A stretch of DNA of 64,000 nucleotides from Lachnospiraceae bacterium (GTDB lineage Bacteria; Bacillota; Clostridia; Lachnospirales; Lachnospiraceae). Positions 1-64,000 of this stretch are shown here, one piece after another. The stretch's first letter is position 1; every line of letters begins with the position of its first letter. Where the stretch lies: assembly GCA_017553505.1 (NCBI GenBank), contig JAFZLD010000006.1:1-64000 (forward strand), given 5' to 3'. The notes below the pieces were generated by a model. That model made no database searches, had not been told where the DNA came from, and worked only from the letters and a program-made list of their open reading frames with translations. The translations under genes and the position numbers were made by a program.

Positions 1-135
1 CTCGTCACCATAATCCAAGCAATATCTCCCCAATATATCATCAACCTCATAAGCCAAATTTATTCCGGAATACTTCAACGTCTTCAATGTACTGATATTA
101 AAATCTTCTTCACCTATTAGAAATATCCATTTCAT
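1..135 (-). CDS. Unidentified small protein, N-terminal 45 codons only
   Basis: The frame is open from an ATG at 135 to the window edge, so the C-terminus lies outside. An AAGGGA stretch sits about 9 bases before the ATG. The visible protein begins MKWIFLIGEEDF and contains an acidic stretch followed by RYCLDYGDE. I do not recognise the family. Short, acidic, cytosolic proteins starting in this style are sometimes contact-toxin immunity proteins, but nothing in this window tests that idea. Confidence 0.5.
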   Translation of the reverse strand, partial: MKWIFLIGEEDFNISTLKTLKYSGINLAYEVDDILGRYCLDYGDE

Positions 136-235
136 ATAACATCATCCCTTGTACTATTTTCGCCTTGTCTTTTCTCCCTATACAAGCACGTCTTCTCAAT
201 TAGTCATTATATACTATTCTCAATGTGACAGTAAA

Positions 236-267
236 CAAAAAGAACGCAACCCTCTAGTCGCGTTCTT
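236..267 (-). terminator. Rho-independent terminator of the FkbH/ACP/SGNH operon
   Basis: On the minus strand an AAGAACGC arm (267-260) pairs with GCGTTCTT (247-240) and runs into TTTT. The loop contains the stop codon of the lipoprotein gene, so the hairpin closes the five-gene operon. Confidence 0.75.
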
Positions 268-655
268 CTTCCTTCATTACGTCTATTAATTCATCAATAC
301 CCGAGGACTCCGAATCCTCATCAAAGAGCTTCTCAACAGTCTCGCCGGAGATTTGTCTCGCTGTCTCGACCATCTTTTCAAACTCTTCCTCGGTTATGTT
401 CTTGCAAAACTCGTACAGACTTTTCTTGTCTTTCTCGCTTATCTCTACGTCCTTGGAATCTGTGCCCTTAATCTTCTCAAGTATCTGAACGTAGGGCTCC
501 ACAAAATCATCAATTTCTTTCTGAGTCAGGTTAATCTTGCCAAGCTCCTGCGTGTCCACCGAATGCTTGACCTCCTCCGGCGTAGGAAGTGTGCATGCCG
601 AAATTAACAGGCACATCACACAAAGCGCCATAACCCAATATCGTATTTTACCCAT
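254..655 (-). CDS. Small putative lipoprotein, last gene of the acylation-like operon
   Basis: 133 residues. The N-terminus has a hydrophobic stretch ending in a lipobox LISAC, so Cys21 should be diacylated by Lgt (gene at 55112-55930) and the protein held on the outer face of the membrane. The remainder is charged, predicted helical and very acidic at the C-terminus, with no recognised domain. The start ATG has AAAGGA ten bases upstream and lies only 14 bases after the SGNH-like gene, which places it in the same transcript. Its position suggests an accessory role in the neighbouring cell-envelope acylation system; that is inference from context. Confidence 0.7.
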   Translation of the reverse strand: MGKIRYWVMALCVMCLLISACTLPTPEEVKHSVDTQELGKINLTQKEIDDFVEPYVQILEKIKGTDSKDVEISEKDKKSLYEFCKNITEEEFEKMVETARQISGETVEKLFDEDSESSGIDELIDVMKEEERD

Positions 656-669
656 TCTTCTATAATCCT

Positions 670-1719
670 TTATTCAAAAATGCTGTCGTGGTCGAATTCC
701 CGGTACAACTTTCTGACTTTCTCAAGATGCTCAAGATAGTTATCCTTGGTCATCAGACCTTCGCCGCGCTTCATGCACTCGCAGATATAAGTGTTGATAT
801 CTTCGCTGTAATGAAGCGTATCCATGTAATTATCAAGATTGCCGGTAATATCTATCCTGTCGAAAAAAGAATACAGCTTAATATTATCAACTTCCAGAAG
901 CATCGCATACGTGAGCTCAAGCTCGTCCATTACATCTTCGTAGTTGCCGCTTCTGATAAGTGCATCCCAAAAACACACGCAGGGAGGTGTCATGAAGAGG
1001 CAGAACTCTATGTCGGGATGAGCCTTAGCGGTATCGATAATGTTCTGATTAATGTTATCGCGAATACGTTCAAAATCCTCATCCGTGAAATGAGCGGGCT
1101 CAGCAACAACGTCCTGTCTCTCGAAAGTTCTGAGAACGGCTTCCCGCCCGAAGGTCTTCATATCGTTACAGTTGGAATACTCGTCAAAGGTCATGGGACC
1201 CTTGCCCTTAATACCCCTCATCACGATATTACCTATCATTACCCACACATCTTTGTTAAAGAGGTAATCATAGTCGTTGAAGGGATTCTTATCGTAAAGA
1301 TACTGAGGGTAATTTTCATAGCCCATCTCATCTTTATCGCAGTTTATGCGGTTTGGATCGAGTCCGCGGATGACCAGCTTCAAATCATCATTGGCCGCTA
1401 TCGCAGTCCTGACAATGCTGTCCTGCTCCTTAAACGTTGCGCCGGCAAAAGGAAGCTTCACGGCCTCATATCCCCAGAGTCTCTCAACGTCCGTCGTCTT
1501 GAAATTCTGCGAAGTACTGGAGCCTGTAATTATCGCTTCGTACTTAAAATGCCTTGCAATACCGTTGTTCTGATAGCGCTCCTCGGTAAGCACATAAGGC
1601 ATACCCTTTATCGGAGCATGGTAGTGAAAGAAAGGGTCGATAATCACTATCGCCGAAGCCGCAAGTACCACGGGAATCAACAATATAATAAAAAACTTTA
1701 ATATGCTATTTTTCTTCAA
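670..1719 (-). CDS. Membrane-anchored SGNH-like protein, probable partner of the MBOAT acyltransferase
   Basis: 349 residues with one N-terminal membrane segment (about residues 8-27) and an extracytoplasmic domain. A GSSTS motif at residues 66-70 corresponds to the block-I serine of SGNH/DltD/AlgJ-type proteins, and a late D-T-L-H motif supplies the expected Asp and His. MBOAT acyltransferases commonly work with such a protein (DltB-DltD, AlgI-AlgJ, PatA-PatB), and an MBOAT gene is divergently encoded at 4320. Start is TTG at 1719 with GGGAG eight bases upstream; the VOC gene ends just before it. The acceptor (polysaccharide, teichoic acid or other) is unknown. Confidence 0.7.
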   Translation of the reverse strand: MKKNSILKFFIILLIPVVLAASAIVIIDPFFHYHAPIKGMPYVLTEERYQNNGIARHFKYEAIITGSSTSQNFKTTDVERLWGYEAVKLPFAGATFKEQDSIVRTAIAANDDLKLVIRGLDPNRINCDKDEMGYENYPQYLYDKNPFNDYDYLFNKDVWVMIGNIVMRGIKGKGPMTFDEYSNCNDMKTFGREAVLRTFERQDVVAEPAHFTDEDFERIRDNINQNIIDTAKAHPDIEFCLFMTPPCVCFWDALIRSGNYEDVMDELELTYAMLLEVDNIKLYSFFDRIDITGNLDNYMDTLHYSEDINTYICECMKRGEGLMTKDNYLEHLEKVRKLYREFDHDSIFE

Positions 1720-1722
1720 TTA

Positions 1723-2118
1723 CTATTCTCCCGCTTCCACTAACTCTATCATTCCCATAAATGGGTGCACAAGAAAGCACACCCGCTTGCCGCCCATGGC
1801 AACAGCCTCGTGGGGCTCTTCCCACATAACATAGCCGTTCTGCGACAATTCGGCAGCGCTTTTCTCGATATCATCCGTCTCATAGCAGATGTGATAAGGT
1901 GAATTGCCGATTTTCTTGAAAAGTTCTGACACTACGGAATCCTTCTCCTTGGGGGAGACAATTTCGACCACGTAGCCGTCTCTGGCCAGGAAAGTGATGT
2001 CGATACCTCTGTACTCGTCGAAAACGGTATCCTGAGTCACTTCGAAGCCCAGCTTCTCAAATTCTTTTAACGCCTTATCGTGTTTTTTTACCAGGTATCC
2101 CAGATGGTGTATTTTCAT
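1723..2118 (-). CDS. VOC (glyoxalase-fold) family protein
   Basis: 131 residues, starting MKIHHLGYLV and containing the two beta-alpha-beta-beta-beta modules of the vicinal-oxygen-chelate fold. Candidate metal ligands are His5 of the first strand, a His in SPYHICYETDD and a terminal Glu in GMIELVEAG, a pattern like methylmalonyl-CoA epimerase and small glyoxalases. It sits between the acyl carrier protein and SGNH-like genes with almost no spacing and no clear ribosome binding site, so translation is probably coupled. A role in making or repairing the acyl group (for example a hydroxyacyl thioester) would fit the context but is unproven. Confidence 0.75.
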   Translation of the reverse strand: MKIHHLGYLVKKHDKALKEFEKLGFEVTQDTVFDEYRGIDITFLARDGYVVEIVSPKEKDSVVSELFKKIGNSPYHICYETDDIEKSAAELSQNGYVMWEEPHEAVAMGGKRVCFLVHPFMGMIELVEAGE

Positions 2119-2119
2119 A

Positions 2120-2362
2120 TTACTTGGAAAGCTCCGAAATCTTGTCTACAAGCTGGCCTACGTTCTTCATGCCTACGATGTCCTTCATGGGGAACTTGAT
2201 GCCGAACTCTGCTTCGATGGTGCCGATGATGGTGATGTGCATAAGGCTGTCCCAACCGTCAACGTCGGAAGCGACGGTAGCGTCATTTACCGTGATGGAA
2301 TCGTCATCGAATAAGTCTCTGAATATCTCATTAATCTTGGCTAAAATTTCTTCTCTTGTCAT
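2120..2362 (-). CDS. Acyl carrier protein of the FkbH operon
   Basis: 80 residues. The phosphopantetheine attachment site is the Ser in the motif VDGWDSLMHI, followed by the typical acidic helix and GIKFPMKDI. I chose ATG 2362 (MTREEI) because GAGAAAGGA stands seven bases upstream; a longer frame reaching TTG 2383 has no such signal. This is a second, divergent carrier protein distinct from the housekeeping acpP at 56006-56236. It is presumably loaded by the FkbH-type protein encoded immediately upstream and could donate its acyl group to the MBOAT protein, as DltC does for DltB. Confidence 0.85.
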   Translation of the reverse strand: MTREEILAKINEIFRDLFDDDSITVNDATVASDVDGWDSLMHITIIGTIEAEFGIKFPMKDIVGMKNVGQLVDKISELSK

Positions 2363-2379
2363 AATTATTCCTTTCTCTG

Positions 2380-4158
2380 TCAAACATTTATAGCAATGTT
2401 GTGTTTCTTCTCGTTATATTTGTCTACGTCTATAGCCCACAAAGCGTTGCCGGCTTCGTCTTCCTCTTCCTTAACAAAACCGTGGAGTGCGTAGAAGTCC
2501 TTGACCATAGCGTTCTTGGCTGTGGGGTAGTAATGAGCAGTAATCCTTGTAACGCCAAGCGCTTTAAGCTTCTTCACAAGCTCGCCCATCATAGCGAATT
2601 CCATATCGCGCTTAAGTACTCTGCAGCTCATGAGCCACAAAAGAATATCCGCCGTATCGCCGTTAACCTTGGCGATAACCACGCTTACGACACCGTTGTC
2701 ACCGAACTTGTCCGCAAGCTTACCGTACAAAGTAACGTATGCGCTGTCTGCCGCCATCTTCTCAATCTCGCTCCGGGCAAGGCGCCATGTCGTAAGATTG
2801 AACTGGTTGCTCTTATTGGTAAGCTGAGCGATTCTGTCAAGATACTCCGGCACAAACGCGCCTATCTCAGCCTTCATCTCCAGGGACTTAAGGTAAGAAT
2901 CGTAGTCTTCGTACTTGGCCATCTCGTTGCTTCTGATAGCGTTCTCGCGGTACATCTTGGCACGCTCCGCATCGTCCTTGGACAAAGCAGTCACTTCAAA
3001 GAAGCCGGAACGGTCCAATATCTTAATATAATTCTCGACACCGTCCATCTCGGGAACCGCCACACCGCTTACATTGCCCGCAACAAGCCCTCTCTCGACA
3101 GGATTATCATCTACAAAAACAAAGCTTTCGGGTAAGAGTGTTAAACTCTCGGCCGTCCTCTTAAGATTCAAATCTTTATTGTCCCAGTTAGCGTAGAATG
3201 CCGCAAAATCGTCAAGCTTCAATACGCTGTCGGGTCTTTCAAAACCTTTTCTGGCCACATCGTCGTTATTCTTGGAATTAACCGCAAGGATAACTCCTAT
3301 CTCGGCGTGGCGCTTTAAGTATGACTGAAACTCGCTGTAGCCCTGAGCCATGGGTGTCTCCTGGCCGACCTCGATATTCTCGGGACCGTCATCGCCGATA
3401 ACTCCGCCCCAAAGCGTATTATCAAGGTCAAGTGACAGTGCTTTCTTGTTCTTACCGTAAATACTCTTTATGATACGCGCAACTCCGTAAGAGCACTCCG
3501 GAATGGCGCTTAACGTCATGGCGTACTTGTACATATACCAATAGGAAAGATCCGTCCACTTATTAAGGCCGTAGCAGGATGCTTCGTAATTGATATCGTG
3601 AATGTACAAATCCTTGTGCGTATACGTATATTCTGCAAACATCGCATTGATACCGTTTATAAAGTTAACGGCTCCGCCCGGATACACGCAATCGCTGTTG
3701 CCTAAAAGCCTGTACATAGGCGGCTCAAAGTTATTCTGAATTATGGCGCATCCGTACTTATCAAAAATGCTTTCCCATAACGCTTTAAACTTAAAGAAAA
3801 CATCCTCCTGCAGCTTGCGCGCCGTTTCCTTGTCATCTGCTGCCTTGGGGAATACATCGATGTTTCGCGAGGTCGTATGTATATAGATTAAGTCCGGCTT
3901 AAACTCCTTAAGCTCGGGATTCTCGAACATTCCGTCTTCAAAGTATTTATTATATTCGGACTCGTAAAAAAAAGGCTTAATGCCAAAGTTTAACAAAAAA
4001 AGTTCCAGCATATCCTTGACTGCCGACGTAGTGCTACCGCCGAGAATAGCTATTCTTTTGTCAATAAAGGGGCCGCCTTCGCTTAATAACTGCTTCTTTA
4101 ATTTGCGTCCGTTTTTAAACAGATAATCCGAATCAAAAGGATATTCCAGTTCCTTCAC
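2380..4158 (-). CDS. FkbH-type HAD-superfamily protein (acyl-loading enzyme)
   Basis: 592 residues. An N-terminal region with an LGGSTTS motif (about residue 40) precedes the HAD domain: motif I DLDNT at 244-248 followed by WGGVIGDDG, and a late VDDNPVER at 349-356. The C-terminal part is GNAT-like (ITAHYYPTAKN). This is the architecture of FkbH, which in polyketide pathways loads a glyceryl unit from 1,3-bisphosphoglycerate on to an ACP. An ACP gene follows directly. Start is GTG 4158 with AAAGGCGG upstream; the ATG seven bases earlier hits a stop at once. It is the first gene of a five-gene operon. The real acyl unit (glyceryl, lactyl or another) cannot be read from sequence. Confidence 0.85.
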   Translation of the reverse strand: MKELEYPFDSDYLFKNGRKLKKQLLSEGGPFIDKRIAILGGSTTSAVKDMLELFLLNFGIKPFFYESEYNKYFEDGMFENPELKEFKPDLIYIHTTSRNIDVFPKAADDKETARKLQEDVFFKFKALWESIFDKYGCAIIQNNFEPPMYRLLGNSDCVYPGGAVNFINGINAMFAEYTYTHKDLYIHDINYEASCYGLNKWTDLSYWYMYKYAMTLSAIPECSYGVARIIKSIYGKNKKALSLDLDNTLWGGVIGDDGPENIEVGQETPMAQGYSEFQSYLKRHAEIGVILAVNSKNNDDVARKGFERPDSVLKLDDFAAFYANWDNKDLNLKRTAESLTLLPESFVFVDDNPVERGLVAGNVSGVAVPEMDGVENYIKILDRSGFFEVTALSKDDAERAKMYRENAIRSNEMAKYEDYDSYLKSLEMKAEIGAFVPEYLDRIAQLTNKSNQFNLTTWRLARSEIEKMAADSAYVTLYGKLADKFGDNGVVSVVIAKVNGDTADILLWLMSCRVLKRDMEFAMMGELVKKLKALGVTRITAHYYPTAKNAMVKDFYALHGFVKEEEDEAGNALWAIDVDKYNEKKHNIAINV

Positions 4159-4207
4159 TCACATACCGCCTTTAATTACATACTTAGGTGCAGATTTATA
4201 CCGTTTA

Positions 4208-4236
4208 ATTATATTTTTTCATAATGTAAATTGCAA
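4208..4236 (-). promoter_or_regulatory. Promoter of the FkbH operon
   Basis: On the minus strand TTGCAA (4236-4231), 17 bases, then a perfect TATAAT (4213-4208). It is about 50 bases before the GTG start of the FkbH gene. Confidence 0.75.
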
Positions 4237-4255
4237 GTCCTCCGGGTATTATATA

Positions 4256-4283
4256 TTCACGGCTTTCTTTTTTATGTTATAAT
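4256..4283 (+). promoter_or_regulatory. Promoter of the MBOAT gene, extended -10
   Basis: TTCACG (4256-4261) and TATAAT (4278-4283) are separated by 16 bases, and TG at 4275-4276 gives an extended -10. It points away from the FkbH promoter, about 20 bases away, so the two halves of the system could be co-controlled by one regulator in this gap. Confidence 0.7.
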
Positions 4284-4319
4284 TCTATTCGAATAAATTT
4301 TGACGGTAAGGACAGCATC

Positions 4320-5798
4320 ATGCTTTTTAATTCACACATCTTTATTTTTGTATTTTTACCTTTGTGTCTGTGCGGATGGTATTTACTTAACCATTTTAAA
4401 TTCTATAAAATCGCGACGGCATTCTTAATCGGAATGTCTCTTTGGTTCTACGGATACTTTAACCCTTCGTACCTGTATATCATAATCGGCAGTATGCTCG
4501 GTAACTACTGCATCAGCTTTCTTATCGAGAAGTTCCCGGCGAAGCGTAAGCTTTTCTTTTTCATAGGGCTTATCGCCAATATCTGCCTGCTCGGATACTA
4601 CAAGTACTACGACTTTTTCGTGGAGAATATCAACGCGGTGTTTAAGTCTTCTTTTGCACTCAAGCACATTTTATTGCCGCTTGGTATAAGCTTCTTCACG
4701 CTTCAGCAGATTTCTTATCTTATCGACCGTTACTGGGAGTCTGCGCCACACTACAATATCCTTGATTACCTGGCTTATGTGGCATTCTTCCCTCAGCTTA
4801 TTGCAGGACCGATTGTGCTTCACAACGAGATTATTCCTCAGATGCAGGACCACACCCTTAGAAAGTTCAACGCCGAGTCATTCCGCGACGGCTGGATTCT
4901 TTTTATCATCGGTCTTGCCAAGAAAGTGTTGATTGCGGATTTGTTCGCTCACCCCGTCAATCTGGGCTTTCAGTGTGTCGATAACATCGATACTCCTTCG
5001 GGCTGGATTATGGCTATCTGCTATACTTTCGAACTGTACTTTGACTTCAGCGGATACTGCGATATGGCTTGCGGTCTCGGCAAGATGTTTAACTTCGAGC
5101 TGCCCATCAACTTTAAGTCCCCCTATAAGTCACACAGCGTTCCGGAGTACTGGAACCGTTGGCACTTTACGCTTACCAGATTCTTCACTTCGTATATTTA
5201 CACCCCCCTCACCATCCACGGTGTAAGAGTCAAAAAAAGAAAGCTCTACTCATATCTGACACCCATGGTAGTCTTCTTCGTGAGCGGTTTCTGGCACGGC
5301 GCCAGCTGGACTTTTGTCCTCTGGGGTATCGCTCAGGGCCTTGCGACTCTTTGGGCTCAGCGTAAGTTCTTCAAGCTTAAAAAGAACTTTATTACGTGGT
5401 TCGGCACTTTCTTTTTCATTATGATTACTCAGGTGATCTTCAGAAGTGAGACCATCTATAATATGGTACGTGTTCTTAAGGTTATGTTTGTTCCTTCCTT
5501 TAGCAGGTTCTGGCTTAATCTTGTGGGCTCGTTCAATCAGGTTACCGTCGTTAAGAAATTGATCGAAAACACTTTGTATCTGCAGGGTACGAAGCTTTAT
5601 CTCGTATACGGAATTCTGTGGCTGGCTTGCCTGTTAATCGCTGTTTTCTTGCTTATCGGTAAGAATTCCAACGAAATACTTGATGCGCAGAGAGAAAAGG
5701 GCGTTAAGGCTTCTTTTGCACTCTTCCTGGGTGTTGTGCTTGCGGCTTGTCTGATTTCCATGACCGGTGTGAGCACCTTCCTGTACTTCAATTTTTAG
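4320..5798 (+). CDS. MBOAT family O-acyltransferase (DltB/AlgI-like)
   Basis: 492 residues with many membrane segments. The MBOAT signature residues are present: PEYWNRWH at about 275-282 and the invariant catalytic His326 in VSGFWHGASW. Members of this family move an acyl group across the membrane on to an extracellular polymer. The ATG at 4320 has AAGGA nine bases upstream. It is divergent from an operon encoding a carrier protein, its probable loading enzyme and an SGNH-like protein, the complement expected for a complete carrier-protein-fed O-acylation machine. AlgI-type members acetylate alginate, but no alginate genes are nearby. Confidence 0.9.
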   Translation: MLFNSHIFIFVFLPLCLCGWYLLNHFKFYKIATAFLIGMSLWFYGYFNPSYLYIIIGSMLGNYCISFLIEKFPAKRKLFFFIGLIANICLLGYYKYYDFFVENINAVFKSSFALKHILLPLGISFFTLQQISYLIDRYWESAPHYNILDYLAYVAFFPQLIAGPIVLHNEIIPQMQDHTLRKFNAESFRDGWILFIIGLAKKVLIADLFAHPVNLGFQCVDNIDTPSGWIMAICYTFELYFDFSGYCDMACGLGKMFNFELPINFKSPYKSHSVPEYWNRWHFTLTRFFTSYIYTPLTIHGVRVKKRKLYSYLTPMVVFFVSGFWHGASWTFVLWGIAQGLATLWAQRKFFKLKKNFITWFGTFFFIMITQVIFRSETIYNMVRVLKVMFVPSFSRFWLNLVGSFNQVTVVKKLIENTLYLQGTKLYLVYGILWLACLLIAVFLLIGKNSNEILDAQREKGVKASFALFLGVVLAACLISMTGVSTFLYFNF

Positions 5799-5863
5799 CC
5801 ATTTTGTTAATCGATTGTGTGTAATATTATGTTGAAGTAGTATTCGCACAAGAGAGTGGAAAA

Positions 5864-7846
5864 ATGGCAGACTATAAGACAATCGTCGTCCTCGAGCAGG
5901 ATTTTACGGTCGACTACGTCGGCGGCGCTCTGGACGGAATCAGAGACTTTTATAAAGACAAAAATGTTAAGCTCATTATTACTCACACTATGCTTCCGGG
6001 TATCGAATATCTCGATCTCGGATATCAGTATTGGACCATGATGAGCATTCTCGACAACGAGAGCGTTGACGGGTATATTGTGCTTTCAGGCTCCTATTCG
6101 TCGAAGCTTAGCATGGACGAGCTTTGCAATTTGCTGAAGCCTTTTACCAACAAGCCTCTTGTATCTATGTCTATCCCGCTTGGTATAGACGGGGTTCTAA
6201 ACACTTCCATCAGCTGCGAATCCGGCTACATGGAAGTGGTCGACCATCTCGTCAACACGCACGGGTGTCGCAAATTCGCTTTTATTTCAGCCAATTCTAC
6301 CAAATCCGTTGAATCTGTAGCCAGACAGAATGCTTTCATGGCGGCTGTCAAAGCAACCGGTATTCACGCCGATGAAGTTTCCTTTTTTGACAGCAACTTC
6401 ACTTTCGGTGATACTCAGCGGATGATTAACGCTTATATTGCAGCGCAGGGCGGTTTCCCTTTCGACACTGTCGTTGCGGCCAATGACCGTATGGCTCTTG
6501 GTTGCATGGCGGCTCTTAGCGAGCACGGAATCAAAGTACCTGAAGACGTGAAAGTTGTGGGCTATGACAACACTCTAAGCGCCGAGACTTCCACGCCGAC
6601 GCTTTCAACTATCAGCCAGGATCTGTTCAAGCAAGGGCAGACCGTTGCCGAGCTTTTATATGCGAAATTATACGGTCGCGAGAATGAAGTGACTACCACT
6701 TCAGACGTAAAGCCTATTTACAGGCAGTCCTGCGGCTGTATCTCTCGTGATGACTCTCGCCATTACCTTTCCTTTGACGAGTCCGGCTGTCTGAAAGAAA
6801 AAATGTCGACTCTCAGCGGCACTTCCGATTTGATTTACTCTGCCGCTCAGTTCGACAGTATATATATTCTGCTTGGTGTGCTTCAGCGCGCGGGCAACTA
6901 CGAGTCCATCATCAATCAGCTCCCGACCATTCTCCCGAGTGTCAGAGATATAGAGTTCTTTGCGCTGTTTCTTTATCAGAATGTAGTCGAAGTCGAGCCT
7001 GATGAGGATTTTTCGCTTCCTTCACGAGTTTATCTTTCTTCGTACTGGAGCCGTAACGGAAAGAGCGAGATTCTGGACGAATATAATTCTTTTAACCCCA
7101 AGCGAGAGATTATGCCGTATATTGACGGTTGCGACACCGGTTGCTTTTTCATGCACCCGATATGCTATCGTAACAATCAGTACGGATACATGATGTTCAA
7201 ATTTTCGAGCAACAACTATCTGCTGTACTCGATTTATATGCGCATTATTTCAAACTTTATTTCGCAGGGTCAGGATTTCTCCGCCGAGATTCATAAAAAT
7301 GCCGAGCTTAACACCCTCAACAAAGAGCTCGAAAGCCAGAATACGGACCTGAGTCGTCAGAGTGTTACCGACGAGCTTACCGGCATTCTTAACAGGCGCG
7401 GCTTTTACGAGTACGGGAAGAGTGCGGTGGATTACTCGGTTAAGCTGGGGCGAAGCGGACTTGTTCTTTTTGCGGACATGAACGGTCTTAAGAATATCAA
7501 CGACACTTACGGCCACGATATGGGCGATGTGGCAATCAAGACTCAGGCCGAGGTGCTTAAGTTGTGCTTCCGCGGTAACGATATTGTGGGAAGAATCAGC
7601 GGTGACGAATTCGCCATTGTGGCACCCGGTATGCCACTTTCGATTGTGGGCCATTTCCGGGAGCGTATAGCCAAAGCATGCGCGGAATTATCGGCCAAGA
7701 ACGGTCTTCCTATCACTATATCCTTAAGCATTGGCGCAGTTGAGTATTCGGATTGGGAATGCGACCTTGAGAAGCTTGTATCCATGGCTGACGAGGCCCA
7801 GTATGTAGAGAAGCGCCTGTTCCACAAGAACGAGTGCAGGCAGTAG
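5864..7846 (+). CDS. Cytosolic LacI-type sensor domain fused to a diguanylate cyclase (GGDEF)
   Basis: 660 residues without signal peptide or membrane segment. Residues 1-290 resemble the sugar-binding core of LacI/PurR-type proteins (VVAANDRMALG, VPEDVKVVGYDN) but have no HTH. A middle domain (about 300-470) and short coiled coil (475-500) lead to a GGDEF domain. The active-site signature reads SGDEF (579-583) in RISGDEF, a functional variant, and an inhibitory I-site RGND lies five residues before RISGD's end at 570-573. The design implies that a cytoplasmic small molecule, probably a sugar, tunes cyclic-di-GMP synthesis. Start ATG with GAGAGTGG upstream. It ends in a hairpin that also carries the -35 box of the SRP RNA gene. 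Confidence 0.85.
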   Translation: MADYKTIVVLEQDFTVDYVGGALDGIRDFYKDKNVKLIITHTMLPGIEYLDLGYQYWTMMSILDNESVDGYIVLSGSYSSKLSMDELCNLLKPFTNKPLVSMSIPLGIDGVLNTSISCESGYMEVVDHLVNTHGCRKFAFISANSTKSVESVARQNAFMAAVKATGIHADEVSFFDSNFTFGDTQRMINAYIAAQGGFPFDTVVAANDRMALGCMAALSEHGIKVPEDVKVVGYDNTLSAETSTPTLSTISQDLFKQGQTVAELLYAKLYGRENEVTTTSDVKPIYRQSCGCISRDDSRHYLSFDESGCLKEKMSTLSGTSDLIYSAAQFDSIYILLGVLQRAGNYESIINQLPTILPSVRDIEFFALFLYQNVVEVEPDEDFSLPSRVYLSSYWSRNGKSEILDEYNSFNPKREIMPYIDGCDTGCFFMHPICYRNNQYGYMMFKFSSNNYLLYSIYMRIISNFISQGQDFSAEIHKNAELNTLNKELESQNTDLSRQSVTDELTGILNRRGFYEYGKSAVDYSVKLGRSGLVLFADMNGLKNINDTYGHDMGDVAIKTQAEVLKLCFRGNDIVGRISGDEFAIVAPGMPLSIVGHFRERIAKACAELSAKNGLPITISLSIGAVEYSDWECDLEKLVSMADEAQYVEKRLFHKNECRQ

Positions 7847-7867
7847 ATAAGAGGCAAAAATGTAACA

Positions 7868-7908
7868 GGGAGAAAAGTCTTTTTACCGATTGACTTTTCT
7901 CCCTTTAT
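7868..7908 (+). terminator. Terminator of the GGDEF gene, overlapping the SRP RNA promoter
   Basis: GGGAGAAAAGTC (7868-7879) pairs perfectly with GACTTTTCTCCC (7892-7903), followed by TTTAT. The 3' arm contains the TTGACT of the next promoter. Confidence 0.85.
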
Positions 7909-7918
7909 CTATTATCAT
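7890..7918 (+). promoter_or_regulatory. ffs: Promoter of the SRP RNA gene
   Basis: TTGACT (7890-7895), 17 bases, TATCAT (7913-7918). Transcription should begin near 7925. The -35 box is inside the terminator stem of the gene upstream. Confidence 0.75.
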
Positions 7919-7924
7919 AACAAG

Positions 7925-8109
7925 GCAACATTGGATACCGTATCTTCACGGTCGCCATGTGTCGCTTATGAACATTTCGGTCTCGCGCAATGGAAATCCA
8001 CGAACCGTGTCAGGTCGGGAACGAAGCAGCACTAAGAGGAATCTTCCATGTGCCGCGAGGAAACCGGAGTGTTCGCGGCACTGACGGCTATGTGGATACG
8101 GTATTTTTG
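7925..8109 (+). ncRNA. ffs: Signal recognition particle RNA (4.5S/scRNA-like)
   Basis: The conserved domain IV is unmistakable: GTCAGGTC, a GGAA tetraloop closed by G-C (8016-8021), then GAAGCAGC. The terminal helix is also visible: ACCGTATC at 7937-7944 is exactly complementary to GATACGGT at 8095-8102, and a T-run follows at 8104-8108. At roughly 180 bases it sits between the short E. coli form and the Bacillus form of about 270 bases, so an Alu-like domain may be reduced. The 5' end is set from the promoter and is uncertain by several bases. Confidence 0.9.
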
Positions 8110-8110
8110 T

Positions 8111-9046
8111 ATGTCTGATTCTGATTTACATGTGGCAAAAGAATATGAGAACTGCAGGCTTTGCCCCCGCGAGTGTAACGCTCGTCGTACCGAGGGTGCT
8201 CTTGGCGTGTGCAGTGAGAGCAGTCGTCTGATGGTTACCCGAGCCGCTCTTCATATGTGGGAGGAGCCCTGTATCAGCGGCAGCAAAGGCTCCGGCGCCG
8301 TGTTCTTCGCAGGTTGCCCGCTCAAGTGCGTATTCTGCCAGAATTACGAAATCTCCCGTGGTAAGTACGGCAAAGAAATCTCGGCAAACAGGCTAGCGGA
8401 AATCTTTCTTGAGCTTCAGGACAAGGGTGCCAACAACATCAATCTTGTCACCCCTACTCACTATGTACCGCATATAGTTGCCGCCGCTTCCCGTGCGCGA
8501 GAGAAGGGCTTAAAGATACCTTTCGTATACAATACCTCCGGCTATGAGAAGCCTGAGACCCTCGAGTTACTGCGCGGTATTGTGGATGTTTTTTTGCCAG
8601 ATTTTAAATATATAAGCAGTGATACTGCCGCCCTCTTCTCTAAGGCTCCCGACTATCCGGAAGTCGCAAAGAAGGCTGTCGACAAGATGGTAGAAATGGC
8701 CGGCGCGGCTTCTTTTGACGATACCACGGGAATTATTAAGAAGGGCGTAATCGTGCGCATTCTCGTGCTTCCTGCGCATACGAACGAAGCTATTAAAATA
8801 ATCCGCTATCTCCATGACAGATACGCGGACATCATTTATCTAAGTATTATGAGTCAGTACACTCCGCTCTCCGCTATCATACCGGACGGCGCGGAATACG
8901 CCTGTTTAAGGCGCTCTCTTACCAAGCGCGAATACGACAAGGTCATCAATGCCGCCCTTGATATGGGCGTCACTAACGCTTTCTTTCAGGAAGGCGAAGT
9001 CAACAAGGAAAGCTTTATCCCGCCCTTCGACCTTGAAGGTGTATAA
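8111..9046 (+). CDS. PflX-like radical SAM protein (COG1313 type)
   Basis: 311 residues from ATG 8111. An N-terminal cysteine cluster (CRLCPRECNARR) is followed by the radical-SAM iron-sulfur motif CxxxCxxC in CPLKCVFCQN and by NLVTPTHY and YNTSGYE, typical of the PflX family of pyruvate-formate-lyase-activase-like proteins, whose substrate is unknown. The frame stays open upstream to an ATG at 8048 that has a purine-rich AGAGGA before it, but that lies inside the SRP RNA and adds residues foreign to the family. The ATG at 8111 has no recognisable ribosome binding site and follows the SRP RNA T-run directly, so how it is expressed is unclear. Confidence 0.85.
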   Translation: MSDSDLHVAKEYENCRLCPRECNARRTEGALGVCSESSRLMVTRAALHMWEEPCISGSKGSGAVFFAGCPLKCVFCQNYEISRGKYGKEISANRLAEIFLELQDKGANNINLVTPTHYVPHIVAAASRAREKGLKIPFVYNTSGYEKPETLELLRGIVDVFLPDFKYISSDTAALFSKAPDYPEVAKKAVDKMVEMAGAASFDDTTGIIKKGVIVRILVLPAHTNEAIKIIRYLHDRYADIIYLSIMSQYTPLSAIIPDGAEYACLRRSLTKREYDKVINAALDMGVTNAFFQEGEVNKESFIPPFDLEGV

Positions 9047-9051
9047 ATAAA

Positions 9052-9084
9052 CCCCCGGCAATTATCTGTCGAGGGCTTTCTTTT
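9052..9084. terminator. Imperfect hairpin between convergent genes
   Basis: CCCCCGGCA (9052-9060) pairs with TGTCGAGGG (9067-9075), with one mismatch and a G-T pair, then CTTTCTTTT on the plus strand. It separates the radical SAM gene from the convergent regulator gene and may serve both. Confidence 0.6.
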
Positions 9085-10168
9085 ACTCAAGATTATCAAG
9101 ATATTTAATGTAGTTAACAACCATAAGCGCAATCTTAAATGTAAGAGCATCATCGAAGGTTCTTACGTCAAGGCCTGTAGCCTTCTCAAGCTTCTCAAGA
9201 CGGTATACAAGCGTGTTACGATGCACGAACAGCTGTCTGGAAGTCTCCGACACGTTCAAGTTGTTCTCGAAGAACTTATTGACTGTAGAAAGAATCTCCT
9301 CATCAATAGTCTCCGGAATACCGTCTCTGAATATCTCATCGATGAACAAGTGGCAAAGATTCTCGGGAAGCTGATAGATAAGTCTACCGATACCGAGAGA
9401 AGTATAGGAAATAACCGTCTTCTCAGCGTAGAAAATCTTACCTACATCGAGCGCCATCTTGGCTTCCTTGTAGGACTTGGAAACGTCCTTAAGCTCATTA
9501 ACCTTGGAGCCGAAAGAAACCTTAACCTTAAGCATCGCCTCTGTGTTAACAATGTCAACGATGGTATTGGCTATCTCAACGTAATCCTCATATCCTGCGC
9601 ACTCTTCCACGTTCTTGATAAGAATAATGTTCTTCTCATCAACTGCTGTAAGATAGTCGCCCGCCTGCTGAGAGAACATGCCCTTAAGCACTTCCATTGC
9701 GGAATTGTCCTTCTCGATGCGAGCCTCCACAAGGAATACGACTCTGGGCGCATTAACCTCAATATGGAGCTTCTTGGCACGATTATAAATATCTACCAAA
9801 AGAAGGTTATCAAGCATCAGATTCTGGAAGAAGTTGTTTCTGTCGAATCTTTCTTTGTACGCAATGATAAGGGCCTGAATCTGGGAAACACAGATTTTGG
9901 CCACCATGTATACATCTTCGGACATTCCCTTGGCCACCAGAATGTAGGCTGTCTCTTCCTCATCATGAATCTTTAAGAGGTGATGAGCTCCTATTACCTG
10001 TGAGTCAGCGGGTGATACAGCGAAAGAATAAATAAACTCTCCCGTAATGTCCGATGCATCGAAGGTGGAGGCTATCTTAAGTCCTTCCGGATCGTATACG
10101 CAAAAATCGATTTTGGTAATGGTATGCAAATCATCTATACAGTTTTGAATAACAGAAGATGTAATCAT
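9083..10168 (-). CDS. CdaR/PucR-type transcriptional regulator
   Basis: 361 residues. The N-terminal part is a putative sugar-diacid-recognition-like sensor domain (DLHTITKIDFCVYDPEG), the middle is a GGDEF-like degenerate fold common in CdaR proteins, and the C-terminus is the PucR-type helix-turn-helix (LNVSETSRQLFVHRNTLVYRL). E. coli CdaR activates glucarate and galactarate genes; here no such genes are next to it, so the regulon is unknown. The ATG has AGGACGACAAT upstream. It is followed downstream by a convergent gene and by a likely independent promoter. Confidence 0.85.
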   Translation of the reverse strand: MITSSVIQNCIDDLHTITKIDFCVYDPEGLKIASTFDASDITGEFIYSFAVSPADSQVIGAHHLLKIHDEEETAYILVAKGMSEDVYMVAKICVSQIQALIIAYKERFDRNNFFQNLMLDNLLLVDIYNRAKKLHIEVNAPRVVFLVEARIEKDNSAMEVLKGMFSQQAGDYLTAVDEKNIILIKNVEECAGYEDYVEIANTIVDIVNTEAMLKVKVSFGSKVNELKDVSKSYKEAKMALDVGKIFYAEKTVISYTSLGIGRLIYQLPENLCHLFIDEIFRDGIPETIDEEILSTVNKFFENNLNVSETSRQLFVHRNTLVYRLEKLEKATGLDVRTFDDALTFKIALMVVNYIKYLDNLE

Positions 10169-10264
10169 ATTGTCGTCCTAACTTAATCAGTTTTTGGTTA
10201 CACTTATTTTATAGCACATAACATCATTTTACAAGTTAACAGAAAAGTGCCTCACATTAAAATA

Positions 10265-10287
10265 GGGCACCGGCAATGCCGATGCCC
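10265..10287 (-). terminator. Terminator of the sugar ABC ATPase gene
   Basis: GGGCAtCGGC / GCCGgtGCCC stem on the minus strand followed by TATTTTAAT, 15 bases after the stop codon. Confidence 0.75.
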
Positions 10288-10301
10288 TAAATAGGTTCTT
10301 A

Positions 10302-11414
10302 CTAGTTGGTAATAACCTGCTCTGTTTCCTTATCGAATACGTGAATCTTCTCAACGTCAAGAGCGAACTTGATAGCATCGCCGGGTCTTGAAGTTGTTCT
10401 GGAGTCAACTCTTGCAGTGATAGGGAACTCAGCAAGATCGAAGTATAAGTAAACTTCTGCACCGAGCAATTCGTAAACCTTAACGGTTGATTCGAATACG
10501 CTGTTAGGTGAGGTCTCGATAAACATCTGAGAATCGTAAACATCTTCAGGACGAATACCGAATGTAACGGTCTTTCCGTTGTAACCGCCGTCGATAAGCT
10601 TCTTGGACTTAGCGGGAGGAAGAGGAATGGACTTACCTGCGATATTGAGGCAAGCAACATCACCCTTAACTTCAACTTCTGCATCAAGGAAGTTCATCTG
10701 AGGTGATCCCATGAATCCTGCAACGAAGAGGTTGCAAGGCTTCTCGTAAAGGTTCTGAGGTGTATCAACCTGCTGGATAACACCGTCCTTCATAACTACG
10801 ATTCTGGTACCAAGTGTCATAGCCTCGGTCTGGTCGTGTGTTACGTAGATGATGGTGGTACCAAGTCTCTGGTGTAACTTAGCGATCTCGATACGCATCT
10901 GTACACGGAGCTTAGCATCAAGGTTGGAAAGAGGCTCGTCCATAAGGAATACCTTAGGGTTACGAACGATAGCACGTCCCATAGCAACACGCTGTCTCTG
11001 ACCACCGGAAAGAGCCTTGGGTCTTCTGTCAAGAAGAGGAGTAAGGTCAAGAATCTTAGCTGCTTCCTTAACCATCTTGTCGATTTCGTCCTTCGGAACT
11101 TTTCTTAACTTAAGACCGAAAGCCATGTTATCGTATACGGACATATGAGGATACAATGCGTAGTTCTGGAATACCATTGCGATATCTCTGTCCTTGGGTT
11201 CAACGTCGTTAACTACTCTGTCACCAATCTTCAACTCACCTGAAGAAATATCTTCAAGACCTGCGATCATACGAAGTGTGGTAGACTTACCACAACCTGA
11301 AGGTCCAACGAAGATGATGAACTCTTTATCTGCGATCTCAAGGTTGAAGTTCTTAACAGCTTCAAAACCGTTGGGATATACTTTGCAGATGTTTTTCATT
11401 GATAAACTTGCCAT
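10302..11414 (-). CDS. ugpC: Sugar ABC transporter ATP-binding protein, MsmX/UgpC type
   Basis: 370 residues. Walker A GPSGCGKST, Q-loop VFQNYALYPHMSV, signature LSGGQRQRVAMG and Walker B VFLMDEPLSNLD, then the C-terminal OB-fold regulatory domain of the CUT1 family. No permease or binding protein is encoded nearby. In Bacillus and streptococci the MsmX/MsmK type is a shared ATPase energising several sugar importers, and the solitary location fits that role here. Start ATG with AGGAGG eight bases upstream. A structured element lies further upstream (11502-11590). Confidence 0.9.
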   Translation of the reverse strand: MASLSMKNICKVYPNGFEAVKNFNLEIADKEFIIFVGPSGCGKSTTLRMIAGLEDISSGELKIGDRVVNDVEPKDRDIAMVFQNYALYPHMSVYDNMAFGLKLRKVPKDEIDKMVKEAAKILDLTPLLDRRPKALSGGQRQRVAMGRAIVRNPKVFLMDEPLSNLDAKLRVQMRIEIAKLHQRLGTTIIYVTHDQTEAMTLGTRIVVMKDGVIQQVDTPQNLYEKPCNLFVAGFMGSPQMNFLDAEVEVKGDVACLNIAGKSIPLPPAKSKKLIDGGYNGKTVTFGIRPEDVYDSQMFIETSPNSVFESTVKVYELLGAEVYLYFDLAEFPITARVDSRTTSRPGDAIKFALDVEKIHVFDKETEQVITN

Positions 11415-11501
11415 AATAATCCTCCTAAAAAATTACGGGGATGTCCCCAATCAATCTGTTAACAGTATATTAAAAACTTCTCTTTAATGCCATGCCATAT
11501 T

Positions 11502-11590
11502 TGCCCAAAAAAAAGACTCATCCTTGTTAATATTGCCGATTTTCAGACCCTTATGCAGGTCATTTGGGCATCTTTTCTAAAGGATGAGCC
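11502..11590 (-). ncRNA. Structured RNA element or attenuator upstream of the sugar ABC ATPase
   Basis: On the minus strand GGCTCATCCTT (11590-11580) pairs with AAGGATGAGTC (11525-11515), one mismatch, and runs into eight T. Inside, GACC and GGTC form a small hairpin (11546-11561). A second pair, TGCCCAAA (11570-11563) with TTTGGGCA (11509-11502), crosses the first stem, so the two helices either form an H-type pseudoknot or exclude each other. It lies between the end of a GGDEF gene and the ATPase start. It could be that gene's terminator, a leader attenuator or a small RNA; the family is not recognised. Confidence 0.5.
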
Positions 11591-11653
11591 TTTGAGTGTA
11601 CATATTTACCATAGGTATGGCGGAAGTGTCATAAAAAGCAAGTTACAGGCTTT

Positions 11654-13135
11654 TTAGCCTTCTTCATTGTAGAATGCAAGCTGGTTCTTGCCGCGCTTCT
11701 TGGCCTTATATAATGCCTGGTCCGCAGCCATGTATAAGTCCTTGAAATTCTTGGCATCATCGGGATAAATAGCCGCACCTATGCTTGCGGATGCGGAATA
11801 CTTAACGTATTCACCGCCTGCCTTAAAGTCATGGAAGAACCTTGTAATACGATTGGCCTCTCTCTCGATAATCAAATCGTCGGTAACGTCTTTAAGGAAT
11901 ACCATAAACTCGTCGCCGCCGGTTCTTCCGATGATATCCGTCATACGGAATTCCATCCTGATTTCTTTGCCCAGAGTCTTAAGAAGAGTATCGCCGAAAG
12001 CATGTCCCATCGTATCGTTAATTTTCTTGAAATTATCGATATCGAGAATGAACATCATTGCTCTCGAGTCAGGATTGTCCTGAATGTATTCTTTAATCTT
12101 ACGCTCGGTAGCCGCTTTGTTGTACAGTTCGGTAAGCAAGTCTGTATCAGCCTTATCTTCGAGAACACGACCGCGCTCTCTTGACTTAAGAGAATTGAAT
12201 ACCGCAACACTGATAACGAATATTATGAACACCACGATTATGATACCTATCTTAACCGCAGTACCTTTAATCACGCTGAAGTATTTGGTGGAAACCCTGT
12301 CTATATATGCCTGACGAACACCGTACACAAGACTTAACCCCGCATATTCAAGCGGCGCAGTCACAACGGTACGCACATCGCCGTTATATACCACTTTAAT
12401 CGAGGAGCAAAGACCGTTTTTGTATCTTACGTCAAACAGATAATAGTCATCCAGATTGGAGCCTTCCTTGATGGTCTTCATCATATTTTCGCTCATCAAA
12501 AACTTGCTGTCGGTATCCTTGTATTTGTTGTAATTACCGACTATGCGTCCCTGGCTGTCCATAACCGCAAGAAAAGAAACCGTATCATAAGGCGATACCA
12601 TGAACTTCTCACCGAGTGTATTCAAATCGGTAACCGAAATTGCATAATCCTTATTCTTGTACGGTATTGCCACAACAAGCATATCGTCTTCATAAAGCTT
12701 GCCGTCTCTCTTCATAACCGTAGCCATAACGCTCGAACAATTTGCAAAAGGCTCAAGCGAAAACGTCTCGACCTGCTCACCCTTTTCGTTGCAGATAAGC
12801 TTATTGCCTCTGCAGAAATATATGTGGCTCACATCCGTCTTGGATACGATATCGTTGGCAAAAGCACACGTCTCGATTCCGCCGAGCTCAAAGTTCTGAC
12901 CCTTGGAGAACTCTATAAGCGCCATTGTCTCACCTATAATGTGCTCCACGCGGGAATTAAGCTGCCCCGCCCACGTGCTGGCATAGCCCTCAAGTCTGTC
13001 CTTACTTAAGTCGGACGACATCATTTTGCCGTCATTAATAAACTTAAAGAGCATAAACATTATAATAATTACAAACGCAACCCCTATAAGCGACCAGGAG
13101 ACAAACGTCACCTTCGCCTGCTTATTGTCTTCCAT
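11654..13135 (-). CDS. Membrane-bound diguanylate cyclase with extracellular sensor
   Basis: 493 residues. Membrane segments at about 14-31 and 293-315 bracket a roughly 260-residue extracytoplasmic Cache-like domain (VVAIPYKNKDYAISVTDL, VMDSQGRIVGNYNK). The cytosolic C-terminus is a complete GGDEF domain: DIDNFKKINDTMGHAFGD, I-site RMTD and GRTGGDEF. It should make cyclic-di-GMP in response to an external ligand. The ATG at 13135 has GGGAGG eleven bases upstream. Neighbouring genes on the same strand encode a YesL protein and a tandem-HD protein, giving a small cyclic-di-GMP neighbourhood. Confidence 0.9.
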   Translation of the reverse strand: MEDNKQAKVTFVSWSLIGVAFVIIIMFMLFKFINDGKMMSSDLSKDRLEGYASTWAGQLNSRVEHIIGETMALIEFSKGQNFELGGIETCAFANDIVSKTDVSHIYFCRGNKLICNEKGEQVETFSLEPFANCSSVMATVMKRDGKLYEDDMLVVAIPYKNKDYAISVTDLNTLGEKFMVSPYDTVSFLAVMDSQGRIVGNYNKYKDTDSKFLMSENMMKTIKEGSNLDDYYLFDVRYKNGLCSSIKVVYNGDVRTVVTAPLEYAGLSLVYGVRQAYIDRVSTKYFSVIKGTAVKIGIIIVVFIIFVISVAVFNSLKSRERGRVLEDKADTDLLTELYNKAATERKIKEYIQDNPDSRAMMFILDIDNFKKINDTMGHAFGDTLLKTLGKEIRMEFRMTDIIGRTGGDEFMVFLKDVTDDLIIEREANRITRFFHDFKAGGEYVKYSASASIGAAIYPDDAKNFKDLYMAADQALYKAKKRGKNQLAFYNEEG

Positions 13136-13201
13136 AGCTAAGCATACCTCCCAAGCAGCACAATGTGTTTAACCCTAATGTAAAATACCACCCCTGATAT
13201 T

Positions 13202-14074
13202 TTATTCTTCCGATGAATTCTCCTTATCGCCTTCCCCTTTGGCTTCAATTGTCGAAGAATCCGCATTCTCGTCCGCACTCTCAGCTTTTGTCTCTTCACC
13301 CTCTTCCGATGCGCTCACGGTCCATTCCATATCATCCGCAGGCTTAGCGGTTTCGGGCTCAAAACGTTTGAAAGTCTTATCATATAACTTCGCGCAGTAA
13401 TATGCGGGAAGCGAGAACCAGAATAACATTGTAAGAGGAATAAGCCATACCATAACTTCAAACCTCTCCACAAGATAAATAATTACAAGCGGAACTGCCG
13501 TAAGAATCATCATGACCACAGTTCTCGGAAGCGCCAGAATACTCATAAAGAAAGAATTTCTCACAGTACCCTTAATGCTGTTCTCAAAGTGTGAAAGAAC
13601 AGGGAATACATAAAGAAGCGTTCCGAAAATGAATATAGCGGCAACAGCCGAAGCTGCAAAGAACAGCGTTCCGGCTTTCATTCCCTGAATATTGGTAAAG
13701 TTAAAGATCAAAATGCCTATAATAATCATGGCAACGCCCCAGATGATGGTTGCCTGTCTGAAATTAAGCTTAAATGATTTAAAGAAATCCTTGGTGATGT
13801 AGCCTTCTTCGTCTCTTACCATCTTAAGAAGCACGTAGTGCATAGCTGTAAACGCCGCACCGATAGGTGTTGCTGCAAGAATCACGAGTAAGATAATCAG
13901 AATCTCCGTCCCGGTCGAGGGCATAGCGCCACTATTGACAATGGCACTGGCAAAAAGATAATACACGACTCCCGGAGGTACAAAGAAAATAAGTACCAGA
14001 ATGTTAAGCCATAAAATGTCCGTCATCCTGCTTAAAAATTTCATCAGCGGACTGTCTAAGTTAAAAAGTTTCAT
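13202..14074 (-). CDS. YesL-family (DUF624) membrane protein
   Basis: 290 residues from ATG 14074, chosen because GGAGGAAAT precedes it; the frame is open another 24 codons upstream without a signal. The N-terminus (LFNLDSPLMKFLSRMTDILWLN) is the hallmark of YesL proteins, followed by five or six membrane segments. YesL members are often found beside carbohydrate ABC permeases, and their role is unclear. Unusual here is a C-terminal tail of about 55 residues made mostly of Glu, Ala, Ser and Asp, probably disordered and cytoplasmic. Confidence 0.85.
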   Translation of the reverse strand: MKLFNLDSPLMKFLSRMTDILWLNILVLIFFVPPGVVYYLFASAIVNSGAMPSTGTEILIILLVILAATPIGAAFTAMHYVLLKMVRDEEGYITKDFFKSFKLNFRQATIIWGVAMIIIGILIFNFTNIQGMKAGTLFFAASAVAAIFIFGTLLYVFPVLSHFENSIKGTVRNSFFMSILALPRTVVMMILTAVPLVIIYLVERFEVMVWLIPLTMLFWFSLPAYYCAKLYDKTFKRFEPETAKPADDMEWTVSASEEGEETKAESADENADSSTIEAKGEGDKENSSEE

Positions 14075-14172
14075 TACTCCATTTCCTCCATGTAAACGGC
14101 ATAATATGCCGCGCGCACCTAAGTATACGATGCGCTTTCTTCTCAATATGTGACCATACGGCCAAAGAAAAC

Positions 14173-15429
14173 TTACTGATTGGTCTGCTTGTATGTAGCC
14201 TCGTAGCTGTCCTGGAGCTTTCTGTACATTAACAGCATTTCATCGGACTTCTGCTTAACGCCGGCCATAATCTCGTCATAATAAGTGGTAGCCGCTCTTA
14301 CTACTTCCTTACCGAGCTTGCCCTTCTCAGCCTCTTCTTTGAGTATGCTAATTACCACTTCCTTGGGCTTGGGATCACGGTAGCTTCTGGGATTGGTAAG
14401 ACCCGTCATGGTATCGGCCACCTGCAAGATTCTCATAAGGCGGTTCATCTGATCGGACTTTAAGCGCTTGGGATAACCGCTGCCGTCACCTCTTTCATGG
14501 TGAGCCATAATCGTATCGAGAACGCCTTCGTCAATTCTTCCCTTAAGGATAGACTCAACAACCTCAACGTGTGTACGAAGGGTCTGCATTTCCTCATCGG
14601 TAAGCTTTCTGGGAGCCTCACTTATGTCCTTGGAAATCGCGCACATGCCTGCGTCGTGAAGAAGCGTTGCATAAAACAGTATCTCCTTCTCGTCTTCCGA
14701 AATCATAAGTCTGTCGCCCAGCGATTCCGCAATCTGAATAGCCGTAACCGAATCAAGCATGGTGTACTCACTTCTGAAACCTACGATGTACATAAGTCCC
14801 ACAAGGAATTCTTTCTTTTCTTCGTCGGTAAAAATAAGATACTCATAAAGCTCCGCCAGTTCGTTCTTATACTCGCCGGAAGAAAGCTTGCTGAATATGT
14901 TGTACTTCTTCTCTGCCTGATACAAAAGCCCCAAAGCCTTATCGGAGTATCTGGTACCCGCATGCTTCTGGAACATCATGTAATCGAACTTGGAACCCAG
15001 GATATTGGAATACATATCCATCTTCTCAGCGACGTTCAGGCAATGAATAATATCATTGAATTCGTACGCCTGCTTGGGCACTTTATCATAATCCGTATGA
15101 TGATACAGAATAATCTTGGCTCTGTCCTTAAAGGGTGTCAGATAAAGAAGGAACAGGTATCCGTAAATCGAGTGCGGCATAAAGTCCTTGGTCTCGTATG
15201 CAAGCTGATCCGCACCGGGATTGGTCTTGTATGCACCAAGGTCGTGAAGCGTCGCAAGAAAAGCAAACTCCGCTATCTCGTACATCTCAAACTTCTTACC
15301 TTCCATGCACTGAAGCATACGGTAAAGGATGTAAGAGGTTCTCGCGCCATGATTCATTACCTTGGGGTCAAGGCACTTCATTACGTCTCTGAAAATGTAG
15401 TAGATGTCCTTACTATGAACCAGATTCAT
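14173..15429 (-). CDS. Tandem HD-domain protein with HD-GYP-like C-terminal domain
   Basis: 418 residues, cytosolic. The N-terminal half has an HD motif (ATLHDLGAYKT) and a later HHTDYDK. The C-terminal half has a second HD (ATLLHDAGMCAISKD) and the HHERGDGSGYPKRL motif of HD-GYP phosphodiesterases, which degrade cyclic-di-GMP. With diguanylate cyclases at 5864 and 11654, both making and breaking of the messenger are represented locally. The first HD domain may be regulatory. The ribosome binding site (GGCGGG) is weak. Confidence 0.85.
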   Translation of the reverse strand: MNLVHSKDIYYIFRDVMKCLDPKVMNHGARTSYILYRMLQCMEGKKFEMYEIAEFAFLATLHDLGAYKTNPGADQLAYETKDFMPHSIYGYLFLLYLTPFKDRAKIILYHHTDYDKVPKQAYEFNDIIHCLNVAEKMDMYSNILGSKFDYMMFQKHAGTRYSDKALGLLYQAEKKYNIFSKLSSGEYKNELAELYEYLIFTDEEKKEFLVGLMYIVGFRSEYTMLDSVTAIQIAESLGDRLMISEDEKEILFYATLLHDAGMCAISKDISEAPRKLTDEEMQTLRTHVEVVESILKGRIDEGVLDTIMAHHERGDGSGYPKRLKSDQMNRLMRILQVADTMTGLTNPRSYRDPKPKEVVISILKEEAEKGKLGKEVVRAATTYYDEIMAGVKQKSDEMLLMYRKLQDSYEATYKQTNQ

Positions 15430-15451
15430 AGAACAAACCCGCCTTTTGCGT

Positions 15452-15937
15452 TTATTTGTACCGCTCGTCCAATCTAGTCATGCATCGCATGGGTAGATAA
15501 GTAATGCCGTCGGCAGTCTTAAAATCGTCTGTCTTAATAAACCCCAGTTTCTCGTAAAATCCTACAGCGTACGGTGCGGCATTAACCGTCATCTGTACGC
15601 ATTCACCCGTTATAAATTCTCTTTGGAGCGCCGCAACAAGCCTTGTGGCGATTCCCCTCTTGTGGTACTTCTCATCCACAAAAAGAAGGGATATGTGATT
15701 GCCCGTTCTTAAACTTGCAACCCCGACAATCTTCGAATCGTCTCTGGCCACAATAACCTTATACTCACCGCACAAAAACATCTTATAAAGTTCCTGTCCC
15801 GATATAAACTCAAGAAACTTATCTGTACCTTCCTGAGAATAATCCGGTGCTTCAAACTTAAGAAAAGTGCGCCATGCAAGCTCCATGGCATCTTCCCAGT
15901 CTTCGGCACGTGCGATGTCTATTACAATGTCACTCAT
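15452..15937 (-). CDS. GNAT family N-acetyltransferase
   Basis: 161 residues with the acetyl-CoA binding signature VDEKYHKRGIATRLVAALQ and a late FYEKLGFIKTDD motif. The substrate cannot be inferred. Its start overlaps the end of the upstream alpha/beta hydrolase gene by eight bases and has GGAGACGG ahead, so the two are translated from one transcript. Confidence 0.85.
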   Translation of the reverse strand: MSDIVIDIARAEDWEDAMELAWRTFLKFEAPDYSQEGTDKFLEFISGQELYKMFLCGEYKVIVARDDSKIVGVASLRTGNHISLLFVDEKYHKRGIATRLVAALQREFITGECVQMTVNAAPYAVGFYEKLGFIKTDDFKTADGITYLPMRCMTRLDERYK

Positions 15938-16862
15938 TGCCGTCTCCGACTATCCAATTGTATATGTCTTCGTAAACAGTTGCCTTGTCCGTCTCGTTGA
16001 GAATCTCGTGACGATCACCCTCATAGAGCTTGAACTGAACGCGCTGCATGCCCTGTGCCAGGAAGGATTCGTAAACCTTCTTAGGACCTGCGCCGTAATT
16101 ACCTACGGGGTCCTCGGAACCGCTTATTATAAATGTCCTTAATGTAACCGGCATCTTGGAAACATATGAATCCTTGTAAAGTCTCCAGATAGTCTCCGCC
16201 AGGGTCTTAAATCCGTTGCCGGTAAAAGTAAATCCGCAAAGAGGATCTGCAATGTACTTATCTACAATCGCCTCGTCCTTGGTAAGCCAGTCAAACGGAG
16301 TACGGGGATTCTTAATACGTTTCTGATACGCGCCCGTAGCCGCCTTATCCGCAAGCTTGCAAGGCTTGGAATACTTGCCAAGCAGCGATGAAACCGCAAT
16401 TATCGCTTTAAGCCCCAACACTCTGAACTTAGGCTCCATGCCGGTACCCATGATAATGGCTCCGTCTATGCCCTTTCCGTATCTGCAAAGATAATTTCTA
16501 AGCATATACGAACCCATTGAATGACCCAAAATAAAATAAGGTACCCCGGGATAAGCCTCCTGATTCATCTTCTTAAGTCTGTGAACATCTCGCACTATAA
16601 CCGTTGCGGGATCCTGTTTGCAAAAGAAACCGGGGCCTTTATCGGTGATACTCTTTCCGTGTCCCAAGTGATCCTCGGCTGTAACCATGATGCCCTTGCC
16701 GGTCATGTACTCAGCGAATGCCTCGTATCTGTCCACGTGCTCAGCCATACCGTGCACAATCTGCAGGATATACTTAGGCTTCCTATCATCGGGAATCCAC
16801 CTTACCGCGTGAAGCTTAGTAAGGTTATCTCTCGACTCAAACTGAAAATCTTCTCTAATCAT
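15930..16862 (-). CDS. Alpha/beta hydrolase, monoacylglycerol-lipase / lysophospholipase-like
   Basis: 310 residues. The nucleophile elbow is GHSMGSY; HGMAEHVDRYEAFAEYM and AEDHLGHGKS are typical of the serine-aminopeptidase/Hydrolase_4 group of monoacylglycerol lipases. The acid is probably Asp in SGSEDPVGN and the base His in EGDRHEILNE. No signal peptide, so it acts in the cytosol. ATG with GGGAGAAG upstream. It heads a two-gene unit with the GNAT gene. Confidence 0.85.
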   Translation of the reverse strand: MIREDFQFESRDNLTKLHAVRWIPDDRKPKYILQIVHGMAEHVDRYEAFAEYMTGKGIMVTAEDHLGHGKSITDKGPGFFCKQDPATVIVRDVHRLKKMNQEAYPGVPYFILGHSMGSYMLRNYLCRYGKGIDGAIIMGTGMEPKFRVLGLKAIIAVSSLLGKYSKPCKLADKAATGAYQKRIKNPRTPFDWLTKDEAIVDKYIADPLCGFTFTGNGFKTLAETIWRLYKDSYVSKMPVTLRTFIISGSEDPVGNYGAGPKKVYESFLAQGMQRVQFKLYEGDRHEILNETDKATVYEDIYNWIVGDGNE

Positions 16863-16936
16863 TAACTTCTCCCACGTATAAACACTTATACAGATTTAAT
16901 TATAATGCAAGGGTATTATTTTCGCAATAACAACAA

Positions 16937-16962
16937 AGCCGAAGCGCATGCGCACTTCGGCT
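16937..16962 (-). terminator. Terminator of the ACT-domain gene
   Basis: AGCCGAAG (16937-16944) pairs with CTTCGGCT (16955-16962). The minus-strand tail TTTGTTGTTATT is only moderately T-rich. Confidence 0.6.
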
Positions 16963-16974
16963 CGTTTAATCACT

Positions 16975-17379
16975 CTAGCAAAGGGAGAATCCCTTGCTTT
17001 TTAAATTGTTCTCTACTTCCCTCGCATCTTCGGTATGAAGAATCATGATGGGGCATCCGCTCTCACGGTTAAAAGAAAGATAGAGGTAATCCACATTGAT
17101 GTAAGCATCGTCAAGAGCCTGAAGAAGCTTCTTTAAATTACCTACTTCATCCTTAATCTCGACTCCGATTACATCGGTAAGCTTACAGATGATACCCTTA
17201 TCGGATAAAACCTTACAAGCCTTGTCGGGCTCGCTTACCACCATTCTTACTATTCCGTATTCTGCCGAGTCGTTGGTGACGGAACCTAATATATTGATGT
17301 TCTCGTCTGCAAGAATGCTTGTAATTTCAAGCATCTTACCCTTAACGTTCTCAGCGTAGATAGAAACCTGTTTTAACAT
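16975..17379 (-). CDS. Two-ACT-domain protein
   Basis: 134 residues made of two ACT modules: residues 1-65 (VSIYAENVKGKMLEITSIL) and 70-134 (VEIKDEVGNLKKLLQAL). Such stand-alone proteins bind amino acids and are thought to regulate amino-acid metabolism; their partners are unknown. It follows metG by about 50 bases and has a clear AAGGAG, so it may be co-transcribed with the methionyl-tRNA synthetase gene and under the same T-box. Confidence 0.85.
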   Translation of the reverse strand: MLKQVSIYAENVKGKMLEITSILADENINILGSVTNDSAEYGIVRMVVSEPDKACKVLSDKGIICKLTDVIGVEIKDEVGNLKKLLQALDDAYINVDYLYLSFNRESGCPIMILHTEDAREVENNLKSKGFSLC

Positions 17380-17430
17380 TTTATTTCTCCTTATACAGTA
17401 CCCGCGCCCCTGTCCGAGGCTTGCAGGATA

Positions 17431-19404
17431 TTAGCAAATCTCGGCGCCCGCGGGCATTTCTCTCTCGGGAGTCATAAGCGCAAGCTTACCGTCCTGATCC
17501 TCGGCACAAAGTAACATACCTTCGGATACAACACCTGCAAGTGTAGCGGGCTTAAGGTTAACAAGCACCATTACCTTCTTGCCGACCATTTCCTCGGCAC
17601 TGTAGTGCTGCTTAATACCGGAAACAATCTGCTTAACGGTATCACCGATCTTAACCTGTGAGCAAAGAAGCTTCTTTGACTTCGGAACTTCCTCGCACTT
17701 GATAATCTCACCTACCGCAAACTGAAGCTTCGCAAAATCATCATAGGTAATCTCGGGACGAACTTCAAGCTTAATAGCGTTTTCTTCTGCTGCGGGCTCC
17801 TCTGTAACACCTGCTTCAGCCTTCTGAATGGCTGCGATTCTCTCAGCCTCGGCAAGTACGTCCTTGGGATCGAGACGAGCGAATAAAATCTCGGGAGCAT
17901 CAGTTACCTTGTTGCCGCTCTTGTAAGCACCAAACTTATCAAGAGTGTCAAAGTCTCTAAGCTCTGTATTAAGCTGACGAGCAATCTTCTCGGCTGTTTC
18001 GGGAAGGAAAGGCCACAAAAGGCTCGCACCGATATTGATGCTTTCGCAAAGGTTGTAAAGAACTGTCGCAAGACGGTCTTTCTTAGCCTCGTCCTTGGCA
18101 AGTACCCAGGGCTCGGTCTCGTCGATATATTTGTTGCATCTCTTAAAGAGCGCGAAAATCTCTGTAATAGCGTCGGCAACATGAAGGTCGGCCATCTTGG
18201 CGCTTACGCGATTGTAAGTGTCTGTGGCAACTGCCTTAAGGTCTGCATCAACAGCCTCGGCAACACCCTTATCTTCCACAACTCCGCCGAAGTACTTGTT
18301 GCTCATGGAGATGGTACGGTTTACAAGGTTACCGAGAACGTTAGCGAGATCGGAATTGATACGCTCGGTCATAAGGTCCCATGTAACTGCGCCGTCGTTC
18401 TCGAAAGGCATCTCGTGAATAAGGAAGTATCTTACCGCATCCACGCCAAAGAACTTGGCGAGGTCATCCGCATACATTACGTTGCCCCTTGACTTACTCA
18501 TCTTACCGTCGCCAGCAAGTAACCAGGGATGTCCGAATACCTGCTTGGGAAGGGGCTCACCGAGAGCCATTAAGAATATCGGCCAATAAATGGTATGGAA
18601 TCTCACGATATCCTTACCGATTAAGTGAAGGTCTGCGGGCCAGTATTTCTTGTACTGATCGGTAGAGTTACCGTCTGCATCGTAGCCGATACCGGTAATG
18701 TAGTTGGTAAGCGCATCAAGCCATACATATACTACATGTCTTTCATCAAAAGAAACCGGAATGCCCCACTTAAAGGACGTTCTCGATACGCAAAGATCCT
18801 GAAGACCGGGAAGAAGGAAGTTGTTCATCATCTCGTTCTTACGGGATACAGGCTGTATAAACTCAGGATGAGTGTTGATGTGCTCGATAAGTCTGTCGGC
18901 ATACTTGCTCATCTTGAAGAAATATGCTTCTTCTTTGGCCGGCTTAACGTCGCGACCGCAGTCGGGGCACTTGCCGTTAACAAGCTGTGACTCTGTCCAG
19001 AAAGACTCGCAAGGCGTACAGTAAAGGCCTTCGTAATGACCCTTGTAAATATCACCCTGATCGTATAACTTCTTGAAAATTTTCTGAACCTGTCCCTCGT
19101 GATCCTTATCTGTGGTACGGATAAACTTATCGTATGAACAGTTAAGGCAATCGCAGATGCCCTTGATCTCGCCTGCGACTCCGTCTACGAATTCCTTGGG
19201 TGTAACGCCGGCTTCTCCTGCCTTAATCTCAATCTTCTGGCCGTGCTCGTCGGTACCCGTCTGGAAGAATACTTCGTATCCGTCTTTTCTCTTAAATCTT
19301 GCAATTGCATCCGCAAGCACTATCTCATAGCTGTTTCCGATATGAGGCTTACCCGATGTATAGGCAATGGCCGTTGTGATGTAATATTTTCCTTTGTTAG
19401 TCAT
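17431..19404 (-). CDS. metG: Methionyl-tRNA synthetase
   Basis: 657 residues from ATG 19404, which has CAGGAGGG upstream; codons further upstream lie in the T-box terminator. The class-I HIGH-like motif is in GKPHIGNSY, the KMSKS loop in GDGKMSKSRGN, and the zinc-binding Cys set in CTPCESFW and CPDCGR. The final 110 residues are an EMAPII-like tRNA-binding domain (FAVGEIIKCEEVPKSKKLL) joined by an Ala/Glu-rich linker. It charges tRNA-Met in the cytosol and is controlled by the T-box leader at 19434-19705. Confidence 0.97.
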   Translation of the reverse strand: MTNKGKYYITTAIAYTSGKPHIGNSYEIVLADAIARFKRKDGYEVFFQTGTDEHGQKIEIKAGEAGVTPKEFVDGVAGEIKGICDCLNCSYDKFIRTTDKDHEGQVQKIFKKLYDQGDIYKGHYEGLYCTPCESFWTESQLVNGKCPDCGRDVKPAKEEAYFFKMSKYADRLIEHINTHPEFIQPVSRKNEMMNNFLLPGLQDLCVSRTSFKWGIPVSFDERHVVYVWLDALTNYITGIGYDADGNSTDQYKKYWPADLHLIGKDIVRFHTIYWPIFLMALGEPLPKQVFGHPWLLAGDGKMSKSRGNVMYADDLAKFFGVDAVRYFLIHEMPFENDGAVTWDLMTERINSDLANVLGNLVNRTISMSNKYFGGVVEDKGVAEAVDADLKAVATDTYNRVSAKMADLHVADAITEIFALFKRCNKYIDETEPWVLAKDEAKKDRLATVLYNLCESINIGASLLWPFLPETAEKIARQLNTELRDFDTLDKFGAYKSGNKVTDAPEILFARLDPKDVLAEAERIAAIQKAEAGVTEEPAAEENAIKLEVRPEITYDDFAKLQFAVGEIIKCEEVPKSKKLLCSQVKIGDTVKQIVSGIKQHYSAEEMVGKKVMVLVNLKPATLAGVVSEGMLLCAEDQDGKLALMTPEREMPAGAEIC

Positions 19405-19433
19405 AATATCCCTCCTGACAACTTCTCGCGAGA

Positions 19434-19705
19434 AACAAAAAACGTCTTCTCGCGCACTGCGAGAAGACGTATGAATACGTGTTACCACTTCTCTTTATCA
19501 TAACCTCACGATTATGACCTTAGCGGGTACTGAATAATACCCTGTCGCTTTAACGGGCGAATCCCGTCGCAGCCTTACCTTGCGGTTCGGTGCGCTGCTC
19601 AAAAGCCATCTTCGGTATATTCCTCATCCGGGTCTCTCAGCTTACAACCCTTCTCTGTAAATGCGTCCTATACGTACTCTCTTTATCATCGCGTTTGTCT
19701 TTGTA
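19434..19705 (-). promoter_or_regulatory. T-box leader of metG
   Basis: On the minus strand the T-box sequence AAGTGGTAACACG (19490-19478) is followed by a terminator CGTCTTCTCGC / GCGAGAAGACG (19469-19459 with 19453-19443 in reverse) and TTTTTT. Upstream are a GAGAGTA motif typical of Stem I, a GGGTTGTAAGCTGAGAGACCC distal region, a GGGTA/TACCC stem and a TCATAA/TTATGA stem. An AUG in the GAAGATGGC segment is the likely specifier codon, matching tRNA-Met. Uncharged tRNA-Met should favour the antiterminator and switch metG on. Confidence 0.9.
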
Positions 19706-19711
19706 GATTCA

Positions 19712-19740
19712 AAGATAGCACAGTAAAAAAGTCTTGTCAA
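19712..19740 (-). promoter_or_regulatory. Promoter of the metG T-box transcript
   Basis: Perfect TTGACA (19740-19735), 17 bases, TATCTT (19717-19712) on the minus strand. Confidence 0.85.
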
Positions 19741-19816
19741 CGTTTCGCACCCGTTTACTGATTTTTGCCTACTATATTGTAAAATGATAGGGTTAAATAT
19801 ACTTTTGAGGACACGT

Positions 19817-22033
19817 ATGATACCGATTCTCGTTTACCTTTTACCGACTTTAATAGCAGCATTCATGCTTTGGCTCCTTCTTGTTACCACCGAGGAGCAA
19901 AAGAATACTTATCGTACCCTTTTATTCCTGACGGTTTTCTTTGTTAATCTGTCTTATTTTTGTGTAAGCGTTTCAAAGTCCACACAGGAAGCGCTTCTTG
20001 CCACCAAGTTTACATATTTCAGCGGCACTTTTCTTACTCTGTTTATGCTTAAGTGCATACTTCAGATATGTAATGTTAAGACCAAACACTGGTGGTTCAT
20101 TCCTCTTATTTTGCTCGATACAGAGGTCATGATCTCGGTATTTCTGACCGAAACGACACATTTACATTATCGATGGGTATACCTGACCAACGATAATGGG
20201 CTTAAATATCTTGTAAAGGGTTACGGTCCTCATCACTCGGTTTATTTTGTTGTTCTTGCCATCAATATGCTGCTTCCGGTTTTGGCCATCGTGTGGGCTT
20301 TCATGCACAAAAAACAGGTATCATGGCTATACGCCTTCTTGCTCGGTCTCGCCGAAGCATTCATTATATCACTTTACTTTACCGAGCGTGCAATCGGTCT
20401 TAAGGTAGAGCTTCTTCCTTTTGCATATGATTTCGTCGAAGTCATTATATACATGATAATGCGCCGTTCCGCCATCTATGACGTCAACGCCAACGTACAC
20501 CTCTCCCTGCTTGGAACCAAGGACACGGGCTACGTAATGCTAGACTCTGAATTAAGATATGTAGGCGCAGATGAGGTTGCAAAGAAATACTTCCCCGAGC
20601 TTAACGAACTTGAAATAGACAAAAAAGTAACCGACCACAATCTTCGCCATGAATTCGGCGACTGGGTGCTTGCATCACTTGAGGGTGATGTTGAGCCCAA
20701 AATTATGGAGCGTTCGGGCGACATTATTCGCATCACCATTAAACCTTTTTTCTCCGCGAACGGCAAAAAGCTTATGGGTTATGCCGTCAAGATAAGTGAT
20801 GATACTCACACGCAGAAATACATTTCAATGTTAAAAGAAAGTAAGGCTCTGGCCGAAGAAATGGCTGAGAAAGCCGAAGCTGCCAATAAATATAAGAGTG
20901 AATTTCTCGCTAACATTTCTCATGAAATCAGAACCCCCATCAACGCGGTGCTTGGTTTCAACGAAATGGTAATAAGAGAATCTCAGGAAGAAAAAATCCG
21001 CAACTATGCCGTAGATATCAAGAAGTCCGGCTCCACCATGCTTAATCTTATCAACGACCTTCTCGACCTTTCCAAGATTGAGTCCGGTAAGATGGAGCTT
21101 GTTCCCGTCACCTTTGACCTTGTTAACATGCTTAACGAAATCATCAGCATGAACAGCGTCCGCGCACAGGACAAGGGCTTAAATTTCGAAGTCAATATCG
21201 ATCCCGATATTCCGAGAAAGCTTATCGGCGACGAAATACGAATCAAGCAGATTCTCATGAATATTCTTTCAAACGCCGTTAAATACACGAAGAAGGGCAC
21301 GGTTACCCTCTCCATGTCCCATAAGAAACTGGGCGACAAGAACATTAACCTTACCGTTAAAGTTAAGGATACCGGTATCGGCATGAAGCCCGAGACCATG
21401 CAGCACCTCTTTATTCCTTACGAGCGTATCGATCAAAAGAAAAACCGTTACATCGAAGGAACCGGACTCGGAATGTCCATTACCCACAGGCTGCTCGAGC
21501 TTATGGGCACAAGTCCCGAAGTTACCAGCGAGTACGGCAAGGGCTCGGAGTTTTCTTTTGTCTTAAGGCTTCCTTATTCCGGCAACTCAACCGTCGGCGA
21601 TATTCAGGACAGCTTCGATAAGATGCGCGAGAACATTAAGGAGTACAAGGTTTCTTTTACCGCTCCCAATGCGCGGGTGCTGGTGATAGACGATACCGCG
21701 GTAAATATCAGCATCTTCAAGGGACTCCTCAAGCGCACTCTTGTTAAGATTGACGCCGCGCCTTCCGGCGAGGCAGGTATAGAGCTTGCCAAAGAAAATA
21801 AATACGACGCAATCTTCATCGACCACATGATGCCGGGCATGGACGGAATCGAGACCTTCAACGCCATCAGGAATGACGAAAGTAATCCCAACTCATCCAC
21901 CCCGATGATTATGATGACCGCGAACGTTACCTCCAACTCTCACGAGTCCTACCTCTCCATCGGCTTCAACGACTTCATCGGCAAGCCTGTCGACCCGATA
22001 CTACTGGAATCGATGTTAAGAAGGCTGTTGTAA
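19817..22033 (+). CDS. Hybrid sensor histidine kinase with 7-TM N-terminus and receiver domain
   Basis: 738 residues from ATG 19817, preferred to ATG 19784 because GAGGA precedes it. Seven membrane segments occupy about residues 4-225. A short PAS-like region follows, then the dimerisation domain with the phospho-accepting His in SHEIRTPINAV, the ATPase domain (ILMNILSNAVKYT, DTGIGM, GTGLGMSI), and a C-terminal receiver with the phospho-acceptor Asp in FIDHMMPGMDG. No response regulator gene is adjacent, so the output partner is unknown. Confidence 0.92.
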   Translation: MIPILVYLLPTLIAAFMLWLLLVTTEEQKNTYRTLLFLTVFFVNLSYFCVSVSKSTQEALLATKFTYFSGTFLTLFMLKCILQICNVKTKHWWFIPLILLDTEVMISVFLTETTHLHYRWVYLTNDNGLKYLVKGYGPHHSVYFVVLAINMLLPVLAIVWAFMHKKQVSWLYAFLLGLAEAFIISLYFTERAIGLKVELLPFAYDFVEVIIYMIMRRSAIYDVNANVHLSLLGTKDTGYVMLDSELRYVGADEVAKKYFPELNELEIDKKVTDHNLRHEFGDWVLASLEGDVEPKIMERSGDIIRITIKPFFSANGKKLMGYAVKISDDTHTQKYISMLKESKALAEEMAEKAEAANKYKSEFLANISHEIRTPINAVLGFNEMVIRESQEEKIRNYAVDIKKSGSTMLNLINDLLDLSKIESGKMELVPVTFDLVNMLNEIISMNSVRAQDKGLNFEVNIDPDIPRKLIGDEIRIKQILMNILSNAVKYTKKGTVTLSMSHKKLGDKNINLTVKVKDTGIGMKPETMQHLFIPYERIDQKKNRYIEGTGLGMSITHRLLELMGTSPEVTSEYGKGSEFSFVLRLPYSGNSTVGDIQDSFDKMRENIKEYKVSFTAPNARVLVIDDTAVNISIFKGLLKRTLVKIDAAPSGEAGIELAKENKYDAIFIDHMMPGMDGIETFNAIRNDESNPNSSTPMIMMTANVTSNSHESYLSIGFNDFIGKPVDPILLESMLRRLL

Positions 22034-22042
22034 AAGCATAAT

Positions 22043-22069
22043 AAAAGCTCCCCATCGCGGGGAGCTTTT
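22043..22069. terminator. Bidirectional terminator between kinase and membrane-protein genes
   Basis: AAAAGCTCCCC (22043-22053) pairs exactly with GGGGAGCTTTT (22059-22069); the A-run and T-run allow function on both strands. Confidence 0.85.
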
Positions 22070-22074
22070 TAAGT

Positions 22075-23403
22075 CTACAGAATATCATCAAATATGTGAT
22101 AATACGAAAACAGTGAGTACACATGCAGCAAAAGAAGGAACCATCCTATCATAACGTTGGCTATGTGGGCCTTGTTTCTTTTGCTGAGAAGCGTCGTAAG
22201 TATCAGTCTTACCACTGCTACTGCGTAGAATACTACCATACCGGACATCATGCACCAGGCGAAGTTAGCGGCGTCCATACGCGCGCCCGATTCAGCGAGA
22301 AGTGTGAACTCGGCTACACCTACGGCGTAGCACACAAGGGCAAGTCTTCCTTCAATCGATTTAAAGAAGTAGCCCGGGTGCGTAATCAGCATGTAGAGCG
22401 GGAAGCACATTCCGAGGAGTATTGCCGTCGGAACATCCTCAGCCAGCATGTGCCATACGGTGAGTGGCTTGGTAATGATAATCGATGATGAGTTGGTGGC
22501 ATCGCCCCAGTAATAAAAGGCAAAGTATTCGACAAGCAGGTAGATTATCGAGGGAATCGATGCGCAGGCAATCTTCCAGATAGCGCCGCCTATCTTATCT
22601 GCGGTACCGTCTTTCTTAACGAGTCCCTTTACAAGATCTATGAGCACTACGATAAATCCTGCAGGAAGCAACATGTACATGAACGTAGGTTTCGTAATGG
22701 TTGATAAGAAAAGGAAAATGCCGAAATACAGGTAAAGTTTCTTTTCTTTCTTGAAGAATACTGTCTCATCGCTACGGTATCTTCTGATAATGTCGATACC
22801 TGCCATGAGTACCAAGAGTCCGAAGCCCTTAACAGCCATGTGCGTGGGGTTGTGAAGGGGATTGGGCGAAAGCGCGGTACCGTATGCGTCTCCTACCCAC
22901 CAACAGGAAAGCGGTCCCACAAAGCTAAGCAACAACGAGCCTACTGCCGAGAACATGAATGCGTTTTTCTTGGTATAGCGCTCAATCAGATTCTTTAAGA
23001 ACCACGTTGTAATGCCGAAGTTAAACACTCCGAAGGATGCGAAGGTAAAAGAAGCCGCATCCCAAAGCGGAAATCCGCACCTGGACTCGAGAGTCTTAAC
23101 GATAAGGTGCCACATCATATACGGAAGTCTCAGCCACGCCTTTAAGAAGAGGTCGCCTCGCATATAGAATTCCTGAGCAAACAATGCGTGTGCCTTCATG
23201 TCCTGACGGCCGGGGTCGTTGCAGAATACAAATGCCACGAGATAATATGCCACGAATATTAAAACAGCAAAACCGCCGCATGCGACGTAAGCCGCATACG
23301 ACGGAGATTTTGTGTCTTCGTATGAATCTTCACATGGGTCTTTGGAACTGTTCTTGAACCAATCTACAATTTTGTCCCATAAATCATTAACTGCTTTTCC
23401 CAT
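22075..23403 (-). CDS. Polytopic membrane protein, possibly a GT-C-type glycosyltransferase
   Basis: 442 residues with about ten membrane segments. The first extracytoplasmic loop is long and starts with an acidic region (FCNDPGRQDMKAH), as in GT-C glycosyltransferases that use lipid-phosphate sugars, but no family signature is certain. It begins 15 bases after the carB stop codon, with AAAGGATG upstream, so it is probably co-transcribed with carB, an unexpected pairing. The substrate is unknown. Confidence 0.6.
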   Translation of the reverse strand: MGKAVNDLWDKIVDWFKNSSKDPCEDSYEDTKSPSYAAYVACGGFAVLIFVAYYLVAFVFCNDPGRQDMKAHALFAQEFYMRGDLFLKAWLRLPYMMWHLIVKTLESRCGFPLWDAASFTFASFGVFNFGITTWFLKNLIERYTKKNAFMFSAVGSLLLSFVGPLSCWWVGDAYGTALSPNPLHNPTHMAVKGFGLLVLMAGIDIIRRYRSDETVFFKKEKKLYLYFGIFLFLSTITKPTFMYMLLPAGFIVVLIDLVKGLVKKDGTADKIGGAIWKIACASIPSIIYLLVEYFAFYYWGDATNSSSIIITKPLTVWHMLAEDVPTAILLGMCFPLYMLITHPGYFFKSIEGRLALVCYAVGVAEFTLLAESGARMDAANFAWCMMSGMVVFYAVAVVRLILTTLLSKRNKAHIANVMIGWFLLLLHVYSLFSYYHIFDDIL

Positions 23404-23417
23404 AGATTACATCCTTT

Positions 23418-26400
23418 TTATTTGATGGATGCATGAAGCTCCTGTAAGGATTTAACCGCAGAGTGTGCGCCGCTCTTGACTGCCTTGATACCTTCGGCTG
23501 TAGCCTTGGCTGCCGCCATTGTGGTAATGTAAGGAACCTTGGCGCGGATGGCTGACTTACGGATGTAAGAGTCATCCTGTGCACTCTTCTTGCCGATGGG
23601 TGTATTGATTACAAGCTGAACCTCGCGGTTGATGATGTAATCGGCTACATCGGGACGGCCTTCGTACATCTTGCATACCTTCTTAACATCATATCCGGCG
23701 TTCTTGATAAGCTCGTAAGTACGTCCTGTAGCCACGAACTTGAATCCGCACTCTGCAAGAGGCTTGATTACGTCAAGTAACTCGGGCTTGTCGTTGTCAT
23801 TGACGCTGACAAGTGCTGTTCCTTCAAGAGGAAGGCTGGTCTGAGTAGCTTCCTGAGCCTTAAAGAAGGCTTCACCGAAGTTCTCGGAGATACCGAGCAC
23901 TTCACCTGTGGAACGCATTTCGGGTCCGAGTACGGGGTCCACTTCAGGGAACATGTTGAAGGGGAATACCGCTTCTTTGACACCGTGATAAGGTATATGT
24001 TTCTTGGTAAGAGCGGGTACCGGCGAAGGTCTTCCGGTAATCTCTCTTGTAACGATTTCGGTGGCAATAGGCACCATCTGAATGTTGCAGACCTTGGATA
24101 CAAGCGGAACCGTACGGGACGCACGAGGATTGGCCTCGATAACGTATACCTTACCGTTCTCGATCGCGTACTGCATGTTCATAAGTCCCTGAACGTGCAT
24201 CTCTTCTGCAATCTTACGGGTGTAGGTCTCGATGGTCTTTAAGTTCTCTTCTGAAATGTTCATGGAAGGAACTATGCAGGCCGAGTCGCCGGAGTGGATA
24301 CCTGCAAGCTCGATGTGCTCCATAACAGCGGGCACAAATGCATGCTCGCCGTCGCAGATTGCATCGGACTCACACTCGGTTGCGTGCTTTAAGAATCTGT
24401 CTATAAGGATGGGTCTGTCGGGTGTTACACCGATAGCCGCCTTCATATATTCTACCAAAGTTTCGTCGTCATGTACAACTTCCATTCCGCGTCCGCCGAG
24501 AACGTAGGAAGGACGTACCATTACAGGGTAACCGATCTTATTGGCTACTTCAAGCGCTTCGTCTGTGGTAACAGCCATTCCTGCTTCGGGCATCGGAATT
24601 CCGAGCTTGTCCATCATTGCTCTGAACTGGTCTCTGTCCTCTGCAAGGTCGATAACTTCGGGTGAAGTACCAAGAATCTTAACACCGTTTTTCTTAAGCT
24701 CTGCAGCAAGGTTAAGAGGTGTCTGTCCGCCGAACTGAGCGATTACGCCGAGAGGCTTCTCTTTGTTGTAGATGCTGAGTACGTCTTCAAGTGTAAGAGG
24801 CTCAAAATAAAGCTTGTCGGATGTATCGTAGTCTGTGGAAACCGTCTCGGGGTTACAGTTAACGATGATGGTCTCAAAACCTAACTTCTTAAGAGCAAGT
24901 GCCGCATGAACGGAGCAGTAGTCAAATTCGATACCCTGTCCGATTCTGTTGGGGCCGCCGCCTAAGATCATAATCTTCTGCTTGTCGGTGTTAACGGGGT
25001 TCTTGTCGGTTGCGTTGTATGTTGAGTAGTAGTATGCGCTGTTCTCTGTACCGCTTACGTGAACGCCTTCCCAAGCTTCCTCTACGCCGATGGAGATACG
25101 CTTGTTGCGAATCTGCTCTTCGGGAATCTCAAGGAGTTTGCTTAAGTACTTATCTGAGAAACCGTCCTTCTTTGCCTTGGTAAGTGCCTCGTCTGAAGGA
25201 AGGGAACCTTTGCCCTTAAGGAGAGTTTCTTCTTCCTCTACGAGTTCTTTCATCTGCTCTACGAAATAATGCTTAACCTTGGTAAGCTCGAAGATTTCAT
25301 CTGCGGTAGCGCCTTTGCGGAGTGCTTCGTACATGATGAAATAACGCTCGCTTGAAGGTGTTGCAAGCATCTTTAAGAGTTCTTCCTTGGTCTTGGAGTT
25401 AAAGTCCTTGGCCCAGCCTAAGCCGTAGCGACCGGTCTCGAGGCTTCGGATAGCTTTCTGGAAAGCCTCTTTGAAGTTCTTACCGATGCTCATTACTTCA
25501 CCTACGGCACGCATCTGGGTGCCGAGCTTGTCCTGAACGCCTTTGAACTTTTCAAATGCCCAGCGTGCGAACTTAATTACCACATAGTCGCCGTCGGGAA
25601 CGTATTTATCGAGGGTTCCGTACTTACCGCAGGGAATCTCATCAAGGGTAAGTCCGCTTGCAAGCATTGCGGATACAAGTGCAATCGGGAAACCTGTTGC
25701 CTTGGACGCAAGTGCTGAAGAACGTGAAGTTCTGGGGTTAATCTCTATTACGATGATTCTGCCGGTTACGGGGTCGTGTGCGAACTGAACGTTGGTACCG
25801 CCGATAACCTCTACTTCATTAACAATCTTGTAAGCCTGACGCTGTAACTCTTTCTGAACGTCTTCGGAAATGGTAAGCATGGGAGCCGAGCAGAATGAGT
25901 CGCCGGTATGTACTCCGAGGGGATCGATGTTCTCGATGAAACATACGGTAATCATCTGACCCTTAGCATCTCTTACTACCTCAAGCTCGAGCTCTTCCCA
26001 GCCGAGGATGGATTCCTCTACAAGAACCTGTCCTACCAAAGAAGCCTTAAGACCTCTCTCACATACTGTGGTAAGCTCCTCCTTATTGTATACAAGGCCG
26101 CCGCCTGCACCGCCCATGGTGTATGCGGGACGAAGTACTACGGGGTAGCCGAGTCTGTCTGCGATATCAAGTGCTTCCTGAACAGAGTAGGAAACTTCGC
26201 TTCGAGCCATTTCGATGCCGAGCTTCTCCATGGTCTTCTTAAATTCAATACGGTCTTCGCCTCTCTCGATGGCGTCAATCTGTACACCGATTACCTTAAC
26301 ACCGTACTTGTCAAGGATGCCCTTGCTTGCAAGCTCAGAGCAGAGGTTAAGTCCTGACTGTCCGCCGAGGTTAGGCAGGATTGCGTCGGGACGTTCTTTG

Positions 26401-26636
26401 GCAATGATTGCCTCGAGTCTGTTGACGTTAAGCGGCTCAATATATGTCTCATCGGCAATTCCGGGGTCTGTCATAATTGTGGCAGGGTTGGAATTAACCA
26501 GTACAATTTCGTAGCCTAACTTTCTTAATGCCTTACATGCCTGTGTACCCGAGTAGTCGAACTCGCAGGCCTGTCCGATGATAATGGGGCCGGAGCCTAT
26601 TATCAACACTTTCTTAATATCGTTTCTTTTTCCCAT
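23418..26636 (-). CDS. carB: Carbamoyl-phosphate synthase large subunit
   Basis: 1072 residues from ATG 26636, chosen for AAAGGAG at a spacing of eight. Two ATP-grasp halves are complete (LIIGSGPIIIGQACEFDYSG and ILGGGPNRIGQGIEFDYC), followed by the C-terminal regulatory domain (SVNDNDKPELLDVIKPL). It combines ammonia from CarA, bicarbonate and ATP into carbamoyl phosphate for pyrimidine and arginine synthesis. The small subunit gene carA is not in this window next to it. Confidence 0.97.
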   Translation of the reverse strand: MGKRNDIKKVLIIGSGPIIIGQACEFDYSGTQACKALRKLGYEIVLVNSNPATIMTDPGIADETYIEPLNVNRLEAIIAKERPDAILPNLGGQSGLNLCSELASKGILDKYGVKVIGVQIDAIERGEDRIEFKKTMEKLGIEMARSEVSYSVQEALDIADRLGYPVVLRPAYTMGGAGGGLVYNKEELTTVCERGLKASLVGQVLVEESILGWEELELEVVRDAKGQMITVCFIENIDPLGVHTGDSFCSAPMLTISEDVQKELQRQAYKIVNEVEVIGGTNVQFAHDPVTGRIIVIEINPRTSRSSALASKATGFPIALVSAMLASGLTLDEIPCGKYGTLDKYVPDGDYVVIKFARWAFEKFKGVQDKLGTQMRAVGEVMSIGKNFKEAFQKAIRSLETGRYGLGWAKDFNSKTKEELLKMLATPSSERYFIMYEALRKGATADEIFELTKVKHYFVEQMKELVEEEETLLKGKGSLPSDEALTKAKKDGFSDKYLSKLLEIPEEQIRNKRISIGVEEAWEGVHVSGTENSAYYYSTYNATDKNPVNTDKQKIMILGGGPNRIGQGIEFDYCSVHAALALKKLGFETIIVNCNPETVSTDYDTSDKLYFEPLTLEDVLSIYNKEKPLGVIAQFGGQTPLNLAAELKKNGVKILGTSPEVIDLAEDRDQFRAMMDKLGIPMPEAGMAVTTDEALEVANKIGYPVMVRPSYVLGGRGMEVVHDDETLVEYMKAAIGVTPDRPILIDRFLKHATECESDAICDGEHAFVPAVMEHIELAGIHSGDSACIVPSMNISEENLKTIETYTRKIAEEMHVQGLMNMQYAIENGKVYVIEANPRASRTVPLVSKVCNIQMVPIATEIVTREITGRPSPVPALTKKHIPYHGVKEAVFPFNMFPEVDPVLGPEMRSTGEVLGISENFGEAFFKAQEATQTSLPLEGTALVSVNDNDKPELLDVIKPLAECGFKFVATGRTYELIKNAGYDVKKVCKMYEGRPDVADYIINREVQLVINTPIGKKSAQDDSYIRKSAIRAKVPYITTMAAAKATAEGIKAVKSGAHSAVKSLQELHASIK

Positions 26637-26675
26637 TTTGTGTCTCCTTTGCACTAAAAATTAATGGTAAAGAAA

Positions 26676-26697
26676 AAACCTCCGATTAAAGAGGTTT
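26676..26697 (-). terminator. Terminator or attenuator between rpe and carB
   Basis: AAACCTC / GAGGTTT stem with six T on the minus strand, containing the rpe stop region. carB begins only about 40 bases beyond, so it either has a promoter in this short gap or depends on read-through. Confidence 0.7.
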
Positions 26698-27337
26698 ATA
26701 ATCCTTTGAAATATTCAACATTTGAAGTGATATTTCCCTTAAACACCGCTGAGCCGGCAACGATAACATTGGCGCCGGCGTCAAGAATCATGGAAATATT
26801 ATCCCTTGTAACTCCCCCGTCGATTTCAACGTCAACGGAAAGGCCACGCTCGTCGATTTCCCGACGAACTGCCTGTATCTTGGGAGTGGTGATATCCATA
26901 TATTTCTGCCCGCCGAATCCGGGCTCAACTGTCATAACTAGAACCATCTCGACCTTATTAAGGTAAGGGAATAAGCAATCCACGGGAGTTCCGGGCTTAA
27001 TAGATAAGCCTGCCTTACATCCCGCTGCGTGAATGGCATCGATGGTACCTTCAACATCACTGCACGCTTCATAATGAACAGTGATAATATCGGCACCGCA
27101 CTGAGCGAATTCCGTAATGTAACGGATAGGCTCAACAACCATAAGATGTACATCAAAAACCCTGTCAGTGGCACTGCGGATTGAAGTGATGACGGGCATT
27201 CCGAAAGAAATAGAAGGGACAAAGGAACCGTCCATTACATCAATATGAATGTAATCGGCGCCTGCCTGCTCGAGCTCCTGTAACTGTTGTCCCAGTATTT
27301 TGAAATCTGCCGCCAAAATCGAAGGTGATAAAATCAT
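26696..27337 (-). CDS. rpe: Ribulose-phosphate 3-epimerase
   Basis: 213 residues from ATG 27337; the upstream TTG touches the AAAGGA and is too close. The TIM-barrel motifs are present: SPSILAADF at the start, IHIDVMDGSFVPSISFG with the catalytic Asp, VHLMV, and the late DGG in VEIDGGVT. It interconverts ribulose 5-phosphate and xylulose 5-phosphate, linking to the split transketolase and pentose genes at 34.5-39.8 kb. Confidence 0.95.
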   Translation of the reverse strand: MILSPSILAADFKILGQQLQELEQAGADYIHIDVMDGSFVPSISFGMPVITSIRSATDRVFDVHLMVVEPIRYITEFAQCGADIITVHYEACSDVEGTIDAIHAAGCKAGLSIKPGTPVDCLFPYLNKVEMVLVMTVEPGFGGQKYMDITTPKIQAVRREIDERGLSVDVEIDGGVTRDNISMILDAGANVIVAGSAVFKGNITSNVEYFKGL

Positions 27338-27375
27338 TTTCAATCCTTTTGTGCGAGGTTTTTGCTATCCATAAT

Positions 27376-27404
27376 AATTTAATTCACTTCACGCTTATTT
27401 TCAA
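27376..27404 (-). promoter_or_regulatory. Probable rpe promoter
   Basis: TTGAAA (27404-27399), 17 bases, TAAATT (27381-27376) on the minus strand, about 40 bases before the rpe start. Confidence 0.55.
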
Positions 27405-27463
27405 GAACTTTTTTGTAAAAAAAGGACCTCAATTTGCAAAAAGTTGTTGGTAGTTTTCACTCA

Positions 27464-28704
27464 TTACATAAGTTTGAGAAGATCTTCGTAAGTCTCGCGC
27501 TTTCTAATAAGCTGAAGACTTCCGTCGGACTTCACAAGTACCTCAGCCGGTCTCGGGCGGGAATTGTATGTCGAGCACATGCTGTAACCGTACGCACCCG
27601 TATCAAGAACGCATACGAGGTCACCCTTTTCAGCCTTGGGAAGGGGTCTGTCCTTGCAAAGAAGGTCGCCCGACTCACAGATGTTACCGCATACGTTGGC
27701 CGGTGCAAGTTCTTTTCTCGAAACGGGCTTGCCGACTCTTAAAATCTCGATATCGTGCCATGAGTCATACATGGAAGGACGTACGAGCACATTCATGCCG
27801 ACGTCGGTTCCTATGAAGTGGTGGCCGGAGTTGTCCTTGGTTGCATGCACTCTGCCGAGTATTACGCTGCCTTCCGCCACGCAGTATCTGCCGGGCTCGG
27901 ACTTAAAGAGCGGAGCCTTACCGTAGTCTGCGACAAAAGAATCGATAATGGGCTCAAGACGCTTTTTGAAGTCTGCCATGTCGTATTCTTTTTCATCGTC
28001 GAGCTTATGGTAGGGGATACCGTAGCCGCCGCCGAAGTCGATGAACTCAAGGTTATCGAAACGCTTGGCAATTCTTAAAAGGTTAGCCACAGCATCAAGG
28101 TATGGCGTGGGCTCCATGAAGAGGGAGCCGATGTGCTGGTTGATACCTGCGATGGTGAGGTTGTATTTATCGCAAATCTTGAAGATTTCGTCGATGTCGG
28201 ATTCGGAAATACCGAACTTGGTCTTCTTGCCGCCGGTTACAACTTTCTCGTGGTGACCTGCGCCTACGCCGGGATTGATGCGGACCGCGCACTTGCCGCC
28301 GGGATTAAGCTCACCGTACTGCTCAAGCTGAGAAAGAGAGTCGCAGCTGGTCATTATGTTTCTGTCGATTGCGTACTGCATCTCTTCCCTCGACACGTTA
28401 TTGGGCACAAAGAAAATTCTGTCGTAGGGAAGCCTGCCGCCTCAAGCATTCTTATCTCGCCTTCGCTCATGGCATCGCAGTTGACGCCCTCTTCGAGCGC
28501 GAACTTCAAGATGTGAATGTTGGTGTTGGCCTTAACCGAATAATTGGCCGTGTAAGGGTACTTGGTAATTACCTGTGCGACGCTTTTCATGTGGGCACGA
28601 ATAACGTCTTCGTTGTATACGTAGACGGGTGTGCCATATTCTCCTGCTATATCTTCGGGATTGTTACCCTTGAAAAAATCAACGTGGTTGATATACGATT
28701 CCAT
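27464..28704 (-). pseudogene. lysA: Diaminopimelate decarboxylase, interrupted by a one-base frameshift
   Basis: The N-terminal part (from ATG 28704, AGGAG upstream) reads in one frame to about 28430 and contains the PLP-lysine motif YSVKANTN. The rest continues in another frame (HIGSLF, EPGRY, CESGDLL, DTGAYGYSM) to the stop at 27464. Around 28425-28430, adding one base after GGCTTCCC gives the continuous reading GFPYDRIFFVPNNVS, exactly what the family needs; the restored product would be 413 residues. So one base is missing. The enzyme makes lysine from meso-diaminopimelate, and ddh lies upstream in the operon. It may be a true mutation or an assembly error. Confidence 0.88.
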
Positions 28705-28722
28705 GCTAATCTCCTGTCGGAA

Positions 28723-29703
28723 TTATAATAAGTGAGCTCTGATTTCGTCGCCGGAAAGAGGGCTTAAGTAAGCGGGTGCAATGTCGAATACGGTCTTGCA
28801 GCCGGTTACGCCTTCTTTGTTAAGTCTGGCGATGGCTCTTGCATATGCAACGAGTACGGAAGCGGTGAACTCGGGGTTGGAGTCAAGCTTTAAGCTGTAC
28901 TCGATGATGGCCTTGTTCTCCTTGTTCCAGCCGATTGAGCCCGAGCGGAATACGAAGCCGCCGTGAGGGATGCCTGCGTGGTCGCGCTTAAGCTCTTCTT
29001 CGGTGATGAAGTGTACGGTTGTGTCATACTCGTCGAAGTAGTTGGGCATTGTCTTGATTTCTTTTTCAATACGGGCAAGATCTGCGCCTTCTTCAGCTAC
29101 TACGAAGCATTCTCTGGTGTGCTTCTGTCTGGTGGTAAGAGTGGGGTTCTCGCCGGCTCTTACTGCCTTCAAAGCTTCGGGAACGGGGATGGTGTACTGC
29201 TTGCCGTCCTTAACGCCGTCGATTCGTCTGATTGCGTCGGAGTGGCCCTGGCTTACGCCCTTGCCCCAGAAGGTGTAGTCGTTACCGTCGGGAAGAATGC
29301 AGTTGGCATATAATCTGTTAAGAGAGAACATACCGGGGTCCCAGCCTGCGGAAATGAGGGCTGTGTGACCGGAAACCTTAGCTGCCTTGTCAACGTTGGC
29401 GAAGTGCTCGGGAATACGAGCGTGGGTATCGAAGCTGTCGATTACGTTGAAGTACTGAGCGTACTCGGGAGTCATCTTGGGAAGGTCGGTAGCGCTGCCG
29501 CCACAGATGATGAGCACGTCGATGTCGTCCTTATAGTTCTGAATTTCGCTTACGTTCTTAACCGCTACGCCGTCTGTAAGAATCTTAACTGTTGCGGGAT
29601 CTCTTCTGGTAAATACGTATTTAAGTTCTACGTCCTTATTCTGCTTAACGGCACACTCAACGCCTTTGCCTAAGTTGCCATATCCGAGTATTGCAAGTTT
29701 CAT
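28723..29703 (-). CDS. ddh: meso-Diaminopimelate D-dehydrogenase
   Basis: 326 residues. The Rossmann start ILGYGNLGKGVECAV binds NADP; CGGSATDLP and SAGWDPGMFSLNR are family motifs. It reductively aminates tetrahydrodipicolinate to meso-diaminopimelate in one step, bypassing the succinyl or acetyl branches of the lysine pathway, and supplies peptidoglycan as well as LysA. The ATG overlaps the stop of the upstream TrmB-type regulator by four bases (ATGA) with AAGGAGG ahead, so the three genes regulator-ddh-lysA form an operon. Confidence 0.95.
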   Translation of the reverse strand: MKLAILGYGNLGKGVECAVKQNKDVELKYVFTRRDPATVKILTDGVAVKNVSEIQNYKDDIDVLIICGGSATDLPKMTPEYAQYFNVIDSFDTHARIPEHFANVDKAAKVSGHTALISAGWDPGMFSLNRLYANCILPDGNDYTFWGKGVSQGHSDAIRRIDGVKDGKQYTIPVPEALKAVRAGENPTLTTRQKHTRECFVVAEEGADLARIEKEIKTMPNYFDEYDTTVHFITEEELKRDHAGIPHGGFVFRSGSIGWNKENKAIIEYSLKLDSNPEFTASVLVAYARAIARLNKEGVTGCKTVFDIAPAYLSPLSGDEIRAHLL

Positions 29704-30413
29704 ATGTCTATGTCCTCCTTGAAATTGTTTTGTATTAGTAAGATTTTATTTCTCAATGCTTCCTTCATGACCAGCACAAGGTTGCTCTGGCCGGAATAGA
29801 GGCATTTATCGTCATCGTTGTTATTAAGTGTACCGGTCAGGACAAAAGAAGAATCCGTGATGAATCGAAGCTGTCCCTTCTCCGGGGTGGTCTTGTAAAT
29901 TGTGGCGCCTTTGAGCTTGAACTTGTCAGTCAGGATTACCACTTTCTTACCTGCTTGCACGAGTGCCTCGAGGCCGTCCCGATACTCTTCAAGCAATGTC
30001 GCCTCCGCCAGGATGTAAAGCCTTAACTCACACTTATCAAGCATGTCGGAAACCTTGTTCTTGATATTGGCGGTTCCACTTATGGTGATGTAGCCTTCCG
30101 ACATATCAGCCTTGCCCGGCGCGTGCTCCGCAAGTTCCTTGGCCCGCTTCTGAAGGTCCTTAAGCACGTTGCCTGTGTACACCGTCACATCCTCGGGAGT
30201 GTATCTGGTCACCTCTCCCTCGTACACGTATGCCGCGCCCTTGTCCACCAGGCTGCTGAGGGAGCCGTAAGCATTGGAGCGGGAAATGCCCGTTTCCTTG
30301 GCCACTTCGTAGCCCGTCATGGTGCCGTGCTTGAGTAACGCTTCATAAATCAGCGCCTCCTGACCCGTCAGCCCGAACGCTCTTAAATTGTCCAAAAATG
30401 CTTTATCTGACAT
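29700..30413 (-). CDS. TrmB-family transcriptional regulator of the lysine operon
   Basis: 237 residues. The N-terminal winged helix (FGLTGQEALIYEALLKHGTMTGYEVAKETGISRSNAYGSL, residues about 13-52) is the TrmB signature; a short helical linker leads to an effector domain with a phospholipase-D-like core (LRLYILAEATLLEEYRDGLEALVQAG). TrmB proteins are best known as sugar-responsive regulators in archaea. Being the first gene of ddh-lysA suggests it senses lysine or diaminopimelate, which is inference. An inverted repeat covers its own promoter, indicating autoregulation. Confidence 0.85.
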   Translation of the reverse strand: MSDKAFLDNLRAFGLTGQEALIYEALLKHGTMTGYEVAKETGISRSNAYGSLSSLVDKGAAYVYEGEVTRYTPEDVTVYTGNVLKDLQKRAKELAEHAPGKADMSEGYITISGTANIKNKVSDMLDKCELRLYILAEATLLEEYRDGLEALVQAGKKVVILTDKFKLKGATIYKTTPEKGQLRFITDSSFVLTGTLNNNDDDKCLYSGQSNLVLVMKEALRNKILLIQNNFKEDIDI

Positions 30414-30439
30414 ATTGTCACCGTAGTGTTCCTTTTTGG

Positions 30440-30478
30440 TACTACGTGAATAGTAATATAGGTTCTTAGTTTTGTCAA
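30440..30478 (-). promoter_or_regulatory. Promoter of the regulator-ddh-lysA operon with overlapping palindrome
   Basis: TTGACA (30478-30473), 17 bases, TACTAT (30455-30450). The inverted repeat TACTA-6-TAGTA at 30440-30455 covers the -10 box and is a good candidate operator for the TrmB-type protein encoded just downstream. Confidence 0.7.
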
Positions 30479-30498
30479 TAAAACTTTTATAAAAAGAA

Positions 30499-30524
30499 AA
30501 GAAGCCTTCTTTCGAAAGCTTCTT
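30499..30524 (-). terminator. Terminator of the small membrane-protein gene
   Basis: Perfect 11-base stem AAGAAGCTTTC / GAAGGCTTCTT (one G-T pair) with a GAAA tetraloop, followed by TTCTTTT on the minus strand. Confidence 0.85.
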
Positions 30525-30533
30525 AAATCTCTG

Positions 30534-31085
30534 TTATTCTGTTGCCGGACCGTTCTTTTCAAGGCAGGCCTTGTAGTTCTTCATGGAGTCCCACATTCTC
30601 ACAAGGAACATCGCGCTCACCACTACGATTCCCAACGCTCCCACGAGCTTAAGTCCGTTGACCGGAAGCATGGAGCAAATCGTGAACACGAACACCGCCA
30701 CCCACGCTCTGAAGAGCTTAGCACTGTAGAACTCCGCGTTTCTCTTAATCTCCATATCCCTGATGCCGCGCACCGCAAGATAGCAAAAGAAAAGTGTTGC
30801 CGTATTATAAAGTATCCCCACCACGAACGTAGACATCTTGTCGCTCGCAAGAAGGTTAAACATAGTCAAAATATACTTGGCTGTCGATGCAAATATAAAC
30901 ACTATCGACGCAGGAATAAGCTTCTTAAAAATCCGGCTCTCCGGTGTCAACACCACAAGGCCTCTCCACACCAGCAAAAATCCTACAAAATCAGGCAATC
31001 CCAGTGTAAGTCCCCACAAATTGAAAGTCAGATATGCGAAAGGGAATTTGAATATAAGAAGAAAACCCCAAAATAAATATGCCAT
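30534..31085 (-). CDS. Conserved hypothetical membrane protein
   Basis: 183 residues from ATG 31085, preceded by GGAGGATAGATAC; the open frame continues 26 codons upstream without a start signal. It has about five membrane segments (for example VFIFASTAKYILTMF, ATLFFCYLAVRGI, AWVAVFVFTICSML). I do not recognise the family. It is flanked by terminators of both neighbours and appears to be a single-gene unit. Confidence 0.7.
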   Translation of the reverse strand: MAYLFWGFLLIFKFPFAYLTFNLWGLTLGLPDFVGFLLVWRGLVVLTPESRIFKKLIPASIVFIFASTAKYILTMFNLLASDKMSTFVVGILYNTATLFFCYLAVRGIRDMEIKRNAEFYSAKLFRAWVAVFVFTICSMLPVNGLKLVGALGIVVVSAMFLVRMWDSMKNYKACLEKNGPATE

Positions 31086-31155
31086 GTATCTATCCTCCGT
31101 GTTACTTAGTACAGTATACAGCATTTGGGGATTTCTTTCTACAAGAAAAACTTTT

Positions 31156-31177
31156 GGCGGCACCTCCGGGTACCGCC
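31156..31177 (-). terminator. Terminator of helD
   Basis: GGCGGTACC / GGTGCCGCC stem with a four-base loop, followed by AAAAGTTTTT, just after the helD stop codon. Confidence 0.7.
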
Positions 31178-31183
31178 AATTTG

Positions 31184-34100
31184 TTATTTAGCCGTTCTGA
31201 ATATGTAATCTATGCAAGGTGTGTCCTCGAAACATAGGTATGTTCCGTAAGTAGGAACGGTGCATGACATAACCTTGATTCCTGCGGGTACAAGTATCTG
31301 GTAGCCCTTGGTAGACATGAACACTGCGGGGCGGTCTGCAGAGCCGTGGGAAATGTACTTGGCGGTGTTGCATAGGTCGGTCCAGGAGATGTCGTCTTCG
31401 CCGCGGCCGCTTAGGAGTTCTTTTTTGGACCAGTCGAAGTAGTTCCACCAGATGTCGGCGGCACCGTGGTACTGCCTTGCGGTCATCGGGTTCTCAGAAA
31501 GGAGTGTGGCGCCGCTCTTGGATATGAAGGTGAGCGCGCCGCTTCTCTTATCTATCTTAACCGTCAGTTTCTCAAGTCTAATCTCCAGCGAGTCGCGCAT
31601 GTCGGCGCAGAGCCACTTTACTTGAAGTTGTCTCGTGATTTCTTCGGGAAGTGCTCGGAGCTTGTCGACCGAACCTTTGGCGAAGGTAACTCTGACAGTT
31701 TCGTCGGAAATCGGTGTGATGGTCAAAGTGCCGTAACCGCCTACGATTTCGACCTTGGTCTTGTCTTTGTTCATCCACCTGACGCCGTTGTCAATCTTGC
31801 CGTGACCGATGGGCTTGAGCGCTGAAGTCTCAGGCATTGTACCGAACTCCGACTTAAATTGTTTCGCGGGCTTTTCGGCCGGCATCTTGTAGGGTGCCTC
31901 GGGCTTGTAGGTCGAAGGCATCTTGATGGCCACTTTAGAATGTGCCGGCGTATTCACGGGAGTTCTTGCGGTCACCGCGTGAACCGTAGGCTTAGGCTTA
32001 GCTACAGGCTTGTCCGGCTCGGATTTAATCGTGTTTACTACAATCTTCTTGGGACCGTACTTGTCTCTGAGTGCCCTTTCTCTGTCGCCTTCAAGCGCCT
32101 GCTCTCTTGCTATCTCCTCGCGGGTCTTGAACTCTTCCTCGTACACATAAGGTTTGATGTGGAAGTCGTCCTTGGCAAAAGAAATATTCTTTCTATCCTC
32201 AGGTACCGGATCTGCCACCAGTCCAGTGAGCTCGCCTACGTAGAATACCGCAAGCTCGTGAAGCGCTCTGGTCGCTGCCACATACAGAAGTTTCGCGTAG
32301 CCGTCTTCCTTGGGATAAGCTTCACTCGACGCATCGTAGATTATTACCGCATCGAACTCGAGACCTTTCGAGTACTCGATGGGAATGACGTAGATTCCGC
32401 TTGAGAACTCTGTGTCCTCGCCCGAGAAGTACTTAACCTCGGTGAGATTGTTCATATATTCGTAAACTGCCTTGGCCTCAGCGGTGTCCTTACAGATGAT
32501 CGCTATAGTCTCGTAGTCTTTTTCTTTCATCGCAAGGGCGCGCTTTACAACCGCCTTCTTAAGTGCTCCATCATCAACACACTTCTCGCATTCTACCTTG
32601 TCACCATGACGCACAATCGGCTCCACCGGATATATAGGGAAGGTTCCGTGGCGAAGAATATCGGTTGCAAACTCCGAAATCTCAACGGTGTTACGGTAAC
32701 TCTTCTTAAGCAGTCCGAAGTAGTCGTACTTGTCGGGAAGCATAACTTTCTTAAGCTCTTCCCAGTCCGACAGACCGCAGCCGAAGTTGATGTTCTGCGA
32801 TACGTCGCCCATGATGGTGAAGGTACATTTGCTCATGCAGTACTTAAGCGAGTTGTATATCATCATACCGAAGTCCTGAGCCTCGTCGATTACCACGTGG
32901 CTGGCTTCCTGGATGACTTCGCTTTCTTTGATACGCTTGTAGATGTAAGCGAGAGATGCGAGGTCGTAAAGGTCGGGAGTGTTCTTCTCGTAGATTATGT
33001 CAGGGTTCTTAGCCTGCTCTTTCAGCGCGAACTCCTCGTAGAGATCGAATACCGAGTCTTCCCAAAAGAACCTGTTAAAGTAGTCCTTGTATTTCTTGGT
33101 GAGTTTCTTTTGCTCCTCAACGTTATATGAGTAGTACTTACCGTATATTTCGTTCTCGAGCTTGGTCATGAGAACGTCGTTCATGCGCTCAAACTTGCGC
33201 GCCATGGGCCAGTCGGGGTACTGATGAATTACCTCTTCTATGTCGGCGCGGCTCATTATCAGGCGATTGTTCTTTTCAATCCTGATGTCCTCGCGGGGGA
33301 TATAATCCCACTCGACCTTGTCGCAGAACTTCTTAAGGCGCTTGAACCACTCGCCGGTTCCCTTGATGCCTATGCTTTTTTCTTTCTTGTCGAAGGTGCG
33401 GACCTTGTATTTCTTCTTATCCCAGTCTTCATAGAGAAGTCTGGTGAAAAGCTCCTCCATGGTCATCTGGCGGACACCGTACACATCGAGGTCCGGCAGA
33501 ACGCCCGTGATGTAATTCAGGAGCACCTTGTTACTGCCGACGATATAAAAGCCGTCGGGCTTAAACTCAGTGTCGTAGTTGTAAAGGATATATGAAATTC
33601 TGTGCATCGCCACCGTAGTCTTACCGGAGCCCGCACTACCCTGCACCAGCACGTTGTGGCGGGGATTCTTGCGGATTACTTCGTTTTGTTCCTGCTGGAT
33701 GGTTGCGATGATTTCGCTTAGAACGTTTCTTTTGCTCTTGGATAAATACTTGGTAAGAAGGTCGTCGTTGGCTACCACATCGGAATCGTAGTAGTCCTTG
33801 ATGGCACCGTCCTCGATTTCGTAGGTGCGCTTTCTCTTAAGATCGACCTTGAAGATGCCTTCCTGAGGCACTTTGTAGGTACAGATACCGAGGCTGTGAT
33901 CGTAGTACACCGAAGATATCGGTGCTCTCCAGTCGATAACCTCAGGCTCCGACGGGTTCATGGCCACAACGGTTTTACCGATGTAGAAGGTCTCCCGCCG
34001 CTTGTTTTCTTTGTCCTCGATATCGATTCGGCCAAAGAAAGGTTTCTTGCCGGCACGCTCGGCTCGTCTTAATTCGTTTCTAACTTCATTGAATCTTGCA

Positions 34101-34306
34101 TCGGTGTTGAACCACTGGGCGAGTCCTTCTTTGTCATCTACGTCGTAGACTTCGCGAAGGGACTTTAAGTCGTCCTGGAGCTTAGCGGCCTGACCCTGAA
34201 TACCCTTCAGTTTGTCTTCCGCAATCTTCTTGACCAAAGCAAGCTTCTTTTCTTCGTCTTCCCGGGTTGTTCCGTAGAAAGTTCCGGTTAACATTTTCTC
34301 ACTCAT
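31184..34306 (-). CDS. helD: HelD-like helicase with a C-terminal GH31-N-domain-like extension
   Basis: 1040 residues. An N-terminal coiled coil (15-95) and superfamily-1 helicase core match HelD, the ATPase that removes stalled RNA polymerase: Walker A GSAGSGKT (223-230), DEAQD (474-478), YRNT (537), and VAATRA (676-681). A Pro/Lys/Thr-rich linker (751-836) leads to an extra domain of about 200 residues (837-1040). Its features (YGTLTITPISDETVRVTF, LEKLTVKIDKRSGALTF, PAVFMSTKGY, CIDYIF) closely resemble the mutarotase-like N-terminal domain of family-31 glycosidases, without any catalytic barrel. This fusion is unusual. ATG with AAGGAGAGG upstream. Confidence 0.9.
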   Translation of the reverse strand: MSEKMLTGTFYGTTREDEEKKLALVKKIAEDKLKGIQGQAAKLQDDLKSLREVYDVDDKEGLAQWFNTDARFNEVRNELRRAERAGKKPFFGRIDIEDKENKRRETFYIGKTVVAMNPSEPEVIDWRAPISSVYYDHSLGICTYKVPQEGIFKVDLKRKRTYEIEDGAIKDYYDSDVVANDDLLTKYLSKSKRNVLSEIIATIQQEQNEVIRKNPRHNVLVQGSAGSGKTTVAMHRISYILYNYDTEFKPDGFYIVGSNKVLLNYITGVLPDLDVYGVRQMTMEELFTRLLYEDWDKKKYKVRTFDKKEKSIGIKGTGEWFKRLKKFCDKVEWDYIPREDIRIEKNNRLIMSRADIEEVIHQYPDWPMARKFERMNDVLMTKLENEIYGKYYSYNVEEQKKLTKKYKDYFNRFFWEDSVFDLYEEFALKEQAKNPDIIYEKNTPDLYDLASLAYIYKRIKESEVIQEASHVVIDEAQDFGMMIYNSLKYCMSKCTFTIMGDVSQNINFGCGLSDWEELKKVMLPDKYDYFGLLKKSYRNTVEISEFATDILRHGTFPIYPVEPIVRHGDKVECEKCVDDGALKKAVVKRALAMKEKDYETIAIICKDTAEAKAVYEYMNNLTEVKYFSGEDTEFSSGIYVIPIEYSKGLEFDAVIIYDASSEAYPKEDGYAKLLYVAATRALHELAVFYVGELTGLVADPVPEDRKNISFAKDDFHIKPYVYEEEFKTREEIAREQALEGDRERALRDKYGPKKIVVNTIKSEPDKPVAKPKPTVHAVTARTPVNTPAHSKVAIKMPSTYKPEAPYKMPAEKPAKQFKSEFGTMPETSALKPIGHGKIDNGVRWMNKDKTKVEIVGGYGTLTITPISDETVRVTFAKGSVDKLRALPEEITRQLQVKWLCADMRDSLEIRLEKLTVKIDKRSGALTFISKSGATLLSENPMTARQYHGAADIWWNYFDWSKKELLSGRGEDDISWTDLCNTAKYISHGSADRPAVFMSTKGYQILVPAGIKVMSCTVPTYGTYLCFEDTPCIDYIFRTAK

Positions 34307-34362
34307 GCGTCCTCTCCTTTTCTTATTGTTCCTACATGTTAGCAGAAAATTTCAAAAAGGTA

Positions 34363-34391
34363 TAGACTTGTTTTTCAAATTATGATATCAT
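34363..34391 (+). promoter_or_regulatory. Possible plus-strand promoter in front of an orphan terminator
   Basis: TAGACT (34363-34368), 17 bases, TATCAT (34386-34391). It lies between two minus-strand genes, so it could drive only the short transcript ending at 34442. Confidence 0.35.
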
Positions 34392-34407
34392 GCAAAATGA
34401 AGTGTGC

Positions 34408-34442
34408 GATGAAATATCCGAGACGGAATTTCATCTTTTTTT
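34408..34442 (+). terminator. Orphan plus-strand rho-independent terminator
   Basis: GATGAAAT-at-CCG / CGG-a-ATTTCATC hairpin (34408-34435) followed by seven T on the plus strand. No plus-strand gene precedes it; the nearest are helD and transketolase on the minus strand. It may end a transcript of about 45 bases or block antisense reading into the transketolase operon. Confidence 0.65.
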
Positions 34443-34464
34443 ATGCCTTTTTTGCAAAAGAAAA

Positions 34465-34492
34465 CCCCTTCGGAACATACGAACCGAAGGGG
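34465..34492 (-). terminator. Terminator of the transketolase operon
   Basis: CCCCTTCGG / CCGAAGGGG stem followed by TTTTCTTTT on the minus strand. Confidence 0.85.
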
Positions 34493-34508
34493 GCTTTTAA
34501 TTCAATAA

Positions 34509-35450
34509 TTATTTAAGGAAATCCTTAATGTCGGCATATACGCCCTTGCCATCGAGATGATACTTCTCAACAAGTGCGGAAGCAGAACCGGACTCACCGA
34601 AGATGTCCTGCATACCGAGCTTCTTAACGGGTACGGGATGCTTAGCGCAAAGTGCGTCGCATACTGCGCTGCCGAGACCGCCGATAACGGAGTGCTCTTC
34701 AACGGTTACAACCTTGCCGGTCTTAGTAGCACTCTTAACGATGATGTCTTCATCGAGGGGCTTAATGGTGTGGATGTTAATTACTTCAGCATCGATACCG
34801 TCAGCCTTGAGCATTTCTGCTGCCTGAAGAGCGGAATCTACACAGATACCTGTAGCAACAATTGTTACGTCCTTACCTTCTTTAAGAAGAACGCCCTTGC
34901 CCATCTCGAACTTGTAGTCGGGACGGTCATTGATTACCGGAACGGCTGCACGACCGAAACGGATGTATACGGGGCCTTCGTACTCAATAGCCGCACGAAC
35001 TGCTGCCTTAGCCTCTACATCGTCGGAAGGGCACATAACTACCATACCGGGGATGGTGCGCATAAGTGCAAGGTCTTCGTTGCACTGATGAGTAGCGCCG
35101 TCTTCACCAACAGTGATACCTGCGTGGGTAGCACCAATCTTAACGTTCAAATGAGGGTAGCCGATTGAGTTACGAACCTGCTCGTAAGCACGGCCTGCTG
35201 CGAACATTGCAAAAGAAGATGCAAAAGGAATAAGTCCTGTTGTTGCAAGTCCGGCAGCGATACCCATCATGTTACATTCTGCGATACCGCAGTCGAAAAA
35301 TCTGTCGGGATATGCTTTCTTGAATACGCCTGTCTTGGTAGCTGCAGCAAGGTCGGCATCAAGTACTACGAGGTTGGGGAACTCTGCACCGAGTTCTTTC
35401 AAAGCATTTCCGTAGCTTTCTCTGGTAGCGATTTTAACTACTTCTGACAT
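34509..35450 (-). CDS. Transketolase, C-terminal subunit
   Basis: 313 residues covering the pyrimidine-binding and C-terminal domains of transketolase (ATRESYGNALKELG, DCGIAECNMMGIAAGLA with the catalytic Glu, THAGITVGEDGATHQ). Together with the N-terminal subunit it moves two-carbon units between sugar phosphates. The split two-gene form is common in Clostridia. Its start overlaps the end of the N-terminal subunit gene by 13 bases, so translation is probably coupled and subunit stoichiometry secured. Confidence 0.93.
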   Translation of the reverse strand: MSEVVKIATRESYGNALKELGAEFPNLVVLDADLAAATKTGVFKKAYPDRFFDCGIAECNMMGIAAGLATTGLIPFASSFAMFAAGRAYEQVRNSIGYPHLNVKIGATHAGITVGEDGATHQCNEDLALMRTIPGMVVMCPSDDVEAKAAVRAAIEYEGPVYIRFGRAAVPVINDRPDYKFEMGKGVLLKEGKDVTIVATGICVDSALQAAEMLKADGIDAEVINIHTIKPLDEDIIVKSATKTGKVVTVEEHSVIGGLGSAVCDALCAKHPVPVKKLGMQDIFGESGSASALVEKYHLDGKGVYADIKDFLK

Positions 35451-36271
35451 AATGCTTCACCTACTTTCTCAAGATCTGCCATAGCAACTGCGTACTCCTC
35501 ATCGTTGGGAGCCTTGCCGTGCCATCCGCAGTTATTCTCCATGAAGGAAACACCCTTACCCTTTACAGAGTGAGCAATGATAACTGTGGGCTGACATTTG
35601 GTCTCTCTTGCTTCTTTAAATGCTGCTCTGATCTCGTCGAAATCATGAGCGTTAATCTCAATTACATGGAAACGGAATGCCTTGAACTTGTCTGCGAAAG
35701 GCTCTGCAGAACAAACTTCCTCAAGCTTACCGTCGATCTGAAGTCCGTTGTAGTCAAGGATGATGCAAAGGTTGTCAAGCTTTCTGTGGCCTGCAAACAT
35801 TGCTGCTTCCCATACCTGGCCTTCTTCGGCCTCACCGTCACCTACTAAGCAGTATACACGGTTGTCCTTACCCTGAACCTTGGCACCGAGAGCCATACCG
35901 ACTGCTGCGGAGATACCCTGTCCGAGGGAACCTGAAGACATATCTACACCGGGAATGTGTACACAGGGATGTCCCTGAAGATATGAACCAAGCTTACGAA
36001 GTGTTTTTAAATCTTCAACCGGGAAGTAACCGCGGTTTGCAAGTGTGGAATAAAGGCCGGGAGCTGTGTGTCCCTTGGAAAGAACGAAACGGTCTCTGTC
36101 GTCCTTGTTAGGATTCTTGGGATCGATGTTCATCTCTTCAAAATAAAGATACGTATAGATATCTGCTGCCGAAAGCGATCCGCCGGGATGACCCGCCTTA
36201 GCGCTGTGAACGGCGGTCACGATACCCTTACGAACTTCATTAGCCATTTTTTGAAGTTCTAAGTTAGTCAT
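35438..36271 (-). CDS. Transketolase, N-terminal subunit
   Basis: 277 residues with the thiamine-diphosphate-binding domain: SAKAGHPGGSLSAADIY, the GDGEAEEGQVWEAAMFAGH motif that binds the cofactor through magnesium, and VKGKGVSFMENN. ATG with AGGAGGC upstream. It follows araD by about 126 bases, long enough for its own promoter, although all genes from araR to here read in the same direction and belong to one pentose-metabolism block. Confidence 0.93.
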   Translation of the reverse strand: MTNLELQKMANEVRKGIVTAVHSAKAGHPGGSLSAADIYTYLYFEEMNIDPKNPNKDDRDRFVLSKGHTAPGLYSTLANRGYFPVEDLKTLRKLGSYLQGHPCVHIPGVDMSSGSLGQGISAAVGMALGAKVQGKDNRVYCLVGDGEAEEGQVWEAAMFAGHRKLDNLCIILDYNGLQIDGKLEEVCSAEPFADKFKAFRFHVIEINAHDFDEIRAAFKEARETKCQPTVIIAHSVKGKGVSFMENNCGWHGKAPNDEEYAVAMADLEKVGEALCQK

Positions 36272-36397
36272 GATGCCTCCTAAAAATGTTATTAATATAC
36301 TATCCTAAGCTACAAGTTAGCACATTTATGCACGTCAGTCCATCAAACTTCATGCTAAATATTTATCAATTCTTGCTAATTGGGGGAGTAAAACTTT

Positions 36398-37093
36398 TTA
36401 CTGCTCTTTCTGTCCGTAATAAGCGTTAGCTCCGTGCTTTCTGTAATAGTGCTTGTCCTGAAGCTCCTGAGGTGCGGGCTTAACTTCGGGATTGATAAGC
36501 TCTGTTCTGAAAGCCATCTTGGCAACTTCTTCCAAAACTACTGCGTTGTGAACGGCTTCGTGAGCGTTCTTGCCCCAGGTGAAGGGTCCGTGGTTCTTGC
36601 AAAGAACTGCGGGAACTGCCATGAAATCCTTGTCCTTGTAGTAATCTACGATAAGGATACCTGTGTTCTTTTCATACGCGCCGTCAATTTCTTCCTTGGT
36701 AAGGCATCTTAAGCAGGGAACCTCGCCGTAGATGTAATCTGCGTGAGTGGTGCCGTAGCAGGGAATGCTTCTACCGGACTGTGCCCAGCTGGTAGCGTAA
36801 GAAGAATGTGTGTGCACTACGCCGCCAATGTCAGGACAAGCCTTGTAAAGCTCAAGGTGTGTGGCGGTATCGGAAGAAGGATTGTAGCGACCCTCAACCT
36901 TTTCGCCGTTAAGATTCATAACTACCATGTCGTCGGGAGTAAGCTTGTCATAATCAACGCCGCTGGGCTTAATTACGAAAAGTCCGCTCTCTCTGTCAAT
37001 CCCGCTTACGTTGCCCCATGTGAATGTGACAAGCTCGTATTTGGGCAGAAGCATATTGGCTTCATATACTTCTTTTTTCAACTGCTCTAACAT
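36398..37093 (-). CDS. araD: L-ribulose-5-phosphate 4-epimerase
   Basis: 231 residues from ATG 37093, preceded by GAGGAGAG. Class-II aldolase/epimerase motifs: [22 protein letters not shown], the metal-binding [12 protein letters not shown], and the late [10 protein letters not shown] His. It converts L-ribulose 5-phosphate to D-xylulose 5-phosphate, which feeds the adjacent transketolase. The gene lies directly after the kinase that should make its substrate. Confidence 0.95.
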
Positions 37094-37129
37094 TTTTCTC
37101 TCTCCTCTCAGGGCTTTCGCCCACAAACT

Positions 37130-38737
37130 CTATTTGACAGCTTTAACCGCTGCTCTTTCCACTTCAATAGCTTTCTTGTAAGCCTCAATATATTCGTCGA
37201 ATCCCTTAACGTCTGCTGCGTCGGGAGCGATGGTTTCTTTCTTCATGCCGGTGAATACGCGGTTGGTAAGGTAAGCGTCAAGTGTCTCGCCTGCTGCCTT
37301 CTGAACCATGAAGTTGGCAAGTACTGCCATACCCCAAGCGCCGCCTTCGCCTGCAGTCTCCATAACGGAAACGGGTGCGTTGAGTGCAGCTGCAAGGATA
37401 GACTGACCTACGCCCTTGGTCTTGAACAATCCGCCGTGACCGGTGATGGAATCAACTTTAACGCCTTCTTCTTTGAAGAGGATATCGCAACCGATCTTAA
37501 GGGTAGAAAGTGATGCGAAAAGGTTGCTTCTCATGAAGTTGGCAAGGTTCATCTTGGCATTCTGCTCGCGTACGAATAACGGACGACCTTCGTCGAACTT
37601 GGTAACGCCTTCGCCTGAGAAGTAGTTAAAAGAAATCAGTCCGCCGGCGTTCTTGTCGCCTTCCAATGCCTTATTGTAAAGAACCGAGAAGAGCTTGGTC
37701 ATGTCAACGGATACGCCGTAGCTCTCCAAGCTTTCTTTGAACAGGTTAACCCACGCGTTGAGGTCTGAAGTACAGTTGTTGCAATGTACCATACCTACGA
37801 GGTCACCTGCGGGAGTGGTAACAAGGTCGATTTCCTCATAAACCTTGGTAAGAACTTTCTCAAGTACTACCATAGCAAATACGCTGGTGCCGGCCGAAAC
37901 GTTACCGGTACGAACCTTAACTGCGTTGGTAGCTACCATACCGGTGCCTGCGTCGCCTTCGCAAGGAGCAACGGGAACGCCTGCTTCGAGCTCGCCGCTT
38001 TCGTCAAGGAATGCTGCACCTGCCTTGGTCAATGTGCCTGCGTTCTCACCCGCAACGACAACCTTGGGGAAGATGTCGCGAAGCTTGTAAGGCATGCCTT
38101 CTTTGGCAAGTAATGCATCGAACTTGCCTACCATCTCAGCATCGAAATCTCTTGTAGCGGGGTCAACCGGGAACATACCGGAAGCTTCGCCTACGCCCAT
38201 GACCTTCTCGCCGGTGAGCATCCAGTGGATGTAGCCCGCAAGTGTGGTCTGGAATGCGATGTCCTTAACGTGAGGTTCCTTGTTGAGGATAGCCTGATAA
38301 AGGTGAGCGATGCTCCAGCGCTGAGGAATGTTGTAGTTGAATTCCTTGGTAAGCTTGGCTGCCGCTTCCTCGGTGATGGTGTTACGCCAAGTTCTGAAAG
38401 GAACGAGGAGCTTGTCGCTCTTGTCAAAAGCAAGATAACCGTGCATCATACCGCTGATACCGATAGCCGCAAGCTTCTTAATGCCTACTCCGTATTTATT
38501 CTTAACGTCTTTCTTAAGATCGCTGTAGCAGGTCTTAAAACCTGTGTGAATCTCCTCCAAAGGATAGGTCCAGATACCGTTATCGAGGTGATTCTCCCAG
38601 TCAAAGCTTCCCTGTGCGATGGGAGCGTTCTTGTCGTCTACAAGAACTGCCTTGATACGTGTGGAACCGAACTCTATACCGAGAACTGCCTTTCCGTCTT
38701 CAATAAGTTTCTTGATGTCTTCGCTTGTGTAGCCCAT
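37130..38737 (-). CDS. FGGY-family carbohydrate kinase, probable L-ribulokinase
   Basis: 535 residues. ATP-binding start LGIEFGSTRIKAVLVDD, substrate-side AAIGISGMMHGYLAF, CEGDAGTGMVA and the late TGHGGLFKTKGVGQSILA all match FGGY kinases. Being between araR and araD makes L-ribulose the likely substrate, so it would fill the araB role even though it is not the classical AraB sequence. No L-arabinose isomerase (araA) is in the window. ATG with AAGGAGG only four bases upstream. Transcribed with araR from 39.9 kb. Confidence 0.85.
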   Translation of the reverse strand: MGYTSEDIKKLIEDGKAVLGIEFGSTRIKAVLVDDKNAPIAQGSFDWENHLDNGIWTYPLEEIHTGFKTCYSDLKKDVKNKYGVGIKKLAAIGISGMMHGYLAFDKSDKLLVPFRTWRNTITEEAAAKLTKEFNYNIPQRWSIAHLYQAILNKEPHVKDIAFQTTLAGYIHWMLTGEKVMGVGEASGMFPVDPATRDFDAEMVGKFDALLAKEGMPYKLRDIFPKVVVAGENAGTLTKAGAAFLDESGELEAGVPVAPCEGDAGTGMVATNAVKVRTGNVSAGTSVFAMVVLEKVLTKVYEEIDLVTTPAGDLVGMVHCNNCTSDLNAWVNLFKESLESYGVSVDMTKLFSVLYNKALEGDKNAGGLISFNYFSGEGVTKFDEGRPLFVREQNAKMNLANFMRSNLFASLSTLKIGCDILFKEEGVKVDSITGHGGLFKTKGVGQSILAAALNAPVSVMETAGEGGAWGMAVLANFMVQKAAGETLDAYLTNRVFTGMKKETIAPDAADVKGFDEYIEAYKKAIEVERAAVKAVK

Positions 38738-38784
38738 AAAACCTCCTTAATAATCTTGCGCCCGAAGCGCTGCTCTTTTCTCTT

Positions 38785-39849
38785 TTATATATTTTTAACG
38801 CTTCCGCGTTCTTTGACCTCTGTAACAAATTCCTTGGTGGCGTCGAATTTGGGATTGTCGATAAGCTTAATCAGATTCTCCGCCGCAACGCGTCCAAGCT
38901 CCGCCATAGGATGCGGGCACGATGTAATCTTCACGTCGCCAAGCTTCGCAAGATCCGAGTCGTCCATGCTGATAACCGACACATCCTCAGGAACCTTCTG
39001 CCCCTTCGACTGAAGGTAGTTGATAAGCTCACGCGCCACCTTATCATTATAGCAGAAAACCGCCGTACATCCATTCAATCTCTTCATCGAATGACTGTCG
39101 AACATATCGTAGCGTCCCTCGTCGCCCGTATCGTACCACATCACGTAATCCGAAGGATTCTTGACTCCCTGCTCGTACAGCGCGCGTCTGTAACCTGCGA
39201 ACCGCAAGTGCCCCTGCCCGTCGTCCATCTTAAGTATCGCGCTGATACGCTTGTGGCCCTTGGAAATTAAGTACTTGGTCGCCATGTAAGCCATCGCCTC
39301 GTCATTAAGCGACACATGCGGGATATCTGTCTCCCTGTAATAAGTATTTATAAAAAGAACGGGCACGCCCTTCTCCCTTAAGCTTTCGTAAATCTCAAGG
39401 TTGGGGTTCGGAAGCGCACTCTTGACGGGTTCCATTATGATGCCGGCCACGTCTTCTTTGGCCAGGATATCGGTTAAGACTTCACGTTCTTTCTCAAACT
39501 GATTGTCGGTAAAAGAAAGCTGCATGCTGTATCCGCGCTGCGAAAGGGTGGCCTCGATGCCTTTAATAATCTTGGGAAAAATATAGTTCTCGACATACGT
39601 AGTCACCACAGCGATTCGGTCGGAAGAAAAGCCCTTGCGAAGGCGCACAAAAGTACCGCTTCCGCGCTTACTGACCAATATGCCCTCAAGCTCGAGCGCC
39701 TTAAAACCGCGGCGAACCGTGTCACGGCTTACGCTAAACTTGTTGGTAAGCGCATTCTCGGAAGGGACCTTGTCACCGTCCTTAAGGCTTCCCGCCGCTA
39801 TTTTCTTCTTAATGTAGTCTGTGATGATTTCGTACTTGGAATTCTGCAT
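38785..39849 (-). CDS. araR: GntR/LacI-type arabinose regulator
   Basis: 354 residues. An N-terminal GntR winged helix (KVPSENALTNKFSVSRDTVRRGFKAL) is joined to a LacI-type sugar-binding domain (IAVVTTYVENYIFPKIIKGIE, GCTAVFCYNDKVARELI, VPEDVSVISMDDSDLA); this combination is diagnostic of AraR, which represses arabinose genes until arabinose binds. It is first in the block araR-kinase-araD. No ribosome binding site is visible before the ATG. Repeated TTGTATG motifs around its promoter look like its own operators. Confidence 0.92.
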   Translation of the reverse strand: MQNSKYEIITDYIKKKIAAGSLKDGDKVPSENALTNKFSVSRDTVRRGFKALELEGILVSKRGSGTFVRLRKGFSSDRIAVVTTYVENYIFPKIIKGIEATLSQRGYSMQLSFTDNQFEKEREVLTDILAKEDVAGIIMEPVKSALPNPNLEIYESLREKGVPVLFINTYYRETDIPHVSLNDEAMAYMATKYLISKGHKRISAILKMDDGQGHLRFAGYRRALYEQGVKNPSDYVMWYDTGDEGRYDMFDSHSMKRLNGCTAVFCYNDKVARELINYLQSKGQKVPEDVSVISMDDSDLAKLGDVKITSCPHPMAELGRVAAENLIKLIDNPKFDATKEFVTEVKERGSVKNI

Positions 39850-39857
39850 AGATGTAG

Positions 39858-39993
39858 TTGTATGTATGTCTGTTGTGGTCTCTTGGCAAGTTGTATGTGA
39901 CTTGTATGCCTACTTATTTACAGAATATCGCTAATTTTCCCAAATTACAACATTAGAATCGCATATTCATCACATTTAGTTGTAGCCATACAA
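39858..39993 (-). promoter_or_regulatory. araR operon promoter with TTGTATG operator repeats
   Basis: On the minus strand TTGTAA (39950-39945), 17 bases, TATTCT (39927-39922). Four copies of TTGTATG surround it: 39858-39864, 39891-39897 and 39902-39908 on the plus strand and an inverted copy at 39987-39993, which forms the palindrome TTGTAgccaTACAA (39980-39993). Bacillus AraR boxes have the same TTGTA/TACAA arms with a two-base instead of four-base centre, so these are candidate AraR sites. Confidence 0.6.
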
Positions 39994-40041
39994 GTATGGC
40001 GGTGGTATTATTTTCATAAAGCAAAATAAGGAGAGTATAAT

Positions 40042-41001
40042 ATGGAGACTACAGAGAAAAAAGGCTTGACGAGCTTTGCCATCAAAGTCATAGCCATTGT
40101 TACAATGTTTATCGATCATTGCGGCGCGGTTTTTGTGGAACGCGAGTTAGCCTTAATCAAAGCAACCGTTCCGAACTATGAAGGTGACCCGACCTACGTC
40201 GCACTCAACATTACCGACGGTATCATGCGAAGCATCGGACGAATCGCCTTCCCGCTATTCATCTTCTTGCTGATTCAGGGCTTTATGCACACGCGTAACC
40301 GTTTGAAGTACGCAATCCGCCTCGGGCTCTTCGCACTTATCTCGGAAGTTCCCTTCGACATGGCCTTCAGAAACACCTATTTCACCATGTCCTACCAGAA
40401 CGTATTCTTTACACTGTTCTTAGGCTTCCTGTTCATGTGCGTTGCCGACTTCATATACAAGAAGCACATCGCACCTTGGCTTGGATATGTCAGCATAGTG
40501 TTAAATTCAGTATTTATCGGCTTCTTCTGCGTTATGATAGTCAACACTATCGGCTATACAAAATTTAACACGACACCTTTTGCAAATTTAGGCGCTCTTG
40601 TCGCTGTAGCTGTTTTTGCCGCCATAACGGTCATTGTGGAAATCCTGGTTTGTCGAAAGAAACCTTTTGAAGAATTATCCAGACTCGCTCTTTCTATAAC
40701 GGTACTTATCTTATTAATGTTCGTAGCCGGCTTGCTATACACCGATTACAACGTAGGCGGCGTCCTTGCCATCGCGGTAGCATACGCATGTCGCGAAAGT
40801 AAGACCAAGACCATCGTCGGCGCTGTCATTACCTTGGCACTCACCTGCGGTTTCATCGAAGCCGTCGCCATCGTCGACTACTTCATCGTCGCCAAGTACA
40901 ACGGCGAGCGAGGCAAGAGCATGAAGTATTTCTTCTACGCGTTCTACCCTTGTCACTTACTGATAATTGCGCTGATAGCGAAATTTCTTTTAGGTCTGTA
41001 A
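40042..41001 (+). CDS. TraX-like multi-pass membrane protein
   Basis: 319 residues with about eight or nine membrane segments. The beginning (LTSFAIKVIAIVTMFIDHCGAVF), then GRIAFPLFIFLLIQGFMHTRN and RLGLFALISEVPFDMAF are typical of TraX-family proteins. E. coli TraX acetylates F pilin, but chromosomal relatives in Clostridia are widespread and not tied to conjugation; they are probably membrane acyltransferases of unknown acceptor. AAGGAG twelve bases before the ATG. It is divergent from araR. Confidence 0.85.
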   Translation: METTEKKGLTSFAIKVIAIVTMFIDHCGAVFVERELALIKATVPNYEGDPTYVALNITDGIMRSIGRIAFPLFIFLLIQGFMHTRNRLKYAIRLGLFALISEVPFDMAFRNTYFTMSYQNVFFTLFLGFLFMCVADFIYKKHIAPWLGYVSIVLNSVFIGFFCVMIVNTIGYTKFNTTPFANLGALVAVAVFAAITVIVEILVCRKKPFEELSRLALSITVLILLMFVAGLLYTDYNVGGVLAIAVAYACRESKTKTIVGAVITLALTCGFIEAVAIVDYFIVAKYNGERGKSMKYFFYAFYPCHLLIIALIAKFLLGL

Positions 41002-41007
41002 ATGATT

Positions 41008-41035
41008 AAAGGCGCCACCCTACGGTGACGCCTTT
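41008..41035 (+). terminator. Terminator of the TraX-like gene
   Basis: AAAGGCGcCACC / GGTGaCGCCTTT stem followed by a T-run; the A-rich flank may let it serve the convergent gene as well. Confidence 0.85.
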
Positions 41036-41048
41036 TTTGTGTACTTTT

Positions 41049-41807
41049 TTAATTCACGTAATGCCCACCGGAAAACAGTTTCACGATGGTATCGATTGTA
41101 TTCGGGTACCTTTCCAGAATAGCATCTCTGATTGCTCTGCCCTGTCCCTCGACATGAATGTTAAAAAGAATTTCTCCTTTTACCGAGTCGCCTATGGCTA
41201 TGGCTCCGTTAGCGTAACCGCCCATCGCCACTCTTGAAGCTATCGCCGCACCACCGAGCGCGTACACGCCGATTGAAAGGCCACCCACTGCAAGATATCC
41301 GATTGCCAGACCGCCGAAGGCCACAACGCCGATTGAAAGGCCGGCAAAAGAAAGAATTCCCGCCGCCATCGCAGCGAAGGCAATCAGCCCAAGTGCCAGA
41401 CTTCCGAATGCCAGCAGACCCACGGAAATAATTCCCATGGATACAACCCCGAAGGCCATATTTCCGATAGCAATAATGCCTTTAGCCTTGTACATTCCAA
41501 GACCGATATTGATATGTACTAACGGAATCCCACATATACTTATCTTGCTCTTATATTCGTAATTCCGCTTTCTCGCCCTCATACAGAGTGCGCCTTCCTG
41601 TAAGTCCTCTTCTTTGTGCCCTACCAGCTCGTCTATACTTGTGTTAAACAAGCCCGCAAGAGCAATAAGTTTGTCCATGTCCGGCGTCGTCTCGCCCAGC
41701 TCCCATTTGGAAACCGTCTGTCTTGTCACTCCGACGGCATCGCCGAGCTGTTCCTGTGACAGTCCCTTTTGTTTTCTCAAACATATCAGTTTTTCATTAA
41801 AGTCCAT
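41049..41807 (-). CDS. XRE-family regulator with a hydrophobic pentad-repeat tail
   Basis: 252 residues from ATG 41807 (GGAGG upstream). Residues 1-63 are a classical XRE helix-turn-helix (LSQEQLGDAVGVTRQTVSKWELGETTPD). After a basic linker, residues 110-200 consist of about 17 near-perfect five-residue units of pattern G-x-hydrophobic-[A/S]-hydrophobic (GLLAF, GSLAL, GVVAF, GGLAI, GYLAV). Period-five repeats with a small residue in the middle recall pentapeptide-repeat beta helices, but the faces are hydrophobic and Gly-rich, so the tail may associate with or enter membrane. The target genes and the inducing signal are unknown. Confidence 0.85.
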   Translation of the reverse strand: MDFNEKLICLRKQKGLSQEQLGDAVGVTRQTVSKWELGETTPDMDKLIALAGLFNTSIDELVGHKEEDLQEGALCMRARKRNYEYKSKISICGIPLVHINIGLGMYKAKGIIAIGNMAFGVVSMGIISVGLLAFGSLALGLIAFAAMAAGILSFAGLSIGVVAFGGLAIGYLAVGGLSIGVYALGGAAIASRVAMGGYANGAIAIGDSVKGEILFNIHVEGQGRAIRDAILERYPNTIDTIVKLFSGGHYVN

Positions 41808-41932
41808 TTCATCCTCCAACGTTCGATTTATTGTTGCCTAAATCATAAAAAGGATTGTCACGTTAATCTACCAATTCGCCTTGGAAGTTTGTCACGTAAA
41901 CTTAACATCGCCCGAAAAATCTCCATTTTGCA

Positions 41933-43828
41933 CTATTCTTCTCTAGGATCGATTTTTATAACCGCTCCGCCTTCAAGTTTCTCAAACGGCCCCGCCACAT
42001 GCCCCAGTTCTTTCATTGCATCCTCAGGCTTCAGAATCAGGCTGTCATCTTTCTTGCCGAAAAAGAACGGTTTATCCACAGCTTCCCTCACTGTAAGGGT
42101 AAGGTTATCCACATCTATGTCGAAATCAAACCAGCCTTCGCGGGCAGTCTTGTCGAAGCCGTAGAATTCCTGCCAGGAACGAAGGTCGAGGCACACTTCG
42201 GGTTGTGGATAAAGAATGCGCAAGTAACCGCCGGGCATCTTAACATAGAGGTTGCCCTCAGACTCATTCTTCTCGGTAGGCATTTTAATGGCTGCCTCGC
42301 CGCAAGCGTAGAAGATATTGTTAAGGAACTTAGCGTCGCGAGATGTGCCGCCGCGCTCACGTCCCGAAATTCTGAAAGGAACAGGCTTAGCAAAATATCC
42401 TGCGCTCCTGCACTTGCCGATAAAGTTATTCTCGACACGCATTCTGTCGGTGCCCTCGCCATATACAGCGTAGCCGTTCACAACTTCATGCTCGGAAAGC
42501 TTGTACCAACCTGATGAGCCGGGTTCTACAGGAATCTTGTTCTTATCAAAGCGTCCCTCGATGTTCCAGAAAATGTTATTGTCTATAAGATTGACGCCGT
42601 CCTTAGTGCACTCGATAAAGATTGCTTCACGCTGCTCGATACCATTAAGGAACAGGTTCTCCGTAATTCTGTTATTAACGTTACCGCAGTCGAGCCAGAT
42701 GCAGTCAGCGCGGAAAGTGTTTCTGAAAACGTTACGACGGAACAATCCATTTACGCTGTTATGAAGCTTGATACCGCCCGCTTCCCACGAAAGCTCCATC
42801 TTCTGCCAGCCGGTACCCTCAATTAAGCAGTCCTCGATAAGCATTCCCTGCGCATAAAGGCCCGCAATACCGCACACGCCCGCGTCGATAATGTCGCATC
42901 GTCTGATAACGCTGTAGCCCACAGTCTGCTCGAAATCAAACTTATGATGCCAGTCTTCGTTACCGATATCGATACCCGTAGCATTGCTCCACAGCACCTT
43001 ACAATCTTCAATTACCCAATGGTGGCCACGGTGCGCAGAAATGGCGCCGCGCTGAGGAATAGGCGCACCCATGGTCGCATGAGCACACACAAGCCCCTTA
43101 ACCTTTATGTACGAAAGAAAGGGCTTCTCCGGTGCGAAGCACTGCTCTCTTACAGAAATCTCTATCAAATGATTCTTCGGATCGTCATCTCCCGGCAGTC
43201 TGAAATGCACCGCCATACCGTTGGCTTCCACCCAGTAAGTACCGGGCTTGCTGCCAAGGTCATTGGAGAGCGGAACCTGCTCCAAAGGCTTACCGTCGCA
43301 GAACACCATACCGCGGCGGTTAAGATAAGGCGTCATATCCGTCTTATCGTACTCTATAAACAATCTGTCGTGAATAATATTCACCGCACAGAAAGGGTTA
43401 TATCCCTTGAACATCTCGGGGTTAAGTCTATGGCACCACACCGACGCACTCTCGGGCGCGGGCGCACCGAATCCCGAAATCATCCACTCAGTCGTAGGCT
43501 CAAACTCCGTAACCGGCTCGGATGCCTTAATGACAACAGTTCCCTTTTCAACCGCTTCATAACACACCATCGACTCAGGTCCGTCGCCGCCGTGCATAGG
43601 GCTTACACACTCCCTATACTCGCCCGGCATAATCCACACATGTGTGCCTGCCGTAGCAATATCAGCCGCCGCCTGAATGGTCTTAAACGGATGCTCGCGA
43701 CTTCCGTCATTATCATCCGACGCAGAAGCGCTTCCCCCATCGACATACAGCTCCTTAACATATTTGACTTTCTTTTCCCAGAAATCAAATCTGCTGCCGT
43801 CCACCAGAATTGCTGAATCTTTATTCAT
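41933..43828 (-). CDS. GH120-type right-handed beta-helix protein, probable beta-xylosidase
   Basis: 631 residues from ATG 43828 (GGAGGG upstream), close to the length of characterised GH120 xylosidases. Features shared with that family include HPFKTIQAAADIATAG, MPGEYRECVSP, ISVREQCFAP and VIEDCKVLWSNATGIDIG. The two catalytic acids can be located: the nucleophile Asp in IWLDCGN and the acid/base Glu in IFIECTKDG. There is no signal peptide, so it would act on imported xylo-oligosaccharides in the cytosol. It fits the pentose block (34.5-39.8 kb) functionally. Assignment rests on recalled family motifs, not a search. Confidence 0.75.
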   Translation of the reverse strand: MNKDSAILVDGSRFDFWEKKVKYVKELYVDGGSASASDDNDGSREHPFKTIQAAADIATAGTHVWIMPGEYRECVSPMHGGDGPESMVCYEAVEKGTVVIKASEPVTEFEPTTEWMISGFGAPAPESASVWCHRLNPEMFKGYNPFCAVNIIHDRLFIEYDKTDMTPYLNRRGMVFCDGKPLEQVPLSNDLGSKPGTYWVEANGMAVHFRLPGDDDPKNHLIEISVREQCFAPEKPFLSYIKVKGLVCAHATMGAPIPQRGAISAHRGHHWVIEDCKVLWSNATGIDIGNEDWHHKFDFEQTVGYSVIRRCDIIDAGVCGIAGLYAQGMLIEDCLIEGTGWQKMELSWEAGGIKLHNSVNGLFRRNVFRNTFRADCIWLDCGNVNNRITENLFLNGIEQREAIFIECTKDGVNLIDNNIFWNIEGRFDKNKIPVEPGSSGWYKLSEHEVVNGYAVYGEGTDRMRVENNFIGKCRSAGYFAKPVPFRISGRERGGTSRDAKFLNNIFYACGEAAIKMPTEKNESEGNLYVKMPGGYLRILYPQPEVCLDLRSWQEFYGFDKTAREGWFDFDIDVDNLTLTVREAVDKPFFFGKKDDSLILKPEDAMKELGHVAGPFEKLEGGAVIKIDPREE

Positions 43829-43910
43829 TTGTATACCCTCCATAACTATATAATATCTCTATACCTTCTCACCACTTCTATATTCCCTTTACATGGTGAA
43901 GTATCCTATT

Positions 43911-44306
43911 TTATTTCACCCTATATCTATTAGTACTATCAGGAAAGCCAGGTAATCTGCCAAAAGCAACAACTCTCCCATGTGTATTAACCCACGCATA
44001 CCCTATATAATTCATTTCTTTTTGTACCAATTCAAATCGATAACACTTTTCAGTTGAATATGCTTGCCTAATCAATTCAGAATCTGACACTTCCGAAAGA
44101 AATATTTCAGCATAATCAACCGAATGGCTCACTGGGGTCCAGAAAAATCTGCTTGGCAGTTCATCTTCTCCTATCAGCGTTATACTCCACCCTTCTGCCT
44201 TAGAATAAATACCAGCCAATACATCAACCGAAGAGTCCTTATCCACTGTTCCTAAATCTTTACTACAATAATCCAGACCCGCATACTGTGTTTCTTCAGG
44301 AATCAC
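43911..44306 (-). CDS. Extracellular C-terminal part of a frameshifted zinc-ribbon membrane protein
   Basis: The only usable start in this frame is GTG 44306 (131 residues), but the frame is open back to 44492 and encodes a convincing membrane segment (IITISACSLLVILIAFATS) directly upstream, without ATG, GTG or TTG. That segment would be expected between the zinc-ribbon domain of the gene at 44459-44938 and this part, which is read one frame back. The best reading is a single protein: cytosolic zinc ribbon, one membrane helix, external domain, broken by a -1 frame change. The external domain (MNYIGYAWVNTHGRVVAFGRLP) is unrecognised. Confidence 0.55.
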   Translation of the reverse strand: MIPEETQYAGLDYCSKDLGTVDKDSSVDVLAGIYSKAEGWSITLIGEDELPSRFFWTPVSHSVDYAEIFLSEVSDSELIRQAYSTEKCYRFELVQKEMNYIGYAWVNTHGRVVAFGRLPGFPDSTNRYRVK

Positions 44307-44458
44307 TGTTCCCGCACTTTGGTTAAGCTTTGTCTCTTCGCCATTCTTGCTTGTTGCAAAAGCAATAAGAATAACAAGTAATGAACAGGCCGAAATAGTT
44401 ATAATCTTACCTCGCCTTGATAGTTTTCGAAAATTAACAGCAATTTTTTCTGCAAGTC

Positions 44459-44938
44459 TTAGTACTTGAACCCTAACGCTTTTAAATCTTTTTCAACAAT
44501 GTCTCCAACTCTAATCGTCTCCCCATTGCCATCGTCTTTAAGTATTTCTTGTTCCGTTACCTTATTTTCTTGCTTAATTTCTTTGACAGTTTCAGCATCA
44601 GCCTTTGCCATCTTATCATCAATGTGTGTCGCAATATTTTCTATCTCTTGCCCGAAAATATGCATTTTCCCACCGGAATATTTCTGCATGCATGAATTAC
44701 ATATTACTCTATCAGTCGCATGCTCTTTATTACAAATAAAGCAATTTTTCGAGCTACTTCCATTCTCAACATCAAGCAAATGTGCCATGTATTTTTTGCC
44801 CAATGAAGTAGAAAAATCATTTTTCGCCTTAAGCAGTTCATTTAGCTTTTTTACAACCCTGTCGTCACATAAATTATACTTTTCACTAATCGATAGTATT
44901 AACCGGAGTTCTTTTTTAAGCTTTTCCTTCTCATCCAT
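44459..44938 (-). CDS. Zinc-ribbon protein, N-terminal part of a frameshifted gene
   Basis: 159 residues. Residues 1-40 are a charged helix, and a zinc ribbon CFIC (66-69) ... CNSC (80-83) follows, then a charged linker. The ATG has GGGAGAG upstream. Near the end, the in-frame heptamer T TTA AAA (44486-44480 on the minus strand) is a canonical -1 slippery sequence, and a small hairpin CAAGT/ACTTG straddles the stop codon. A -1 shift would add the membrane helix and external domain of the next frame. A plain one-base deletion is equally possible. Confidence 0.65.
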   Translation of the reverse strand: MDEKEKLKKELRLILSISEKYNLCDDRVVKKLNELLKAKNDFSTSLGKKYMAHLLDVENGSSSKNCFICNKEHATDRVICNSCMQKYSGGKMHIFGQEIENIATHIDDKMAKADAETVKEIKQENKVTEQEILKDDGNGETIRVGDIVEKDLKALGFKY

Positions 44939-44980
44939 AAATTCTCTCCCTTAACATTTATGTGATTACATGTTATTTCG

Positions 44981-47797
44981 TTATTCCACCGACTTAAGCG
45001 ACTCTGCCATCTTAATCCGCTCAAGCTTAAAGTACAGCACAAAGTCCACAACGAATGCAAAAAGAAACGTAAGCACCACACCGTACACATAGCTCATCGG
45101 CAGTATCTTCGTGTCGAATGTAACCGCTTCGACATTGACATTGTACATAACATAGCGGTGCAGTCCGTAACCCATAAACAGCCCCGCGAAGATGCCGAAG
45201 CCCGTAAGCACCAGAATCTCTCTGAACACATACATTGCCGTCTCGCCCGAATAGAATCCGAGCACCTTAAGCGTCGCAATCTCACGCAAACGCTCGGTAA
45301 TATTGATATTCGTAAGATTGTAAATAACGATAAAAGCAAGTGCCGCCGCACAGAATATAACTACCCACACGATATCGTTAAGACTCTCCATCATGTTGTC
45401 GATTCGTGAACTCATCTCGTCGGAAATTGTCACCGCCGAAACGTAATCGAGAGTACCGATTTCCGCACCGAAACTGTACACATCCGCATCGGTCTTCACG
45501 AAAGCGGTATTATAGTCGGGCTCAACGCCTCTCTGCTCCGCGAACGTCTCAGGTGCAATGTACACCCAGTTATACACGTAATTCTTCATGACTCCCGAAA
45601 CCGTCGCCTCAATCTCGTTAAGGTCCGGATCGCGTAAGAGTACCTTATCACCAATTTCCACATCAAGCGCCTTGGCCATCTTCTCGGTAACTATAGCCTC
45701 GCCCTTACCCGGCACGGGAATGGGTCGTTCTTTGGCATCCATGAAATTGATGTAGTCGCCGATAGCTCCGCCGGCACCGCTCTTGTCAAACACCACAAGG
45801 GTCGCAGACTTCACCAAACCGTTCGCATTCACATCAACTGTCTTCGTCTCGGCATACGCGAACTCACCATGTTCTCTGACTTCCTGCTCGAACTCTTCTC
45901 TGTCGTCAAGTGCCACTCCGTCGTCAAAAGAAACCGTAATATCATACTTCTGGATTATCTTAAACTGGCAATCGCACACATCCGCTACAGAATCCTTGAT
46001 ACCAAAGCCGGTAATCAAAAGTCCGTAACAGCCGCCCACACCAAGCACCATCATCCAGAAACGCTTCCTGTATCTGAACACGTTTCGCACCGACACCTTG
46101 CTCGTGAACTTAAGTCGCTTCCAGATAAATCCAATCTTTTCAAGGAATACGCGCTTACCGTTCGTCGGAGCCTTAGGTCTTATCAAATCGGCCGCGTTGC
46201 TCTTAAACTCTTTGTTAAGCGTATAGTAAGTCGCGCCCATGGAGCACAGTACCGACACAGCAACCGAAATCGTCGCAAGCACCGCATCATATACATACAC
46301 GATATCAGGCATGCTATACATGATACCGTACACATTCCAAATAATCTTAGGGAACATCCACGACCCAAGCAGGAATCCGCCCACGCAGCCGATAATAGCC
46401 GCACTTCCCGAGTAAATCAGGTACTTGCCCATAATAGCCGCTTCACTGTATCCAAGCGCCTTCATGGTACCCACCTCGGTACGCTTCTCCTCCACCATTC
46501 GGTTCATGGTAGTCATACACACAAGCGCCGCCACGAGGAAAAAGAACACGGGAAATACATTTCCGATACCCTCTACAATCGCAGAGTCGTTCTCAAAGCA
46601 AGCATAACCAATATTGGCAGTTCTTGTAAGCACGTAAGTGTCGGGCTCATCAAGGTCAGCAAGCTTCTCCTCCGCGTCCTTAAGCTCTTCCTCATGTTCA
46701 GCCACTTCTTTTTTGGCATCGTCTATCTTAACCTGCGCTTCGGCTATGTCGGACTTGGCGTCTTCGATTTCTTTTTCCTTATCCTTAAGCTCAGCTTCGG
46801 CATCGTCGAGTTCCTTAACGGAAGCCTCATACATTGCGGGTGGCATGAATGCCTTCATTGCCTCAAGCTCGTCACGGGAATCTTCAAGCTTGGAATATCC
46901 GTCGGAAATCTTGCTTTCGCCCTCAAGAATGTCATGCTCGGCGTCCGCAATCTTCTGCTCGTTCTCGGCTATCTCGTCCTTGGCGTCATTAAGCTTGACC
47001 TTCGCGTCGTCGATTTCTTCCTGCGCATCGGTTTTAAGCTCTGTATATTTCAAAAAGGCGCGTTCCTCAAGAAACGCCTTAAACTCGCCCTCTTCAACAT
47101 CAATACCGTCTTTGTACGCGTCGGTGTAAATGGTCTCATCGCTCATGTCCGTAATCGCGTACACTTCGGTATAATAATCACAATCAAAAGTCTCAGGAAG
47201 CACATACATAAAGCCCGAAATTCTTCCGCTTCCGAGCGTCGTGCTGCCACGCTCAAAGTTCACGTAAAGAGAAGACCTGCATATGCCGACTATCTCATAT
47301 TCCGTATCTTTAAGCATGTCGAGCGTATCCTCGGAATTAGAGTCGGTAATCTTAATCTTCTCACCGATCTGACTCTCCTCATACCAACGCGAATCCGCCA
47401 AGCACTCATTGCTCTTCTCGGGCATACGACCGCTTAACAGCTCAACCTTATTGATGCGGTCGGACAAAGAATGCATCTTGGCAACCACAATCGACGCATC
47501 TTCTCTCTCTACCAGCACATCAAGGCTGTAAGCGCCTTCCACGTCCCGCACATAGGACAGTTCTTTAAAGGCCTCCACATCCTCGTCGTAAAGGCCGAGC
47601 GTCGAAATCAACCTGAAATCATGCAAACCGTTGTCCCTAAAATACGCATCGCCGGTTCTGACCATCGCTTCCTTGGTGACCTTTAAGCCCGCAAAAAGAC
47701 CGACACCGAGCGCCACAATCGCAAGGATTGCCAGAAATCGTCCGATGCTTTGCCAAATTTCCCTCATTAAGTTTTTAATCAGGGCAGTTCTCTTCAT
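44981..47797 (-). CDS. ABC transporter permease, FtsX type, with large coiled-coil insertion
   Basis: 938 residues. An N-terminal membrane segment (GRFLAILAIVALGVGLFAGL) precedes an external domain with a long acidic coiled coil (about residues 255-375, many E/K/D/A heptads). Three membrane segments then carry a first FtsX core (MTTMNRMVEEKRTEVGTMKALG), and a second external domain and FtsX core (ITERLREIATLKVLGF) end the protein. This is the large two-FtsX permease type of Gram-positive bacteria. It starts immediately after the ATPase gene with no gap. The cargo is unknown; related systems export peptides or confer resistance to them. Confidence 0.9.
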   Translation of the reverse strand: MKRTALIKNLMREIWQSIGRFLAILAIVALGVGLFAGLKVTKEAMVRTGDAYFRDNGLHDFRLISTLGLYDEDVEAFKELSYVRDVEGAYSLDVLVEREDASIVVAKMHSLSDRINKVELLSGRMPEKSNECLADSRWYEESQIGEKIKITDSNSEDTLDMLKDTEYEIVGICRSSLYVNFERGSTTLGSGRISGFMYVLPETFDCDYYTEVYAITDMSDETIYTDAYKDGIDVEEGEFKAFLEERAFLKYTELKTDAQEEIDDAKVKLNDAKDEIAENEQKIADAEHDILEGESKISDGYSKLEDSRDELEAMKAFMPPAMYEASVKELDDAEAELKDKEKEIEDAKSDIAEAQVKIDDAKKEVAEHEEELKDAEEKLADLDEPDTYVLTRTANIGYACFENDSAIVEGIGNVFPVFFFLVAALVCMTTMNRMVEEKRTEVGTMKALGYSEAAIMGKYLIYSGSAAIIGCVGGFLLGSWMFPKIIWNVYGIMYSMPDIVYVYDAVLATISVAVSVLCSMGATYYTLNKEFKSNAADLIRPKAPTNGKRVFLEKIGFIWKRLKFTSKVSVRNVFRYRKRFWMMVLGVGGCYGLLITGFGIKDSVADVCDCQFKIIQKYDITVSFDDGVALDDREEFEQEVREHGEFAYAETKTVDVNANGLVKSATLVVFDKSGAGGAIGDYINFMDAKERPIPVPGKGEAIVTEKMAKALDVEIGDKVLLRDPDLNEIEATVSGVMKNYVYNWVYIAPETFAEQRGVEPDYNTAFVKTDADVYSFGAEIGTLDYVSAVTISDEMSSRIDNMMESLNDIVWVVIFCAAALAFIVIYNLTNINITERLREIATLKVLGFYSGETAMYVFREILVLTGFGIFAGLFMGYGLHRYVMYNVNVEAVTFDTKILPMSYVYGVVLTFLFAFVVDFVLYFKLERIKMAESLKSVE

Positions 47798-48502
47798 CTA
47801 CCAGGAAATCTCCTCAACAGGAAGCTTATTGTCATTCATTCTTACAGATTCAATCTTACCGCTCTTAACAGAAATAACGCGGTCAGCCATCTGCGTAATC
47901 GCCTGATTGTGGGTAATTACGATAACAGTCTTGCCGGTGTTAACGCACGTATCCTCAAGAAGCTTAAGAATCGCCTTACCGGTGTTGTAATCAAGTGCAC
48001 CCGTAGGCTCGTCGCACAGCAATATCTTCGGATTTTTGGCAAGCGCTCTCGCAATCGCCACTCTCTGCTGCTCACCGCCCGACAACTGCGCCGGGAAGTT
48101 ATTCATGCGCTCCGCAAGGCCCACTTCTCTTAACACTTCCGCCGCGTCCAAAGGCTCCTTACATATCTGAGCCGCAAGTTCCACATTCTCAAGAGCCGTC
48201 AGATTCTGCACCAGATTATAGAACTGGAACACAAATCCCACGTCGTGACGCCTATATGTAGTAAGTCTCTTCTTGGAAAAAGAAGACACCTCTTCTCCGT
48301 CCAACATAACCGTTCCGGAAGTCAGTGTATCCATTCCTCCGAGAATATTAAGAATCGTGGTCTTGCCGGCGCCCGAAGCACCTACTACCACCACGAATTC
48401 TCCTTCCTTAACCTCGAAGTCGACACCGCCCAAAGCGACTGTATCTACCTCTCCGGTATGATATATTTTCTTAACGTCTTTAAAAGAAATAAAGGGCTCC
48501 AT
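47798..48502 (-). CDS. ABC transporter ATP-binding protein, MacB/LolD type
   Basis: 234 residues. Walker [11 protein letters not shown]-loop FVFQFYNL, signature [16 protein letters not shown] and Walker [14 protein letters not shown]. It energises the FtsX-type permease encoded without spacing downstream. The ATG has GAGGTG upstream. Only 83 bases separate it from the radical SAM gene read in the same direction, so it could export or protect against the product of that enzyme. Confidence 0.92.
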
Positions 48503-48585
48503 GTTTCACCTCATTTTGCTTGTGCGCAATACAAGGTTAGTGTAACATGAAACCCTTAAAAAATAGTATAAAATTATTGTGAAAT

Positions 48586-49875
48586 CTATGAAATCAGGTT
48601 TTTAAGCACTCTGTCGAATACATCCTTTTGCATATCGCACATTTTTTCCGGTGATTCGTAGTAGTCGCCGGTTTCCATCTTGTTATTATTGATGCATCTA
48701 TGACAATATGTATTCAGATAACAGTCTTTGCAATTGCCCTCGTCGACAGCTTTGTTGTGATTGTAGAGTTCATCAGACTTTGAAATGACTTTTTCTTTTA
48801 ACACTTCCACCGGTTCATAAACGTTACCGAATTTTAGCTCTTCCACGCCCAGATTTCCCTGGCAGGCGTATATATCGCCGGTAGCCGAAACCGCGGTCTT
48901 ACCGAATCCCGCACCGCAGAAATGATAATAAGGACGGCCGCTTGAAAGTCTCTCCATTATTGAAGTTACAAACGGCGAAGTATTATAAAGATTCTCATCC
49001 TCCTTCAGTTCATCAAGAGATTCCCCGAAATTGCTGAAATCTGTAATTTGGAACCTGGGATTACAACTTGTTACCGAATTAAAAACCATGTATACATCGC
49101 CAAAATCTCTTCTGATATCTTTGATGAGTCTTGCAGGTGAGTATCCTTTGACCCTGTGCTCTTCGGTATATGTTATTTCTACCGCAAAGGGTTCTTCCGT
49201 TCTTTCTCTTAAGTATCTGAAATTCTTAAGAACCAAATCATAGGAAGGAGCTCCTCCCGTAAGCGGCCTTAACATGTCTTGCATAGGCTGCATATCCACG
49301 CTGAAAGTCACCCTAAGCCCATAATCCTTAATCAATTCCACCAATTCGTCTCCCGCATAAGTACCGTTGGACACCATTCCGACGTATGTATTCTTATGGT
49401 TTTCTTTAACGTATTGGCATGCCACCTTAACTACATCAAGATTCATCGTCGGCTCTCCGCCAAAGAAGTTAATGAAGTCAATCTGCGGATATATGGCATA
49501 CATCTTATCAAGCGTCTCAATCACGGTTTCCCTGGTCATAAGCTCGCGCTTCATATTGTAACAACCGCCCTGCCCATAACAATACAAGCATCTCATGTTG
49601 CAGTCATTGCTCACATGAACTACCAGCTCAGGCAAATGATTTCTGTCTCTTTCCGGCAGACTGTTATCAATGCCGTCGCCCAGCATTTTTTTGTAAGCAA
49701 GATACGTCTCTTCGCCCAAAACATACCCTTCTTTTTCCAGTTCCGCGCAGGATTTCCCGGCAACTATCATGTTTAAGACGTTTATCTCATTTTCACTTCC
49801 CTTAATGATAGTACTCGTTTCCGGAAAATAAATCGCATATCCCGCGTCCCCGGCCTTTACACTGTGAAATCGCAT
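48586..49875 (-). CDS. Radical SAM-SPASM peptide maturase
   Basis: 429 residues from ATG 49875 (GGGAGG nine bases upstream; the frame extends 14 codons further without signal). Residues 1-80 look like a small winged peptide-recognition domain (YAIYFPETSTIIKG). The radical-SAM cluster motif is CNMRCLYC (92-99), followed by FFGGEPT. The C-terminal SPASM region holds seven Cys at about 320, 338, 382, 385, 391, 394 and 413 for one or two auxiliary clusters. Such enzymes make thioether, ether or carbon-carbon crosslinks in ribosomal peptides. It is the third gene after two HTH-TPR regulators, so probably under quorum-type control. Confidence 0.9.
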   Translation of the reverse strand: MRFHSVKAGDAGYAIYFPETSTIIKGSENEINVLNMIVAGKSCAELEKEGYVLGEETYLAYKKMLGDGIDNSLPERDRNHLPELVVHVSNDCNMRCLYCYGQGGCYNMKRELMTRETVIETLDKMYAIYPQIDFINFFGGEPTMNLDVVKVACQYVKENHKNTYVGMVSNGTYAGDELVELIKDYGLRVTFSVDMQPMQDMLRPLTGGAPSYDLVLKNFRYLRERTEEPFAVEITYTEEHRVKGYSPARLIKDIRRDFGDVYMVFNSVTSCNPRFQITDFSNFGESLDELKEDENLYNTSPFVTSIMERLSSGRPYYHFCGAGFGKTAVSATGDIYACQGNLGVEELKFGNVYEPVEVLKEKVISKSDELYNHNKAVDEGNCKDCYLNTYCHRCINNNKMETGDYYESPEKMCDMQKDVFDRVLKNLIS

Positions 49876-49891
49876 TTTCCATAACCTCCCG

Positions 49892-50761
49892 TCAACATTT
49901 AAACATTGAAACCGCAACTTTCTTCTCTTCTTTGCGGTTGTTTATCAATTCTTCAAGCACAAAAGCATAATTTCTGTATACATTCCCCATATCGGTTTTG
50001 CCTTCCAGTTCGTATGCTTTGGCTTCTATATCAAAAATCGCTTTCTTGAAATATGGCTTTCTTTTTCGCTCAATCTCCTTAAGTGCGCGGGCACATATCG
50101 AAAGACTTTTGTCCGGATAGCCGCTGTCTGCGGATATATCTGCATATTCTGCCAGCAAAAGAATATACAACTCTCCGTATACGCCGTCTAAGCAGCTGCT
50201 GCCTTCCATATATTCTTCCAGCTTTTTGATAAGCTTTTCGGCGTAGTCATATTCTCCCGTTTTATGAAGACACTTCGCCACAAGAATGAGCCTGTGAATT
50301 TCAAACGGCTCCATTATCGCATAATCGATTTCCGGCCAATTTCCCAAGGATTTTTTCTCCGTGAGTGCAGCATCAAGAAGCTCTATACATCCGACAAAGT
50401 CCTGCTTGTCAAAACTTGTAACGGCTTTGACATACTTAACAAACGCGTCCTCGCATTCTGTAGCCGCATATTCTGCCAAAATATCGTCATTTTGGCTTTT
50501 GGGATTACGTATTATATTCCTCACAGCAAGATATCTGAGTCTGTATGCTTCATCTCCCGATGCCTCGCATCCCGACAATCCTTTGGGGGCACCCAGACGT
50601 TTGATTATCTTATCAAAAGTCGTTTTGGCAGGAGTTTCGAGCCCGTTTTCGATTCTTGAAAGCGTACTTACTGAACATATTCCGAAAGCAATGTCTTCCT
50701 GCTTCATGTTGCGCATCTTCCGGGTTCTTTTTATCATTTCGCCAATGCTATATTCGCTCAA
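49892..50761 (-). CDS. HTH-TPR regulator B (PlcR/Rgg-like)
   Basis: 289 residues. An N-terminal XRE helix-turn-helix (IGEMIKRTRKMRNMKQEDIA, GICSVSTLSRIENG) is followed by about 220 residues of helical TPR-like repeats. This is the plan of RRNPP regulators, which bind short imported peptides. I place the start at TTG 50761, which overlaps the stop of regulator A as TTGA with AAGGAG ten bases upstream and gives the same N-terminus as its paralogues; the GTG at 50773 sits one base from the ribosome binding site. It precedes the radical SAM gene by 16 bases, in one operon. Confidence 0.82.
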   Translation of the reverse strand: MSEYSIGEMIKRTRKMRNMKQEDIAFGICSVSTLSRIENGLETPAKTTFDKIIKRLGAPKGLSGCEASGDEAYRLRYLAVRNIIRNPKSQNDDILAEYAATECEDAFVKYVKAVTSFDKQDFVGCIELLDAALTEKKSLGNWPEIDYAIMEPFEIHRLILVAKCLHKTGEYDYAEKLIKKLEEYMEGSSCLDGVYGELYILLLAEYADISADSGYPDKSLSICARALKEIERKRKPYFKKAIFDIEAKAYELEGKTDMGNVYRNYAFVLEELINNRKEEKKVAVSMFKC

Positions 50762-51666
50762 AGGTGCCCACACTCCTTCCTGATATAATCATCGAATCTT
50801 TCGGCGGTCTCTATACCTTTATCCATCTTAATTACTTCCCTGGTCTGCTTTATCATCCGCTTTACACAATCGGGAGATTTCTTAAGATTAATAGCTATTA
50901 TGGTTCGATTAATCATTACTTCCGCGAGATTGGCCATTCCTTTGTTTTTTGAAAACACCTCGATAAGCTCATCGCTGTAGGTATCAGCTTCCACAAATCG
51001 CCCGAGTGAAACCAGTATCTCTACTATTCCCAAAGTCACTGTCTCGTAGCCCTCGCGTATAAGTTCGTAATCCATATACTTTCTTGCAAGATATTGTCTT
51101 ACTTTTGAAAGAACCTCAAGCGCGCGTTCTTTGTCTCCGATTAACACCAGCGTTTTTCCGTAATCAATAAGGATGTTCCACTCGGTCTTTGAATAAAGAC
51201 TCCTTTCCGCCACCTCAGATGACAAATCGGGGTGGGTAATTCTTAGTAATTCAAGCGCTTCTGCCGCAATGGTTTCAAATGGTTTCTTTTGCTCCAAAAT
51301 ATCATTTCGCAGGCTATACGCTCCCACAGTCTGACGTTCTGCAGCGTTATCTTCATTCATTAAGTCATATGCCTTTTTAAGGGTTTCGCCTGCCGATTTG
51401 GGCTCAGTCTTAAAAGAATTATTCAATTCTTCCAAAACGTTGTTAAGTTCAATCTCCCGCCCGGAAGAAAGAATAAAATACTGTTCGGTATCTATCCCCA
51501 GTCGTTCCATAAGGTATCGAAGTTTGAAACTGGTCGGAAACATCAGTCCGTTTTCTATCTTTGAAAGCGTGCTGACCGTACAAATTCCGCCACACAAATC
51601 TGCCTGTCTGATGCCAAGTTTTTCTCTTTTTTTCTTTATTATTTCACCGATTTTAACTTCCCACAC
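50758..51666 (-). CDS. HTH-TPR regulator A (PlcR/Rgg-like)
   Basis: 302 residues. Start taken at GTG 51666 with GGAG six bases upstream, which aligns WEVKIGEIIKKKREKLG with the N-termini of regulators B, C and D; a GTG at 51696 would add ten unrelated residues. The HTH reads ICTVSTLSKIENG and is followed by TPR-like helices (ALEVLSKVRQYLARKYMDYELI). It is the first gene of the operon A-B-radical SAM and is divergent from regulators C-D across a 167-base gap. Confidence 0.82.
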   Translation of the reverse strand: MWEVKIGEIIKKKREKLGIRQADLCGGICTVSTLSKIENGLMFPTSFKLRYLMERLGIDTEQYFILSSGREIELNNVLEELNNSFKTEPKSAGETLKKAYDLMNEDNAAERQTVGAYSLRNDILEQKKPFETIAAEALELLRITHPDLSSEVAERSLYSKTEWNILIDYGKTLVLIGDKERALEVLSKVRQYLARKYMDYELIREGYETVTLGIVEILVSLGRFVEADTYSDELIEVFSKNKGMANLAEVMINRTIIAINLKKSPDCVKRMIKQTREVIKMDKGIETAERFDDYIRKECGHL

Positions 51667-51833
51667 ATTGCGCTCCAAGTTCTTAATATGAGTCACAATC
51701 CTATACTACACAATTGATTTAATGTGTGCTATATAAGATTAATAAAACGATTTTTGACAATTATTATAACCTTGACACGTGTCTTTCGCCCGATGTACCA
51801 TGATTATGTGGAATGAATGTGAGGTGTGCTAAC
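51667..51833. promoter_or_regulatory. Divergent regulatory gap between the two regulator operons
   Basis: Contains on the plus strand TTGACA (starting about 51774) followed after 18 bases by TACCAT, a plausible promoter for regulator C. On the minus strand are TATAAT and TTGTCA elements. An imperfect inverted repeat CACAATTGATTTAATGTGTG (about 51708-51728) is a candidate operator for one of the HTH-TPR proteins. No small ORF is evident here. Confidence 0.45.
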
Positions 51834-52781
51834 ATGAAAGTGATTGATATTGGCGAGCTTATCAAAAGCGAGCGCATTAAGAAAGGGATGACGCAAGCCG
51901 ATCTCTCTTTTGACTTGTGTACAATTGCCACACTGTCTCGCATTGAGAACGGACTGCATATACCTCAGAGCAGAGTGTTATTCGGCCTTTTGGAGCGCCT
52001 CGATCTTACCGATTATAAACTCCTTGGCCCCATGCAGGATGACTCGGATTTTGATGCTCATATTCACTTTTTGGAAGAGAAACTGGAACAATTATGTTCC
52101 GAGAAGAATTGGACGGATTTTCTTGTCTGTCTTAACGAACTCAAAGCTTCAAACATAGAATACAATCCCGCTGACAGACAATTTCTGATAGTTTACGAAA
52201 CAATTTACAATTTTGAAAACGGCCGAAGGAATTTCATTGTCTTAACAGATTTGCTTGCTGCCATCAGACTTACCATTCCGGGTTTTTCTTTGGATTCACC
52301 GATAGAATATAACCTTACGACCAACGAGCAGTACTTGCTTATCTTCATGGTCTTTTGCTGTATTCAGGCTCACAACGACGCCTTAGCTTCTTATCTTATC
52401 GCTGCGCTTAAGGTTTCTTTTGACAATACCATAGCAAGGCACGGGCTATGGACCGAGCCCGTTTTCTATTATTACGAGATACTGATTAACCATTACATAG
52501 ATAACAACGATTACACATCTGCGCTTGAAGCAATTAACAACCACAGACTGTTTTGCAAAAAGCAAGGACGCTTTTCTCAATACACCGCCTATGCCTATGA
52601 GGAAATACTATGCTATATGCGCTTAAATATGGTTGATGATGCAAGGGAGCGGATTCTTACAAATTATTTCCACCTTCGGGGAATCAGAAAGCAAGAGGAA
52701 GCCGAAGCTTTCAGGATGCGCATCAGGGAAGACTATTTAATAGACTTTAGAATCATTGAAAGGAGAACTCCCAATGCCTGA
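51834..52781 (+). CDS. HTH-TPR regulator C (PlcR/Rgg-like)
   Basis: 315 residues from ATG 51834, which has GAGGTG seven bases upstream; the earlier ATG at 51813 has none. The HTH (IGELIKSERIKKGMTQADLS, LCTIATLSRIENG) is followed by TPR-like helices to the C-terminus (ALEAINNHRLFCKKQGRFSQ). It is co-directional and overlapping with regulator D. Sequence divergence from A and B in the C-terminal half suggests a different peptide ligand. Confidence 0.85.
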   Translation: MKVIDIGELIKSERIKKGMTQADLSFDLCTIATLSRIENGLHIPQSRVLFGLLERLDLTDYKLLGPMQDDSDFDAHIHFLEEKLEQLCSEKNWTDFLVCLNELKASNIEYNPADRQFLIVYETIYNFENGRRNFIVLTDLLAAIRLTIPGFSLDSPIEYNLTTNEQYLLIFMVFCCIQAHNDALASYLIAALKVSFDNTIARHGLWTEPVFYYYEILINHYIDNNDYTSALEAINNHRLFCKKQGRFSQYTAYAYEEILCYMRLNMVDDARERILTNYFHLRGIRKQEEAEAFRMRIREDYLIDFRIIERRTPNA

Positions 52782-53694
52782 CCTTTCATATCTTGGGAAG
52801 ATGATTCATGATGCAAGAGAGCGGGCTAAAATCTCTTCTTCAGAATTATGCTACGGTCTATGTTCAATCTCTATGTTAAGCCGTATAGAAAGCGGCAAAC
52901 GCACTCCGGATTTCCTTTTGTTTTCCGCTTTATTTCAACGGGCCGGCGGCTCTACTTCCGACCTGGTATATCTGTGCTCCAAAAGAGAAGTTAAGCTCTT
53001 CTCCATTATTCATGACTCATATCTATTTGACACTTACAGCATAGATAAAAAGAAAAAAATACTGGAAGAATATAAACAGACAGCCCTTTTGTCCAACAAT
53101 CTTGAAGCTCAATACTATTATTACTTTTCGGCACTGTGCGAAAAGAACGCCGACAAAAGATATGAGCTCATTCTCAAGGCGTTAAACTGTACTCTTCCGA
53201 ACATAGACATATATAATGACAGTTTTTACTGTCTGTCACATATGGAGCGCATCATCATTACCCATGCTCTGCATTATTGTATATGGCACCATAAAACGCG
53301 GCTTGCAGCCAAGGTATATGAGACCCTTGCTTATACGCAGGAAAAAATGGGCGCTGATATAATGTCCGTTCGTAATTCTTTTTCCGACAGATATGGTGTG
53401 CTGATTTGCAATCTTGTGGAAGGCGATATTGAAGAAGTTCTGCATCTGGCCAAGAAGTTTTTCAAGAAATACAGTCCATATGTATACCCTGATATGGAAA
53501 TAACTGTTGCCAAGTATAATTATCAGCTTGGTTATGCCACACTGTACATGGACAAGTCCGCTTCCGGAATTGACGTAGTAACAGCATATTATATGCACAG
53601 ACTTCAAAATGATTATAAAAAGGCTGAGGCTATCCGCTTAGATGCTCTGAATGATTTGGGATACGAATTTAATATAGAATTTTTCGAATTATAA
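52774..53694 (+). CDS. HTH-TPR regulator D (PlcR/Rgg-like)
   Basis: 306 residues from ATG 52774 (AAAGGAG eight bases upstream), overlapping the end of regulator C by eight bases. The HTH is LGKMIHDARERAKISSSELC plus LCSISMLSRIESG. The helical C-terminal part has repeated aromatic-rich units (LEAQYYYYFSALCEK, KVYETLAYTQEKMG). It lies 100 bases before a short gene encoding a signal-peptide-bearing peptide, the same order as plcR-papR in Bacillus. Confidence 0.85.
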   Translation: MPDLSYLGKMIHDARERAKISSSELCYGLCSISMLSRIESGKRTPDFLLFSALFQRAGGSTSDLVYLCSKREVKLFSIIHDSYLFDTYSIDKKKKILEEYKQTALLSNNLEAQYYYYFSALCEKNADKRYELILKALNCTLPNIDIYNDSFYCLSHMERIIITHALHYCIWHHKTRLAAKVYETLAYTQEKMGADIMSVRNSFSDRYGVLICNLVEGDIEEVLHLAKKFFKKYSPYVYPDMEITVAKYNYQLGYATLYMDKSASGIDVVTAYYMHRLQNDYKKAEAIRLDALNDLGYEFNIEFFEL

Positions 53695-53764
53695 AATTCG
53701 TCAAATGATATTTTCTTTGGCTTATATTTCACTCTTAAACAGTGGGATATATCATGGAATTACT

Positions 53765-53770
53765 TATAAT
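53765..53770 (+). promoter_or_regulatory. -10 box of the 61-residue peptide gene
   Basis: A perfect TATAAT stands 24 bases before the ATG without a good -35. Instead TGGGATAT lies 22 bases upstream. The minus-strand peptide gene at 54067 has TGGGGTAT 23 bases before a TATAAT, so both may depend on the same activator. Confidence 0.4.
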
Positions 53771-53794
53771 TTTCAGATAGAAAGGAAGATAAAA

Positions 53795-53980
53795 ATGAAA
53801 AATGTATTGGTCAAAACAGCTCTGTTAACCGTAATCACTCTTATTACCGCCGGCGCGTATCGCGAAACTGCATTACTTAATGCAAACAATTCCAATGTGC
53901 TCACTACCGGTTTTCCCGATAGTTGCCCCATTGAAATCAACATTATTATCGATGACGAAACAGACCAATATGCCGAATAA
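53795..53980 (+). CDS. Secreted peptide, candidate signalling pheromone precursor
   Basis: 61 residues, with AAAGGAAG before the ATG. MKNVLVK and a hydrophobic run (TALLTVITLITAGA) form a probable Sec signal peptide, leaving an exported part of about 40 residues that ends in an acidic tail after CPIEINIIIDD. Position after an RRNPP-type regulator, small size and signal peptide match PapR-like pheromone precursors, from which a C-terminal fragment is cut and re-imported. The single Cys could also be a modification site. Which regulator it serves, and whether the radical SAM enzyme acts on it, cannot be told from sequence. Confidence 0.7.
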   Translation: MKNVLVKTALLTVITLITAGAYRETALLNANNSNVLTTGFPDSCPIEINIIIDDETDQYAE

Positions 53981-53989
53981 GTGAGCATT

Positions 53990-54029
53990 AAAAAACCTCT
54001 CATTACATACACGTATTGAGAGGTTTTTT
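53990..54029. terminator. Bidirectional terminator between two convergent peptide genes
   Basis: AAAAAACCTCTCA (53990-54002) is exactly complementary to TGAGAGGTTTTTT (54017-54029), giving A- and T-runs on both sides. Confidence 0.9.
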
Positions 54030-54066
54030 AGTCCGATAATTATCCTTTTTTCGCGAACTTACCGAA

Positions 54067-54162
54067 TTAGTAAGCAACGAGACCTGTAGGAATAGGTCTG
54101 GGGAAAGGAATCGGCTTGGGCACTACGATGATAGGTCCGATATCGATGATAATCTTCTCCAT
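54067..54162 (-). CDS. 31-residue Pro-rich leaderless peptide, candidate RiPP precursor
   Basis: Starts at ATG 54162 with a strong AGAAGGAGG eleven bases upstream. The sequence begins MEKIIIDIGP, continues with IIVVPK and ends PIPFPRPIPTGLVAY, without signal peptide or Cys. A hydrophobic/acidic N-terminal half resembling a recognition leader and a Pro/Ile/Phe/Arg core-like half are typical of very small ribosomal peptide precursors. Its IIID motif recurs in the 61-residue peptide (NIIIDD). It has its own promoter region with TATAAT elements around 54280-54290 and a small GTCGGC/GCCGGAC hairpin in the leader. It lies 4.4 kb from the radical SAM gene, so pairing with that enzyme is inference. 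Confidence 0.65.
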   Translation of the reverse strand: MEKIIIDIGPIIVVPKPIPFPRPIPTGLVAY

Positions 54163-54370
54163 AAGTTCAGGTTCCTCCTTCTTTAAATTTATATATAAGT
54201 CCGGCATCGCCGACCTATTTTTAGTATGCAGAAAACGAATCAGACAGTTTTCCTTATACAGATTAGTCTCAATTTGTATAATAATTATATTTCCAATAGC
54301 GCAAATACCCCATAGCGTTTCGGGAAAAAATAAATTTCCTGAAACCGCAAGTTTTGCAGACAAAAGAAAA

Positions 54371-54393
54371 ACCCGCTCCGAATCGGAACGGGT
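54371..54393 (-). terminator. Terminator of the SpoU methylase gene
   Basis: ACCCGTTCCG / CGGAGCGGGT stem followed by TTTTTCTTTTG on the minus strand. Confidence 0.85.
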
Positions 54394-54411
54394 CTTTAAG
54401 CTTATATTGAA

Positions 54412-55125
54412 TTAAAAATCCTTCTTGGTGGCCTCGTAAAGCGCTATGCTGGCGGCTATGGGAAGGTTAAGACTGTCAATCCTGTGGGAGTGGGTTATTA
54501 TAACGCTCGTGCCCACATTGAGGAAGGAATCCGGAAGACCGGTGGCCTCATTGCCGAAGATTAACGAATAGGGCTCCTGCACAGTCAGCTCCGAAAGCTT
54601 CTTCTGAGCCTTAAGCATGAACGGGTACATGGATCTGTTACCATACTGAGCCGCATATTCTTCAAAAGAAGAAAATACGGAAATGTTCAAGTGGAACAGT
54701 GCGCCCATAGATGCTCTGACGGTCTTGGGGTCAAAGTGATCCACCGCGGGAGTAATGATTACAAGGTTCGTAATGCCGAACCCTGCCGCGCTTCTCATGA
54801 TGGTGCCCATGTTGCCGGCATTCGACGGATTGTGAAGCACTACATGATTGGCGCCCGCGTCGACGGGTCTTTCAAACTTTTCAAATTCGCCTATGCAAAA
54901 GCAGTTTTCTTTTTGCGATAAGATATTAAAGGGCTTGTCGCCGTATTCCATGGGAATCTTTAACTCTTTGCATAAAGCCTCGAGCTTGTCGAAGGCCTCA
55001 CCCTTCTGCATGGCTGAATGAATATATACTCGTCTCGCATGCTCGGGAGCGTACTTAAGCATTTCAAAAGTAAGCGTAATTCCAAGCGCGTAGGAGACGG
55101 GGTCTTCTTTCTTATACCGTTTCAT
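54412..55125 (-). CDS. SpoU/TrmH-family RNA 2'-O-methyltransferase
   Basis: 237 residues. The knotted SPOUT motifs are clear: HNPSNAGNMGTIMRSAAGFG (motif 1), LIFGNEATGLPDS (motif 2) and LNLPIAASIALYEA (motif 3). It methylates ribose in tRNA or rRNA using S-adenosylmethionine; the site cannot be assigned. Its start overlaps the end of lgt by 14 bases, so the two are co-translated. Confidence 0.9.
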   Translation of the reverse strand: MKRYKKEDPVSYALGITLTFEMLKYAPEHARRVYIHSAMQKGEAFDKLEALCKELKIPMEYGDKPFNILSQKENCFCIGEFEKFERPVDAGANHVVLHNPSNAGNMGTIMRSAAGFGITNLVIITPAVDHFDPKTVRASMGALFHLNISVFSSFEEYAAQYGNRSMYPFMLKAQKKLSELTVQEPYSLIFGNEATGLPDSFLNVGTSVIITHSHRIDSLNLPIAASIALYEATKKDF

Positions 55126-55930
55126 TTTCTTTAGCTTCCTCGACTGCGGCTTCGGCAGGTTCTTCAGCGGGAACCTCAGCTACAGTACTCTTACGTGTCT
55201 GTGCAAAAACAAATATCGCTACACCTAAAACAAGGCTGAATATTCCGTAGAACTGTGATGTGGAAAGTGCACCTACGCTTCCTCTCTCATCAGCTCTCAA
55301 CATCTCTACAAGGTAACGTCCAACGCTGTAGAACATAATGTAGCAAGCGGTTACGGTTCCCTTCTTCTTGGTATGCTTTGCAATAAAAAGAAGGAGCGCC
55401 ATATTAAGCAAGTCTCCGCCGGCAGAGATAAGCTGTGTAGGAATAAGCTTAACACCGTTGGGCGCATAGAGAGAATTGTGGAAAGTTACACCGATAGCGC
55501 AGTCCGTCTCTCTTCCGTAGCAGCAACCCGCAAAAAAACATCCCACACGACCGAAGGCCTGAGCAAGCGCCACCGAAGGCATGCAAAGCTCAAGATAGTC
55601 TATGAACTTAACCTTCTTAATCTTACAATAAAGCATTACCGCAAGAATACCGCCCGTAATGCCTCCGTATACCACAAATCCGCTGGAAGAGATAAAAGAA
55701 AGCGGATCCTGAATAAAAGTCTTCCACTCCACCAGACAATACATAACCTTGGCGAATAAGAAACCAAATACAGCCGCAACGAATACTATTCCATAAACAA
55801 TGTCGTCATTAAGGCCCCTTTTCTTACCTCTGTGGCTTGCCTGGAAAAGCGCAAGCAATAATCCTATTGCAATACAAGCGCCGTAACCGTGGATGGTAAC
55901 GGGCCCGATGGTCAACCAGTCGTTGTACAT
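55112..55930 (-). CDS. lgt: Prolipoprotein diacylglyceryl transferase
   Basis: 272 residues with seven membrane segments and the signature FGRVGCFFAGCCYGRETDCAIGV. Also present are HGYGACIAIG near the start and YLVEMLRADERG near the end with conserved Glu and Arg. It attaches diacylglycerol to lipobox Cys residues, such as that of the lipoprotein at 254-655. The final 25 residues are an Ala/Glu-rich tail. ATG with GGAGGTAG upstream. Confidence 0.95.
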   Translation of the reverse strand: MYNDWLTIGPVTIHGYGACIAIGLLLALFQASHRGKKRGLNDDIVYGIVFVAAVFGFLFAKVMYCLVEWKTFIQDPLSFISSSGFVVYGGITGGILAVMLYCKIKKVKFIDYLELCMPSVALAQAFGRVGCFFAGCCYGRETDCAIGVTFHNSLYAPNGVKLIPTQLISAGGDLLNMALLLFIAKHTKKKGTVTACYIMFYSVGRYLVEMLRADERGSVGALSTSQFYGIFSLVLGVAIFVFAQTRKSTVAEVPAEEPAEAAVEEAKENETV

Positions 55931-55968
55931 TTCTACCTCCGTTTCTGAGTGTACCTGACAAAAAAATA

Positions 55969-55992
55969 GCTCCGGCCAACTTATGCCGGAGC
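55969..55992 (-). terminator. Terminator of acpP
   Basis: GCTCCGGC / GCCGGAGC stem followed by TATTTTTT on the minus strand. Confidence 0.85.
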
Positions 55993-56005
55993 CGCTTTAA
56001 ATTTC

Positions 56006-56236
56006 TTACTGATCGGTATATTTCTTAATGAACTCCATAACATCGCCGACGGTCTGAATTCCTTCAAGCTCCTCGGGATCGAGTTCCATGTTGTACTCCT
56101 CTTCAAAAGCCATAACAAGTTCAAGTAAATCCAAAGAATCTACTCCAAGATCATCCTTAAAAGATGTATCCTCTGTGATTTCAACATCATCAATATTCAA
56201 CTGCTCTCTGATAATATCAATAATCCTGTCTAACAT
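56006..56236 (-). CDS. acpP: Acyl carrier protein (fatty acid synthesis)
   Basis: 76 residues. The phosphopantetheine Ser is in DDLGVDSLDLLELVMAFEEEY, and the whole protein is short and acidic as expected for the housekeeping carrier. It is separate from other fatty acid genes and is flanked by its own strong promoter and terminator. Contrast with the divergent carrier protein at 2120-2362 (GWDSL motif). Confidence 0.95.
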   Translation of the reverse strand: MLDRIIDIIREQLNIDDVEITEDTSFKDDLGVDSLDLLELVMAFEEEYNMELDPEELEGIQTVGDVMEFIKKYTDQ

Positions 56237-56274
56237 TTAAATCTCCTTCTTGTATATCTATACTATTCAAGCAA

Positions 56275-56303
56275 AGTATAGGTTGTCTGTTTTTGTTTGT
56301 CAA
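56275..56303 (-). promoter_or_regulatory. Strong acpP promoter
   Basis: Perfect TTGACA (56303-56298), 17 bases, TATACT (56280-56275). The -35 box overlaps the last codons of the upstream methyltransferase gene. Confidence 0.85.
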
Positions 56304-57037
56304 TAACCATATATGTCGTATATATCATCAGTATATACACCGGGCTGTTTGTAAATAATTAACGGCTTAAGTACCGTCATACGAGAGCGCCCGCCTCTTA
56401 CAGCCTCGATTAGAACCATGTTCGGTTCCTTGTCCACAAAGGGATATACAAGCTGCATGCGCTTAGGCTCAAGCTTGTATTTCTTAAGCGTTTCAAATAT
56501 TTCGGCAAGTCTGAACGGCCTGTGTACCAAAAACAGGCTTCCTCCGGGCTTTAAGAGCGCCGCAGAGCTTCTTGCCACATCATCAAAAGTACAAAGCACC
56601 TCGTGCCTTGCAATGGCCATAGCATCCTTAGGATTCTTAAGGCCGTGTTCCCCAATCATGTACGGCGGGTTGCACGTAATTCCGTCAAAAGAAGACTTCG
56701 GAAACAATGTGTCCGCCTCTTTAATGTCCCCAACAACCACCTCGATTTTCTCATTAAGATTATTAAGTGCCACGCTCCGCACAGCCATATCTGCGGAGTC
56801 CTCCTGAATTTCAAGAGCACTTATATGTGAAGCCTCGGTCTTGGCGGTAAGTAGTATCGGTATGATACCTGTTCCCGTACCAAGGTCCAAAAGCTTACTG
56901 TCTTTCTTAACGTGCACAAATCCCGAAAGAAGCACGGCATCCATCCCGAAACAGAATCTGCCGGGGTCCTGGATAATCTTTAGATTGTTTCTTTCCAAAT
57001 CATCTATGCGCTCGTTATCTTTAAGTAAAACTTCCAA
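56300..57037 (-). CDS. tRNA1(Val) (adenine37-N6)-methyltransferase-like protein (TrmN6/YfiC)
   Basis: 245 residues. S-adenosylmethionine motif LDLGTGTGIIPILL and catalytic NPPYM, with ALEIQEDSADMAVRSV between, are typical of YfiC-type tRNA base methylases. Start is TTG 57037 with GGAG seven bases upstream, directly after ricT. It belongs to the ricT-holB-yaaR cluster found across Firmicutes. Confidence 0.9.
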   Translation of the reverse strand: MEVLLKDNERIDDLERNNLKIIQDPGRFCFGMDAVLLSGFVHVKKDSKLLDLGTGTGIIPILLTAKTEASHISALEIQEDSADMAVRSVALNNLNEKIEVVVGDIKEADTLFPKSSFDGITCNPPYMIGEHGLKNPKDAMAIARHEVLCTFDDVARSSAALLKPGGSLFLVHRPFRLAEIFETLKKYKLEPKRMQLVYPFVDKEPNMVLIEAVRGGRSRMTVLKPLIIYKQPGVYTDDIYDIYGY

Positions 57038-57039
57038 GA

Positions 57040-57918
57040 TTAATTCTCCAAGCCCTCAAGTTCGCGCTTCTCTTCTTCGGTAAGCTCAATCTTCTTGGGT
57101 CTGCGCTTTTTAAATGTAAGCTCTTCGGGCTTATATTCTCTTAACTCTTTCTCATCGTTCTCTTCAACAATTACCTTAACAAGCTGGCGAAGAACGTTCA
57201 CGGACTGAACCTGACCCTTGCGGTTCTCGGCATTGATGGTAACCTCGTCACCGACATTGGGAAGATTTCTGTTAAGCTCTTCGTAAGTCTCCTGCTCGTT
57301 CTTAAGACAGCACATAAGTCTGCCGCATACACCCGAAATCTTGGTGGCGTTAAGGGAAAGGTTCTGTTCTTTGGCCATCTTGATGGATACGGGCTGGAAG
57401 TCTGCCATGTAAGTATTGCAGCAAAGCGGGCGGCCGCAGATACCGATACCGCCACGAAGCTTGGCCTCATCTCTGACACCAACCTGACGCATCTCGATAC
57501 GGGTATGGAATACAGCGGCAAGGTCCTTAACAAGCTCTCTGAAGTCTACACGACCGTCGCTGAAATAGTAAAACAAAATCTTATTGTTATCAAAAGTATA
57601 CTCGGCATTGATGAGCTTCATGGGAAGATTTCTCTTCTCAATCTTTTCCTTACAAATCGGGAGGGCTTCTTTCTCCTTGCGGCGATTGGTGGCCTCTCTC
57701 TCGTCGTCGGCCTTGGTGGCTACGCGGATAACATCCTTAAGGGGAGGAATAATCTTATCATCCTCGACCTCGCACACGCCAAGCACTACAGTGCCGTACT
57801 CAAGACCTCTTGCGGTCTCGACGATTACGTGATCGTCTCTTTTAATATCAAGGTTACCGGGGGCAAAATAATAAACCTTTCCAGCCTCACGGAAACGTAC
57901 TCCTACTACTTTAGTCAT
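57040..57918 (-). CDS. ricT: PSP1-domain protein RicT (YaaT)
   Basis: 292 residues. The PSP1 domain with conserved Cys is visible: GIGICGRPLCCNTYMAD and ISGVCGRLMCCLKNEQETYEEL. In Bacillus RicT acts with RicA and RicF in an iron-sulfur complex that guides RNase Y processing, and affects sporulation and competence. The C-terminus is a charged helix. It starts right after the holB stop codon with AGGAG overlapping it. Confidence 0.92.
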   Translation of the reverse strand: MTKVVGVRFREAGKVYYFAPGNLDIKRDDHVIVETARGLEYGTVVLGVCEVEDDKIIPPLKDVIRVATKADDEREATNRRKEKEALPICKEKIEKRNLPMKLINAEYTFDNNKILFYYFSDGRVDFRELVKDLAAVFHTRIEMRQVGVRDEAKLRGGIGICGRPLCCNTYMADFQPVSIKMAKEQNLSLNATKISGVCGRLMCCLKNEQETYEELNRNLPNVGDEVTINAENRKGQVQSVNVLRQLVKVIVEENDEKELREYKPEELTFKKRRPKKIELTEEEKRELEGLEN

Positions 57919-58908
57919 CTATATCTCCTGTATGGTTAAAAATAGCAATTCCATGGTGAGTTCAAAATTAACGTTGGCGGTGAGTCTTCTCTTGGCAACC
58001 TCAATAGCCTCAAGCGCCCGCGTAATGTCGGAATACGACGCACGCTCCGCCACCTTTTTAATATACTGTATTTCCTCCTTAAAAATCAAGATGTCCGTGT
58101 CCGGTGCCGATTTAAGGAGCAAAATGTCTCTAAACCACACCGTCAGGATATCGAGGAAATCATTAACATCATTCTTAATCGACACGGCTTTCTTAACAAA
58201 AGGAGAAATGTCCGCGACATCTGCGCCGTGCAGATTCTTAAGCAAAGAAAGGGCATCCCTTCTCATATTGTCAAAGTCGTCATTATCGGCCAGGAGCCTA
58301 GCCTTACCGATATTGCCTCTGGAAAAAGCAACACACACGTCAGCCCTGTAATCGGGCACTTTCACCTCTTCCATAAGATACCTCTTCACAAGGTCGTCCG
58401 CAACAGGCTTCATATTAAGAAGCACGGCACGGCTCAAAATCGTCGGAAGAAGCTCCTCTGCATTCGTAACAAGAAGAATAATCACCACATACTCCGGTGG
58501 CTCCTCAAAGGTCTTAAGAAGCGCATTCTGCGCCTGCTGATTCATCTTCTCGGCTTCATCTATTATATAAATCTTTCTCTTGCCGCCGTAAGGGCGTATG
58601 TTGACGTCTCCGTTAACCTGAGTACGAATATCGTCTACACCGATAATATTAGGCTTCTCGTGAGTTACAAATATCACGTCGGGGTTATTGTCAGAAAATG
58701 TCTGAGAGCAGCTGTGACACTTGCAGCAAGGCACTTCCCCCTCGGACTCACATAAAAGAGCACCCGCGAAAATCTTAGAAATAAACTTTTTTCCCGAGTA
58801 CTTTTCTCCGCACAGTATATATGCATGCGATACTTTATTCTGTTTAATGGCCGTTTCAAAATGCTCCCTGATAAGGTCCTGGCCGATTATATCGTTAAAA
58901 TTAGGCAT
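57919..58908 (-). CDS. holB: DNA polymerase III delta-prime subunit
   Basis: 329 residues. AAA+ clamp-loader fold with a degenerate Walker A (GEKYSGKK), four zinc-type Cys in CESEGEVPCCKCHSC, YIIDEAEKMNQQAQNALLKTFEEPPE, and the sensor region ILSRAV, where most family members have SRC. The Cys-to-Ala change in that motif is a local oddity. The protein forms part of the complex that loads the beta clamp. Confidence 0.93.
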   Translation of the reverse strand: MPNFNDIIGQDLIREHFETAIKQNKVSHAYILCGEKYSGKKFISKIFAGALLCESEGEVPCCKCHSCSQTFSDNNPDVIFVTHEKPNIIGVDDIRTQVNGDVNIRPYGGKRKIYIIDEAEKMNQQAQNALLKTFEEPPEYVVIILLVTNAEELLPTILSRAVLLNMKPVADDLVKRYLMEEVKVPDYRADVCVAFSRGNIGKARLLADNDDFDNMRRDALSLLKNLHGADVADISPFVKKAVSIKNDVNDFLDILTVWFRDILLLKSAPDTDILIFKEEIQYIKKVAERASYSDITRALEAIEVAKRRLTANVNFELTMELLFLTIQEI

Positions 58909-58919
58909 CCCCGCAACCC

Positions 58920-59360
58920 TTAGGTGAATATGTCAAGGATAAGCCCCCTGATGTCACCTATCTTTTGAAGTATCGTAATGTTGTCTTTCTGTTCTTTCAT
59001 AAGTTCCTGTGCAAGCTCGTCAAGCGTCTCGTCCACAAGTCTTATGATTCCGTATACTCTGTGTCGGCCCTTTCTGTCTAAGAAATTCTCTCTGGAAAAA
59101 GAATGGGACCTCGACACAATTTCATTCATGAAGTCCTTAATCAGACTTCTGTATTTGCGCATGTCCTTAATATCTTTCTTTTTCGAAATGCGCTCGCCCT
59201 GCATGGTGATTTCTTCCATAAGAGTACTGAGGCGGGCCTGAAGATCCTCCTCAGAAATCTTACTCATGAGCATGAACTTAAATTCTTCACTTGTCTCCGG
59301 GACTTTTGTGGGGTCGTATACCTGACCGGCTCCCGTAATCTGGTTGATTTTAATGTCCAT
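58920..59360 (-). CDS. YaaR family protein (DUF327)
   Basis: 146 residues, all-helical and charged, with [21 protein letters not shown] and [22 protein letters not shown]. It matches YaaR, a protein of unknown function that is always near ricT and holB in Firmicutes. It lies 11 bases upstream of holB. Confidence 0.85.
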
Positions 59361-59377
59361 AGGCTACTCCGAAAACA

Positions 59378-59965
59378 CTACATGTTATCAGCGATATAAT
59401 CCTCTATTTCCTTAAGACAGTCTTTCAATTCGTTGTTATAAAAGCGTCTTGTGATTCCCGCTTCTTCAATCTTAATATCGGAAAAATCTGCGGAATCCGC
59501 AAGAAACCTGCGGCACATTTCTTCGTACTTGGGAGTCTGCTGTTTCTTTTCCCTGTTAAGGGCACGCTGTAATCTGATGCCGTCGTCAAGATCCACAAGC
59601 ACGGGAATGATGGAGTCTCGTCCGTAGTACTCGCATATCTTTAAGTAAGACTCTATTGTACCGATGGTGATGTAATTGGTTGATTTTAAATCGATCTGGC
59701 CATCGTCCGCGGTGAAATATCTCCAAGGTCCGTGCACAGTCTCGTAGCAACGGTCCTCAATAATCTTGCCCGCTTCCTTAAGCTTTTGAAAGCCGGCCTC
59801 GTCGGTAAAGTGATACTCATGGCCGTCCTTCTCGCCCCCGCGAATCGGTCTTGTGGTATATGACACGATGGTCTTAAAAGAAAACGTGTTTTTTCTCAGA
59901 AGCTCCTTGAAGATGGTATCTTTACCCGTGGAGCTCTTCCCCATAATATATACAATCTTACCCAA
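59378..59965 (-). CDS. Guanylate-kinase-like protein
   Basis: 195 residues. P-loop GKSSTGKDTIF, and SYTTRPIRGGEKDGHEYHFTDE, the GMP-binding pattern of guanylate kinase. Compared with canonical Gmk the P-loop has Ser/Thr changes and the lid is altered (GRDSIIPVLVDLDDGIRLQRAL), so it may be a divergent paralogue rather than the essential enzyme. It starts where the HD-domain gene ends. Confidence 0.85.
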   Translation of the reverse strand: MGKIVYIMGKSSTGKDTIFKELLRKNTFSFKTIVSYTTRPIRGGEKDGHEYHFTDEAGFQKLKEAGKIIEDRCYETVHGPWRYFTADDGQIDLKSTNYITIGTIESYLKICEYYGRDSIIPVLVDLDDGIRLQRALNREKKQQTPKYEEMCRRFLADSADFSDIKIEEAGITRRFYNNELKDCLKEIEDYIADNM

Positions 59966-60481
59966 TTATTTAATCCTCGACCTGATTCTTTCTGTCTTAG
60001 CAAGCTTATTAAGTCTTAACGATTCCATAGTGGAAACGTACTTGTCCGCAGCGGTAACCACCCAGGCTTCCTTGCACTTGGGAATATGTCTGAGTGTAAG
60101 GGGCCACATGTGGGAGCTGATAATGTTCTTTTGCCTGTCGGTGAGCGTGTACTCTGCCATGGCATTCTTAAGAGCCACGCCGGGATGGTAGAATCCGTGC
60201 AGGTTCTTAAGCCCTCTGTGCTCGTCGTCATGCCAGTCATACAGGAAATAGTCATGAAGAAGCGCGCCTCTTACGAGGTCTTCCTTGTTACACTTAAGTC
60301 TCAATTTCTTGGTAATCCACATGCTTGCGTAAGCTACCTTCATGGAATGCTTCATAACCGAGACGTTCGAGTGCTGGATGTTCTGGGCACTGCTCTTAAA
60401 GTTATCGGAACGTAATATGTCACCGCCGTATTTGCGGATATCTTTTCTGATGTCTTGTCTGTGATTTCTGTTCTTACTCAT
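59966..60481 (-). CDS. HD-domain phosphohydrolase-like protein
   Basis: 171 residues. HD motif in GALLHDYFLYDWH, with HSMKVAYASMWITKKL before and HMWPLTLRHIP after, the latter supplying a further His. Substrate unknown. The ribosome binding site is weak (TTTAGGT). It is the first gene of the run HD-guanylate kinase-like-yaaR-holB-ricT-trmN6. Confidence 0.85.
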   Translation of the reverse strand: MSKNRNHRQDIRKDIRKYGGDILRSDNFKSSAQNIQHSNVSVMKHSMKVAYASMWITKKLRLKCNKEDLVRGALLHDYFLYDWHDDEHRGLKNLHGFYHPGVALKNAMAEYTLTDRQKNIISSHMWPLTLRHIPKCKEAWVVTAADKYVSTMESLRLNKLAKTERIRSRIK

Positions 60482-60522
60482 ACCTAAATATCATATCATA
60501 ATTTCGTTAACGGGGACAAATA

Positions 60523-60948
60523 TTATCCCAAGGAATCTCTTAAGATTCCGTCAACAATTTCAAAAGCCTCAGCTTTTGTTTCATACGGATAAATCTTATA
60601 ATACGGATTACCCGTAAGCATAGCCGACAGCTCGCACTTCGACTTTCTGTACAAAAGAAAGCAGGGCTTATTCAGTTTCTCCGCATAAGCAAGCTCATAT
60701 CCCACGCCAAGCGACGGCGAAGTACACTCCGCTATTACCGCATCGCACTCTTTAAGCCAGTTAGTATCCTGCTCATAAATAAGCGCATCCTTATCGCGCC
60801 CATTCTCAAGCAAGCTTAATGACAAGTCACCGATGTGCTCGGTAAGGACTATGTCGGTTTCTTTTATATGCGCAATGATTTCTTTGTACAATTCCGCATC
60901 GTCGCGGCCGCCGCGGATGGAGCCGGCGAAATAGATTTTCTTGTTCAT
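60523..60948 (-). CDS. Nucleoside 2-deoxyribosyltransferase-like N-hydrolase
   Basis: 141 residues from ATG 60948 (GAAGGTTGC upstream). YFAGSIRGGRDD near the start, DAVIAECTSPSLGVGYELAYAE with the catalytic Glu, and KPCFLLYR match the family that includes human DNPH1 (deoxynucleoside-5'-monophosphate N-glycosidase) and bacterial deoxyribosyltransferases. It probably removes or swaps bases on nucleotides. Confidence 0.85.
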   Translation of the reverse strand: MNKKIYFAGSIRGGRDDAELYKEIIAHIKETDIVLTEHIGDLSLSLLENGRDKDALIYEQDTNWLKECDAVIAECTSPSLGVGYELAYAEKLNKPCFLLYRKSKCELSAMLTGNPYYKIYPYETKAEAFEIVDGILRDSLG

Positions 60949-60966
60949 ATTGCAACCTTCACTAGA

Positions 60967-60999
60967 AAAAGGCCCAAGCCACAAGCGCTCAGGCCTTTT
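60967..60999 (-). terminator. Terminator of pgi
   Basis: AAAAGGCC / GGCCTTTT stem extended by TGAGC / GCTTG, then TTTTTC on the minus strand. Confidence 0.85.
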
Positions 61000-61010
61000 G
61001 ATTCACTTAA

Positions 61011-62591
61011 TTAGATGTTCAACAACTCGCTGTACTCTTTAAGAGCGCCATCGGTCTCGTGAGCAAGAACTTTCTTGGCAAGGACTTTACCAAGCTGAAC
61101 ACCTTCCTGGTCGAAGGAGTTAACGTTCCAAGTGAAGCCCTGGAACATAATCTTGTTCTCGAAGTGTGAAAGGAGTGCGCCCAAAGCTTCGGGAGTAAGG
61201 GACTCGCCGATGATGATGCTTGAAGGTCTGCATCCTGCGAAGTTCTTGTTCTTGTTGTCATCGTCTTTACCGCAGGCAAAAGCAACAATCTGAGCGGCAA
61301 CGTTAGCGCAAAGCTTCTGCTGGCTGGTGCTGCCCTGAATGTCTACATCGGTGCCGATCTGGCTGTTCTTGAAGCCGATGAACTGAAGGGGAATAATGTC
61401 TGTTCCCTGATGCAATAACTGGTAGAAAGAATGCTGGCCGTTGGTACCGGGCTCACCGAAAATAATGGGACCTGTTACGTAGTTAACGGGCTCGCCGAAA
61501 CGGTTAACGGACTTACCGTTAGACTCCATATCAGCCTGCTGAAGGTGTGCAGGGAAACGGCTGAGTGCCTGTGAGTAAGGAAGCACTGCGGTAGCGCCGA
61601 AGCCTAAGATATTTCTTTCATATACGCCGATTAATGCATCGAGCATAGCGGGGTTCTTGCGAAGGTCTGCGTTCTTGGCAAGCTTGTCTTCTTCTGCCGC
61701 ACCGTTTAAGAAACGAGCGAATACTTCGGGGCCGAAAGCAAGAGACAATACTGCTCCGCCTACAGCTGAAGTTGAAGAGAAACGTCCGCCGATATAATCA
61801 TCCATAAAGAAAGCTGCGAGGTAATCGGAGCTCTTTGCAAGAGGTGAAGTCTCGCTGGTAACCGCTACCATGTGCTTGGAAGCGTCGAGACCTGCGTTCT
61901 TGAGAGCGTCCTTAACGAATGCTTCGTTGGTAAGAGTCTCAAGTGTGGTACCGGACTTGGATACCAATACAAAAAGTGAATGAGCAACATCTACGCTGTT
62001 AAGTACTGCTGCCGCATCGTCGGGGTCAACGTTGGAGATGAACTTAGCTTCCATCTTGAAGTTGCCGGTTTTCTTGGCCCAGTTTTCAAGAGCAAGGTAC
62101 ATAGCGCGGGGACCTAAGTCACTTCCGCCGATACCGATCTGAACTACTGTGGTGAATTTCTCGCCCTTAGCGTTGGCAATTGCGCCGCTGTGAACCTTCT
62201 CGGCGAACTCAGCGATTTTCTTCTGCTCGCCTACGTAGAATTCTCTCTTGTCTACGCCGTCAGCCACAACCTTGTCACCAAGCATGCCTCTGGTAAGCTG
62301 ATGAAGCACGAGTCTCTTCTCGCCTGTGTTGATAACCTCGCCGTTGTATAAAGCTTTGAACTTTTCGGTAAGCTCAGCTTCCCCCGCAAGTTCTTCGAGA
62401 ACTTTTAATACATCCTCATCAACAGCCTTAGCCGCATAGTTAAAAGAAAGACCGCATGCCATGGGCACACTGTATTCCTTAACTCTCTTGGCTCCCGCCT
62501 CACCGCTCATAGCGGCCTTAAGATTAACCTTACCGGTTGAAGCAAGCTTCTTGTAGCTTGCAAGAGTGTCTAAATTATTCCATGAAACCAT
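61011..62591 (-). CDS. pgi: Glucose-6-phosphate isomerase
   Basis: 526 residues. GIGGSDLGPRAMYLAL, VSKSGTTLETL, DYIGGRFSSTSAVGG with substrate-binding Ser/Arg, GEPGTNGQHSFYQLLHQG and the late FTWNVNSFDQEGVQLGK carry the phosphoglucose isomerase signatures and catalytic Glu/His/Lys. It interconverts glucose and fructose 6-phosphates. ATG 62591 with GGAGGAAAT upstream; single-gene unit. Confidence 0.96.
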   Translation of the reverse strand: MVSWNNLDTLASYKKLASTGKVNLKAAMSGEAGAKRVKEYSVPMACGLSFNYAAKAVDEDVLKVLEELAGEAELTEKFKALYNGEVINTGEKRLVLHQLTRGMLGDKVVADGVDKREFYVGEQKKIAEFAEKVHSGAIANAKGEKFTTVVQIGIGGSDLGPRAMYLALENWAKKTGNFKMEAKFISNVDPDDAAAVLNSVDVAHSLFVLVSKSGTTLETLTNEAFVKDALKNAGLDASKHMVAVTSETSPLAKSSDYLAAFFMDDYIGGRFSSTSAVGGAVLSLAFGPEVFARFLNGAAEEDKLAKNADLRKNPAMLDALIGVYERNILGFGATAVLPYSQALSRFPAHLQQADMESNGKSVNRFGEPVNYVTGPIIFGEPGTNGQHSFYQLLHQGTDIIPLQFIGFKNSQIGTDVDIQGSTSQQKLCANVAAQIVAFACGKDDDNKNKNFAGCRPSSIIIGESLTPEALGALLSHFENKIMFQGFTWNVNSFDQEGVQLGKVLAKKVLAHETDGALKEYSELLNI

Positions 62592-62683
62592 TATATTTCC
62601 TCCATTAATTAATAATGTATTTCCGCAAATTTTCGTACGCCTTTATGATAATCGATTTGCTCTTTCTTTTCAAGAAGAAGCAA

Positions 62684-63442
62684 TTACAGCTCTATGTCAA
62701 GCTCCACCGGGCAGTGATCGGAACCGTAAATTTCATTGTGAATCGACGCGCCCGTAATCTTATCCTTAATATCATCGGAGACAATAAAGTAGTCGATACG
62801 CCAGCCTGCGTTCTTTTCACGCGCGTGGAAGCGGTAAGACCACCAAGAGTAAGCGTCCTTTAAATCGGGATAGAGATATCTGAAGGAATCCACATACCCG
62901 CTCGCAAGAAGGTCGGTCATCTTGCCGCGCTCCTCATCGGTAAAGCCTGCGTTGCGACGGTTGGTCTTGGGATTCTTTAAGTCAATCTCCTGATGCGCCA
63001 CGTTAAGGTCGCCACAGAAAATCACCGGCTTCTTTTTCTTCAATCCATTAATATAGGCAAGGAAATCATCTTCCCACTTCATACGGTAGTCGAGGCGGCG
63101 AAGCTCGTCCTGAGAATTGGGCGTATAGCAGGTTATGAAAAAGAAATTGTCATACTCAAGCGTAATAACTCTGCCTTCGTGGTCGTGCTCGTCGACACCG
63201 ATGCCGTATGCGACGCTGATCGGCTCGTGCTTGGTAAAGATTGCGGTGCCGGAGTACCCTTTCTTTTCCGCGTAATTCCAGTAACCCTTGTAGCCTTCGG
63301 GAAGTTCTAAGTCTATCTGACCCTCCTGAAGCTTCGTCTCCTGCAGGCAAAAGAAGTCGGCCCCGGCCTCCTTAAAGAAATCCGTAAACCCCTTATCTAC
63401 GCAGGCGCGAAGGCCGTTTACGTTCCAAGATATCATTTTCAA
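62684..63442 (-). CDS. exoA: Exodeoxyribonuclease III
   Basis: 252 residues when begun at TTG 63442, which has GGAGG eight bases upstream; ATG 63436 would give two residues fewer. [57 protein letters not shown] and GSDHCPVEL are the metal-dependent AP endonuclease motifs. It acts in base-excision repair. Confidence 0.95.
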
Positions 63443-63517
63443 GGCAATTTCCTCCAAATATGTTCTTTTTTCGTAGTGATGTTTGGACATAATTATACCA
63501 TCACTTTAATGATTTTG

Positions 63518-63526
63518 TGCTATAAT
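63518..63526 (+). promoter_or_regulatory. Extended -10 promoter of the TSCPD gene
   Basis: TGCTATAAT (63518-63526) is an extended -10 with no good -35. It points to the TSCPD gene and murG. Confidence 0.5.
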
Positions 63527-63574
63527 GTGAAACTGAAATTGTTAACCCGTTTAGTTTGAGAAAGAGGTATAGCT

Positions 63575-63826
63575 ATGCATTTTAAACCCAGTGGAATTTG
63601 TGCAATCGGAATAGATTTCGAAGTTGTAGACGATCGCGTATACGACGTTCGTTTCACCGGCGGATGCGACGGTAACCATAAAGGCCTTGCGGCATTGATA
63701 GAAGGTATGCCCGTTCAGGAAGCAATCGACAGACTTTCAGGCATCACCTGCGGTCCCCGCAGCACTTCCTGCCCCGACCAGCTTGCAAGAGCTTTACAAG
63801 AATATTCATCCAAGAAGGCAGTTTAA
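63575..63826 (+). CDS. TSCPD-domain protein (TIGR03905-like)
   Basis: 83 residues. A small beta-rich domain with the eponymous region [19 protein letters not shown] and [18 protein letters not shown]. The same domain is found at the C-terminus of some ribonucleotide reductases, where it may bind metal; stand-alone copies are common in Clostridia and have no assigned function. Its stop overlaps the murG ATG (TAATG). Confidence 0.88.
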
Positions 63827-64000
63827 TGAGTAAGAAAATTGTTTTGACGGGTGGCGGTACCGCGGGTCATGTTACCCCCAACATCGCGCTTATCCCCGAG
63901 CTTAAGAAAGCGGGATACGAGATAAGCTACATCGGTTCCAAGGACGGTATCGAGAAGCGCCTTATCGAAGACTACGACATTCCTTACTACGGAGTGTCCA
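63826..64000 (+). CDS. murG: MurG, N-terminal part (runs off the window)
   Basis: The visible 58 codons begin [19 protein letters not shown], the glycine-rich donor-side loop of MurG, followed by [21 protein letters not shown] and [13 protein letters not shown]. MurG adds N-acetylglucosamine to lipid I on the inner membrane face to make lipid II. The start overlaps the preceding stop by one base, so the two genes are co-translated. Confidence 0.93.

Follow-up and report, generated by a model that had tools for sequence, protein, structure and literature searches.

A candidate quorum-sensing cassette with four RRNPP-type regulators and a radical SAM peptide maturase in a Lachnospiraceae bacterium

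What is a peptide maturase doing beside four paralogous regulators and two small peptide genes in a rumen-type Lachnospiraceae bacterium? Quorum sensing through peptides is well known from bacilli, streptococci and a small number of clostridia; Lachnospiraceae are major gut and rumen bacteria, and a search of the open literature found no paper joining RRNPP, Lachnospiraceae and quorum sensing. In the stretch analysed here (the window, 64,000 nucleotides), these genes sit on an inserted cassette at 48566-54411, between a trmH-like gene and a LolD-type ABC gene. The explanation favoured here, with moderate confidence, is an RRNPP-type (PlcR/ComR-like) quorum-sensing cassette controlling a radical-SAM-modified peptide. 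A modified peptide, for which there is a candidate, is likely to be under quorum control, and the product is probably made only when the producer's own kind is dense enough.

How is the cassette laid out? On the minus strand the order is regulator B (50758-51666, GTG start), regulator A (49892-50761, TTG start, overlapping B at TTGA) and the 429-aa maturase (48586-49875, ATG after GGAGG). On the plus strand it is regulator C (51834-52781), regulator D (52774-53694, overlapping C by 8 bases) and, 101 nt after D, pep1 (53795-53980), a 61-aa ORF bearing a signal peptide. Convergent with pep1 lies pep2 (54067-54162, minus strand), a 31-aa Pro-rich, Cys-free ORF with a ribosome site and an ATG. Gene starts were picked from ribosome sites and from the alignment with a second cassette, in genome G002; signal peptides were called by a rule of our own based on charge and hydropathy and not by SignalP. 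All ORFs of the sequence-only reading are present, and both overlaps are real. Among small ORFs in 48500-54500 (20-149 aa, ribosome-site score of at least 4.4, hardly overlapping any of the five large genes), only pep1, pep2 and a 71-aa ORF antisense to pep1 pass.

Are the four regulators peptide receptors? All are of the HTH-TPR type, and homology assigns them to the PlcR/ComR-type (RRNPP) regulators, as had been proposed: their joint profile (A1) matches PlcR (E 1.9e-7) and ComR, and PlcR stands at the top of the fold matches of C. The N-terminal XRE-type HTH is seen as Pfam HTH_3 in 8 of 8 A1 members at E up to 0.5, above cut-off in A (4.5e-9), B (5.5e-6) and C and below it in D (E 0.0032), and the C-terminal part has the TPR-type superhelix of RRNPP receptors. 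With the chosen starts, A–D measure 289-315 aa, inside the 250-500 aa given for such receptors in the available part of PMC10075063, and pep1 supplies the adjacent small propeptide with a secretion signal by which RRNPP systems are also recognised. The dedicated Rgg/RopB model TIGR01716 (described as such in the accessible part of PMC10518010) is not among the NCBIfam matches of A–D at E up to 1, in a release that may omit this model. One scan of viral contigs gave no relative of the regulators.

And the enzyme? Sequence comparison makes it a radical SAM peptide maturase, probably of SPASM type, nearest CteB and PapB, and the RiPP-type assignment made earlier holds. The CxxxCxxC core is present (Pfam Radical_SAM 2.9e-19, 70.3 bits against a cut-off of 29.5), SPASM reaches 17.7 bits (cut-off 21.5), and seven Cys of the C-terminal part are invariant among four homologues. 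A profile of these four sequences matches 5wgg (4e-51) and 8vpo (3.9e-22), both tabulated simply as radical SAM protein, which we take to be CteB and PapB, respectively; the PapB model NF047865 (NCBIfam) gives 146.5 bits, short of its cut-off of 340. An RRE consists of three strands and three helices, and the maturase may carry one at its N-terminus, where the predicted model (mean pLDDT only 51) has strands at 4-7, 13-17 and 22-26 followed by three helices.

Where does the cassette end, and is it conserved? In the sister genome G013 the site is empty, the trmH-side match and the ABC-side match lying only 22 bp apart, and the two genes are directly adjacent also in G011, G016, G003, G012 and G015. 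These empty sites bear on the ABC transporter (LolD-type, 47798-48502), which had been taken for an island member exporting the product: it does come after the maturase in the same orientation, but it is flanking DNA outside the cassette, and its role as product exporter is not borne out. FtsX (44981-47797, same strand), next to it, is flanking too. A transporter is encoded inside the G002 cassette; the window's copy has none. A terminator-like site after the trmH-like gene (54367-54397, minus strand) is common to G002 and missing at the G013 empty site. No RNA family reached its gathering score. The cassette occurs in 1 of 17 other genus genomes, G002 (2 of 18 with the window's own), which keeps the flanks, gene order, regulators, maturase and pep1 start, so the arrangement is not chance. 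Cassette proteins of the two genomes are 54–68% identical, flanking proteins 99%. Both genomes have all five large genes as open frames, with pN (0.19-0.27) well under pS (0.72-0.83), so the proteins are under constraint. These synonymous differences are saturated and exceed those in LolD (0.44) and TrmH (0.55); in flanking DNA, G013 is nearer to the window than G002, yet lacks the cassette. Such a pattern would fit long-diverged, pherotype-like cassette alleles swapped by recombination in the flanks, their main meaning being kin discrimination and not the product. This we consider quite conceivable, if short of an even chance, and compatible with the quorum-sensing explanation. On the other side, two alleles are all that is known, and, the synonymous differences being saturated, fast evolution in place could have occurred instead.

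What do the two peptides tell us? A search across the genus genomes gave no convincing match to pep1 outside its own genome (best E 0.40). Reading the end of locus L041 gave a pep1 ortholog at the equivalent place, MKNALGKLLVMATVSFMTLGVYSEPEYTPDQSYEISIDN, interrupted by the contig end; the secreted-type peptide is thereby conserved with the regulators in the only other cassette genome, as far as the contig shows. The pep2 search matched in 1 of 18 genomes, the window's own. In G002, AAAGGAGG is followed by ATG ACA GAA CTT and then the contig end, so that conservation of the 31-aa peptide extends over the ribosome site, the ATG and three more codons (four codons visible). Between the two genes, a self-complementary stretch (53989-54030, matching itself on the opposite strand) is probably a two-way terminator. 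Upstream of pep2, a 50-bp block (54306-54355, minus strand) is identical in G002 and contains a candidate operator, the palindrome GTTTCRGGAAA-N7-TTTCCYGAAAC (54317-54345). This occurs at one place in the window (none in 100 shuffles) and at one place in the 3.13-Mb genome. Its half-sites recur in the cassette once, with one mismatch, inside the maturase gene; between B and C there is none with two or fewer mismatches. The pep2 promoter has no good -35.

How might these parts work together? Of the quorum-sensing explanation, the sequences show the gene content, the homology of regulators and maturase, conservation in one relative, the insertion site and the unique palindrome. For peptide processing, receptor–peptide and receptor–DNA binding, maturase–pep2 pairing and export, we infer the following scheme. 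Sec would export pep1, and extracellular trimming of its acidic C-terminal part would yield a short pheromone. After re-import by an oligopeptide permease, the pheromone would bind C or D, or the two of them, in the TPR groove, and the loaded receptor would bind the palindrome and activate the pep2 promoter. The maturase, whose gene comes directly behind B and A in the same orientation, would read a short N-terminal strand of pep2 and modify the Pro-rich remainder; in the window's strain, the product would leave through a transporter encoded elsewhere. Is pep2 really the substrate? It could instead be a second, leaderless signal or untranslated, the maturase acting on pep1 or on a precursor encoded elsewhere, which we judge unlikely, at about one chance in a handful. 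pep2 is Cys-free and does not significantly resemble the precursor-like ORFs that accompany related maturases (against the Cys-free precursors of L090, 186 and 115 of 2000 shuffles reach its score at best), and pep1 and pep2 have only the letters IIID in common, which is not significant. Leaderless signal peptides do exist, described as 8-10 aa in the available parts of PMC13361665 and PMC10518010. Against this, related maturases have short precursor-like ORFs nearby in 4 of 4 loci examined (within ~250 nt in L087, L088 and L090, ~1.5 kb upstream in L089), the cassette itself offers only the three small ORFs named above, and the signal peptide of pep1 would carry it off from a cytosolic enzyme. 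A decaying or silent insertion, its regulators left with no working product pathway, is an improbable reading: the cassette's rarity in the genus, the window's lack of an exporter and the weak HTH of D speak for it, but the open, constrained frames and the fully conserved promoter block speak against it.

Is such an arrangement peculiar to this cassette? Among 397 genomes sampled from the bacterial family, 51 carry members of the regulator family, frequently with two regulator units in a single chain. Of 42 loci of this double type, 25 have a small ORF with a signal peptide in convergent orientation at the 3' end (propeptides of 40-72 aa); of 86 control loci, some of which overlap one another, 3 have any such ORF. 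The 25 comprise 12 of 16 double loci (13/17 raw, before L117, a same-strand match at the same gene as L190, was dropped) and 13 of 26 further loci with long open frames (13/27 raw; L261 duplicates L121), the latter including L243, L254 and L258, with one regulator unit in the chosen ORF, and the fusion L238; Fisher values rest on the raw counts 12/17 and 13/27. The peptide criteria were fixed after some peptides were known and kept unchanged for the second set; under stricter, earlier ones, 8 of 36 test loci and none of 20 controls had such a peptide. Neither pep2 nor pep1 is significantly akin to the 41-aa propeptide of L253 (2983 and 427 of 5000 shuffles). Radical SAM genes near the regulators numbered 3/22 against 1/31 controls at first (p 0.19; 4/22 raw, L206 being dropped for a motif in another radical SAM protein type ~6 kb off), then 3/27 against 0/13; pooled, this is 6/49 against 1/44 (p 0.07), with a motif rule tightened between the sets and L238, a regulator chain fused to a radical SAM/SPASM maturase, counted through its own fusion. 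The pairing of such regulators with signal-peptide ORFs recurs in the family, and sometimes they are paired with radical SAM maturases. Six further overlapping regulator pairs exist, so the four-regulator layering that had seemed unusual is in part customary for the family; among the loci examined, only the two copies of the cassette have two such pairs together at one site. In a tree, 6 of 6 second pair members share a group with 7 of the 13 C-terminal halves (support 100/97); the grouping of first members with N-terminal halves is only weak. A–D fall outside these groups, A with singles, and the idea that the cassette pairs are split halves of fused doubles was rejected. Tentatively, the cassette may belong to a large, apparently undescribed quorum-sensing branch of Lachnospiraceae with two-unit RRNPP-like receptors, fused or as overlapping pairs, each with a 3' Sec-exported propeptide. 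The two units of such a receptor might form an obligate heterodimer that reads one pheromone and two operator halves, and radical SAM maturases would have been captured repeatedly, once as a receptor–maturase protein joining sensing and modification. The 250-500 aa filter of RRNPP_detector, as given in the available part of PMC10075063, would miss the fused double receptors. If these systems are real, many species would gain pheromones that can be tested, and there would be a way of switching on peptide clusters that are silent in bacteria of the rumen and gut.

How does the cassette compare with known systems? Its best sequence and fold match is PlcR–PapR of the Bacillus cereus group, with a receptor of HTH plus helical repeats. 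papR lies downstream of plcR on the same strand, and here too a small secreted-type peptide gene lies just downstream on the same strand; unlike that system, the cassette has a linked maturase and four receptors, arranged as two divergent pairs of overlapping genes. The streptococcal Rgg/SHP systems with RaS-RiPPs likewise link a peptide-sensing regulator to a radical SAM maturase (PMC13361665 and PMC8092268, in the parts available), and the first of these describes group III SHP genes as overlapping the regulator's 3' end convergently, the geometry seen beside the double regulators here. In contrast to them, the propeptides here are longer, with a signal-peptide profile, the double receptors are paired or fused, and the bacterial family is another. 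With CteB, the SCIFF maturase, and PapB, the ranthipeptide maturase, the cassette enzyme has in common the radical SAM core and, probably, the SPASM-type Cys set; unlike them, it scores far under the NCBIfam cut-offs, and its putative substrate pep2, being Cys-free, could bear no thioether.

The sequence-only reading had described a candidate RiPP island with four HTH-TPR regulators, two peptides, a radical SAM maturase and an ABC transporter, and all the ORFs it named are present, overlaps included. With ribosome sites and alignment to a relative as guides to the start codons, the radical SAM gene starts at 49875 (ATG) and regulators A, B, C and D at 50761 (TTG), 51666 (GTG), 51834 (ATG) and 52774 (ATG). 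The signal-peptide-bearing pep1 (53795-53980, plus strand) is separated by a self-complementary stretch from the Pro-rich pep2 (54067-54162, minus strand); besides these two, the sole small ORF clear of large genes, by a simple ribosome-site rule, has 71 aa and is antisense to pep1. Is the transporter part of the island? In the genus genome G013 only 22 bp lie between the matching flanks of the trmH-like and LolD-type ABC genes, the flankers of the window cassette. These genes are also adjacent in G011, G016, G003, G012 and G015; in G007 they are on separate contigs, and the other nine cassette-less genus genomes gave no LolD match at 1e-70. As the two genes adjoin in cassette-less genomes, the insert spans roughly 48566-54411 and the ABC transporter lies outside it, in the flank; its proposed membership of the island was dropped. 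The flanking FtsX-type permease (44981-47797, 938 aa), which lies downstream of LolD in the sister genome G013 as well, has a long stretch weakly matched by SMC-like coiled-coil models.

Two of the 18 genus genomes carry a close maturase, the window's own (G000) and G002; G006 and G014 have distant matches only. The genome_contigs scan named the G002 locus (L041) as JAFYDI010000013.1, from a sheep-rumen Lachnospiraceae MAG. Its gene order is that of the window, with a 572-aa ABC exporter added ahead of B. This exporter, MsbA-like and placed between C and B (L041 2254-3972), is absent from the window cassette. Identity between window and G002 is 67.8% for the maturase, 54.3% for A, 63.5% for B, 62.8% for C and 62.6% for D, versus 99.1% for LolD and 99.2% for TrmH in the flanks. 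Because synonymous differences are higher in the cassette (0.72-0.83) than in the flanks (0.44-0.55), these alignments suggest that the two cassette alleles predate the split of both genomes or were exchanged.

What of the peptides? The pep1 ortholog in L041 runs for 39 codons to the contig end, with a conserved start and 37.5% identity over the first 24 residues. The G002 trmH contig (L049) stops within the pep2 ortholog, leaving visible a ribosome site, the ATG and three more codons. Peptide conservation is genuine but partial. Between the trmH terminator and pep2, 50 consecutive bases are identical in window and G002; the palindrome within this block occurs once in the 64-kb window (0/100 shuffles) and has a single site genome-wide. 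By reading of the alignment, TATAAT/TATGAT follows about 28 bases downstream in both genomes. The promoter scan did not list a minus-strand site upstream of pep2, which would fit an activator-dependent pep2 promoter.

Maturases at E up to 1e-38 were found in 5/397 sampled family genomes, own genome included. The four others are 31-33% identical, each with short precursor-like ORFs nearby (4/4). Those of L087 and L089 contain Cys, the L089 ORF lying ~1.5 kb upstream; those of L090 are Cys-free, as is that of L088, which has a GG motif. At L090 (6854-7717) three Cys-free short ORFs precede the maturase, two of them close paralogs (MEKLEKFEIKEVSTL...), and these could encode the precursors of a radical SAM peptide that lacks thioethers. 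Similarity of pep2 to the precursor-like ORFs of the four loci was not significant. If the maturase does act on pep2, the lack of Cys in this peptide excludes a thioether.

The regulators belong to a wider family. Their joint profile, at E up to 1e-14, matched 51/397 family genomes and, in a class-wide draw, 4/291, two of these four from Lachnospiraceae (own genome included in both counts). Members are singles of ~300 aa, overlapping pairs and two-unit chains (doubles) mostly of about 600-690 aa; all 13 doubles that were split had two units, and Pfam RNPP_C scored above cut-off in one family member. Near doubles there is often a 40-72-aa ORF with a ribosome site and signal-peptide profile, convergent at the regulator 3' end and in many cases overlapping it by a few bases. 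Such an ORF was found at 12/16 distinct loci of a first set (controls with any such ORF, 2/73; Fisher test 1.8e-9, computed with 12/17) and, with unchanged criteria, at 13/26 further loci (controls 1/13; 0.012, computed with 13/27). It accompanies 4/6 overlapping pairs other than the cassette, and 9/36 single and pair loci together, both cassette loci counted. All three doubles of the own genome are accompanied by a small ORF of this type, and one propeptide carries the repeat GDEDVGYSAE and GDEDVGYAAE; PMC9765709 reports repeats of this kind in pheromone precursors. The pep1 C-terminus, DDETDQYAE, looks acidic like this repeat peptide. At L201 of the own genome (7233-13196, contig C14) two fused doubles close to one another each have a convergent propeptide, one with the GDEDVGYxAE repeat; G013 has orthologs of both doubles and G002 of one.

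How does this family relate to radical SAM enzymes? The excess near regulators was not significant (6/49 vs 1/44 controls, p 0.07), and a regulator-maturase fusion is a stronger argument than the counts. G289 has a radical SAM gene next to one double, and ~5 kb away an 890-aa ORF (L238 2967-5639, contig C15; also L275 9967-12639) joins two HTH units of the family (10-44; 281-332, the second below cut-off) and a complete Radical_SAM (519-663)/SPASM (768-831) maturase in one chain. Its maturase part scores 186.8 bits against the PapB model (cut-off 340). A double adjoins a maturase in G342 and G197 (best model PapB, below cut-off) and in G312 (CcpM, 494.9 of 500 bits, just below cut-off). The own genome holds a second quorum-type locus (L200 6326-16133, contig C22), where a fused double with a convergent 51-aa peptide is divergent from a cluster that encodes three radical SAM proteins and a PqqD-like protein, together with a 38-aa ORF and a further two that resemble ABC exporters by eye.

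In the open-licence literature we found no paper joining RRNPP, Lachnospiraceae and quorum sensing, and the main texts of PMC10075063, PMC9765709, PMC12700828, PMC10518010 and PMC13361665 contain 'lachnospir' 0 times. The core of the earlier interpretation is likely right; of greater interest is the wider family to which the regulators belong. That RiPP clusters can be under quorum control is already known: in streptococci RaS-RiPPs are controlled by Rgg systems, and PMC10075063 reports 196 candidate clusters under RRNPP control.
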